From NCBI GenBank assembly GCA_029226955.1, contig JAQXZA010000122.1:1-37111 (forward strand): a DNA stretch of 37,111 nt, written 5' to 3'. Positions 1-37,111 of the stretch are shown piece by piece. Position numbers and translations under genes: made by a program. Each line of letters begins with the position of its first letter. Within the stretch, counting starts at the first letter, position 1. Below the pieces are notes generated by a model. It saw nothing but the letters and a program-made list of their open reading frames with translations. It was not told the DNA's origin and did no database searches. The DNA is from Clostridia bacterium (GTDB taxonomy: Bacteria > Bacillota > Clostridia > Oscillospirales > Acutalibacteraceae).

Positions 1-132
1 TTGTTTAAAAGCAATAATAATATTCTGATAAATGCTGATTTGAACGGAGCTTATCAAATTTTAAAGAAAGTATTCCCAATCAAATGGGATAGAGGGTGTG
101 CGTTGCACCCGTTTGTAGTAAATGTAGCTTAA
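1..132 (+). CDS. tnpB: TnpB (IS200/IS605-family RNA-guided nuclease), C-terminal end only
   Basis: Frame 1 is open from the window edge and ends at the TAA at 130-132, giving 43 residues. They include the stretch INADLNGAYQILKKVF followed by HPFVVNVA. The N-A-D-x-N-G-A-x-x-I pattern is the RuvC III motif of TnpB proteins, with the last catalytic Asp at the 13th visible residue. TnpB is an RNA-guided DNA nuclease carried by IS200/IS605-type transposons. The rest of the gene and any tnpA lie outside the window, so whether it is intact cannot be judged. The alternative is a degraded copy; the visible end has no stop or frameshift. Confidence 0.8.
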   Translation: MFKSNNNILINADLNGAYQILKKVFPIKWDRGCALHPFVVNVA

Positions 133-226
133 ACTATGTTGAACAATAAAGAAAAATATTTTTAATAAAATCTTTTATAAATTTTATCATTTTTAATATT
201 TTTTATAACGTGGATATAAAGGAACA
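1..226 (+). mobile_element. Presumed right end of an IS200/IS605-type element, with possible omega-RNA scaffold
   Basis: The end of tnpB contains two neighbouring hairpins: TCCCA/TGGGA (74-78 with 85-89) and GGGTG/CACCC (94-98 with 106-110). It is followed by an AT-rich tract to 226. In this family the guide RNA scaffold overlaps the 3' end of tnpB and runs to the right end of the element, with the guide lying beyond it. The exact right end is not visible: the left end and target motif are outside the window. The boundary at 226 is only the start of the next gene. Confidence 0.4.
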
Positions 227-1903
227 ATGCCCGAAAATACACATATTACATTAAAAAACGGTACAAAAGTTATTGCCGGATATTCGTTTGCATCTTATGC
301 GGAACTTACAGGCATAACAATACCAAACAGTGTTAAATCAATAGGAGATAGTGCGTTTTTTCGTTGCGAAAGTCTTACAGATGTAACAATTCCCGACAGC
401 GTTACGTCATTAGGAGAGTCTGTATTTGAAGATTGTAGTGAGCTTACAAGTGTAAAAACAGGTGACGGAGTTACATTGATAAACGAAAATACATTTTACA
501 ACTGCGAAAAGCTTAAAAATGTGACAATCGGAAAATCTGTTAAGGAAATATCTTATCGTGCGTTTTATGCTTGCAAAAGTCTTACAGACATAACAATTCC
601 CGGCAATGTTAAAATAATAGGAATTGATGCGTTTTATAATTGTTCGGAACTTAAAAGTTTAAAAATTGGCAACGGTGTTAAATCAATTGGAAGTTATGCG
701 TTTTGTGTTTGCGAAAGTCTTACAGATGTAACAATTCCCGATAGTGTCACATCAATAGGAACGTATGCCTTTGACCGTTGTAGTGGACTTACAAGTGTAA
801 AAACAGGTGATGGTCTTAAATCCATCAATAAAAATGTATTTCGTAGCTGCACAAAACTTAAAGATCTGACAATCGGAAAATCAGTCAGTAAAATATCTTT
901 TTATGCGTTTGCGGATTGCCCAAGCCTTACAGGCGTAATAATTCCTGACACTGTTACAGAAATGAATAGCTTTGCATTTTTCAGCTGTCCAAATCTTATT
1001 ATATATGGTTCAAAGGGCAGTGCTGCCGAAACATACGCACTTGAAAATGGCAAATCTTTTGTTATAACTCCCGTCAATAAATCAACAATCAGCTCAACAG
1101 CAATAACTCTCGGCAATACTGTAACTCTCAAAGGTTCGGCAACAGGCGGTGTGGCACCTTATCAGTATGCCTTTTTGGTTAAGCACTCAACAGCAACAAA
1201 ATGGACAACCATCACATCTTACAGCACAACTTCAACAAAAGTATGGCAACCGACAAAAACAGGTACATATCAGGTTGATGTAAAAATCAAGGACGCAAAC
1301 GGAGTAGCAGTCAGTAAATTCTTTACTCTTACAGTATATGACAAATCAGTGCTTTTAAACAATTCGACAATCAGCAAAACAACAATCAGCAAGGGCGACT
1401 CAATAACCCTCACAGGCAAGGCAACAGGCGGTACATCACCGTATAAGTACGCTTACTATTACAAAAAGATATCTGACACAATCTGGAAAACTGCAAAGGA
1501 TTGGAGTACAACAACATCTGTATCAATCAAGCCAACAGAAGTTGCTACTTATGATGTATGTATTAAAGTACAGGATTCAAAGGGTACATTAGTCAAGAAA
1601 TACTTTACTGTTAAAGTAAATCTGTCACCGCTTACAAACACCTCAACAATCAGCAAAACAACAATCAATAAGGGCGACTCAGTCACTCTCACAGGCAAAG
1701 CAACAGGCGGAACATCACCGTATAAGTACGCTTACTATTACAAAAAGACATCTGACACAAACTGGAAAATCGCAAAGGATTGGAGTACAACAACATCTGT
1801 ATCAATCAAGCCTACAACTGCAACAACTTATGATGTATGTGTCAAAGTACAGGATTCAAAGAATACTTTGGTTAAAAAATACTTTAAACTTACAGTAAAC
1901 TAA
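227..1903 (+). CDS. BspA-like leucine-rich-repeat protein with three C-terminal tyrosine-rich modules
   Basis: The 558-residue product has about eleven LRR_5 (BspA/TpLRR type) repeats of 23 residues over residues 6-260, with the pattern ITIPxSVxSIGxxAFxxC. Three modules of about 90 residues follow (roughly 281-376, 377-469, 470-558), each with the pattern STISKTTIxKGDSxTLTGKA and a YKYAYYYKK segment. These resemble the tyrosine-motif beta domains common in ruminococcal surface proteins. Such proteins are normally secreted and involved in adhesion or binding. This one has no signal peptide, and the only SD-like AAAGGA (218-223) is just 3 nt from the ATG, so the gene may be a 5'-truncated remnant. 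The tnpB tail directly upstream fits that idea. It is followed by a good terminator. Confidence 0.8.
   Translation: MPENTHITLKNGTKVIAGYSFASYAELTGITIPNSVKSIGDSAFFRCESLTDVTIPDSVTSLGESVFEDCSELTSVKTGDGVTLINENTFYNCEKLKNVTIGKSVKEISYRAFYACKSLTDITIPGNVKIIGIDAFYNCSELKSLKIGNGVKSIGSYAFCVCESLTDVTIPDSVTSIGTYAFDRCSGLTSVKTGDGLKSINKNVFRSCTKLKDLTIGKSVSKISFYAFADCPSLTGVIIPDTVTEMNSFAFFSCPNLIIYGSKGSAAETYALENGKSFVITPVNKSTISSTAITLGNTVTLKGSATGGVAPYQYAFLVKHSTATKWTTITSYSTTSTKVWQPTKTGTYQVDVKIKDANGVAVSKFFTLTVYDKSVLLNNSTISKTTISKGDSITLTGKATGGTSPYKYAYYYKKISDTIWKTAKDWSTTTSVSIKPTEVATYDVCIKVQDSKGTLVKKYFTVKVNLSPLTNTSTISKTTINKGDSVTLTGKATGGTSPYKYAYYYKKTSDTNWKIAKDWSTTTSVSIKPTTATTYDVCVKVQDSKNTLVKKYFKLTVN
1366..1903 (+). repeat. 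279-bp tandem coding duplication
   Basis: The second and third tyrosine-rich modules of the LRR protein are near-identical in DNA as well as protein. Matching landmarks such as TCAGCAAAAC at 1371 and 1650 are 279 bp (93 codons) apart. The first module (from about 1070) is much more diverged, so this is a recent duplication of an older unit. Confidence 0.75.
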
Positions 1904-1928
1904 CCAAAAGCTGATAAAATTCAGCATA

Positions 1929-1971
1929 AAAAAGCACAGGCATTTGTTTTTTTCGGGTGTCTGTGCTTTTT
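1929..1971 (+). terminator. Intrinsic terminator after the LRR gene
   Basis: AAAAAGCACAG (1929-1939) pairs with CTGTGCTTTTT (1961-1971). The 3' arm runs into a T-rich tract. Confidence 0.8.
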
Positions 1972-1986
1972 ATTCTGTTTTGGTTA

Positions 1987-2014
1987 TTGATAATTATTGT
2001 AATTTGTTTATAAT
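1987..2014 (+). promoter_or_regulatory. Sigma-A type promoter for the small lipoprotein gene
   Basis: TTGATA at 1987-1992 and TATAAT at 2009-2014 are separated by 16 bp, 46 bp upstream of the ATG at 2060. It lies just after the preceding terminator. Confidence 0.55.
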
Positions 2015-2059
2015 ATTATTATGATGTGTTAAAAATCTGATTTTGAAAGAGGTGTATCA

Positions 2060-2521
2060 ATGAAAAATATCAGTAAAATAATTATTTCGTCAATGGCGGT
2101 TCTTGCTGTTGTGTCGGTTTGTACCGCTTGCAACGACAACAAGGCACAAACAAGAACCGAAACAAGCATAACTCAGAACAGCACTGAAAGTTCACCCGAA
2201 AGCAGTGTTCAGTCTGTACCGTCAGACGTTCAGAGCAGTGAAAACGTATCGTCAGAGGGTATGACCGATAAAGAAATAGAGGATATGTCAAAGGTTGATG
2301 ACCGCATACAGAAACTTATGAGCGGAGAAGATTTCAAAGCCGCATCTGAACAGAATAAATTAGAGGCAGTTGAAACTCTGCTGAATGAGCTTGCCAAAGA
2401 AGACCTGATTATCGCCGAAAGCATTTACTATGATGTTGACAACAAGCAGTTTTCTTTTCAGTATAAATCGGGTGCTTTGGGCGGCGTTATGATGAAAGAT
2501 TTTGACGAACGTATGAATTAA
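2060..2521 (+). CDS. Small secreted, lipoprotein-like protein of unknown function
   Basis: The 153-residue product has a typical N-terminal signal (MKN plus a hydrophobic run through residue 20) ending at CTAC with the candidate lipidated Cys at residue 24. The -3 position is Cys rather than Leu, so the lipobox is atypical. A Ser/Thr/Gln/Glu-rich low-complexity spacer follows (about 25-72), then a compact acidic helical domain (about 75-153). The SD GAGGTG is 7 nt upstream of the ATG. It has its own promoter and a terminator on either side, so it is probably monocistronic. I do not recognise the C-terminal domain. Surface anchoring is inferred from the signal only. Confidence 0.7.
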   Translation: MKNISKIIISSMAVLAVVSVCTACNDNKAQTRTETSITQNSTESSPESSVQSVPSDVQSSENVSSEGMTDKEIEDMSKVDDRIQKLMSGEDFKAASEQNKLEAVETLLNELAKEDLIIAESIYYDVDNKQFSFQYKSGALGGVMMKDFDERMN

Positions 2522-2531
2522 ACCAAAAACA

Positions 2532-2565
2532 AAGGCTCACATATCGCATTTGATACGTGAGCCTT
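2532..2565. terminator. Bidirectional terminator between convergent genes
   Basis: AAGGCTCAC (2532-2540) pairs with GTGAGCCTT (2557-2565), with further pairing inside. Read on the minus strand the stem is followed by TTTGTTTTTGG, so it probably mainly serves the minus-strand DUF378 gene. It also closes the lipoprotein gene. Confidence 0.7.
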
Positions 2566-2611
2566 AATTGTATGATTTTAAAGTTTTGGCAGTATTATTT
2601 TCACTTTGTTA

Positions 2612-2830
2612 TCATACCGCTGTATGAGTTTCGCCGACTTCTGTGTCGTCACGAAACAAAAGCGAAATGCACCATATTGCCGCAAGTGCAACAAGCGTAT
2701 AAATAATGCGGCTTATAATGCCCGTTTGACCGCCGCATATCCACGCTACAATGTCAAACTGAAAAATTCCGACTGAACCCCAGTTCAGACCGCCTATTAT
2801 CAGCAAAATCAATGACAGCTTATCCAACAT
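2612..2830 (-). CDS. DUF378 family small membrane protein
   Basis: The 72-residue product carries the GGLNWG motif (residues 13-18) and two hydrophobic segments (about 5-25 and 42-60) typical of the DUF378 / YuzA family. This is a short inner-membrane protein of unknown function found in many Firmicutes. I use the ATG at 2830-2828 because the GGAGG ribosome site lies 8 nt upstream of it. A TTG five codons earlier would place that SD inside the coding region. It is divergent from the gene at 2955 and ends at a shared terminator. The short polar C-terminal tail (DDTEVGETHTAV) has no recognised motif. Confidence 0.8.
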   Translation of the reverse strand: MLDKLSLILLIIGGLNWGSVGIFQFDIVAWICGGQTGIISRIIYTLVALAAIWCISLLFRDDTEVGETHTAV

Positions 2831-2862
2831 ATAAATTACCTCCAATAAAATAAATTACTCAC

Positions 2863-2938
2863 GGTGCGGAAAATGACTTCCCGTCAGCAATAACTTCAAA
2901 CGCAATTACGCATTACGCATTACGCATTACGAATTATT
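2863..2938 (-). repeat. Dispersed repeat: GGTGCGGA segment plus heptamer array (copy G)
   Basis: Positions 2904-2938 are a 7-bp-period array of ATTACGC units, which is TTCGTAA/TGCGTAA on the minus strand. The adjoining 2863-2903 aligns without gaps to 18314-18354: it starts GGTGCGGA and ends AACTTnnAACGCAA with the same spacing. It fills the divergent intergenic region between the DUF378 gene and the 2955 gene. It belongs to the heptamer repeat family seen at 8281, 8670, 15079, 18155, 20714 and 36856. Confidence 0.65.
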
Positions 2939-2954
2939 TATGGGGGTGCGGAAG

Positions 2955-3494
2955 ATGAAGAAAATAGTTATTTGCGGCGACTGTGGTTCGGAATCTCTGA
3001 CAAGGGCAATAATAAGTGCCTGTAAAAATAATGGCGGTGCGGCTGTTGTGAGCGGAAACGGAATTTCTGAAACAAATGACAATCCGTATTTTCTTATTGC
3101 AAAGTTACACAATCCGTATGAAATAAACTGCAAAGGCGGAATAATAGTATTCGGTAAAGCTGTCGAAAACAAAACAAAAATCAATGCTGAAAAAACAGTG
3201 GCGGTTCTTGATACGGCAAACACAAACGCTTTGAATATTGTACGGGACAGCGGCTGTGCTGTAATAGGCTGTTCAATGTCGGGACACGACACAATAAGCG
3301 TGTCGGGACTTGCCGGATTTCCTACGAAAATGATAAGTTTACAGCGTACAATAAGAACCCTTGACGGAGATATTATCGAACCGCACGATTTTCAGGTTAA
3401 GTTAAAAGAGGAAATGCCTGTATATCCGTTACTTGCCGGTTGTGCTGTGCTTTTACTCGGCGGAATAAGTTCGGCAGACGGTTATTCGTTCTGA
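2955..3494 (+). CDS. Uncharacterised protein with Rossmann-like start and C-terminal hydrophobic segment
   Basis: I do not recognise this 179-residue product. It begins MKKIVICGDCGSESL, a beta strand and glycine-rich turn as in nucleotide-binding folds. It has alternating hydrophobic strands (IIVFGKAV, VAVLDTA, CAVIGCSMSGHDTISVS) and a probable membrane segment near the C-terminus (LLAGCAVLLLGGI, about 161-173). It contains several Cys residues but no CxxC pair. I chose the ATG at 2955 because GGGGGTG lies 7 nt upstream; an ATG at 2940 would put that SD inside the gene. It stands alone after a divergent promoter region, and no terminator is visible before the next promoter at 3515. Confidence 0.65.
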   Translation: MKKIVICGDCGSESLTRAIISACKNNGGAAVVSGNGISETNDNPYFLIAKLHNPYEINCKGGIIVFGKAVENKTKINAEKTVAVLDTANTNALNIVRDSGCAVIGCSMSGHDTISVSGLAGFPTKMISLQRTIRTLDGDIIEPHDFQVKLKEEMPVYPLLAGCAVLLLGGISSADGYSF

Positions 3495-3514
3495 TTTTCG
3501 GGTGTGTTTTCAGG

Positions 3515-3543
3515 TTGACAAATGTTTGACAAAAGGTTAAAAT
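3515..3543 (+). promoter_or_regulatory. Promoter for the ABC ATPase gene
   Basis: TTGACA (3515-3520), a 17-bp spacer and TAAAAT (3538-3543) lie 45 nt upstream of the ATG at 3589. A second TTGACA at 3526-3531 lacks a good -10 partner. Confidence 0.55.
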
Positions 3544-3588
3544 ATAGGAAAATATGCAAATTGTGCCTTATGAAAGGAAACAGATTTT

Positions 3589-4422
3589 ATGGCAGAAACC
3601 GAAAACAAAAAGCCGTCTGAAACCGATACTAAAAAAACTGAAAATAAATCCGACAAGCCTGTAAAAAAGCCGACAGTGCCAAAACCGAAAAAAGTTTATG
3701 AGGGTGAACCGATTATAAAATTTGATAATGTGTCAAAGGTTTATACTCTTTACCGTAGCAGTCGTGAACAGTTTGCCGCACTGTTTTATCAGTCGAAAAA
3801 ACTCCACAAGCACAAGGCACTTGACGGAATCAGCTTTGAAATACACAAGGGCGAATCCGTTGCGATTATCGGCAAAAACGGTGCCGGAAAATCAACGGTG
3901 CTTAAAATGATAACAGGTGTTGCGTTTCCTACTGACGGAACAGTCAGCGTAAAGGGCAGAGTTGCGGCACTTCTTGAACTCACAGCCGGTTTTGCACCGG
4001 ATATGACAGGACGTGAGAATATATATTTCAAGGGTTATGTTCTCGGAATGAAAGAATCCGAAATCAAAAATATTGAACCAAAGGTAATTGAATTTGCCGA
4101 CCTCGGCGAATATATTGACCAGCCTGTCAGGACTTATTCAAGCGGTATGAAAATGCGTCTTGGTTTTGCAATAAACATCAACACCGAACCCGATATTCTT
4201 GTCGTTGACGAGGCACTCAGCGTTGGTGATGCGGCTTTTAAAAAGAAATGCAAAAAACGCATAAAAGAAATGATAAAACAGGACATAACTGTATTATATG
4301 TAAGTCACAGCAAGGATATTGCCGATATATGTGACCGTGCAATATATCTCCAAAAAGGAAAGATTATTTTTGACGGCACAATGGAGGAAACTCTCAAAAA
4401 ATATCCCGAATTTGCAAGATGA
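3589..4422 (+). CDS. ABC transporter ATP-binding protein, Wzt/TagH (polysaccharide or teichoic acid export) type
   Basis: The 277-residue ATPase has Walker A GKNGAGKST (95-103), signature YSSGMKMRLGF (183-193), Walker B ILVVDE (203-208) and the switch His in VSHS (240). The YSSGM signature, the VKGRVAALLELTAGF segment and the GRENIY motif are typical of ATPases that energise export of O-antigen, teichoic acid or capsule chains. An unusual Lys/Pro/Thr-rich, low-complexity extension of about 40 residues precedes the domain. The partner permease (TagG/Wzm-like) is not adjacent: the flanking genes are an unknown protein and pgk. The SD is AAAGGA about 12 nt upstream. It is probably monocistronic. 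Confidence 0.85.
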   Translation: MAETENKKPSETDTKKTENKSDKPVKKPTVPKPKKVYEGEPIIKFDNVSKVYTLYRSSREQFAALFYQSKKLHKHKALDGISFEIHKGESVAIIGKNGAGKSTVLKMITGVAFPTDGTVSVKGRVAALLELTAGFAPDMTGRENIYFKGYVLGMKESEIKNIEPKVIEFADLGEYIDQPVRTYSSGMKMRLGFAININTEPDILVVDEALSVGDAAFKKKCKKRIKEMIKQDITVLYVSHSKDIADICDRAIYLQKGKIIFDGTMEETLKKYPEFAR

Positions 4423-4485
4423 CAAACTGTTACGCTGTTTTTTCAAATTTTTGACGAAATATTTGACTGAAATTTGTTTTTGCTA

Positions 4486-4514
4486 TTGAAAAAAATATTG
4501 AAATGTTATAGAAT
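4486..4514 (+). promoter_or_regulatory. Promoter of the pgk-tpiA-gpmI operon
   Basis: TTGAAA (4486-4491), a 17-bp spacer and TAGAAT (4509-4514). The implied leader is about 75 nt. Confidence 0.6.
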
Positions 4515-4522
4515 ATTATTGG

Positions 4523-4567
4523 CGGCATAAATTGCCGTAAAAATGCAGAAAAGCTGTATCACAGCTT
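4523..4567 (+). promoter_or_regulatory. Two hairpins in the pgk leader
   Basis: CGGCA/TGCCG (4523-4527 with 4533-4537) and AAGCTGT/ACAGCTT (4551-4557 with 4561-4567, 3-nt loop) sit between the predicted start site and the pgk SD at about 4580. Neither is followed by a T run, so they are not terminators. A role in mRNA stability or protein binding is possible but not shown. Confidence 0.4.
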
Positions 4568-4594
4568 AAATATATCTGAAAGGATGTTAATGAA

Positions 4595-5788
4595 ATGAAT
4601 TATCTCAACAAGAAAACTGTCGAGGACATCGACGTTGCCGGCAAAAAAGTTCTTGTACGCTGCGACTTTAACGTACCGTTTGATGACGAGGGCAATATCT
4701 CTGACCCTAAGCGTATCAACGAGGCTCTCAAAACAATAAAATATCTCGTTGACCATAAGGCAAAGGTTATTCTCTGCTCACACCTCGGTCGTCCGAAGGG
4801 TGAATTTAATATGAAGTATTCACTCGCTCCTGTTGCCGCTTATCTTTCAAAGGCTCTCGGTCAGGAAGTAAAGATGGCAAAGGACGTTATCGGCGAAAGT
4901 GCAAAGAGCATTGCCGCTTCTCTTAATGACGGCGAAGTTGAACTCATTGAAAATGTTCGTTTCCACAAGGAAGAAGAAAAGAACGACCCGACATTCGCTA
5001 AGGAACTCGCTTCTCTTGCTGAAATATATGTAAATGACGCATTCGGTACAGCTCACAGAGCACACGCTTCAACAGCCGGTGTTGCTGATTATCTTCCTGC
5101 TGTATGCGGTTACCTCATTCAGAAAGAAATCACAGTTATGGGCGGAGCTTTGACTGACCCGAAAAGACCTTTTGTTGCTATTCTCGGCGGTGCAAAGGTT
5201 TCTGATAAAATCGGTGTTATCACAAATCTTCTCGATAAGGTTGATACACTCGTAATCGGCGGCGGTATGGCTTACACATTTATGAAGGCTCTCGGTTATT
5301 CAATCGGTACTTCAATCTGCGAACTTGACAAGGTTGACCTTGCAAAAGACATTATCGCAAAGGCTAAGGAAAAGGGCGTAAACTTCCTCCTCCCAGAAGA
5401 TACTGTTGTTGCAACAGAATACAAGGCTGACGCTGAAAACAAGGTTGTTCCGTCAGATAAAATTCCTGACGGCTGGATGGGTCTTGACATTGGCCCTAAG
5501 ACAAGAGAAAAATTCGCAAACGCACTCAACGGTGCCGGCACAGTAGTATGGAACGGACCTATGGGCGTTTCAGAATGGGAAAACTTTGCTAACGGTACAA
5601 TCGCTGTTGCAAAGGCTGTTGCTGACAGCGGTGCAATTTCAATAATCGGTGGCGGCGACTCAGCAGCTGCTGTTGAAAAGCTCGGCTATGCTGACAAGAT
5701 GACTCACATCTCAACAGGCGGCGGTGCATCTCTTGAATTTCTTGAAGGTAAGGTACTTCCGGGTATTGCTTGCCTCAACGATAAATAA
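4595..5788 (+). CDS. pgk: Phosphoglycerate kinase
   Basis: This cytoplasmic glycolytic enzyme interconverts 1,3-bisphosphoglycerate plus ADP with 3-phosphoglycerate plus ATP. The 397-residue length is standard. Visible family motifs are RCDFNVP (22-28), the substrate-binding HLGRPKG (63-69), a basic-patch segment ending in [10 protein letters not shown], and the nucleotide-site GGGDSAA (352-358) and GGGAS near the C-terminus. The SD AAAGGATG precedes the ATG. It is the first gene of a pgk-tpiA-gpmI operon. gapA, usually the gene before pgk, is not upstream here, and a stem-loop separates it from tpiA. The call is certain from these motifs. Confidence 0.98.
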
Positions 5789-5799
5789 TTCAAAGTCCG

Positions 5800-5832
5800 A
5801 CGGGGCGGGGCAATGCTCTGCCCCGTATTTTT
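5800..5832 (+). terminator. Stem-loop with T run between pgk and tpiA
   Basis: CGGGGCA (5806-5812) pairs with TGCCCCG (5819-5825), an outer ACGGGG offers an alternative pairing, and ATTTTT follows. It lies inside the presumed operon, so it may act as a partial terminator that lowers tpiA-gpmI relative to pgk. No separate tpiA promoter was evident. Confidence 0.7.
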
Positions 5833-5872
5833 CGTGTTAAAAATAAAATTAAGATAAAGGGAGATAATAACT

Positions 5873-6640
5873 ATGAACAAACAACTCAGACAGGCAGTAA
5901 TTGCAGGAAACTGGAAAATGAACAAAACTCGTCCTGAGGCAAAGGCTCTTATTGAAGACCTTAAACCAATCGCAGCAAATGCAACTTGCGGTGTTGTAAT
6001 TTGTGTTCCTTACACAAACCTTGAAACAGCTATCGAACTCACAAAAGGCACAAACATCAAAGTAGGTGCAGAAAACGTACACTTTGAAAAGAGCGGTGCA
6101 TTTACAGGCGAAATTTCAGCCGATATGCTCACTGAAATGGGTGTTGAATACGTTATCGTAGGTCACAGTGAACGTCGTCAGTATTTCGGTGAAACAGACG
6201 AAACAGTAAACAAGAGAACAAAGGCTGCCCTCAATGCCGGTCTTAAAACAATCATCTGCGTTGGCGAAATGCTCGACGAAAGAGAAAAGGGCATTACAGA
6301 AGAAATTGTTGGTATGCAGACAAAGGTTGCTCTCCTCGGTGTAACTGCTGAACAGCTTAAAAATGTAATTATCGCTTACGAGCCTGTATGGGCTATCGGC
6401 ACAGGCAAGACAGCAACAGCTGAACAGGCTAACGAAGTTTGTTCATTTATCCGTCAGACAGTTGCAAAACTTTATTCACAGGCTGACGCTGACGCTCTTA
6501 CAATTCAGTACGGCGGTTCAATGAATCCGAAAAACTGTGCTGAACTTCTTGCACAGCCTGACGTTGACGGCGGACTTATCGGCGGTGCGTCACTCAAAGC
6601 TGCTGATTTCGGTGTACTTCTTGAAGCAGCAAGCAAGTAA
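5873..6640 (+). CDS. tpiA: Triosephosphate isomerase
   Basis: It interconverts dihydroxyacetone phosphate and glyceraldehyde 3-phosphate in glycolysis. All catalytic elements are visible in the 255 residues: NWKMNK with Lys15, GHSERR with His98 (97-102), and YEPVWAIGTGKTA with Glu170, followed by the phosphate-binding GGS and GGA turns near the C-terminus. The SD GGGAG sits about 9 nt before the ATG. It lies between pgk and gpmI, 84 nt after pgk with a stem-loop in the gap, and 41 nt before gpmI. Size and motifs are those of a normal active enzyme. Confidence 0.98.
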   Translation: MNKQLRQAVIAGNWKMNKTRPEAKALIEDLKPIAANATCGVVICVPYTNLETAIELTKGTNIKVGAENVHFEKSGAFTGEISADMLTEMGVEYVIVGHSERRQYFGETDETVNKRTKAALNAGLKTIICVGEMLDEREKGITEEIVGMQTKVALLGVTAEQLKNVIIAYEPVWAIGTGKTATAEQANEVCSFIRQTVAKLYSQADADALTIQYGGSMNPKNCAELLAQPDVDGGLIGGASLKAADFGVLLEAASK

Positions 6641-6681
6641 TTCTTAAAGTATCGTTTTTATAAAATAACGGGGGATTAAAA

Positions 6682-8193
6682 ATGAAAAAACCTTTAATTC
6701 TTATGATTCTTGACGGTTTCGGTATCGGCACAAACTACGGAAACGCTATCCGTGACGCAAAAAAACCTAACCTTGAACACATTTTCTCGACAAACCCTGT
6801 TGCACTTATTGCCGCATCAGGTATGGACGTAGGTCTGCCTGACGGACAGATGGGAAACAGTGAAGTAGGTCACACAAATATCGGTGCCGGTCGTGTTGTA
6901 TATCAGGAACTTACAAGAATTACAAAGTCTATTAAAGACGGCGATTTCTTTGAAAATGAGGCTCTTGTAAACGCTATGAACAATGCCGCACAGGACGGAA
7001 AGGCTCTGCATATTATGGGACTTCTCTCACCCGGCGGTGTACACAGCCATATGACACATATGTACGGTATTGTTGAGATGGCAAAGAGAAAAGGCGTTAA
7101 GAATGTTTATGTTCACGCTTTTCTTGACGGACGTGACGTTCCGCCGTCAAGTGCCAAGGAATATGTAGCTGAATGTGAAGAAAAACTCAAAGAAATTGGT
7201 GTCGGCAAAATCGCAACCGTTATGGGACGTTACTATGCAATGGACAGAGATACCAACTGGGACAGAGTTGAAAAGGCTTATGCGGCTATGGTTTACGGCG
7301 AGGGCAACAAAGCCGACAATGCTGTTTCAGCCGTTGAAAAGTCCTATGCTGACGGTGTGACAGATGAATTTGTTATTCCTACTGTTTGCGAAGAAAACGC
7401 AACAATCAAGTCGGGCGACTCGGTTGTATTCTATAACTTCCGTCCTGACAGAGCAAGAGAAATTACACGTACACTTGTTGACCCTGATTTCACAGGCTTT
7501 GAGCGTAAAAACGGTTTCTTCCCGCTCACTTATGTTTGTATGACACAGTATGACGCAACAATGCCGAATGTACAGATTGCATTCAAGCCTGAAAGCCTTG
7601 TAAATACATTTGGCGACTACATTTCATCAAAGGGACTCACACAGCTCAGAATTGCCGAAACAGAAAAATATGCACACGTAACATTCTTCTTTAACGGCGG
7701 TGTAGAGAAAGTTTCCGAGGGCGAGGACAGATGTCTTATTCCGTCACCAAAGGTTGCAACTTATGACTTACAGCCTGAAATGAGTGCCTATGATGTTGCA
7801 AAGAATGCTGTTGAACGCATTGAAAGCGGCAAATATGATGTAATTATTCTTAACTTTGCAAACTGCGATATGGTAGGTCACACAGGTGTGTTTGACGCTG
7901 CTGTAAAGGCTGTTGAGGCTGTTGACGATTGTGTAGGCAAGGTTGTTGACGCAATCACAAGAATGGACGGTATTGCACTTATCACTGCCGACCACGGCAA
8001 CGCTGACAGAATGCTTGACGACGACGGAAAGCCATTTACTGCACACACAACAAACCTTGTTCCGTTCTGTGTAGTAAATCACCCTTGTGAACTCCGTGAC
8101 GGCGGCAGACTTGCTGATATTGCACCTACAATGCTTAAACTTCTCGGACTTGCACAGCCTGAGGAAATGAACGGCACAAGCCTTATCAAATAA
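6682..8193 (+). CDS. gpmI: 2,3-bisphosphoglycerate-independent phosphoglycerate mutase
   Basis: It converts 3-phosphoglycerate to 2-phosphoglycerate through a phosphoserine intermediate and needs divalent metal. The 503-residue protein starts with the alkaline-phosphatase-fold metal motif ILDGFG (Asp11), has the nucleophile Ser60 in GNSEVGH, and has the second metal cluster DHGNAD (437-442) with a following AHT. The length is close to the family norm. The SD GGGGGA is 6 nt upstream. It is the last gene of the glycolytic operon; enolase is not present downstream, where a strong terminator follows. Confidence 0.98.
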   Translation: MKKPLILMILDGFGIGTNYGNAIRDAKKPNLEHIFSTNPVALIAASGMDVGLPDGQMGNSEVGHTNIGAGRVVYQELTRITKSIKDGDFFENEALVNAMNNAAQDGKALHIMGLLSPGGVHSHMTHMYGIVEMAKRKGVKNVYVHAFLDGRDVPPSSAKEYVAECEEKLKEIGVGKIATVMGRYYAMDRDTNWDRVEKAYAAMVYGEGNKADNAVSAVEKSYADGVTDEFVIPTVCEENATIKSGDSVVFYNFRPDRAREITRTLVDPDFTGFERKNGFFPLTYVCMTQYDATMPNVQIAFKPESLVNTFGDYISSKGLTQLRIAETEKYAHVTFFFNGGVEKVSEGEDRCLIPSPKVATYDLQPEMSAYDVAKNAVERIESGKYDVIILNFANCDMVGHTGVFDAAVKAVEAVDDCVGKVVDAITRMDGIALITADHGNADRMLDDDGKPFTAHTTNLVPFCVVNHPCELRDGGRLADIAPTMLKLLGLAQPEEMNGTSLIK

Positions 8194-8228
8194 AATCAAA
8201 TAAAAAACGGCATATTTGCTGAATTTTC

Positions 8229-8279
8229 CCTGTTTGTCAGACTTTTTAACACACTGTCCGACAAACAGGAAATTTTTTT
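8229..8279 (+). terminator. Strong intrinsic terminator of the glycolytic operon
   Basis: CCTGTTTGTC (8229-8238) pairs exactly with GACAAACAGG (8260-8269), with extra pairing outside (TTTT with AAAT), followed by seven T at 8273-8279. Confidence 0.88.
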
Positions 8280-8280
8280 G

Positions 8281-8718
8281 AGTTAGGAGTTAGGAGTGAG
8301 GAGTCAGGAATTACTGTGACGATTAGTTTGTTCGTGTAGCGTTTTGTAAAAAATATGGGGCAATTCTTTGCTGATTTGGGGCATTTTTTGAACGATTTGG
8401 GGCATTTCCTTAAAGCAACTGATATACCCGAAATCCGCATAAATACTATGTTTTTTTAATAATATACTTTAATATGTAGCACTTCTTTTTATATTTAAAG
8501 AAAGAAAAAAATAAAAAATAATAATATTATATATGGAAATACTTAAAAAACGCAAGAAATGCCCCAAAATCGCTGAAAGCCGCATAAACACTGACTTTTT
8601 CAAGTAGCACTTTTAAAAAAGAAGTGCTACAAAAACCATAAAAACGCTACAAACTGACGGTCGCATCAACTCCACACTCCACTCTCCACTCTCATAACAA
8701 CTCCTAACTCCTAACTAG
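8281..8718. repeat. 438-bp gene-free palindromic element bounded by inverted heptamer repeats
   Basis: The ends are a 17-bp perfect inverted repeat: AGTTAGGAGTTAGGAGT at 8281-8297 against 8700-8716. Inside it are further nested pairs. GTAGCGTTTT (8336-8345) matches AAAACGCTAC (8641-8650). CGATTTGGGGCATTT (8393-8407) matches 8557-8572 inverted, with one extra base. GTAGCACTTCTTTTT (8476-8490) matches 8616-8630 exactly. Three direct 21-bp units with TGGGGCA start near 8352, 8373 and 8394. A local hairpin GTAGCACTT/AAGTGCTAC lies at 8604-8630. No convincing ORF is present: the 64-codon minus-strand frame at 8246-8440 runs through the repeats. This explains the 651-nt gap between gpmI and fabH. 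A MITE-like or structured-RNA element is the likeliest reading. Confidence 0.65.
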
Positions 8719-8730
8719 TTTTTCGCCGCC

Positions 8731-8759
8731 TTGACAAAGTACATAAAATGTTATAAAAT
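8731..8759 (+). promoter_or_regulatory. Promoter of the fab/acc operon
   Basis: TTGACA (8731-8736), a 17-bp spacer and TAAAAT (8754-8759) lie 85 nt before fabH. It begins just outside the palindromic element at 8281-8718. Confidence 0.65.
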
Positions 8760-8780
8760 TAGATGATAATAAAAAATTAT

Positions 8781-8808
8781 AATACTACAATTATGCCGAG
8801 ATAGTATT
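8781..8808 (+). promoter_or_regulatory. Inverted repeat in the fabH leader, possible operator
   Basis: AATACTA (8781-8787) and TAGTATT (8802-8808) form a perfect 7-bp inverted repeat with a 14-bp spacer, just after the predicted start site. Fatty-acid operons of Firmicutes are often repressed by FapR or FabT, but this sequence does not clearly match the boxes I know for either. No regulator gene is adjacent. Confidence 0.3.
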
Positions 8809-8844
8809 TACTGCTTAAATAATAAAAACGGAGGACTAAAATCT

Positions 8845-9804
8845 ATGAGTTTCAGTATTTTAGGCACAGGCAAGGCAGTACCTGAGTACGTTCTTACAAA
8901 TGATGAGCTTTCAACTATGGTTGATACAAACGACGAGTGGATTCGTACAAGAACAGGTATCGAAGAACGCAGAATATGCAAGGACGAAACTATTACCGAA
9001 CTTTGCGTAAGAGCGGCAAATGCGGCTCTCAAAGACGCAAATGTAAAAGCAGAAGACCTTGACCTTATTATCTGTTCGACAATGCGTGGCGAAAACCTCA
9101 CACCGTCACAGGCTTGTATGATTCAGAAAGAAATCGGTGCAAAATGTGCGGCATTTGACCTTAATGCTGCGTGTTCGGGATTTATCTATGCACTTGATGT
9201 CGCTGACGGCTATTTCGTAAGAAAAAAGGCAAAGTATGTACTGATTGTTTCAATGGATAATCTCTCAAACATCACTAACTGGAAAGACCGTTCAACCTGT
9301 GTGCTTTTTGGTGACGGAGGTGCGGCGGCTGTTCTTGGCGAGGGTGACGACCTTCTTTCTATCAATCTTACCGCTCAGGGAAACGATACTGTACTGCGTA
9401 TTCCGCACGGTACAAACTCATCACCGTTCTATGAACACGAGGCTGAACCGGCTGTTCTTTCTATGGCTGGTAATGATGTGTATAAATTTGCAGTAAACGC
9501 AATGTCTGAGGGTATAAAAAAGGCTGTTGCTGATGCCGGTTTACAGCAGAGCGACGTTGACTGCGTTATTCCGCATCAGGCAAACATCAGAATTATCAAC
9601 ATGGCTGCGTCAAAACTCGATATTCCGAGAGAGAAATTTTTCTGTAATGTTGAACATTACGGCAATACTTCATCAGGCAGTGTTCCTATTGCACTGGACG
9701 AGGCAAGCAAGTCGGGAGTAATCAAAAAAGGCGATATTATTGCACTTTGTGCATTCGGCGGAGGTCTTACAACAGGCAGCTGCGTAATACGCTGGAATAA
9801 ATAA
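8845..9804 (+). CDS. fabH: Beta-ketoacyl-ACP synthase III
   Basis: It starts fatty-acid synthesis by condensing acetyl-CoA (or a branched acyl-CoA) with malonyl-ACP. The 319-residue protein has the full Cys-His-Asn triad: Cys110 in NAACSGFIYA, His244 in IPHQANIRI, and Asn274 in HYGNTSSGS. It also has the family start GTGKAVP and the motif DTNDEWIRTRTGI. The SD GGAGG lies about 10 nt before the ATG. It is the first gene of a long operon in which fabD follows after 22 nt. The usual acpP next to fabH/fabD is missing. Confidence 0.97.
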   Translation: MSFSILGTGKAVPEYVLTNDELSTMVDTNDEWIRTRTGIEERRICKDETITELCVRAANAALKDANVKAEDLDLIICSTMRGENLTPSQACMIQKEIGAKCAAFDLNAACSGFIYALDVADGYFVRKKAKYVLIVSMDNLSNITNWKDRSTCVLFGDGGAAAVLGEGDDLLSINLTAQGNDTVLRIPHGTNSSPFYEHEAEPAVLSMAGNDVYKFAVNAMSEGIKKAVADAGLQQSDVDCVIPHQANIRIINMAASKLDIPREKFFCNVEHYGNTSSGSVPIALDEASKSGVIKKGDIIALCAFGGGLTTGSCVIRWNK

Positions 9805-9826
9805 TTAACGGAGGAGAGAGTGTATT

Positions 9827-10726
9827 ATGTCAAAAACAGCACTGGTTTTTTCGGGACAGGGTTCACAATATACCGGAATGGGAAAAGACCTTTATGAAAA
9901 TTCACCCGCCGCAAAAGCCGTTTTCGATATGGCTGAAAAAGTACGCCCCGGCACAATCAAGCAGTGTTTCGAGGGTACAAAGGAAGAACTCAGCATAACA
10001 ATCAACACACAACCCTGTGTTTTTGCCGCAGACCTTGCAGCAGCGGCAGCCGTTGCCGAAAAGGGAATAAAACCCGATTTTGTTGCCGGATTTTCTCTCG
10101 GTGAAATTGCGGCTATTGCTTTTGCGGGTATGCTTTCATACGAGGACGCATTCCGCCTTGTTTGCAAAAGAGCGGAACTTATGGACAAGGCAGCACAGGA
10201 AAACAAGGGTGCTATGGCGGCTGTTATGAAACTCACACCGCAAAAAGTCGAGGAAATATGCAGCGGTTTTGACAAAGCATATCCCGTAAACTATAACAGT
10301 CCGGCACAGACGGTTGTTGCGGCGGCTGAGGACGAAATTGACGCACTTTGCGAAAAGGTCAAGGCTGAAAAAGGCAAGGCTGTAAGACTTGCTGTAAGCG
10401 GTGCTTTTCATTCTCCGTTTATGGAAAAAGCCGCTGACGGTCTTGCTGAATATCTCAGAGATGTTGAGCTTTCACAGCCTGTTATTCCTGTTTATGCAAA
10501 CGCTACGGCAGAGCCTTATTCAGACGACTTCAAGGCACTTATCACAACACAGGTAAAAAGTCCTGTAAAATGGCAGAAAACAGTTGAAAATATGATTGCT
10601 GAGGGTGCTGACAGATTTATTGAAGTCGGTGTCGGAAAAACTCTCACAGGTCTTATCAAAAAAATCAATGCAGATGTAACCGCTGTAAATATTGAGAACA
10701 AGGAGGGGCTGGACGCTCTTGAATGA
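9827..10726 (+). CDS. fabD: Malonyl-CoA:ACP transacylase
   Basis: It transfers malonyl groups from CoA to ACP to supply the elongation cycle. In 299 residues it shows the GQGSQYTGMG loop (10-19), nucleophile Ser90 in GFSLGE (Phe replaces the usual His two positions before the Ser), and catalytic His195 in SGAFHSPFM. The SD GGAGGAG precedes the ATG at a normal distance. It is co-transcribed between fabH and fabG; its stop at 10724-10726 is 21 nt before the likely fabG start. Confidence 0.96.
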   Translation: MSKTALVFSGQGSQYTGMGKDLYENSPAAKAVFDMAEKVRPGTIKQCFEGTKEELSITINTQPCVFAADLAAAAAVAEKGIKPDFVAGFSLGEIAAIAFAGMLSYEDAFRLVCKRAELMDKAAQENKGAMAAVMKLTPQKVEEICSGFDKAYPVNYNSPAQTVVAAAEDEIDALCEKVKAEKGKAVRLAVSGAFHSPFMEKAADGLAEYLRDVELSQPVIPVYANATAEPYSDDFKALITTQVKSPVKWQKTVENMIAEGADRFIEVGVGKTLTGLIKKINADVTAVNIENKEGLDALE

Positions 10727-10747
10727 GTGTTCGGGCAAGTTGAAACT

Positions 10748-11494
10748 ATGATGGATTTATCAGGAAAAAATGCCGTTGTAACGGGTTCTTCAAGAGGTAT
10801 AGGTAAAGCAATAGCACTGAAACTTGCTTCTCTCGGTGCAAATATTGCAGTGGTTTATGCCGGAAATGCAGAAAAAGCCGCTGAAACCGTGTCCGAAATT
10901 GAGGCTCTCGGTGTAAAGGCAAAGGCATATATGTGCAACGTTGCGGATTTTGCAGAGGTTAAAACTCTTGTTGCGGATATTATCACAGAATTTGGCGGAA
11001 TTGACATTCTCGTAAATAATGCGGGAATTATCCGTGACGGTCTTGTTCTCTCCATGAAAGAGGAGGACTTTGACAAGGTTATTGATGTAAACCTTAAAGG
11101 TTCGTTCAATATGATAAAAAACACCTATCAGCATTTTATGAAAAAACGTCGTGGAAGAATTATCAACATTTCTTCTATTGTCGGAATTAACGGAAATGCC
11201 GGTCAGGCAAACTATGCAAGTGCAAAAGCCGGAATAATCGGTCTTACAAAATCCGTTGCAAAGGAGCTTGCCGCAAGAAACGTAACGGTTAATGCAATCG
11301 CTCCGGGATATATTGAAACCGATATGACAAACTCAATGCCAGAAAAGGCAAAGGAAGCCGTTATGTCGTCAATTCCGATGAAAAGAGTAGGACAGGGCGA
11401 GGATATAGCAAATGCGGTTGCTTTTCTTGCGTCTGATGAGGCGGCATATATTACAGGTGAGGTAATAAAGGTTGACGGAGGTATGGCAATCTGA
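10748..11494 (+). CDS. fabG: 3-oxoacyl-ACP reductase
   Basis: This NADPH-dependent SDR reductase performs the first reduction of fatty-acid elongation. From the ATG at 10748 the product has 248 residues with the cofactor loop TGSSRGIG (12-19), NNAG (90-93), and the catalytic Ser143, Tyr156 and Lys160 in the GQANYASAK context. A GTG at 10727 is also in frame, but it would lie 20 nt from the nearest GGAGG and would add residues that the family lacks. The ATG pair 10748/10751 gives the usual MxLSGKNAVVTG start, although its SD is weak and translation may be coupled to fabD. Confidence 0.94.
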   Translation: MMDLSGKNAVVTGSSRGIGKAIALKLASLGANIAVVYAGNAEKAAETVSEIEALGVKAKAYMCNVADFAEVKTLVADIITEFGGIDILVNNAGIIRDGLVLSMKEEDFDKVIDVNLKGSFNMIKNTYQHFMKKRRGRIINISSIVGINGNAGQANYASAKAGIIGLTKSVAKELAARNVTVNAIAPGYIETDMTNSMPEKAKEAVMSSIPMKRVGQGEDIANAVAFLASDEAAYITGEVIKVDGGMAI

Positions 11495-11554
11495 TTCGTT
11501 ATTGCCTGATGTTCTGATACTTTTTATGTTTATAAAGAAAGGAAATAACATTAA

Positions 11555-12772
11555 ATGAAACGAGTAGTTATAACCGGTCTGGGTGCAGTGACACCTGTCG
11601 GAAATGATATAAAAACTATGTGGGAGTCAATGAAAAACGGTGTGTGCGGTATTGACATCATTTCAAAATTTGACCCGTCACAGACAAAGGCAAAAGTTGC
11701 GGCAGAAGTAAAGGATTTTGACCCGACTCTCTACATTGAAAAAAGAGAAGTAAGAAAGATGGATTTGTTCTGTCAGTATGCTATTGCGGCGGCTGTACAG
11801 GCTGTTGAGGACAGCGGCATTATGGGAAATGTTGACGAAACACGACTCGGTGTTTATGTCGGTTCAGGTGTCGGCGGAATACAGACTTTCTATGAACAGT
11901 GCAACAACCTTATTACCGGAAAGAATATTTCACCGTTCTTTATTCCTATGATGATAGGCAATATTGCGTCGGGCAGTATTGCAATGAGATTCAAGGCAAA
12001 AGGTCCGAGCCTTCCTGTCGTAACAGCCTGTGCAACATCAACACACGCAATCGGCGAGGCTTTCCACGCTATTAAAGGCGGATATGCAGACGCAATTATT
12101 GCCGGAGGTGCTGAGGCAACAATAACTCCTCTTGCAATAATGGGCTTTACAAGCTGTAAGGCACTTACTCTCAGCGAAGACCCGAAAAAAGCCTCAATTC
12201 CGTTTGATAAAAACAGAAACGGTTTTGTAATGGGTGAGGGTTCAGGTATTCTTGTTCTTGAAGAATACGAACACGCTAAGGCAAGAGGTGCAAAGATTTA
12301 TGCTGAAATTGCCGGCTACGGAAACACTTGTGACGCTTATCATATTACCGCTCCCGACCCTGAGGCAAAAGGTGCGGCAAACGCAGTAAAACTTGCACTT
12401 GAAGAAGCCGGATACACAGGAAATGAAGAACTTTACATCAATGCTCACGGTACAAGCACACCTATGAACGATTCAAGCGAAACAAAGGCATTCAAGCTTG
12501 CACTCGGAGATAAGGCATATAAAGCACATATCAGCTCAACAAAATCAATGACAGGTCATATGCTTGGTGCAACAGGTGCGGTTGAGGCAATAGCGTCAGC
12601 ACTTGCACTTAACACGGGAATAATTCCGCCGACAATCGGATATACTGAGCCTGACCCTGAGTGTGACCTCGACTATACACCGAACAAGGCTGTTGAAGCA
12701 CCTGTAACAATGGCTATTTCAACAACATTTGGTTTTGGCGGACATAATGCTTGTATCGCACTTAAAAAATAA
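11555..12772 (+). CDS. fabF: Beta-ketoacyl-ACP synthase II
   Basis: It carries out the elongation condensations of acyl-ACP with malonyl-ACP. The 405 residues contain the Cys-His-His triad, Cys159 in VTACATSTHAIG, His298 in NAHGTSTPMND and His335 in GHMLGATGA, plus the conserved Lys330. The SD AGGAAA is about 10 nt from the ATG. It lies 60 nt after fabG and 23 nt before accB. No alternative is likely; a FabB-type enzyme is not suggested by the GTSTPxND motif. Confidence 0.96.
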   Translation: MKRVVITGLGAVTPVGNDIKTMWESMKNGVCGIDIISKFDPSQTKAKVAAEVKDFDPTLYIEKREVRKMDLFCQYAIAAAVQAVEDSGIMGNVDETRLGVYVGSGVGGIQTFYEQCNNLITGKNISPFFIPMMIGNIASGSIAMRFKAKGPSLPVVTACATSTHAIGEAFHAIKGGYADAIIAGGAEATITPLAIMGFTSCKALTLSEDPKKASIPFDKNRNGFVMGEGSGILVLEEYEHAKARGAKIYAEIAGYGNTCDAYHITAPDPEAKGAANAVKLALEEAGYTGNEELYINAHGTSTPMNDSSETKAFKLALGDKAYKAHISSTKSMTGHMLGATGAVEAIASALALNTGIIPPTIGYTEPDPECDLDYTPNKAVEAPVTMAISTTFGFGGHNACIALKK

Positions 12773-12795
12773 CTTAAAAAAGGTGGTTAAAGCCA

Positions 12796-13293
12796 ATGTA
12801 CAGCGTTGAAGAAATAAAAGAACTTCTCTCGGCTTTTGACACTTCAAAAGCTACAATTCTTGAAATAAAGGGTGCTGACGGCGAAAAGCTGACTATCACT
12901 CAGAAAAATGACGAAAATATTATAATGTCTGCACCGTCGGCACCTGTTCCGGCACCTATGCCTGTGCCTGTATCTGTGCCAGTGCCGCAATGCACCGAAA
13001 CAAAGCAGTCATCATCACCATTCATACAGCCTGAGGACAACACTCAGACTGATGACGGTTCAAAGCCGATAACATCACCAATGGTTGGCGTGTTCTATGC
13101 CGCACCGTCACCAGACAAAGAACCCTATGTAACGGTTGGTTCAAAGGTTGCAAAGGGCGATGTACTTTGTCTTATTGAGGCTATGAAACTTATGAACGAG
13201 GTAACTGCCGAACAAAGCGGCGAAATTGTGAAAATATGCGTTGATAACGGACAGGTTGTTGAATACGGTCAGCTGTTGTTTATGATAAAATAA
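12796..13293 (+). CDS. accB: Biotin carboxyl carrier protein of acetyl-CoA carboxylase
   Basis: It carries the biotin that shuttles carboxyl groups between AccC and the AccDA carboxyltransferase. The 165-residue protein has an N-terminal helical part (1-45), a Pro/Ala/Val-rich flexible linker (46-64), and a C-terminal biotinyl domain with the acceptor Lys131 in [10 protein letters not shown]. The SD AGGTGG is upstream. The order fabF-accB-fabZ-accC is a common arrangement in clostridia. Length and linker are typical. Confidence 0.96.
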
Positions 13294-13317
13294 TTACAGA
13301 ATTGCAGGTTTCAGATT

Positions 13318-13737
13318 ATGAATAAAGAAGAATTAAAGAATGTAATTCCTCACAGAAATTCAATGCTGCTTATCGACGAGGCAACAAAAACAGGCGACAC
13401 TACCTGTGAGGGTAAAAAATATATAACAGGTGACGAATGGTTTCTTGACGGACATTTTCCGGGCAATCCCGTTGTCCCGGGAGTAATTCTGTGCGAAATG
13501 ATGGCACAGGCAAGTGCTGTTATCATTGCCGAAAAATCTGCCGTCAGCATACCGTTTTTTGCTGAGATTCAGAAGGCAAAATTCAAAAATAAGGTTCTGC
13601 CGGGAGATACTTTTGAAATTCAGTGCGAGCTTACAAGAAACAGAGGAAATTTCTACTTTATAAAAGGCAAAGGTTATGTTGACGGTAAACTTTGTGTTTC
13701 TGCCGAATTTTCGTTTGCTCTTATTGAAAGGGTGTAA
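13318..13737 (+). CDS. fabZ: 3-hydroxyacyl-ACP dehydratase
   Basis: It removes water from 3-hydroxyacyl-ACP in the elongation cycle. This hot-dog fold protein of 139 residues has the catalytic His46 in GHFPGNPVVPGV and Glu60 in LCEMMAQ. The start PHRxSMLLIDE is typical of FabZ rather than FabA. The SD is weak (CAGG). The stop at 13735-13737 is 3 nt before the TTG start of accC, so the two genes are probably translationally coupled. Confidence 0.95.
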   Translation: MNKEELKNVIPHRNSMLLIDEATKTGDTTCEGKKYITGDEWFLDGHFPGNPVVPGVILCEMMAQASAVIIAEKSAVSIPFFAEIQKAKFKNKVLPGDTFEIQCELTRNRGNFYFIKGKGYVDGKLCVSAEFSFALIERV

Positions 13738-13740
13738 CAG

Positions 13741-15093
13741 TTGTTTTCAAAAATATTGATTGCAAATCGTGGCGAAATTGCCGTCAGAATAATCCGTGCC
13801 TGTCGTGAAATGGGAATTTCAACAGTTGCCGTATATTCACAGGCAGACAAAAACGCACTTCACGTCAGTATGGCTGACGAAAGCTATTGTATCGGTGGCC
13901 CTCAGGTCGCCGACAGCTATCTTAATATGGCGGCAATTCTGACAGTTGCCGTTGTTTCGGGGGCTCAGGCAATTCACCCCGGCTATGGTCTTTTGTCGGA
14001 AAATGCAAAATTTGTATCACTGTGTGAAAAATGTAATATAGAATTTATTGGCCCGACTTCTGAAATGATTTCAAAACTCGGAGATAAGGATATTGCAAGA
14101 AAAACAATGCGTGACGCCGGTGTTCCTGTAACACCGGGCAGCGATATTATAGATGATATTGACGAGGCAAGACAAAAGGCTCTTGAAATAGGTTTTCCGC
14201 TGCTTATAAAAGCACGTTCGGGCGGCGGCGGCAGAGGAATAAGACGTGTAAACAGCATAGATGAATTTGACAATGCCTTTAATTCCGCAAAAGCTGAGGC
14301 ACAGAGTGCTTTTGGCGACGGTGCTGTTTATATGGAAAAATTCCTCACACCTGTAAAGCATATTGAAATGCAGCTTCTTGCCGACAAGTACGGAAATGTA
14401 ATTTGTCTTGGCGAGCGTGAATGTTCCGTTCAGCGTAAAAATCAGAAACTTATAGAGGAAAGTCCGTCACCGGCAATCACTCCTGAAATCAGGGAAAAGA
14501 TGATGGAGGCCGCAACAAAAGCCGCAAAAGCCGTAAATTATGAAAATGCGGGAACTGTTGAATTTCTCCTTGACAAAGACAAGAACTTCTACTTTATGGA
14601 GATGAACACACGACTTCAGGTTGAACACGCTGTTACCGAAATGGTAACAGGACTTGACATTGTTCAGTGGCAGATAAGAATTGCCTCAGGTGCAAGACTT
14701 AACATAACTCAGGATAAAGTATTTATGCACGGCAACGCAATAGAATGTCGTATAAATGCCGAAGACCCCGACAACGATTTTCGTCCGGGTTGCGGCACAA
14801 TCGACTTCATTCATATACCGGGCGGACCTTGCGTCCGTTTTGATACGGCAATTTATCAGGATTATTCCGTTCCGCCTTACTATGACTCAATGATTGGAAA
14901 ACTCATTGTACAGGCTCGTTCAAGAGAACTTGCAATCCGCAAAATGAAAATGGCACTCAGCGAACTTACTATCAACGGAATTAAACATAACAGAGATTTA
15001 CACATTGACATACTTTCCGACCCGTCTTTTGTTTCGGGCGAATACACAACAAACTTTATGGAAGAAAGAGCGAAAAAAATTCGTAATTCGTAA
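13741..15093 (+). CDS. accC: Biotin carboxylase subunit of acetyl-CoA carboxylase
   Basis: It carboxylates biotin on AccB using ATP and bicarbonate. The 450 residues start KILIANRGEIAVRIIRA and contain the ATP-grasp lysines (116 and 157), the glycine loop SGGGGRGIR (160-168), the motif GERECSVQRKNQK, and MNTRLQVEHAVTE near residue 290. Translation starts at a TTG 3 nt after fabZ, with AAGGGTG upstream overlapping the end of fabZ. The last codons and the TAA stop (15079-15093) lie inside a heptamer repeat copy, so the extreme C-terminus (IRNS) is repeat-derived. Confidence 0.96.
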   Translation: MFSKILIANRGEIAVRIIRACREMGISTVAVYSQADKNALHVSMADESYCIGGPQVADSYLNMAAILTVAVVSGAQAIHPGYGLLSENAKFVSLCEKCNIEFIGPTSEMISKLGDKDIARKTMRDAGVPVTPGSDIIDDIDEARQKALEIGFPLLIKARSGGGGRGIRRVNSIDEFDNAFNSAKAEAQSAFGDGAVYMEKFLTPVKHIEMQLLADKYGNVICLGERECSVQRKNQKLIEESPSPAITPEIREKMMEAATKAAKAVNYENAGTVEFLLDKDKNFYFMEMNTRLQVEHAVTEMVTGLDIVQWQIRIASGARLNITQDKVFMHGNAIECRINAEDPDNDFRPGCGTIDFIHIPGGPCVRFDTAIYQDYSVPPYYDSMIGKLIVQARSRELAIRKMKMALSELTINGIKHNRDLHIDILSDPSFVSGEYTTNFMEERAKKIRNS

Positions 15094-15129
15094 TGCGTAA
15101 TTCGTAATTATTGTGTGAAAGGTCAGCTT
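15079..15129 (+). repeat. Heptamer repeat copy B, overlapping the accC stop
   Basis: The array 15079-15109 consists of TTCGTAA/TGCGTAA units and is identical over 31 bp to 36856-36886. It begins inside accC and supplies its stop codon. The tail ATTGTGTGAAAGGTCAGCTT resembles the tails of the other copies. It lies in the middle of the fab/acc operon, in the 116-nt gap before accD. Confidence 0.8.
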
Positions 15130-15209
15130 TATGTGCTGAGATAAGTTTATTTGAACCTTAACTTTAAAATATTTCATACATTGGTTTGAAATTTAAAGAG
15201 GTGTATGTG

Positions 15210-16091
15210 TTGAATAAGGATATTTTCAATTTTCTTAAACCGAAAAATGAATTGGAAGACCAGGGGGAATGTGCGAAAAACCGCCCGTATATTCCCGATG
15301 AACTGTGGGTTAAATGCCCTATGTGCAAAAATGTAATGCTGTCGTCTGATTTGGTTGAAAATCACAAAGTATGTATTAAATGCGGTTATCATTTTCGTAT
15401 TGCCGCACGTCAGCGTATAAAAATGACCGTTGACGAGGGAACTTTCAACGAAATGGATTCAGAACTTACATCAACAAATATTATTGATTTTCCTGACTAT
15501 ACAAGAAAACTCAAAAGTGCAAAAATTAACAGCGGTGAGAATGAATCCGTTATATGCGGTACTGCTGAAATAGGCGGACAAAAAACCGCTCTTTGCGTTA
15601 TGGACTCACAGTTTATGATGGGTTCAATGGGTACGGTAACAGGTGAAAAAATCACAAGAACCTTTGAATATGCAACCGAACATAAACTGCCTGTTGTTGT
15701 ATTTACCGTTTCAGGCGGTGCAAGAATGCAGGAGGGTATATTATCCCTTATGCAGATGGCGAAAACAAGCGGTGCAGTAAAACGCCACAGTGACGCCGGA
15801 CTGCTTTATATAACTGTTCTGACCGACCCTACAACAGGCGGTGTTACAGCGAGTTTTGCTATGGAGGGCGACATTATTCTTGCCGAACCTCACGCACTTA
15901 TCGGTTTTGCGGGTCCGAGAGTAATTGAACAGACTATCCGTCAGAAACTTCCAAAGGACTTTCAGTCAGCCGAATTTCTTCTTGAAAAAGGCTTTATAGA
16001 CGCTGTTGTTCCGAGAGATGAAATGAAATCAACACTTACAAAACTTCTGAAATTTCACGTTAAGGAGGCTGACGGCAATGAGTGCGTATGA
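15210..16091 (+). CDS. accD: Acetyl-CoA carboxylase carboxyltransferase subunit beta
   Basis: Together with AccA it transfers the carboxyl group from biotin to acetyl-CoA. I use the TTG at 15210 (293 residues), 6-8 nt after the SD AAAGAGGTG; an upstream TTG at 15186 would include that SD. The protein has the four-Cys zinc ribbon typical of AccD (Cys36, Cys39, Cys55, Cys58 in CPMC and CIKC). The crotonase-type core includes SGGARMQEG and [15 protein letters not shown]. The 3' end overlaps accA by 14 nt, which implies translational coupling. Confidence 0.95.
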
Positions 16092-16848
16092 TTGCGTTAC
16101 GGCGGCGAGAGCAAATGACCGCCCGACTGCCATAGACTATATCACAAGAATTTTCGGTGACAGTTTTTTTGAACTTCACGGCGACAGGCGTTTTGCCGAC
16201 GATAAAGCCGTAATCGGCGGAATTGCCGACCTTAACGGTCAGCCTGTAACAATAATAGGTCTTGAAAAGGGCAGAAATCTCAAAGAACGTATGGACAGAA
16301 ATTTCGGTTCGGCTCACCCTGAGGGATACCGCAAGGCTTTAAGACTTATGAAACAGGCTGAAAAATTCCACCGTCCTGTTATATGCTTTGTTGATACATC
16401 AGGTGCATATTGTGGAATAGGTGCTGAGGAACGTGGACAGGGACAGGCAATAGCCGAAAACCTTATGGAAATGATGACGCTCAGAACCCCGATACTTTCA
16501 ATTCTTATCGGAGAGGGCGGAAGTGGTGGTGCTTTGGCACTGGCTGTTGCTGACGAAGTATGGATGCTTGAAAATGCGATTTATTCGGTAATTTCTCCCG
16601 AAGGCTGTGCAAGTATTCTCTGGAAAGATTCGTCAAAAACTGCTGAGGCATCAGAATGTCTGAAACTCACTTCACAGGATTTGTTCAAACTTGGTGTTAT
16701 CGAAAGAATTATAAGAGAACCAAAGCACGTTGACAGCAAACTGTTTGACAGCCTTAAAAACCTTATTGCACAGACCTTTGAAAAGAAAATGGCAACAGAC
16801 CCCGACACCCTTGTTGAAATGCGTTACAACCGTTTCAGAAAATTCTGA
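16078..16848 (+). CDS. accA: Acetyl-CoA carboxylase carboxyltransferase subunit alpha
   Basis: It is the partner of AccD in malonyl-CoA formation. In 256 residues it shows [13 protein letters not shown], GHxKGR-like [12 protein letters not shown], the [19 protein letters not shown] segment, and [16 protein letters not shown] for the oxyanion region. It lacks the longer N-terminal helical region of the E. coli protein (319 residues), as is usual in clostridia. The SD AAGGAGG lies within the end of accD. No terminator follows it, and the Uma2 gene starts 28 nt later. Confidence 0.96.
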
Positions 16849-16876
16849 TTATATTACTGAAACAGGTGATAATTTT

Positions 16877-17512
16877 ATGGATAATTCACGCAAATATACG
16901 GCAGAGGACTATTATGCACTTACGGCAGAAAAAGTTGAACTGATTGACGGTGTATTATATGGTGTTTCTTCACTATCGCAAAAAACAGATAAAAAATATA
17001 CAGTAGAAGATTATTATGCACTTAATAAAGGCGACAGAGTCGAACTCATAGACGGCTTTCTTTATGATATGTCGCCGTCACCGCTGAGAATACATCAGGA
17101 AATTTCAGGAGAACTGTTTGCTGAAATACACAGCTACATCAAGAAAAATAACGGCAGTTGTAAAGTTTATTCTGCACCGTTTGATGTACAGCTTTCAGAC
17201 AATACGGTTGTTGTTCCCGATATTTCGGTTATATGCGATAAAAACAAGCTGACAAAAAAAGGCTGTACGGGTGCACCTGACTGGATTATCGAAATTGTTT
17301 CAGACAATGCCGTAAACGATTATGTCAGAAAACTCAACTTATATCAAATCTACGGCGTAAAAGAATACTGGATTGTTGACCCGAAAACCAAAAAAGTACA
17401 GGTATATATTTTTGGTGATGATTTTTCCACAATAATATATAACTTTACAGATACAATACCTGTCAACATCTATAACGGCAATCTTAAAATAAATATATCA
17501 GAGTTAATCTGA
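16877..17512 (+). CDS. Uma2 (DUF820) family putative endonuclease with duplicated N-terminal motif
   Basis: The 211 residues carry the Uma2 pattern: VVPDISV (Asp115), PDWIIEIVS (Glu139), RKLNLYQIYGVKEYWIVDP (Lys152 near its start). This is a PD-(D/E)xK-like arrangement. The family is widespread but its function is unknown. The N-terminal motif KYTxEDYYAL...VELIDGxLY occurs twice in tandem (residues 6-28 and 40-63), whereas one copy is normal. The start is the ATG at 16877, preceded by ACAGGTGAT. A frame open upstream to 16730 overlaps accA and has no SD. As the last gene before the operon terminator it is probably co-transcribed with the fab/acc genes. Confidence 0.82.
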   Translation: MDNSRKYTAEDYYALTAEKVELIDGVLYGVSSLSQKTDKKYTVEDYYALNKGDRVELIDGFLYDMSPSPLRIHQEISGELFAEIHSYIKKNNGSCKVYSAPFDVQLSDNTVVVPDISVICDKNKLTKKGCTGAPDWIIEIVSDNAVNDYVRKLNLYQIYGVKEYWIVDPKTKKVQVYIFGDDFSTIIYNFTDTIPVNIYNGNLKINISELI

Positions 17513-17527
17513 TTTTTATAGAAAAAT

Positions 17528-17567
17528 CGCATTGCAGTCATTAACGGCTCGACAATGCGTTTTTTTG
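17528..17567 (+). terminator. Intrinsic terminator of the fab/acc operon
   Basis: CGCATTG (17528-17534) pairs with CAATGCG (17553-17559), followed by eight T (17560-17567). Confidence 0.85.
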
Positions 17568-17597
17568 TGTTTTTGAATTTTCTGTTTTTTTCAGGGC

Positions 17598-17625
17598 TTG
17601 ACATATCCTATGAAAATTATATAAT
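17598..17625 (+). promoter_or_regulatory. Promoter of trmL
   Basis: TTGACA (17598-17603), a 16-bp spacer and TATAAT (17620-17625) lie 34 nt before the ATG at 17660. Both boxes match the sigma-A consensus exactly. Confidence 0.75.
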
Positions 17626-17659
17626 TTAATGTGAATAATAAAATAATGGAGTTAAAAAA

Positions 17660-18157
17660 ATGTCAGAACTTAATATCGTTCTTGTTGAACCTGAAATCCC
17701 ACAAAATACGGGAAACATTGCCCGAACCTGTGCGGCAACGGGTGCAAGACTTCATATCGTAAAGCCTATGGGTTTCGAAATTGACGACAAAAAACTTAAA
17801 AGAGCCGGACTTGATTACTGGTACTTGCTCGACATAACCTACTATGAAAATCTTGATGATTTTTTTGAAAAGACAAAGGGCGGAAAATACTATTATTTTT
17901 CGACAAAAGCACCACAAAAACATACCGACATACAATATCCCGACGGCTGTTATATTGTTTTCGGAAAAGAAACAAAAGGACTGCCCGAATGGCTTTTGCA
18001 CGACAATCCCGAAACAACCGTCAGAATACCTATGATAAGCGAGGCGAGAAGTCTTAATCTTTCAAATTCCGTTGCAATCGCCGCTTATGAGGTGTTAAGA
18101 CAATGGGATTATCCGAAACTTCTCACTCACGGAAAACTAAGAGAGTACAACTGGTGA
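17660..18157 (+). CDS. trmL: tRNA (cytidine/uridine-34 2'-O)-methyltransferase
   Basis: This SPOUT-class methyltransferase modifies the wobble ribose of certain leucine tRNAs with SAM. The 165-residue length is typical. Motif 1 is EPEIPQNTGNIARTCAATG (10-28), motif 2 is YIVFGKETKGLP, and motif 3 is IPM...RSLNLSNSVAIAAYEVLRQ, which forms the trefoil knot. The SD ATGGAG lies about 7 nt upstream. It has its own consensus promoter. Its TGA stop (18155-18157) is the first base triplet of a heptamer repeat array. Confidence 0.93.
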   Translation: MSELNIVLVEPEIPQNTGNIARTCAATGARLHIVKPMGFEIDDKKLKRAGLDYWYLLDITYYENLDDFFEKTKGGKYYYFSTKAPQKHTDIQYPDGCYIVFGKETKGLPEWLLHDNPETTVRIPMISEARSLNLSNSVAIAAYEVLRQWDYPKLLTHGKLREYNW

Positions 18158-18212
18158 GAGTTGAGAGTGGAGTGTGGAGTGTGGAGAGTGGAGTTGTGCG
18201 AAAGGTTAGTTT
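18155..18212 (+). repeat. Heptamer repeat copy C behind trmL
   Basis: GAGAGTT/GAGTGTG/GAGAGTG units with a 7-bp period run from the trmL stop codon to about 18195. The tail TTGTGCGAAAGGTTAGTTT (18194-18212) follows. A second similar tail GTTAGTTGTTGCG lies at about 18245, and 18314-18359 resembles 2863-2908. Together these occupy the 234-nt gap before the ABC-F gene. Confidence 0.75.
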
Positions 18213-18363
18213 AACAAAAAGTCAGGAGTTATTTTTTTGATTGGTTAGTTGTTGCGTGGTGATTAGTGAATTATAGCATTTAATTATTGCGTAGAATGAT
18301 AACATTAACTTATGGTGCGGACAAGGAGTTTGGGGTAACAAAAACTTTGAACGCAAATTGACA

Positions 18364-18384
18364 GCGGAGGCACTCCGCAGGAGG
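18364..18384 (+). promoter_or_regulatory. Hairpin beside the ABC-F ribosome binding site
   Basis: GCGGAG (18364-18369) pairs with CTCCGC (18373-18378), with a 3-nt loop directly before the SD AGGAGG (18379-18384). The CTCC arm could alternatively pair with the SD, which would make a simple switch on translation start. This is inference only. Confidence 0.35.
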
Positions 18385-18391
18385 AAAATAT

Positions 18392-19993
18392 ATGATTACT
18401 GTTTCAAATGTATCCGTGAATTTCAGCGGAACACCGCTTTTTTCAGATGTTAATCTTAAATTTACAGACGGCAACTGTTATGGCATTATCGGTGCTAACG
18501 GTGCCGGAAAATCAACCTTTTTAAAGGTACTTTCAGGTGAACTTGAAGCCACAAAAGGCGAGGTTACCGTTTCAGAAAATACAAGAATGTCAGTGTTAAA
18601 GCAAGACCACTTTGCATTTGACAGCTACACTGTTCTTGATACCGTAATATACGGCAATAAAAAATTATATGACATAATGAAAGAAAAAGACGCTATATAT
18701 TTAAAGGAAGATTTTTCCGAGGAGGACGGCATAAGAGCGTCAGAGCTTGAAGCGGAATTTGCCGAGCTTAACGGCTGGGAGGCAGAAAGTGATGCGTCAA
18801 AACTTATTCAGGGTTTAGGACTTTCCGAAGACTTGCTTTATATGCAGATGAGTTCGCTGACAGGTAACGAAAAAGTCAAGGTTCTGTTGGCACAGGCACT
18901 TTTCGGAAATCCTGAAATAATACTTCTTGACGAGCCGACAAACAACCTTGACATAAAGGCTATTGCGTGGCTTGAAGATTTTATACTTGAATATCAGGGT
19001 ACTGTAATTGTGGTATCGCACGACAGACATTTTCTTAATACCGTATGTACACATATGGTTGATATTGACTATAACAAGATTAAAATGTATGTCGGTAACT
19101 ATGAGTTCTGGTATGAATCAAGCCAGCTTGTTCAGGCTATGATTAAACAGCAGAACAAAAAGACCGAAGAAAAAATCAAGGAATTGCAGAGCTTTATTCA
19201 GCGTTTTTCGGCGAATAAATCAAAATCAAAACAGGCAACATCAAGACGAAAACTCCTTGATAAACTCACGGTTGAAGAAATGCCTGCGTCAAGCAGACGT
19301 TATCCGTTTGTAGGATTTACTATGGACAGGGAAGTCGGCAAGGAAGTCTTAACCGTTGAAAATCTCTCAAAAACAATCGACGGCGAAAAAGTCCTTGACA
19401 ATGTATCATTCAGAATTGAGCGTACCGATAAAGTTGCGTTCCTTTGCGACAACGAAATTGCAATAACGGCACTTTTTGAAATTCTTATGGGCAATATGGA
19501 GGCTGACGAGGGCAAATTCAAATGGGGTGTCAGCACATCACAGTCATATTTTCCGAAAGACAACACGAAATTCTTTGAGGGTTGCGACCTTTCAATTCTT
19601 GACTGGTTGCGTCAGTATGTCCGTGGAAACGATAACACCGACACATATCTCAGAGGTTTTCTTGGCAGAATGTTGTTTTCGGGTGAAGATGTCTTCAAGC
19701 CTGTAAAGGTTCTTTCGGGTGGCGAAAAGGTGAGATGTATGCTGTCAAGAATGATGATGTTCGGTGCAAACTGTCTTGTGCTTGACCAGCCGACAAACCA
19801 CCTTGACCTTGAATCAATCACAGCCGTAAACAAAGGCTTGCAGAGCTTTAAAGGCGTTGTTCTGTTTACATCTCACGACCACGAATTTATTTCAACCGTA
19901 GCAAACAGAATTATAGTTCTTGAAAAGAACGGCATTAAGGACATCACAGAAACCTATGACGACTATATCAAAGAAAAATATCAGGTTGAATAA
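18392..19993 (+). CDS. ABC-F family ATPase with one degenerate ATP site
   Basis: ABC-F proteins have two ABC domains, no membrane part, and act on the ribosome. The first domain has Walker A GANGAGKST (34-42), Walker B IILLDE (177-181 with Glu181), His210, but the signature is LTGNE (156-160). A charged linker (about 240-300) follows. The second domain lacks the Walker A lysine (LCDNEIAITA, 351-360), has Gln466 in place of the catalytic Glu (LVLDQ), yet has a standard LSGGE (441-445) and His495. The 533 residues are a usual length, without the C-terminal or antibiotic-resistance extension. The SD AGGAGG is strong. The CBS gene follows after 15 nt. Confidence 0.9.
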   Translation: MITVSNVSVNFSGTPLFSDVNLKFTDGNCYGIIGANGAGKSTFLKVLSGELEATKGEVTVSENTRMSVLKQDHFAFDSYTVLDTVIYGNKKLYDIMKEKDAIYLKEDFSEEDGIRASELEAEFAELNGWEAESDASKLIQGLGLSEDLLYMQMSSLTGNEKVKVLLAQALFGNPEIILLDEPTNNLDIKAIAWLEDFILEYQGTVIVVSHDRHFLNTVCTHMVDIDYNKIKMYVGNYEFWYESSQLVQAMIKQQNKKTEEKIKELQSFIQRFSANKSKSKQATSRRKLLDKLTVEEMPASSRRYPFVGFTMDREVGKEVLTVENLSKTIDGEKVLDNVSFRIERTDKVAFLCDNEIAITALFEILMGNMEADEGKFKWGVSTSQSYFPKDNTKFFEGCDLSILDWLRQYVRGNDNTDTYLRGFLGRMLFSGEDVFKPVKVLSGGEKVRCMLSRMMMFGANCLVLDQPTNHLDLESITAVNKGLQSFKGVVLFTSHDHEFISTVANRIIVLEKNGIKDITETYDDYIKEKYQVE

Positions 19994-20008
19994 TATAGGA
20001 GGGCGGCT

Positions 20009-20713
20009 ATGGACAATTCAGATGAATTTCTCAATCAATACCGGATACTTGAAGAAGAACTTTGCAAGAAATATAATTTTGACGAAAAGACATTCGGCAG
20101 CTCTGTTGTCCGTTTTATAAATGACAAAGAGAGTAAACCGTTCAGGGATAAACTCAATCTTTGTCGTGAGATAAGGAATTTATTGTCACATCATTCCGAA
20201 GTTGAGGGCGAACCGATAGTTGAACCGTCAACAGCAATGATAAATTTCCTTAAAGAAGTAACCGATTATATACAGCGTCCGCCGCTTGCATTGGATTTTG
20301 CAACACTTTATGATGACATTATGAAAACAAATCCGTCACAAAAAGCACAGGTTGTTATGCGAAAAATGGAAAGACTGGGTTTTTCACATATTCCCGTAAT
20401 ATCTGAGGGAAACTTTATCGGAGTGTTCAGCATAAGTACGGTTTTTACATACATCATTAACAACAATATGACTTCTCTTAATGATGATATGACAATCGGG
20501 GATTTTGCAGAGCTTTTGCCTGTTGAAAAACATTCTTCCGAAAAATTCAGTTTTGTTTCAAAAAATGCAACTTTGTTTGAAGTAAAACAGGCATTTGAAA
20601 ACAAAACTCAAAGAAACAAACGTCTTGCCGTAATCTTTATAACCGACAACGGTTCAATCGGCGGCAGAATTTTAGGTATGCTTACCCCGTGGGACATTTT
20701 AAGAAATGCGTAA
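20009..20713 (+). CDS. CBS-domain pair protein with an N-terminal HEPN-like segment
   Basis: The 234-residue product has an all-helical N-terminal part (1-90) containing REIRNLLSHH. Arg56-Asn57-x3-His61 fits the R-x4-H motif of HEPN domains, many of which are RNases. Two CBS motifs follow (about 95-150, with FSHIPVISEGNFIGVFSIST, and about 165-232, ending in LGMLTPWDILRNA). CBS pairs often bind adenosine nucleotides. The SD GGAGGG is 7 nt upstream and the gene lies 15 nt after the ABC-F gene, so they form an operon. The HEPN assignment rests on one motif plus predicted helices and is tentative; the CBS assignment is solid. Confidence 0.75.
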   Translation: MDNSDEFLNQYRILEEELCKKYNFDEKTFGSSVVRFINDKESKPFRDKLNLCREIRNLLSHHSEVEGEPIVEPSTAMINFLKEVTDYIQRPPLALDFATLYDDIMKTNPSQKAQVVMRKMERLGFSHIPVISEGNFIGVFSISTVFTYIINNNMTSLNDDMTIGDFAELLPVEKHSSEKFSFVSKNATLFEVKQAFENKTQRNKRLAVIFITDNGSIGGRILGMLTPWDILRNA

Positions 20714-20773
20714 ACAGAGTGGAGTGTGGAGAGTGGAGTGTGAAGTTATTGTGCGAGCCGTTAGTTGTTGCGG
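20714..20773 (+). repeat. Heptamer repeat copy D behind the CBS gene
   Basis: GAGTGTG/GAGAGTG units begin right after the stop codon (20711-20713) and run to about 20744. The tail TTGTGCGAGCCGTTAGTTG lies at 20749-20767, with GTTGCGG following. Confidence 0.75.
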
Positions 20774-20794
20774 ATAGATTAGAACTACTATAAT
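20765..20794 (+). promoter_or_regulatory. Possible promoter of mnmA
   Basis: A perfect TATAAT at 20789-20794 lies 20 nt before the ATG. The best -35 candidate, TTGTTG at 20765-20770 (18-bp spacer), is weak and falls inside the tail of repeat copy D. Confidence 0.35.
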
Positions 20795-20813
20795 ATAAAA
20801 AGTTGGTGATAAA

Positions 20814-21902
20814 ATGGAAAGAAAAAAAGTTATGGTTGCAATGAGCGGCGGTGTTGACAGCTCAGTTGCCGCTGTATTGCTTAAAAAAGATTATGATGTC
20901 GCAGGTGTGACGTTAAGGCTTTTTACAAATGACGATATTCACCTTGACAGGACAAAAACCTGTTGTTCGCTTGATGATGTCGAGGACGCAAGAAGTGTTG
21001 CAAACAAACTTGGCTTTGACCACTATGTTTATAATTTCGGTGACAGATTTAAGGAATGTGTTATTGATAAATTCAACAATTCATATATGTGCGGTCTTAC
21101 GCCGAATCCGTGTATTGACTGTAACCGTTTCATAAAGTTTGACGCACTTTTGAAAAGGGCAGAACTGCTTGAACAGGATTATATTGCGACAGGTCACTAT
21201 GTACGGCGTGGATATGACGAAAAAACAGGGCGTTATACTCTCAGAAAAGGTCTTGACCCGACGAAAGACCAAAGCTATGTTCTTTACGGTATGACACAAA
21301 AGCAGCTTGCAAAGACATTGTTTCCGATAGGTGGACTGACTAAGGACGAAACAAGACAAATTGCCTCACAGTACGGTCTTGTCAATGCCTCAAAGCCCGA
21401 CAGTCAGGATATATGCTTTGTGCCTGACGGTGATTATGCAAAATTCATTGAGGAATATACAGGCAAGAATTTTCCGCAAGGGAATTTTATTGACAAGAAC
21501 GGAAATGTTCTCGGCAAGCACAACGGAATTATCCGCTACACAATCGGACAGCGTAAAGGACTTGGAATTGCACTCGGTGAACCGGCTTATGTCGTTTCAA
21601 AGGACATTGAACACAATACGGTTACTCTCGGCACAAATGAAGATTTGTTTACAGACACGGCTTATGGTAATGACGTAAACTGGGTTTCAATCGCACAGCC
21701 TGATGAGCCGATAAGAGTTACTGCACGTGTAAGATACAATCAGAAAGAACAGCCGGCAACGCTTTATCCGCTTGAAAACGGCAATGTGAAAATTGTCTTT
21801 GACAAGCCACAACGTGCCATAACCTACGGACAGGCTCTTGTATGGTATCAGAACGACCTTCTTCTCGGCGGTGCAACCTGTGTGCAAAAAATTCCACAAT
21901 AA
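20814..21902 (+). CDS. mnmA: tRNA-specific 2-thiouridylase
   Basis: It inserts sulfur at U34 of Lys, Glu and Gln tRNAs using ATP and a persulfide relay. The 362 residues contain the PP-loop SGGVDSS (11-17), Cys100 in NPCIDCNRFIKF and the second catalytic Cys201 in DSQDICFV. The C-terminal beta barrel includes GQRKGLGIA and the AITYGQALVWY segment. The SD is weak (GGTGAT). Together with trmL, ABC-F and the HEPN/CBS protein it makes a stretch of translation-linked genes. A clear terminator follows. Confidence 0.97.
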   Translation: MERKKVMVAMSGGVDSSVAAVLLKKDYDVAGVTLRLFTNDDIHLDRTKTCCSLDDVEDARSVANKLGFDHYVYNFGDRFKECVIDKFNNSYMCGLTPNPCIDCNRFIKFDALLKRAELLEQDYIATGHYVRRGYDEKTGRYTLRKGLDPTKDQSYVLYGMTQKQLAKTLFPIGGLTKDETRQIASQYGLVNASKPDSQDICFVPDGDYAKFIEEYTGKNFPQGNFIDKNGNVLGKHNGIIRYTIGQRKGLGIALGEPAYVVSKDIEHNTVTLGTNEDLFTDTAYGNDVNWVSIAQPDEPIRVTARVRYNQKEQPATLYPLENGNVKIVFDKPQRAITYGQALVWYQNDLLLGGATCVQKIPQ

Positions 21903-21938
21903 ATATGCAATAAAATCATAAATTTTAAATATTTTTAC

Positions 21939-21979
21939 AAACAGCGTACAAGTTTTATACGCTGTTTTTACTTTTTTTA
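21939..21979 (+). terminator. Intrinsic terminator after mnmA
   Basis: AAACAGCGTA (21939-21948) pairs with TACGCTGTTT (21958-21967) and two T tracts follow. It is the first item in the 340-nt gap before the sugar-binding protein gene. The rest of that gap is AT-rich leader with a promoter and a palindrome, and no gene is supported there. Confidence 0.85.
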
Positions 21980-22131
21980 CAGTAAAAACTGCCAAATAGA
22001 TAAAATGTACAAAAAAATCATTTTTGATATAGTTATAATGCAAAATTCTATCGGCAAAACAACGAAAAAACTTGAAATAAACTTGAAACAAAGCAAAAAA
22101 TATAGAAAATGCATAACTTTTGGCTTTTTGG

Positions 22132-22160
22132 TTGACATATATAGTTCAAAATATTATAAT
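22132..22160 (+). promoter_or_regulatory. Consensus promoter of the sugar ABC importer
   Basis: TTGACA (22132-22137), exactly 17 bp, TATAAT (22155-22160): a perfect sigma-A promoter. The leader to the ATG at 22243 is about 75 nt. Confidence 0.85.
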
Positions 22161-22175
22161 TTATACAGTACAAAA

Positions 22176-22191
22176 TATCAATGCATTGTAT
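22176..22191 (+). promoter_or_regulatory. Palindrome near the start site, possible operator
   Basis: CAATGCATTG (22179-22188) is a perfect 10-bp palindrome with AT-rich flanks, about 10-20 nt after the expected start site. That is where a repressor would block such a strong promoter. It does not match the catabolite (cre) consensus, and no regulator gene is adjacent. Confidence 0.4.
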
Positions 22192-22242
22192 ATTATTCCG
22201 TGTATTTCAACAAAATTTTATGTGCAAAGGAGTAGATAACCA

Positions 22243-23625
22243 ATGAAAAAGAGAGTTACCGCAATGATTCTTGCAGCAATGCTTTGTGCATCAGCTGTTA
22301 TGACCGGTTGTAGTGCTGCAAAAACCAACGACAGCAAAACTTCCGGCGGAACAGACAGCAAAACAGAATCAACAGCGTCAGCATCATCAGACGAACCAGT
22401 AAAAATCACAATCAAGCAGTTTAAAGCAGAAATTGACGAACAACTCGGACAGGCAATCGAAAAATACAAAACAGTTGCTCCTAATGTAACAATCGAATAT
22501 CAGTCAATCGGTGCCGGCACGGATATAGGCACTGTACTTAAAGCAGATATGGCAGCAGGCACAATGCCTACAATCTTCAACGCAATAGGTCCGTCAGAGT
22601 ATCAGGTATATAAAGATTATCTTGAAGACCTTTCGGATCAGCCTTGGGTTGAACACGCATCAAAGGGTACACTCGACCTCCTTACTGTTGACGGTAAAAA
22701 ATATGGTCTTCCTGTTTCAACAGAAGGTCTTGGACTTGTAGTAAACAAGAAGATTTTTGACGATGCCAAAATCGACATTTCAAATCTTAAAACAATGGAA
22801 GATTTTGACAAGGCTTTCAAGGCACTTGACGACAAGATTAAAGACGGTTCAATCAAGGATATAGAAAGTGCTAAGTCACTTAAAGCTGTAACAGCAGTAC
22901 AGGGTTCAGAAAAATGGGTACTTGGTGACCACGCTGAAAACATCTTCCTTGTTCCTGAATTTGAAGGAGATCCTTTCAAGGCTTATGATTCAAAGACAAT
23001 CGAAATGAAGTATGCCGATACATACAAGGATTACACAGATATGATGCTCAAATATTCGGAATTTGTTGACAACGGCAAGGGTGCTGTTACTTATACATAT
23101 TCAAGTAACGCTATTCCGGATCTTGCATCAGGCAAGGTTGCAGTAATTCAGCAGGGTAACTGGGCTTACGGCGAAATTGCAAAGATTGATGAAGAAGTAG
23201 CAAAGAACCTTACACTTATTCCTATGCCTATCGGCGGAGAAAATCAGGACGCAGCTATGGTTTCAATCCTTTCACAGTACTGGGTTGTAAACAAACAGGC
23301 AAGCGACGCTGAAAAGAAAGCAGCAAAAGATTTCCTCAACTGGCTCTATCAGAGTGATGAAGGCAAGGACATCATTGTAAACAGTTTCGGATTTATTCCG
23401 GTATTTGATAACTACGGTGATATGATGCCGTCAGATCCTCTTTCACAGGCTGTTGTTCAGCTTTCAAAGGACGGAAAAGTAGTAAATGCTGTATTCAAGG
23501 GTACACCTGACGGCTGGGGACAGGATAAATTCGGTGCAGCTGTACAGGCTTACATCTCAGGCGACAAGACTTGGGAAGAAGTTGTTAAGACAGCAAAAGA
23601 CAGCTGGGCAGAAGCTAAGAAATAA
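22243..23625 (+). CDS. Sugar ABC transporter substrate-binding lipoprotein
   Basis: The 460-residue extracellular binding protein (family 1, carbohydrate type) has a signal peptide with lipobox MTGC (lipidated Cys23), followed by a Ser/Thr/Lys spacer to about residue 50. The mature domain includes ITIKQFKAEIDEQL, the segment GLPVSTEGLGLVVNKKIF and the C-terminal AVQAYISGDKTWEEVVK. It captures an oligosaccharide or sugar at the cell surface for the two permeases that follow. The substrate cannot be named from sequence. The SD AAGGAG is about 10 nt upstream. A stem-loop after the gene probably lets it be made in excess over the permeases. Confidence 0.93.
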   Translation: MKKRVTAMILAAMLCASAVMTGCSAAKTNDSKTSGGTDSKTESTASASSDEPVKITIKQFKAEIDEQLGQAIEKYKTVAPNVTIEYQSIGAGTDIGTVLKADMAAGTMPTIFNAIGPSEYQVYKDYLEDLSDQPWVEHASKGTLDLLTVDGKKYGLPVSTEGLGLVVNKKIFDDAKIDISNLKTMEDFDKAFKALDDKIKDGSIKDIESAKSLKAVTAVQGSEKWVLGDHAENIFLVPEFEGDPFKAYDSKTIEMKYADTYKDYTDMMLKYSEFVDNGKGAVTYTYSSNAIPDLASGKVAVIQQGNWAYGEIAKIDEEVAKNLTLIPMPIGGENQDAAMVSILSQYWVVNKQASDAEKKAAKDFLNWLYQSDEGKDIIVNSFGFIPVFDNYGDMMPSDPLSQAVVQLSKDGKVVNAVFKGTPDGWGQDKFGAAVQAYISGDKTWEEVVKTAKDSWAEAKK

Positions 23626-23664
23626 TTTTATAGCCTGACATTGACGGCGTAATACACAAATGAT

Positions 23665-23700
23665 AAAAGGTGCGGTGGATAATGTCTGCCGCACCTTTTT
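23665..23700 (+). terminator. Stem-loop between binding protein and permease genes
   Basis: AAAAGGTGCGG (23665-23675) pairs with CCGCACCTTTT (23689-23699). It is probably a partial terminator or mRNA-stabilising loop inside the operon, as is common after binding-protein genes. Confidence 0.8.
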
Positions 23701-23748
23701 AAAATGTTCATCAAACTGACAAACTTAATATTAACAGGAGGCTGAAAA

Positions 23749-24615
23749 ATGAAACGCTCAAAACTCGGATTCTGGCTTTTTCTTGCACCGTGTCTGATTT
23801 CATTTGCAATAGTTGTAATTATACCGGCGGTAATGGGTATATATTACTCAATGACGGACTGGAAAGGTTCAGGAAATGCAAATTTTATCGGCTTTGATAA
23901 CTACATAAAACTTTTTACAGGCGACAATTCTAATTTCTGGTATTCATTCGGTTACACTGCATTGTTTGCAATAACAGCGGTTATCTGTATCAATGCGGTA
24001 GGTTTTGCACTTGCACTGCTTGTAACCAAAAAATTCCGTGGTTCAACACTTCTCAGAGGTATTTTCTTTATGCCTAACCTTATCGGCGGACTTCTTCTTG
24101 GTTTTGCGTGGCAGTTCATTTTCAAACAGGTATTCAATGCGATTTATGACGCAACAGGAATGGAATTTTTCAGAAACTGGCTGACCGACAGCACAACGGG
24201 ATTTTTTGCACTGCTTATCGTAATGGTATGGCAGATGGGCGGATATATGATGATTATTTACATAGCAGCCATTCAGAATATCCCTGACAGCGTTATTGAG
24301 GCTGCCGCTATTGACGGTGCTGGCGGTTGGAGAAGACTGTTCAGTATCACAATTCCGATGGTTGTTCCGGCTTTTTCAACAGGACTTTTCCTTATGCTTT
24401 CAAACTCTTTCAAACTTTTCGACCAGAACCTTGCACTCACAAACGGCGGCCCTAACCACTGTAATGAAATGCTTGCACTGAATATCTACAACTCGGCATT
24501 CATATCGAATGAAACGGGTTATGCACAGGCGAAAGCGGTAATATTCCTTATTTCCGTCGCCACAATATCCGTTATTCAGCTTATTGCAACCAAGAGAGCG
24601 GAGGTGGAATCATGA
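23749..24615 (+). CDS. Sugar ABC transporter permease (MalF/UgpA-like)
   Basis: The 288-residue inner-membrane protein has six predicted membrane segments, starting WLFLAPCLISFAIVVIIPAV. The EAA loop that contacts the ATPase is at about residue 184 (EAAAIDGAGGWRRLFSITIP). The LFMPNLIGGLLLGFAW region is typical of the first permease of family 1 sugar importers. The SD AGGAGG is 7 nt upstream. Its stop overlaps the next start in ATGA (24612-24615), so the two permeases are translationally coupled and form the heterodimeric channel. Confidence 0.93.
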   Translation: MKRSKLGFWLFLAPCLISFAIVVIIPAVMGIYYSMTDWKGSGNANFIGFDNYIKLFTGDNSNFWYSFGYTALFAITAVICINAVGFALALLVTKKFRGSTLLRGIFFMPNLIGGLLLGFAWQFIFKQVFNAIYDATGMEFFRNWLTDSTTGFFALLIVMVWQMGGYMMIIYIAAIQNIPDSVIEAAAIDGAGGWRRLFSITIPMVVPAFSTGLFLMLSNSFKLFDQNLALTNGGPNHCNEMLALNIYNSAFISNETGYAQAKAVIFLISVATISVIQLIATKRAEVES

Positions 24616-25487
24616 CAGGTGAAAATAAATTTTTTAAATATCTTAAAATCGGAATAGGATTTTTTGTTGCACTTCTGTTCCTTATGCCTATTTTCATACT
24701 GGTTATGGACTCTTTCAAGAACCAAAAGGGAATTTTGACAGATGTTCTCGGCTGGCCTAATCCGTTTATATTCGACAACTATCCAAAGGCAATAGAAAAG
24801 ATGAATTTCTTTAATTCACTTTGGAACTCCGTATGGATTACAGTTGTTTCAACGGGACTTATTGTACTCTTTGCGTCAATGGCTGCGTGGGTACTCGTAA
24901 GATACAAAACAAAAATGTCAAAATTTATGTTTATTCTGTTCTCGGTAGCACTGCTTATACCGTTCCAGTGCGTAATGCTTCCGCTTATGTCAGTAATGGG
25001 CAGCAGAGAAGTTATGTCTTTCACTCTTGGAGAATATACCATTTCACTCAACGGACTTAATATTCTCAATCCGGGCGGACTTGTATTCGCATACATAGGT
25101 TTCGGCAGCAGTATGGCGATAATGCTTTATCACGGCTTTATCAAGAGTGTTCCTGAGGAACTTGAAGAGGCAGCTATGATTGACGGTTGCAGTATGTTCA
25201 AGACATTCTGGAAAATCGTATTCCCGCTTCTTTCACCTATTACAACAACGGTAGCAATACTTCAGATTATGTGGATATGGAACGACTACCTTCTTCCGAG
25301 CCTTGTTCTTAAAAATCAGTCGTGGTACACACTGCCACTTCAGACAAGCAAGTTTTTCAGCACATTCACAAGTAGCTGGGACGTTGCAACGGCGGCACTC
25401 ATACTCACAATGCTCCCTGTTATTATCTTCTATATAGTCGCACAGAAGAAGATTATCAAGGGCGTTGTTGACGGTGCTATAAAATAA
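24612..25487 (+). CDS. Sugar ABC transporter permease (MalG/UgpE-like)
   Basis: This 291-residue second permease subunit has six predicted membrane segments (first FFVALLFLMPIFILVMDSF) and the EAA loop EEAAMIDGCSMFKTFWKIV at about residue 185, followed by PLLSPITTTVAILQIMWIWNDYLLP. That last segment is characteristic of MalG-type subunits. It starts within the stop of the preceding permease (4-nt overlap). A 60-nt gap leads to the DUF624 gene. Confidence 0.93.
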   Translation: MTGENKFFKYLKIGIGFFVALLFLMPIFILVMDSFKNQKGILTDVLGWPNPFIFDNYPKAIEKMNFFNSLWNSVWITVVSTGLIVLFASMAAWVLVRYKTKMSKFMFILFSVALLIPFQCVMLPLMSVMGSREVMSFTLGEYTISLNGLNILNPGGLVFAYIGFGSSMAIMLYHGFIKSVPEELEEAAMIDGCSMFKTFWKIVFPLLSPITTTVAILQIMWIWNDYLLPSLVLKNQSWYTLPLQTSKFFSTFTSSWDVATAALILTMLPVIIFYIVAQKKIIKGVVDGAIK

Positions 25488-25547
25488 ACCTTTCAAAGAC
25501 TTAACAATAAACTTAACAAATGTTTCAGCAAAAGGATGAATTAATCA

Positions 25548-26249
25548 ATGATACTAATGAGAGATAAAGCTCCGAAAAAAGATTATGACAAACAATCACG
25601 CTACCCGAAACATCGTTTTACATTGTACTTTATGCTTTTTTATGAGGCATTTTATCGTATAATCGGTGCAAACCTTATGTTCATTCTGTTTTGTATTCCG
25701 GTTGTAACGATACCGGCGGCAATAGGCGGTCTGACAAGAGTTATGAGCCGCTTTGCAAGAGATGAACAGACTTATGTAATTGATGATTTTGTACAGGGCT
25801 TTAAACAGGAATGGAAAAAATCCACAGTGTTTGCCCTTATAGAAATTCTGTTCTTTGCACTTGTTTATATTGCAATAGGTGTGTATTCAAAACTTATAGA
25901 CAACCGTATTGTATCGACTGTTCTTCTTGCACTGGTGTTTACGGTAATGCTTGTGTTTTTAGCCGCCGCAAATTATGTATGGGTTATGATTGTTTCGGTT
26001 GATTTACCTTTAAAACAGATAATAAAAAATTCACTGTCACTATGCCTTGTAAAGCCGTTCGGAACACTTATTTCACTTTTGGTACAGGGTGCGGTAATAT
26101 TTGTTGCAGTAGGATATTTTCCTGTCGGATTGTTTTTACCATTAGTGTTCGGGTTTTCGATTATGAGCTTTACAGCGTCATTCAATGCGTGGCCGCAAAT
26201 TGAAAAATATGTAATAAATCCTCATAATACTACGAAAGAAGGAGATTGA
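25548..26249 (+). CDS. DUF624 (YesL-like) membrane protein
   Basis: The 233-residue protein has a polar N-terminal tail (1-25) and about five membrane segments. The pattern NLMFILFCIPVVTIPAAIGGLTRVMSRFARDE matches the DUF624/YesL family. Such genes regularly sit beside carbohydrate ABC importers in Firmicutes, but their role is not established; assistance to the transporter is the usual guess. The first ATG (25548) is preceded by AAGGATG at a suitable distance; the ATG three codons later is too far. Only 3 nt separate its stop from the ATPase gene. Confidence 0.85.
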   Translation: MILMRDKAPKKDYDKQSRYPKHRFTLYFMLFYEAFYRIIGANLMFILFCIPVVTIPAAIGGLTRVMSRFARDEQTYVIDDFVQGFKQEWKKSTVFALIEILFFALVYIAIGVYSKLIDNRIVSTVLLALVFTVMLVFLAAANYVWVMIVSVDLPLKQIIKNSLSLCLVKPFGTLISLLVQGAVIFVAVGYFPVGLFLPLVFGFSIMSFTASFNAWPQIEKYVINPHNTTKEGD

Positions 26250-26252
26250 AAA

Positions 26253-27395
26253 ATGGCAAGTTTATCATTCAAAAATGTTAAAAAAGTTTATGACGGCGGA
26301 GTTGTTGCAGTACACGACTTTAACCTTGAAATTGCAGATAAAGAGTTTATCGTTCTTGTAGGCCCGTCAGGCTGCGGAAAATCAACAACACTGCGTATGG
26401 TAGCCGGACTTGAAAGTATTTCGGGCGGCGAACTTTATATCGGCGACAAACTGGTAAACGACGTTGCCCCGAAAGACCGTGACATTGCAATGGTTTTCCA
26501 GAATTACGCACTTTATCCGCATATGACCGTTTATAATAATATGGCTTTTGCAATAAAGCTCAGAAAAGTACCACGTGATGAAGTTGACAGACGTGTTCGT
26601 GAGGCGGCAAAAATTCTTGGTATTACCGAATACTTACAAAGAAAGCCAAAGGCTCTCTCAGGTGGTCAGCGTCAGCGTGTTGCAATAGGTCGTGCCATTG
26701 TCCGTGACCCGAAAGTATTCCTCCTTGACGAACCGCTTTCAAACCTTGACGCAAAACTAAGAGCTCAGACAAGAACCGAAATTTCAAAACTGCACCAGCG
26801 TCTTGGAACAACATTCATCTATGTAACTCACGATCAGGTTGAGGCTATGACTCTCGGCGACAGAATCGTTATTATGAAAGACGGATATGTTCAACAGGTA
26901 GGCACACCGATTGAAGTTTTCCACTTCCCGTATAATATCTTTGTTGCCGGATTTATCGGCACACCTCAGATGAACTTCTTTGACGCAAAACTGATAAAAG
27001 AAACAAGCAAGCTGTCAAAGAACGGCAGTGAATATTATGTTGAACTTCTTGGCAAAAAAATCAAACTTAATGATAAATTACAGGAAGTTTACAGCAAGAA
27101 GAATATTTCCGAAATGCCTGTTACACTTGGTATAAGAGCTGAAAACATTGAGATTGTACCTCAGGGAACACCGTCGTCGATTGACACAACCGTTGATGTA
27201 AGCGAAATGCTCGGAAATGAAGTACACGTTCACGTTACTATTAACGACAAAGATGTTGCAATTCGTTTACCGGCACTCGATGCAGAGGCTGAATCAATTT
27301 CATATAAGCCGGGCGATAAAATTTCCCTGTTGCTCACAAACAAAGCACTTCATCTTTTCGACAAAGAGAGCGAAGTAAACCTTTACTACAAATAA
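26253..27395 (+). CDS. msmX: Sugar ABC importer ATPase, MsmX/UgpC type
   Basis: The 380-residue ATPase has Walker A GPSGCGKST (37-45), Q-loop in VFQNYALYPHMTVYNN, signature LSGGQ (135-139), Walker B VFLLDE (155-160), the D-loop SNLDAKLR and switch His in THDQVEAM. A C-terminal TOBE/OB regulatory part (about 240-380) follows. MsmX-type ATPases can serve several sugar importers. Here the gene is in the same operon as its likely partners, which suggests a dedicated or shared role. The SD AAGGAG is upstream; a terminator follows. Confidence 0.93.
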   Translation: MASLSFKNVKKVYDGGVVAVHDFNLEIADKEFIVLVGPSGCGKSTTLRMVAGLESISGGELYIGDKLVNDVAPKDRDIAMVFQNYALYPHMTVYNNMAFAIKLRKVPRDEVDRRVREAAKILGITEYLQRKPKALSGGQRQRVAIGRAIVRDPKVFLLDEPLSNLDAKLRAQTRTEISKLHQRLGTTFIYVTHDQVEAMTLGDRIVIMKDGYVQQVGTPIEVFHFPYNIFVAGFIGTPQMNFFDAKLIKETSKLSKNGSEYYVELLGKKIKLNDKLQEVYSKKNISEMPVTLGIRAENIEIVPQGTPSSIDTTVDVSEMLGNEVHVHVTINDKDVAIRLPALDAEAESISYKPGDKISLLLTNKALHLFDKESEVNLYYK

Positions 27396-27420
27396 TATGT
27401 CGCTTAAATCTTAACGGCTG

Positions 27421-27457
27421 ACAGGCGGAACGGGATTAACCGTTTTCCGCCTGTTTT
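27421..27457 (+). terminator. Terminator of the sugar importer operon
   Basis: ACAGGCGGAA (27421-27430) pairs with TTCCGCCTGT (27445-27454), with an inner CGG/CCG, then TTTT. Confidence 0.85.
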
Positions 27458-27464
27458 CAGCATA

Positions 27465-27494
27465 TTGACATTATTGTAAAAGTTGTATTATAAT
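27465..27494 (+). promoter_or_regulatory. Promoter of the zinc-ribbon repeat protein gene
   Basis: TTGACA (27465-27470), 18 bp, TATAAT (27489-27494), 49 nt before the ATG at 27544. Confidence 0.7.
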
Positions 27495-27543
27495 AATTCT
27501 ATTATGTGATTATGATTAAGAAATGTCAGGGGGAATATATATT

Positions 27544-28737
27544 ATGAAAATATGTGCGTCGTGCGGTGCGTCAATACCTGATGAAGCGGCATTTTGCGTA
27601 TCGTGCGGTTCAAAGGAATTTTTGCAAGAGAATTTTTCAGCAAATCAATATCAAGACCCGAATGTTCAGCAGTACGGATATGCTCAACAATACCAAGACC
27701 CGAATGTTCAGCAGTACGGATACGCTCAACAATACCAAGACCCGAACGCTCAGCAGTATGGATACGCTCAACAATACCAAGACCCGAATGTTCAGCAGTA
27801 CGGATATGCTCAACAATATCAAGACCCGAATGTTCAGCAGTACGGCTATGCTCAGCAATATCAAGACCCGAATGTTCAGCAGTACGGATATGCTCAGCAA
27901 TATCAAGACCAAAATACTCAGCAGTATGAATACACTCAGCAATACCAAGACCAAAATGCACAGCAGTATGAATACACTCAGCAATATCAAGACCAAAATA
28001 CTCAACAGTATGAATACACAGAACAACATCAAGACCAAAATACCCAGCAGTATGAATACACAGAACAACATCAAGACCAAAATACTCAACAATATGAATA
28101 CACCGAGCAGAAACAGGTTCAGAATAAACAGCCGTCAGAGCCGAAAAAAGAAACAGTTCCCGAACCTGAAAATAAAGGTCAGGCAACTATTGATAAACAG
28201 AATTATCACGAGGATTCAAAGCATTTCAAATTTGAGAAAAAATCTGATAACACAGATGAAAATGAAGATGATGACACAGATAATAAAAGCAAACCAAAAT
28301 CAATAAAAGAATTTATCGAACAGCTTATGGACACCAAGGACTGTACGGCTGATTTTAACAGTGAAGATATAAATCAGAATAAAGTCATATCAATAATTGC
28401 GTGTTTCGGAATTACATTCTGGGTGTCGTTTGCGTTCAGCGGTAATTCACGATTTTCAAGATTTTATGCAAATCAGGGACTTCTTGTACTTATTGTATCG
28501 TTGATTTTCACGATACCTTTTGTACTATTTTCGTCTATTGTAAACACAGCGTGTACAGTATATACCTTTAATTTATCGTCACCGACACTCAGTCCTGTCG
28601 GATACATACTTGATTTCCTTCTGTTTGCTGTTTGTTATGCAATACCTATTTTTATGATTGTTGTGGCAATAATAAATATCCGCAGCGGAAAAGCAAAAAA
28701 TCTTCCATTTGTGGGAAATTTCCGCTTGATAAGATAA
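27544..28737 (+). CDS. Zinc-ribbon protein with 14-residue tandem repeats and C-terminal membrane domain
   Basis: The 397 residues start with a zinc ribbon (CxxC-x11-CxxC in CASCGASIPDEAAFCVSCG). Eleven tandem copies of YQDPNVQQYGYAQQ or YQDQNTQQYEYTEQ (residues 36-189) follow, then a Lys/Glu/Asp-rich linker (190-265). The C-terminal domain has about three membrane segments (from NKVISIIACFGITFWVSFAF), including RFYANQGLLVLIV, which resembles DUF4870-type domains. I chose the ATG at 27544 because AGGGGGA lies 9 nt upstream; the earlier ATG at 27523 would include it. Function is unknown. The Tyr/Gln-rich repeat may be a flexible, self-associating region. It is monocistronic and convergent with the next gene. 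Confidence 0.82.
   Translation: MKICASCGASIPDEAAFCVSCGSKEFLQENFSANQYQDPNVQQYGYAQQYQDPNVQQYGYAQQYQDPNAQQYGYAQQYQDPNVQQYGYAQQYQDPNVQQYGYAQQYQDPNVQQYGYAQQYQDQNTQQYEYTQQYQDQNAQQYEYTQQYQDQNTQQYEYTEQHQDQNTQQYEYTEQHQDQNTQQYEYTEQKQVQNKQPSEPKKETVPEPENKGQATIDKQNYHEDSKHFKFEKKSDNTDENEDDDTDNKSKPKSIKEFIEQLMDTKDCTADFNSEDINQNKVISIIACFGITFWVSFAFSGNSRFSRFYANQGLLVLIVSLIFTIPFVLFSSIVNTACTVYTFNLSSPTLSPVGYILDFLLFAVCYAIPIFMIVVAIINIRSGKAKNLPFVGNFRLIR
27649..28110 (+). repeat. Eleven tandem 42-bp coding repeats
   Basis: There are 11 exact-length units of 42 bp (462 bp). The first six encode PN(V/A)QQYGYAQQ and the last five QN(T/A)QQYEYT(Q/E)Q. The two blocks are nearly uniform inside and differ from each other, which suggests two rounds of expansion. 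There is no spacer and the units are in frame, so this is not a CRISPR array. Confidence 0.95.
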
Positions 28738-28742
28738 AAAAT

Positions 28743-28778
28743 CAGGACGCAGACTTAAATGTTTGCGTCCTGTTGTGC
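28743..28778. terminator. Bidirectional terminator between convergent genes
   Basis: CAGGACGCA (28743-28751) pairs with TGCGTCCTG (28764-28772). On the minus strand six T follow the stem; on the plus strand a T-rich stretch follows. Confidence 0.8.
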
Positions 28779-28784
28779 TTATAT

Positions 28785-29570
28785 TTATTCAATTTCAGAA
28801 TGAGAAAACAGCATTTTTATTTCTGGGTGTTCAGAATGTATTTTCTTGATTTTCTCAAAAGTTTCAAGGTAATAATCAGGATAAGCCTGTAAATCAAGCA
28901 GTTTTTGCGTGGGAATATAATTTTCAGTAACGGCTTTTTCGGTTATGCAAGCGTCAGCACCGATAAAAACATTTATTTCGGGTATAAAATATCCCGTCAT
29001 AGCTTCACAATGCCCGTCAAGGTCAAACCCTAAAATAGAACCATCACCAAGCACATCATACACCCACTTGAAATAATCCTTTAAAAATGTATTTTTACTG
29101 TAAGGAACAATCGCACGTCGTGGAATTGAATTTTTCGGAACAGTGCTTTTCATAACTCCGTCAGAAAAAGAACCGCAGTTTAATATTGCAAGAATCTTTG
29201 CGTTTGATACAAGTTCATAATTTGGTATAAGGGGCAGACAGCCGCAACATTCAGGGTCGCAGTGAGTCAAAATAACTTTTTTAATGCACACAGCGTCAAA
29301 ACCCTCGTTATCAAGCTGAGAAATAATCGTGTCGTTTTTATCAAAGGACAGATTGTGCTTTTTTTTATACTTGGTGTATGTTACGGGATTTTTGCTTATG
29401 AGGTTACTGCAACCGCTGTTGAACAGAATGTTTCCGAATTTTTTATGTTCAATGCGAAAAACGTTTATCGGCAGTTCGCACAAACCTGTATTGCAGTTTT
29501 TGTACATATCAGAAAGCACGATTTTTTCTTTACCGCAGCAATATCGTTTGAAATCAATAATATTTTTCAT
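28785..29570 (-). CDS. Metallo-beta-lactamase-fold protein with altered metal motif
   Basis: The 261 residues follow the MBL layout: NSGCSNL (51-57, where DTG is usual), the metal loop LTHCDPECCGCLPL (101-114), a conserved His187 in FDLDGHCEAMTGYF, GADA with Asp206, and a late SHSE. The normal HxHxDH ligand set reads H103-C-D105-P-E107-C108, so only the first His is kept. Relatives include lactonases and other hydrolases. With these changes the protein either binds metal differently or is not a hydrolase. The SD AGGAG lies upstream of the ATG, and it ends at a shared terminator. It contains many Cys residues (over ten). Confidence 0.78.
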   Translation of the reverse strand: MKNIIDFKRYCCGKEKIVLSDMYKNCNTGLCELPINVFRIEHKKFGNILFNSGCSNLISKNPVTYTKYKKKHNLSFDKNDTIISQLDNEGFDAVCIKKVILTHCDPECCGCLPLIPNYELVSNAKILAILNCGSFSDGVMKSTVPKNSIPRRAIVPYSKNTFLKDYFKWVYDVLGDGSILGFDLDGHCEAMTGYFIPEINVFIGADACITEKAVTENYIPTQKLLDLQAYPDYYLETFEKIKKIHSEHPEIKMLFSHSEIE

Positions 29571-29638
29571 AAATATTCTCCTGTTTTAAAGTTTATTTCA
29601 AGGAACCTGTGTTAGAATAGAAAATATATATTACTTAT

Positions 29639-29667
29639 ATTCTATAAATACACAGCAAAAAAGTCAA
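29639..29667 (-). promoter_or_regulatory. Promoter of the MBL-fold gene
   Basis: On the minus strand TTGACT (29667-29662), 17 bp, TAGAAT (29644-29639), about 70 nt before the start codon. Confidence 0.55.
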
Positions 29668-29704
29668 TATTATTAAAATTTTATAATTGTTTATAATTTA
29701 ACTG

Positions 29705-29733
29705 TTGTTAATTTCTGAATTTTTTGCTATTAT
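29705..29733 (+). promoter_or_regulatory. Possible promoter of the PrsA-like gene
   Basis: TTGTTA (29705-29710), 17 bp, TATTAT (29728-29733), 70 nt before the ATG at 29804. Several other AT-rich boxes are near, so the exact position is uncertain. Confidence 0.4.
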
Positions 29734-29803
29734 ATTAAAGTGCTTTTAAATTTGAATATTTATGTTTAATTATACGGTTTTATAACCGAAAGGAGATTTT
29801 TCA

Positions 29804-31462
29804 ATGTCTAAAAACAGTTCACTCAAAAAAAGGATTTTTGCCGCAATTATTGCCGGCACAATGGTTATGTCACTGTCGCTGACAGGCTGTAACAACAACG
29901 GAAAAGACGACCAGTCATCAAAAACATCTCAGGTAAGCGAAAATGCCGAGCCGAATACCGAGTCAAAATTTGGTGACAATATTGCCGTAAAATCCGAAAA
30001 CTACAAAATTTCACTGCCAATAATGACTTACCTTTTTAATTATAACTATCAGAGTTATCTCAGCTACTACGGAACATATATGTCATACTATGGCTTTGAT
30101 TCGAGCAAAAGCCTTAAAGAACAGTATTATGACGAAAGCAACAGCCAGACGTGGTTTTATTACTTTATGTCAATGACAAAGGATTACATTCAGCAGACTC
30201 TTGTTCTTGCTGAGGCAGCAAAGGCAGACGGAATGGAACTTGACGCTACTGACCTTGAAAACATAAAAACATCAATGACACAGCTTGAATCAAATGCCTC
30301 TGAAAACAGTATGACAGCAGATGAATATGTTGCTAAATCATACGGCGACGGTGTATCACAGAAAGATATTGAAGAATGTCTTAAACTTACGGCTCTTGCA
30401 CAGAAATATTACAACAAGGTTTATGACGGCTTTAAATACACAGACGACGATTACGAAAAATATTATCAGGACAACAAAACATCTTATCAGTATGCTGATT
30501 TCCTGAAATATACATTTACTGTTCCGGCTGACAGCACATCTTCATCAGATTCATCTGAAACAAGCGAGTCGAGCGAGCATAAGGAAGCGTCAGAAAAGGC
30601 AAAGGCATACGCTGAGGCTCTTGCACAGAGCAAGACAGAAGACGAATTTAAGGATTATGTCAAAAAATACCTTACAAAAAATCCTGACCTTGTAACAAGC
30701 TCAACATCAACAAGCGAATCATCAGGCGAAGAAAGCAAAATGACTGATGAAGAAATACAGACGGCAATCGACACAGCCGTTGACAGAACACTCAGCGAGA
30801 AATATTCTTATGAAGTGACATCTGATGTGGGTAAGTGGTTATTTGACGACAGCAGAAAATCACTTGATACAACGACTATCAAAAATACTGACGGCAGTTA
30901 TACCGCTGTAATGCTCTTAAAGCCGGCATACCGTGATGAATCAGCATTGAAAGATGTAAGACATATTCTTCTTTCGGCTGATACCTACGGTTCGGACGAC
31001 GCCGCAAAGGCAAAGGCTGACGAGGTTTACAACGAATGGAAAAAGGGCGACGCTACTGAGGATTCTTTTGGAGAGCTTGCAAATAAATACAGCTCAGACG
31101 GCGGTTCAAATTCAAAGGGCGGTCTTTATACAAATGTAACAGAGGGTCAGATGGTTACTGAATTTAATGACTGGTGCTTTGATAAGTCAAGAAAACCCGG
31201 TGATACAGACATTGTAAAAACACAATTCGGTTATCATATTATGTATTTCGTAGGCGACAGCGGCACAGCGTGGAAAGTAGCTGTTGATGGTGCATTGCGT
31301 TCAAAAGACTTTAACGATAAGTACAATACTCTGAAAGAAGATTACAAAGTTGAATATGATGACGATTATCTGAAAACTATGGAAGTAAAGACCACATCAG
31401 AAGAATCATCAACAGAACCTTCAACAGAATCAAAAGCTGACGAGTCATCAAAATCTGAATAA
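29804..31462 (+). CDS. prsA: PrsA-like peptidylprolyl isomerase lipoprotein
   Basis: This extracytoplasmic foldase is anchored to the outer face of the membrane. The 552 residues have a signal peptide with lipobox LTGC (Cys29), a Ser/Glu spacer, a long SurA/PrsA-like helical chaperone region (about 55-380, with an acidic Ser-rich insert near 240-260), and a parvulin PPIase domain (383-485) starting DVRHILLSA and including FGELANKYSSDGGS and FGYHIMYFVGD. A Ser/Thr/Glu-rich tail follows. It is longer than the Bacillus PrsA (about 290 residues) because of the extended helical part. The SD AAAGGAG is upstream. It is monocistronic and followed by a hairpin overlapping the luxS promoter. Confidence 0.88.
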   Translation: MSKNSSLKKRIFAAIIAGTMVMSLSLTGCNNNGKDDQSSKTSQVSENAEPNTESKFGDNIAVKSENYKISLPIMTYLFNYNYQSYLSYYGTYMSYYGFDSSKSLKEQYYDESNSQTWFYYFMSMTKDYIQQTLVLAEAAKADGMELDATDLENIKTSMTQLESNASENSMTADEYVAKSYGDGVSQKDIEECLKLTALAQKYYNKVYDGFKYTDDDYEKYYQDNKTSYQYADFLKYTFTVPADSTSSSDSSETSESSEHKEASEKAKAYAEALAQSKTEDEFKDYVKKYLTKNPDLVTSSTSTSESSGEESKMTDEEIQTAIDTAVDRTLSEKYSYEVTSDVGKWLFDDSRKSLDTTTIKNTDGSYTAVMLLKPAYRDESALKDVRHILLSADTYGSDDAAKAKADEVYNEWKKGDATEDSFGELANKYSSDGGSNSKGGLYTNVTEGQMVTEFNDWCFDKSRKPGDTDIVKTQFGYHIMYFVGDSGTAWKVAVDGALRSKDFNDKYNTLKEDYKVEYDDDYLKTMEVKTTSEESSTEPSTESKADESSKSE

Positions 31463-31477
31463 TATTATTCAATGATA

Positions 31478-31506
31478 TTGATAAAAATTCAATATTAAAT
31501 TATAAT
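31478..31506 (+). promoter_or_regulatory. Promoter of the luxS operon
   Basis: TTGATA (31478-31483), 17 bp, TATAAT (31501-31506), 67 nt before the luxS ATG. The -10 box overlaps the 5' edge of the hairpin that terminates the preceding gene. Confidence 0.65.
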
Positions 31507-31538
31507 GGACATAGTGAAAGCTATGTCCGTTATTTTTT
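31503..31538 (+). terminator. Hairpin with T run between prsA and luxS
   Basis: TAATGGACATAG (31503-31514) pairs with CTATGTCCGTTA (31521-31532) using one G:T pair, followed by TTTTTT. It is a good terminator for the prsA transcript, and the same inverted repeat straddles the -10 and start site of the luxS promoter. Confidence 0.75.
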
Positions 31539-31572
31539 GCATAAAATAAATACACTTTTGGAGGTCAACGTA

Positions 31573-32034
31573 ATGAAAACAATCGCAAGTTTTAATGTAA
31601 ATCATAATTTGCTTAAAAAAGGTATGTACACATCACGCATTGACGGTGATGTCGTAACCTATGATATAAGAATGAAAATTCCAAACAATAACGATTATCT
31701 CGGCGACAATGAAATGCACACCTTTGAACATATTTTCGCAACCTATGTACGCAATACAGAATATTCGGACGATATTGTCTATGTAGGCCCTATGGGTTGT
31801 CGTACAGGATTTTATTTTCTTGTTCGTGACAGCATTAAACCCGAACAGGCAATACAGCTTGTCCGTGACTGCTTTGCATATATTGCGGATTTTACAGGGG
31901 AAATTCCCGGTGCAACAAAAATTCAGTGCGGAAACTATCTTGCACAGGATTTAGACGGTGCAAAGGCTCTTGCAAAGGATATGTGCGAGGTTCTGAAAGA
32001 CTGGAAACCTGAAAATCTTGAATACGAAAAGTAA
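31573..32034 (+). CDS. luxS: S-ribosylhomocysteine lyase
   Basis: It cleaves S-ribosylhomocysteine to homocysteine and the AI-2 precursor, as part of SAM recycling. From the ATG at 31573 (SD GGAGG 7 nt upstream) the protein has 153 residues. The metal site HTFEH gives His49, Glu52 and His53 with Cys119 in QCGNYL, and the catalytic Cys76 is in GPMGCRTGF. All key residues are present. An in-frame TTG upstream (31537) lies in the terminator and has no SD. Its stop is only 2 nt from the next start, so the radical-SAM gene is probably translationally coupled to luxS. The nucleosidase gene (pfs/mtnN) is not adjacent. Confidence 0.96.
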   Translation: MKTIASFNVNHNLLKKGMYTSRIDGDVVTYDIRMKIPNNNDYLGDNEMHTFEHIFATYVRNTEYSDDIVYVGPMGCRTGFYFLVRDSIKPEQAIQLVRDCFAYIADFTGEIPGATKIQCGNYLAQDLDGAKALAKDMCEVLKDWKPENLEYEK

Positions 32035-32036
32035 AA

Positions 32037-32711
32037 ATGTACTGGAAAAATGATACAAAAGATGATATAATTAAAACTATGAAAACAATAAATTATTCGC
32101 ATTTTGTGACAAATACGGAATTTCTCGGGCCATATAAACGGAGTGTTCTGTGGGTGCAGAAATGCTGCTTTTCTTGTGAGGGTTGTATTGCACCTGAAAT
32201 GCAGAAAGACGGCGGATATTTTGCCGATACAAAGACTCTTGCAAGTGTTCTTTTGTCCGATACTACAACAGAGGGCATAACAATAAGCGGCGGCGAACCG
32301 TTTTTACAGGCTGACGCTCTTTTTGAAATGATAAATATTATGAAAAGCAAGCGTGATACAGGTGTGATTATTTACAGCGGATTTACGCTTGACGAGTTAA
32401 AAAATAAATCCGATAGTGCGGTCGAAAAATTACTTTCTGTAACGGATATTCTCATTGACGGAAGATATGAAAAAAATCTTGATGACGGAATTGCATACAG
32501 GGGTTCTTCAAATCAGCGTATTATTTGTCTGTCAGACCGCTACAAAAAAATATCACAAACCTATTACGGACATTATGCACGAAAAACAGAACTCAAAATT
32601 GACAACGGACACATAGTTCTTGTGGGAGTGCCGTCTGAAAACACTTTAAAAGCGGTAAGAGATATTATAGATAAAGCAAGGGAGAAACAAATCAATGACA
32701 GCGGAATTTGA
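32037..32711 (+). CDS. Radical-SAM protein, NrdG-activase-like (4Fe-4S)
   Basis: The 224 residues contain the radical-SAM cluster motif C43-x3-C47-x2-C50 in KCCFSCEGC, preceded by SVLWVQK as in NrdG-type activases, and GITISGGEPFLQ (80-91) for SAM binding. The length and GGEP motif fit small activating enzymes (NrdG/PflA-like), but no ribonucleotide reductase or glycyl radical enzyme is nearby. Instead three uncharacterised proteins follow. There is no SD; the start 2 nt after luxS suggests coupling. A start at the second Met (residue 15) is possible. Its end overlaps the next gene by 17 nt. The substrate is unknown. Confidence 0.85.
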   Translation: MYWKNDTKDDIIKTMKTINYSHFVTNTEFLGPYKRSVLWVQKCCFSCEGCIAPEMQKDGGYFADTKTLASVLLSDTTTEGITISGGEPFLQADALFEMINIMKSKRDTGVIIYSGFTLDELKNKSDSAVEKLLSVTDILIDGRYEKNLDDGIAYRGSSNQRIICLSDRYKKISQTYYGHYARKTELKIDNGHIVLVGVPSENTLKAVRDIIDKAREKQINDSGI

Positions 32712-33579
32712 AATTTTCAGAAAAGACCTTATCAAACTTAATATTTACAAAGAGGTTGTTGCCGACAAGACCGTTTTGCTGGATTTTTTTCTTGACGGAA
32801 GTGCAGTCGGAACTGATTATTCTCAGGATATACACGACGAAAATATCGTTATGAACAGATACGGCTGTTTTAATATTTCAGAGGACAAGAACAGCGGAAG
32901 TATAACAATTCGTCCCGCACTTGTAAAACTCTCACTGAAAATATCCATTACTTGCCGACAGCCTTTTAATGATAATAAAACACTGACGGTTTACCGTGAC
33001 GGAAAAACAGAGGCTGAAACATCTTTTGATATTACAAATAATTGCGAGAGTATTGAGCTTATTCCCGAAAACGATAAATATATTATGAAAATAAATTACA
33101 GCGAAAATGTTTCAGATACTGAAAATACGGTTAATGCACAACAGGCAGAAACACCTGTACAAGCTGCAAATACGGTAAACAATCAACAGACGGAAACACC
33201 CATACAAACGGAAAACATTCAGCCGACAGCCGTACAAAATACGGTTCAGCCTGTTGTTGAAACGAATAATCCGCCGACACCGTCTGTTGAAAATAAGCCC
33301 GAAAATCAGAACAAAAGTACAGGGGAAATCCCACAGCAAAAACTTGACGCAATAAAAACCGAGAGTGAAAAAGATTATGAACAATATGCCGAAAAACTCG
33401 GAACAGTCAAGGCAGAATATGAATTTGACAAGTCGGTTATTGAATACTATAAAGACCACGACCTTGTGCCGATTGAAAAAATATTTGCGGAAATTGACGA
33501 AAAATTAAAGTCGGCAGAAGAACAGATTAAACTTTTCGTTGAGGCAAGACAGAACAAAACAAAAGAAATTGAGGAATAA
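32695..33579 (+). CDS. Unrecognised protein: beta-rich domain, Gln/Thr/Pro linker, coiled coil
   Basis: I do not recognise this 294-residue protein. Residues 1-135 look like a beta-sandwich (alternating strands such as KTVLLDFFLDG, SGSITIRPALVKLSLKISI, ETSFDITNN). Residues 138-215 are a low-complexity linker rich in Gln, Thr, Asn and Pro with near repeats (QQAETPVQAANTV, QQTETPIQTENI). Residues 215-294 are charged and helical, probably coiled coil. There is no signal peptide or membrane segment. The SD AGGGAG is about 10 nt upstream. It overlaps the radical-SAM gene by 17 nt and precedes the next gene by 16 nt, so it is firmly within the cassette. Confidence 0.75.
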   Translation: MTAEFEIFRKDLIKLNIYKEVVADKTVLLDFFLDGSAVGTDYSQDIHDENIVMNRYGCFNISEDKNSGSITIRPALVKLSLKISITCRQPFNDNKTLTVYRDGKTEAETSFDITNNCESIELIPENDKYIMKINYSENVSDTENTVNAQQAETPVQAANTVNNQQTETPIQTENIQPTAVQNTVQPVVETNNPPTPSVENKPENQNKSTGEIPQQKLDAIKTESEKDYEQYAEKLGTVKAEYEFDKSVIEYYKDHDLVPIEKIFAEIDEKLKSAEEQIKLFVEARQNKTKEIEE

Positions 33580-33595
33580 ATTTCAGAGGTAGCTT

Positions 33596-35074
33596 ATGTC
33601 ACAACAGGTTGCACAACTTCAGAATCAGATTGATTCACTTCAAAATCAGCTTAAAAGTCAAAAACGCCAGATGGAAACAATGCGTCAGAGTATGGCTGAG
33701 GAAAACCGTAAAAAATTACAGGAACTCCGTCAGGAAATGGCGAAAAGCGGTACAAATGAACAGGTCAGAAATGAATATAAACGTTTGCTGAATGAATATA
33801 TTCAGAGTATGAATGATGATGTACAGAACCGCTTTGTCAGCGTTAATGCCGATTATCAGCGGCTTGTGTCCGAAACTCAGAAAACGGAACAGGAACTGTG
33901 GGGCAAGACTCAACAGCTTGAACATCTTATAAGTGATTTGAAAACATCAACTGCCCAAAAAGAAGAGGGCAGTATGGACGAGGCACGAAATTCTCTCACT
34001 GAGGCAATAACAAAATTCAAGGAAATTCAAAGTAAACCACACGAAATGTTTGCACCAAACCGCCTTAAAATCTATTACAATTCAATCAAGGACGGACAGG
34101 AACTGTATCGTTCAGGCTTGTATGAGGCGGCAACGGCAGTAGGAATTTCTGCAAAAACCGGACTTGAACGACTCGGTTTTATCATTGATGATAAAGTTGA
34201 CGAATGGAACAGGCATTATGAATTGTTTGAATCTGAACTCGAACTTTTGATTGACAAGCTGAAAAATGAAGTCATAGAGTGGAAAAAACTCATAGACCCT
34301 AACTACAAAGGCGAAAAACTTTCAAAGGACGAACAAATTGCAAGACTTGTAGAGATAAATTTCTGGTCGGACGGACAGTACGGAAATATTTTTTCCGAAT
34401 CAAAAAAACTTGTGAAAATCGAAAAGGATATTAAGGCAGTCGGCAAGAAAAAATATCTCAAAGAAAACCCCTCAGCTATAAAAATTGACGAGCTTAAACA
34501 GAACACCGAAAAGCTGAACAAACTTGATGATAAACTTGACGAACAGTGCGAGTTTTACAAAAATTCATACAGAGCCTCTTGTGAACGTTTTGAATGGGGC
34601 GAAAAGCTGATTGATTTTCTTGAAAACGACATCAATCTTGTTTTTCACGATAAACAGTCAAACTACCGTATTGCCGACAGCGACAAGATAAATCAGCAGA
34701 ATTTCAAAAATTATGTTCTTAACCAGTTCGGTGACGAAACAATTACACAGGACGTCCGTCAGTGGCTTGAACTGACGTTTGAAAACAGCGGCGGAACATA
34801 TATCTATATTTATATTGTGCCTATCGTAAAGGATAAAAACGTCACAAACCATATTATTCTGTATGTGGATTATGACGGTGTGGTTCAGGAGGACTACACA
34901 AAGGATATTTATAATCACATAAGCGAGTGTCTTGGTCTTGCTTTTCCTGAGGACGTTATGGACTATGTAAACGATATTTCTCAGTTACAGGCAAGCAATA
35001 ACAAAACAATTCGTGAAACTGCCGGCACTCTCGTCAGACGCAAAGAAAAACGCAAAGAACAGAAAAAATCATAA
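33596..35074 (+). CDS. Unrecognised coiled-coil protein (paralogue of the next gene by layout)
   Basis: The 492-residue protein begins with a strong coiled coil (1-135, Gln/Leu/Lys heptads: LQNQIDSLQNQLKSQ). A helical middle follows with the motif YRSGLYEAATAVGISAKTGLE and DEWNRHYELF (about 175-215). A beta-rich C-terminal domain (about 355-455, with FENSGGTYIYIYIVPI and HIILYVDYDGVV) comes next, then a basic tail RRKEKRKEQKKS. No signal or membrane segment is seen. The SD AGAGGT is 5 nt upstream. The next protein shares coiled coil, Y-x-(S/K)-G-x-YE-x-A motif and EW-x2-(H/Y)-Y, so both seem to come from one ancestral architecture. Function is unknown. Confidence 0.75.
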   Translation: MSQQVAQLQNQIDSLQNQLKSQKRQMETMRQSMAEENRKKLQELRQEMAKSGTNEQVRNEYKRLLNEYIQSMNDDVQNRFVSVNADYQRLVSETQKTEQELWGKTQQLEHLISDLKTSTAQKEEGSMDEARNSLTEAITKFKEIQSKPHEMFAPNRLKIYYNSIKDGQELYRSGLYEAATAVGISAKTGLERLGFIIDDKVDEWNRHYELFESELELLIDKLKNEVIEWKKLIDPNYKGEKLSKDEQIARLVEINFWSDGQYGNIFSESKKLVKIEKDIKAVGKKKYLKENPSAIKIDELKQNTEKLNKLDDKLDEQCEFYKNSYRASCERFEWGEKLIDFLENDINLVFHDKQSNYRIADSDKINQQNFKNYVLNQFGDETITQDVRQWLELTFENSGGTYIYIYIVPIVKDKNVTNHIILYVDYDGVVQEDYTKDIYNHISECLGLAFPEDVMDYVNDISQLQASNNKTIRETAGTLVRRKEKRKEQKKS

Positions 35075-35099
35075 AATTATATTTTTCAGGAGGAAAATT

Positions 35100-36863
35100 A
35101 TGAGCGGACTTTCATTCGGGCTTATTTCACTTGTTGCATACGGTATTGCTTCAATAGCTTCCGCATCAACAAAAAGTGCAAACAAACAATCATCATCATC
35201 TGTAAGAAATACGGCGAACAGATATGAACAAACTAACCGTCAGCAACGTCAGCCAATCCAGTATTACAACGGATATTACAACAACGGCACGACAAACGCT
35301 TACAGGGGACAGGCTGTTCAGAATAATGTACAGCAGAACAGACAACAGAATGTTCGTCAGAATACACAGCAGAACAGGCAACAGAATGTTCGTCAGAACA
35401 CACAGCAAAACAGTCAACAGAATGTTCAGCAAAATACAAGACAAAACACACAGTCTTATAATAACAATTCCCGTCAGGCAAATATTCAGGCAAAGGAACA
35501 GAAACAGCTTGAAAAATATGCAAATAATCTCGGCAATCTCAGAAACGATATTCAGAGCAATATGAACCGTCAGGTTGAACTCAACCGTCAGGCGTCAGAA
35601 CAGATGATAAACGAAATTGAACAGGTAAGAGCCGAAATGCAGGCGGCATCTGAAAAAAGCCTTGAAGATTATGACGAGTATCTCGGAATTATGAAAGAAA
35701 AAAGACAAGAATTGTCCGAGAAAATTTATAGTCAGCAAGAGGCGGTAAACAGACAGTACCGTGATACAATCTCAGAAAGTATGGTTCAGATTACAACTCA
35801 GCTTAACAACAAGCATAAAGAGTATCTTGATGAGATTTCACAACTACAAAATGACATTCAGGCAAAAAACGAAAAAGCCGCCGAAATTGCAAAGTCATAT
35901 ATTGCTGAGGCACAGACAACAATCAAGTCGCTTATTGAAGATTTTGAGGGCGAAAAATACGTCGGCAGAGAACTAATCGCACTTAATGAACAGCTTAACA
36001 AGGCTATTGACCAGTACAACAAGGGTTATTACGAGAGTGCAATAGCTGCGTCAAAAGACGTTCTTATCGGAACAGTTGAAGAAATATATCACGCTGACGA
36101 GAAAAAACAGGAATGGGAAAATTACTACAAAATTGCCCTTGCATTGTCAGCCGACCTTAAAACATTTATCGACTCACAGGAAACCGTTTCACAGGATATA
36201 ATCGACAGCGTAAAAGCCGAAAAAAATGTTGAACTCAACGAGGAAATAGCCGGTACAAAAATTGCCGACTACACAGGCAAAAACTCACAGGGTGTCACAA
36301 AGTACGATTATATAAGACAAAAATCATACGAAATTGACCAAATGCTTAATTCCGACGAGGCAAAAAATCTTTCGGCAGAACAGCTCAAACAATACATTGA
36401 TTTTATCAATACACAGCTTTATCCGCAATCGGCTTGCTGTATTACAACAGGTATTCTCAATATGGACAATGCGTATTCACGACAGAATATGAGTGAAGAT
36501 ATTGTTGATTTCTTTGAGGAACATAACTTTTCTTTTGCGGGATATTCTTATGATGAAAACAGGCACGACAAGCCACTGCACGTTTATCTTTCAAACGAGG
36601 CGACAGGTGAAGAACTTGTTGTGTCGCTTGCACCGCAACAGCTTGAAAACGGTGATATTCAGACTCGTGTTGAGCTTGAACAGGTAAAGGGCGACGAAAC
36701 CAACGAGGAACGCAAGGCATATTACCGTGAATGTATAAATCAGGTTATCACTCAGAAAAACCCGGGTTCAAGCGTTAATATCCAGTGCGACAAATCAACC
36801 CTCAACAAACTTTCAAACGGCAGACAAGCCCAACAAAGACGACAGGCACAGAATAATTCGTAA
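35100..36863 (+). CDS. Unrecognised Gln/Asn-rich coiled-coil protein with N-terminal hydrophobic segment
   Basis: From the ATG at 35100 (SD AGGAGG 8 nt upstream) the product has 587 residues. Residues 4-25 are hydrophobic (FGLISLVAYGIASIASAS), so it may be membrane-anchored or exported. Residues 30-135 are prion-like, Gln/Asn/Arg-rich, with three 12-residue repeats. Residues about 136-285 form a long coiled coil. The segment YNKGYYESAIAASKDVLIG with QEWENYYK (about 310-350) mirrors the preceding protein. The C-terminal part (about 430-560) is beta-rich (HVYLSNEATGEELVVSLAP). The stop codon comes from a heptamer repeat. A frame open 29 codons earlier overlaps the previous gene and lacks an SD. 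Confidence 0.75.
   Translation: MSGLSFGLISLVAYGIASIASASTKSANKQSSSSVRNTANRYEQTNRQQRQPIQYYNGYYNNGTTNAYRGQAVQNNVQQNRQQNVRQNTQQNRQQNVRQNTQQNSQQNVQQNTRQNTQSYNNNSRQANIQAKEQKQLEKYANNLGNLRNDIQSNMNRQVELNRQASEQMINEIEQVRAEMQAASEKSLEDYDEYLGIMKEKRQELSEKIYSQQEAVNRQYRDTISESMVQITTQLNNKHKEYLDEISQLQNDIQAKNEKAAEIAKSYIAEAQTTIKSLIEDFEGEKYVGRELIALNEQLNKAIDQYNKGYYESAIAASKDVLIGTVEEIYHADEKKQEWENYYKIALALSADLKTFIDSQETVSQDIIDSVKAEKNVELNEEIAGTKIADYTGKNSQGVTKYDYIRQKSYEIDQMLNSDEAKNLSAEQLKQYIDFINTQLYPQSACCITTGILNMDNAYSRQNMSEDIVDFFEEHNFSFAGYSYDENRHDKPLHVYLSNEATGEELVVSLAPQQLENGDIQTRVELEQVKGDETNEERKAYYRECINQVITQKNPGSSVNIQCDKSTLNKLSNGRQAQQRRQAQNNS
35331..35438 (+). repeat. Three tandem 36-bp coding repeats
   Basis: Three 36-bp units encode QQNRQQNVRQNT, the same again, and QQNSQQNVQQNT. 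They lie in the Gln/Asn-rich region of the 35100 protein; the first two units are nearly identical in DNA. Confidence 0.85.
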
Positions 36864-36886
36864 TTCGTAATGCGTAATTCGTAATT
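36856..36886 (+). repeat. Heptamer repeat copy E, overlapping the stop of the last gene
   Basis: This TTCGTAA/TGCGTAA array is identical over 31 bp to 15079-15109. It begins inside the 35100 gene and supplies its TAA (36861-36863). A tail TTTTGTGTGTGGTTAGTAG follows (36888-36906). Confidence 0.85.
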
Positions 36887-36919
36887 GTTTTGTGTGTGGT
36901 TAGTAGTTGTTAAGATTTT

Positions 36920-37103
36920 TACTTCTGAAATTTTTTAGAAGTGGAGGCAAGCAAAATGGTAAATTTAGTAAACTATAAATGAGCAAATTTAAATCATACT
37001 CGTCAAAATACACAAAAAATACCGTTAAGCAACCATAGCAAATAAATCCGAAATATTCTTTCCGGATTTACCAAACTCATATACGAAACGAATCCTTTCG
37101 TAT
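36920..37103 (+). other. End region: three hairpins and a 9-codon ORF with a ribosome site
   Basis: ACTTCT/AGAAGT (36921-36926 with 36937-36942) is directly followed by GGAGG and an ATG at 36956 that opens an 8-residue frame (MVNLVNYK, stop 36980-36982). Further on are AAATCCG/CGGATTT (37044-37050 with 37063-37069) and ATACGAAA/TTTCGTAT (37081-37088 with 37096-37103). The last hairpin is followed by an A/T stretch and could be a terminator. The mini-ORF could be a leader peptide, the remnant of a gene, or chance. Nothing else is supported to the window edge. Confidence 0.35.
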
Positions 37104-37111
37104 TCAATTTT

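Follow-up and report, generated by a model that had tools for sequence, protein, structure and literature searches.

A conserved radical-SAM and coiled-coil gene block as a probable part of Ter-type systems in anaerobic Clostridia

Here, we analysed five consecutive genes at the end of the window, i.e., the whole 37,111-nucleotide contig (G000:C122) of a Clostridia bacterium, which ends 248 nt past the last of these genes. Four of the five, encoding a radical-SAM enzyme (rSAM) and three unnamed proteins (P3, P4 and P5), recur in the same order in related loci and, judged from this conserved arrangement, form a real unit which very probably belongs to a Ter-type (tellurium resistance-like) system. 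Our confidence in this identity, although still high, was lowered slightly from an earlier, even higher estimate because some loci are not followed by the biosynthetic genes. With less assurance, we favour the view that the block is the conserved inner part of an extended Ter-type stress or conflict system, operating by the mechanism proposed below, in anaerobic Clostridia and some Synergistota.

The open-reading-frame list and family searches confirm that the five genes exist as given in the original prediction (Table 1). The rSAM frame opens 2 nt past the luxS stop codon, and P3 overlaps rSAM by 17 nt. The more likely start of P5 is the ATG at 35100 (587 aa) rather than the GTG at 35013, since an MSG start occurs there in 37 of 37 aligned rows, including that of the window, the start codons of the other rows having been chosen by script. 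Similarly, rSAM may start at the ATG at 32079 instead of at 32037, given that its homologues begin nearby, so that the 2-nt spacing from luxS hinges on the start chosen. A terminator scan found a single plus-strand site, at 31502-31533 upstream of luxS; the remaining sequence up to 37111 has none, in agreement with the predicted run of five genes without an intervening terminator; counting both strands, there are 4 terminator-like sites versus a mean of 4.8 in shuffled sequences, that is, no excess.

Table 1. Features at the end of the window
Feature	Coordinates	Strand	Remarks
Terminator-like hairpin and T run	31502..31538	+	Upstream of luxS; stem 31502-31533, 14 pairs, 4 G-C
luxS (S-ribosylhomocysteine lyase)	31573..32034	+	Pfam LuxS, E 6e-49; read as bystander
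rSAM, NrdG-like radical-SAM protein with C-terminal extension	32037..32711	+	Fer4_12, E 4e-28; alternative start 32079
P3, predicted beta-sandwich, linker and helices	32695..33579	+	AlphaFold2
P4, helical coiled-coil protein, P5 homologue	33596..35074	+	AlphaFold2, hhalign
P5, P4 relative with hydrophobic N-terminus and MSG start	35100..36863	+	37 aligned rows
248 nt, no recognised gene	36864..37111	.	Runs to contig end

Synteny was counted over 41 contigs, many of them closely related MAGs, collected through P5, so that all counts are conditional on P5 (for instance, rSAM given P5). L007 and L008, which represent contigs already present as L022 and L026, were excluded from these counts, and L158 and L159 were left out of the analysis. 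A further ten genomes of the genus match P5 on contigs whose lengths equal those of L009-L017 and L047, and so carry no independent weight. The order in relatives is P-type ATPase, TerD genes, rSAM, P3, P4, P5 and AAA+ ATPase, with kinase, vWA and PP2C genes following in about half of those loci that offer sufficient room. Specifically, P4 precedes P5 in 38/38 loci, P3 precedes P4 in 34/34 (33 by script, with L029 recovered from start codons), and an AAA+ gene lies within 1.5 kb after P5 in 37/37. On the other side, TerD is found within 1.5 kb before rSAM in 29 of 31 loci, the stretches of L041 and L046 having none, and a P-type ATPase gene precedes TerD in 20 of 26. It had been predicted that the tight packing marks one functional unit; indeed, the order is kept, rSAM stands before P3 in 34/34 loci, and, in these loci taken via P5, it always accompanies the unnamed genes, so that the unit is not refuted. 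The overlap between rSAM and P3 is present in 29 of 34 rows, the window's included (11 nt in 22 of these), and, together with the recurring gene order, indicates that the arrangement is more than chance. rSAM is probably translationally coupled to P3.

Farther downstream, the gene content varies. Among the 20 loci with at least 4.5 kb after the AAA+ gene, kinase, vWA and PP2C genes were found in 9, 10 and 9, respectively, and about half lack them. All three loci that were extended encode a C-C lyase, a PRTase and StiP, two of them HAD and two ATP-grasp; these loci, one of which is that of Butyrivibrio sp. AC2005, had been selected for extension on account of HAD, ATP-grasp or HerA-like genes visible at their ends. 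No Ter biosynthetic genes were seen after PP2C in L020, L022, L024 and L028, where the genes appear, by reading, housekeeping-like; the names PrsA-like, Rrf2-like, Sir2-like, RimP/NusA-like, metalloprotease-like and esterase-like were likewise assigned by reading. No match to TerB, TerC or TelA was obtained among the proteins run through Pfam. Three same-genus genomes without a P5 match carry TerD genes, and thus TerD does not need the rSAM-P3-P4-P5 block. In the window's own genome, the Ter-type set is split over three places: the window contig; contigs C50/C99, encoding an AAA+ protein with three Walker A motifs, a kinase, a vWA protein and PP2C (the last three as a triad on C99, with Pfam domains Pkinase, VWA and PP2C_2); and contig C34, with a P-type ATPase-TerD-TerD array whose two TerD genes are thus not on the window contig. 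The vWA protein, for which Pfam gives VWA only, we take to be TerY by its position.

By contrast with the four-gene unit, the coupling of luxS to it, which was also part of the original prediction, did not withstand comparison. None of the 34 related rSAM-bearing loci contains luxS and, conversely, among the 30 luxS loci of the genus in the matches listed (about 1.5 kb on each side), rSAM adjoins luxS only at the window's own locus. Two genomes of the same genus have Rrf2-like and Sir2-like genes after luxS; relatives of these genes, in the genome analysed here, sit behind TerD-TerD. Going by these neighbourhoods, luxS looks like an outsider to the unit, and its contact with rSAM like a rearrangement point. 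The genes could instead represent a luxS operon tied to autoinducer-2 or S-adenosylmethionine recycling, and the shared direction of luxS and rSAM, with no plus-strand terminator-like site between them, makes co-transcription possible in this genome; against the distribution of luxS just described, however, this reading is largely refuted and barely credible.

Searches of Pfam, NCBIfam, PHROGs and PADLOC yielded no annotation for P3, P4 or P5, and sequence searches of the PDB with the single proteins and with profiles gave nothing convincing, chiefly coiled coils. The AlphaFold2 model of P3 (mean pLDDT 80.0) consists of a beta-sandwich (residues 1-137), a disordered linker and helices (residues 212-293). 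Foldseek found nothing for it at E<=0.001; the best fold match, a voltage-sensor phosphatase (E 0.005, TM 0.17), followed by T-cell-receptor chains, was set aside, as were weak matches to PHROGs 13680 and 21225 (E 0.002-0.004), which involve coiled-coil stretches. A relationship to TerD was also rejected (hhalign 0.5%, no match). P4 is modelled as a helical coiled-coil protein (mean pLDDT 88.9), without a Foldseek match in the PDB at E<=0.001, and is homologous to P5 (hhalign 98.4%, E 1e-14), with 96% for the middle parts and 10.6% for the C-termini alone. In P5, M1, S2, G3 and G7 are invariant in 37 rows, and a hydrophobic 19-residue stretch (mean hydropathy at least 1.6) starts within the first 40 residues in 38/38 proteins, whereas P4 has none. 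Weak matches of P4 and P5 to ZorA (best E 0.0026, in coiled-coil stretches) were likewise set aside. Homologues from L022 and L031 gave sub-cut-off family matches alone, mostly to coiled-coil families, including one P5 with a TubZ-like C-terminal match (E 0.0017, below cut-off). A tblastn search with P5 against plasmids and phages found none; a P4 match in genome G241 turned out to be a MutS2 protein and was dropped, leaving 3 of 250 genomes, the window's own among them. In the P5 tree, from which, as from the alignments, cut or fragmented rows were excluded, the window's protein forms a long branch of uncertain placement, which falls outside the clade of 8 rows (L009-L016) that come from its own genus. 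One copy of the block resides on a phage-like contig.

The best-scoring family for rSAM is NrdG (95.4 and 96.1 bits), a protein activase, at scores below the curated cut-off of 126.1. In the alignment of 35 rows, the three cysteines and GVPS are invariant, and GGEPF and GSSNQ are each present in all but one row. A firm grouping of rSAM with NrdG, named in the original prediction as something that would count towards its refutation, thus holds as to the closest family and fails on the score and on the presence of a separate nrdD-nrdG pair elsewhere in the genome. The enzyme could be an additional NrdG that serves the anaerobic ribonucleotide reductase as its activase and lies here by chance, as its top score and the CxxxCxxC, GGEPF and GSSNQ motifs, all shared with the genome's own NrdG, might suggest. 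However, the only NrdD match of this genome is on contig C48, next to an NrdG scoring 186.6 bits, with no NrdD beside rSAM; the tail after GSSNQ spans 58-68 residues in 35/35 rSAM proteins versus 24 in the C48 NrdG; and rSAM is invariably kept before P3, so that this explanation is very improbable. Viral contigs contain 38 rSAM relatives, with no P3, P4, P5, AAA+, TerD, vWA, PP2C or P-type ATPase nearby in the stretches examined; these are read as phage NrdG and were rejected as copies of the unit. Even less probable is a RiPP maturase acting on a small precursor peptide encoded in the cluster: the HxsC and YydG models match rSAM weakly, no maturase model exceeds its cut-off, inspection by eye of 12 TerD-rSAM gaps longer than 120 nt disclosed no shared small ORF, and the window's luxS-rSAM gap has none either.

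A more serious competitor accepts the same Ter-type system and has rSAM act on a small molecule, completing the nucleoside-like signal that PRTase, C-C lyase, HAD and ATP-grasp produce. The biosynthetic genes are indeed present in some of the same clusters, and rSAM shows a weak similarity (PADLOC pVip, E 1e-7) to viperins, which act on nucleotides. Nevertheless, rSAM stays with P3-P4-P5 in all 34 loci and overlaps P3, the biosynthetic genes are far downstream where present, and the closest family, NrdG, activates a protein. TerD, for its part, perhaps recognises nucleotide derivatives, according to the available part of PMC7159879. On balance, we regard a small-molecule substrate as unlikely, albeit worth serious consideration.

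In published accounts, Ter systems comprise signal synthesis, sensing by TerD, and membrane and sub-membrane parts, and confer phage and xenobiotic resistance (PMC7824862), the ter operon is tied to phage and colicin resistance and to an inner-membrane complex, and the mechanism of the Ter genes is described as unresolved (PMC5822837). With the Ter-dependent stress response systems (Anantharaman, Iyer and Aravind 2012, via PMC7824862, PMC5822837 and PMC11090510, each in part), our loci have TerD and the vWA, kinase and PP2C genes in common, and some clusters also share ATPgrasp_Ter, HAD, PRTase_2/TRSP, C-C_Bond_Lyase and StiP/PELOTA_1; the conserved NrdG-like rSAM, P3, P4, P5 and AAA+ go beyond the systems as described in those excerpts. 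The TerY-P triad acts against phages (Gao et al. 2020, through the summaries in PMC7699616 and PMC11090510); the likeness is that vWA, kinase and PP2C are adjacent on C99 and in 9-10 of the 20 loci with room, and the difference that, in the window's genome, the triad is not beside P3-P5. The type III-A CoCoNuT extension, with a SpoVK AAA+ and a glycine zipper, resembles the AAA+ gene placed here, in a TerY context, beside that of a protein whose hydrophobic segment is rich in small residues, although it has tandem ATPases and a C-terminal zipper, in contrast to three AAA modules (as counted in L007 and the own genome) and an N-terminal segment (PMC11090510, in part). Gut huge (Jug) phages carry TerD, a calcium P-type ATPase and NrdG, with AAA and NRDD among their frequent Pfam domains, and so share some gene kinds with these clusters; the P3-P4-P5 block is not mentioned for them in the available text of PMC12363816.

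Under the preferred reading, a threat would lead the biosynthetic enzymes to produce a nucleotide-like signal bound by the TerD proteins, and the vWA/kinase/phosphatase triad would switch the system. The N-terminus of P5 would insert in the membrane, P5 and P4 would assemble as a sub-membrane coiled-coil structure, and the AAA+ ATPase would build or dismantle it. rSAM may modify a neighbouring protein: coupled to P3, it would put a radical-based modification on a partner, the first choices being P3 or P5. The mechanism in full, protein substrate of rSAM included, is offered tentatively. More speculative still, and in itself unlikely, is the proposal that this modification, placed at a best guess on the invariant MSG start of P5 or on P3, is an anaerobic-only step arming the coiled-coil/AAA+ assembly, within a Ter defence machinery that guards the membrane, against phages or envelope stress.

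The block brings an oxygen-sensitive radical enzyme and three nameless families into Ter-type stress and phage-defence clusters, and the joint retention of rSAM, these families and the AAA+ ATPase beside TerD supplies a defined parts list for the Ter mechanism. Because the genome entered as Butyrivibrio sp. AC2005, which is not marked as a MAG, carries the block, the question is testable, and the copy found on a phage-like contig hints at an ability of the block to move between hosts. If the proposal is true, a protein-modifying radical enzyme would, for the first time to our knowledge, be a permanent component of Ter-type systems, together with three new protein families.

The NrdG-like radical-SAM gene (rSAM) and the genes for three unnamed proteins encoded after it (P3, P4 and P5) form a block with a conserved order. 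A P5 profile, built from the copy in the window and two relatives and searched against GTDB species genomes, retrieved at least 41 contigs (by title, 38 from Clostridia and three from Synergistaceae or Synergistales), a lower bound given that the scan requires exact short peptides. Counting for each gene order only those loci that extend far enough to show it, P4 precedes P5 in 38/38 loci, P3 precedes P4 in 34/34 (33 by script; in L029, the adjacency, hidden by an open segment, was seen from start codons) and rSAM precedes P3 in 34/34, so that rSAM accompanies the uncharacterised genes, in keeping with the functional unit originally suggested, in loci that were picked through P5 and, several being closely related, do not count as independent events. 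An AAA+ ATPase gene lies within 1.5 kb past P5 in all 37 loci, with a gene intervening in a few; by reading, such genes are metalloprotease-like (L019 and L021) or esterase-like (L030 and L035). TerD genes, one to seven per locus, lie within 1.5 kb ahead of rSAM in 29 of 31 loci (the exceptions being L041 and L046) and are themselves preceded by a P-type ATPase gene in 20 of 26. After the AAA+ gene follow genes for a kinase (9/20 loci), a vWA protein (10/20) and PP2C (9/20); tandem kinase matches were seen in L027, L031 and L043. Cysteine synthase was found in 2 of 34 loci, and in L026 and L028 a cysteine synthase-like gene sits between TerD and rSAM. In L007, three AAA stretches were recognised in the AAA+ protein, which carries three Walker A motifs both in that locus and in our genome; in L044, L046, L048 and L049 the protein is shorter.

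Open reading frames in the window place all five genes of the proposed cassette where they had been predicted, with the P5 start set at 35100 because 37/37 aligned rows begin with MSG.

Positions of the five genes in the window
Gene	Position (nt)	Remark
luxS	31573-32034	
rSAM	32037-32711	
P3	32695-33579	
P4	33596-35074	
P5	35100-36863	start set by MSG shared with aligned rows

The 17-nt overlap noted between rSAM and P3 was confirmed, and relatives have similar ones: with start codons chosen by script, P3 begins before the rSAM stop in 29 of 34 rows (the window counted), 22 of which share an overlap of 11 nt. The claimed lack of a terminator likewise stands, a simple scan finding no terminator-like site on the + strand from luxS to the contig end. 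The genome comprises 2.6 Mb in 150 contigs, and the window spans all of its contig (C122), ending at 37111. Short ATTCGTAAT-type repeats (36864-36890) immediately follow the P5 stop, close to this end. A protein encoded elsewhere in the window (27523-28737) begins, by reading, like a zinc ribbon and continues with about eleven YQDPNVQQYGYAQ-type repeats before a hydrophobic C-terminal region.

The inclusion of luxS in the cassette did not hold: luxS is found in 0/34 related loci. Of 62 genomes in the genus, 53 have luxS matches; among the 30 genus luxS loci listed (about 1.5 kb each side), luxS adjoins rSAM only in the window. The remaining genes of the set lie on other contigs of the same genome: overlapping fragments of the AAA+ gene on C50 and C99, the C99 fragment being followed by a partial kinase, a full kinase, vWA and PP2C, and the P-type ATPase and two TerD genes on C34. 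On C99, the partial kinase copy lies directly ahead of the full one (L055:603-1211). Since the genes flanking the set on C50 and C34 differ from those in the window, the set is split, not merely cut by contig ends. In two genomes of the same genus (G667 and G121), luxS is followed by Rrf2-like and Sir2-like genes that share 73% and 79-81% identity with their C34 counterparts, and in G214 and G667 luxS is preceded by a relative of the gene that stands before it in the window. In our genome, it is the TerD pair that the Rrf2-like and Sir2-like genes follow, and luxS lies ahead of rSAM. All three of these relatives have TerD genes without a P5 match. Judging from this gene order, the contact between luxS and rSAM is probably a rearrangement junction, with luxS at one break of the split set.

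The best family for rSAM is NrdG, at 95.4 bits against a cut-off of 126.1, whereas on C48 of the same genome NrdD adjoins an NrdG of 186.6 bits. Cassette copies retain CxxxCxxC, GGEPF and GSSNQ (one exception for each of the latter two) and share a conserved tail with GVPS; 58-68 residues follow GSSNQ in 35/35 copies, compared with 24 in the C48 NrdG. In 21 phage ORFs caught by pattern, however, 7-62 residues follow, so that tail length alone does not separate the cassette proteins from the phage group. No shared small ORF was seen by eye in the 12 TerD-rSAM gaps longer than 120 nt, a weak argument against a precursor peptide.

In the predicted structure of P3 (mean pLDDT 80.0), a disordered linker joins a beta-sandwich to helices; that of P4 (pLDDT 88.9) is made of long helices and has a small alpha/beta part at one end. 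Neither protein gave a convincing match in the PDB. A comparison by hhalign shows P4 and P5 to be homologous (98.4%, E 1e-14). A hydrophobic stretch begins within the first 40 residues of P5 in 38/38 copies, compared with 0/38 N-terminally in P4, one of which has such a stretch elsewhere. P5 would thus be membrane-bound and P4 soluble within one assembly, which the AAA+ ATPase might remodel. The window's P5 carries a Q/N-rich repeat insert (about 35310-35470) that is not in two relatives aligned in full.

The neighbours bear the Pfam names AAA, Pkinase, VWA, PP2C_2, TerD and cation ATPase, and the P-type ATPase carries the domains listed for calcium-translocating ATPases in one source (PMC12363816). 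Three loci whose ends already displayed ATP-grasp, HAD or HerA-like genes were extended downstream: L166 (Butyrivibrio sp. AC2005), L167 (Clostridia MAG Lapin-011 bin72) and L168 (a Lachnospiraceae MAG). In L166, Pfam recognises ATPgrasp_Ter, HAD, C-C_Bond_Lyase, PRTase_2 with TRSP, StiP with PELOTA_1 and TerD, as well as a HerA-like ATPase, an FtsK-like ATPase and a further vWA-like protein. By similarity to the L166 proteins, the C-C lyase, PRTase and StiP occur in all three loci, HAD in L166 and L168, and ATP-grasp in L166 and L167. Ter systems, as described in a review, combine synthesis of nucleotide-like signals, sensing by TerB/TerD, and membrane and sub-membrane parts resisting phages and xenobiotics (PMC7824862). 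In L020, L022, L024 and L028, however, the genes past PP2C resemble, by reading, housekeeping ones, which counts against a Ter biosynthetic continuation. Downstream in L041, L043, L046, L166 and L167, FtsK-like ATPases of about 1200 aa, joined in some of these clusters by HerA-like ones, recall the ATPase extensions described for CoCoNuT type III-A. The rSAM-P3-P4-P5 block very probably belongs to a Ter-type system, and the explanation as a whole is somewhat more likely than not; both assessments were lowered slightly because the extended loci were selected. No description of the rSAM-P3-P4-P5-AAA+ block was noticed among the full-text literature matches listed; a 2012 Ter paper may mention it.

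P5 was found in 11 of the 61 genus genomes and P4 in 3 of 250 from the family (ours included in both), and in a phylum sample of 398 ours alone has P5; one further family match to P4 was discarded as false. Searches of plasmid and phage records found no P5. All of the set between the P-type ATPase and PP2C genes, both included, is carried by a 67.5-kb IMG/VR contig (IMGVR_UViG_3300019373_000210; L157, L162 and L163), which also has terminase, portal, Dit, DnaB-like and primase matches and, near the tail genes, ATPgrasp_Ter, HAD, macro and ADP-ribosylglycohydrolase genes, with about 11.6 kb lying between the stretches that were read. This contig may be a metagenomic chimera. The P5 tree places one Synergistaceae copy (L048) within the Clostridia (support 91/82) and puts the copy from the window on a long branch, apart from the clade formed by its genus. 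The patchy occurrence and the phage-like carrier would be consistent with a mobile island serving defence or stress response.
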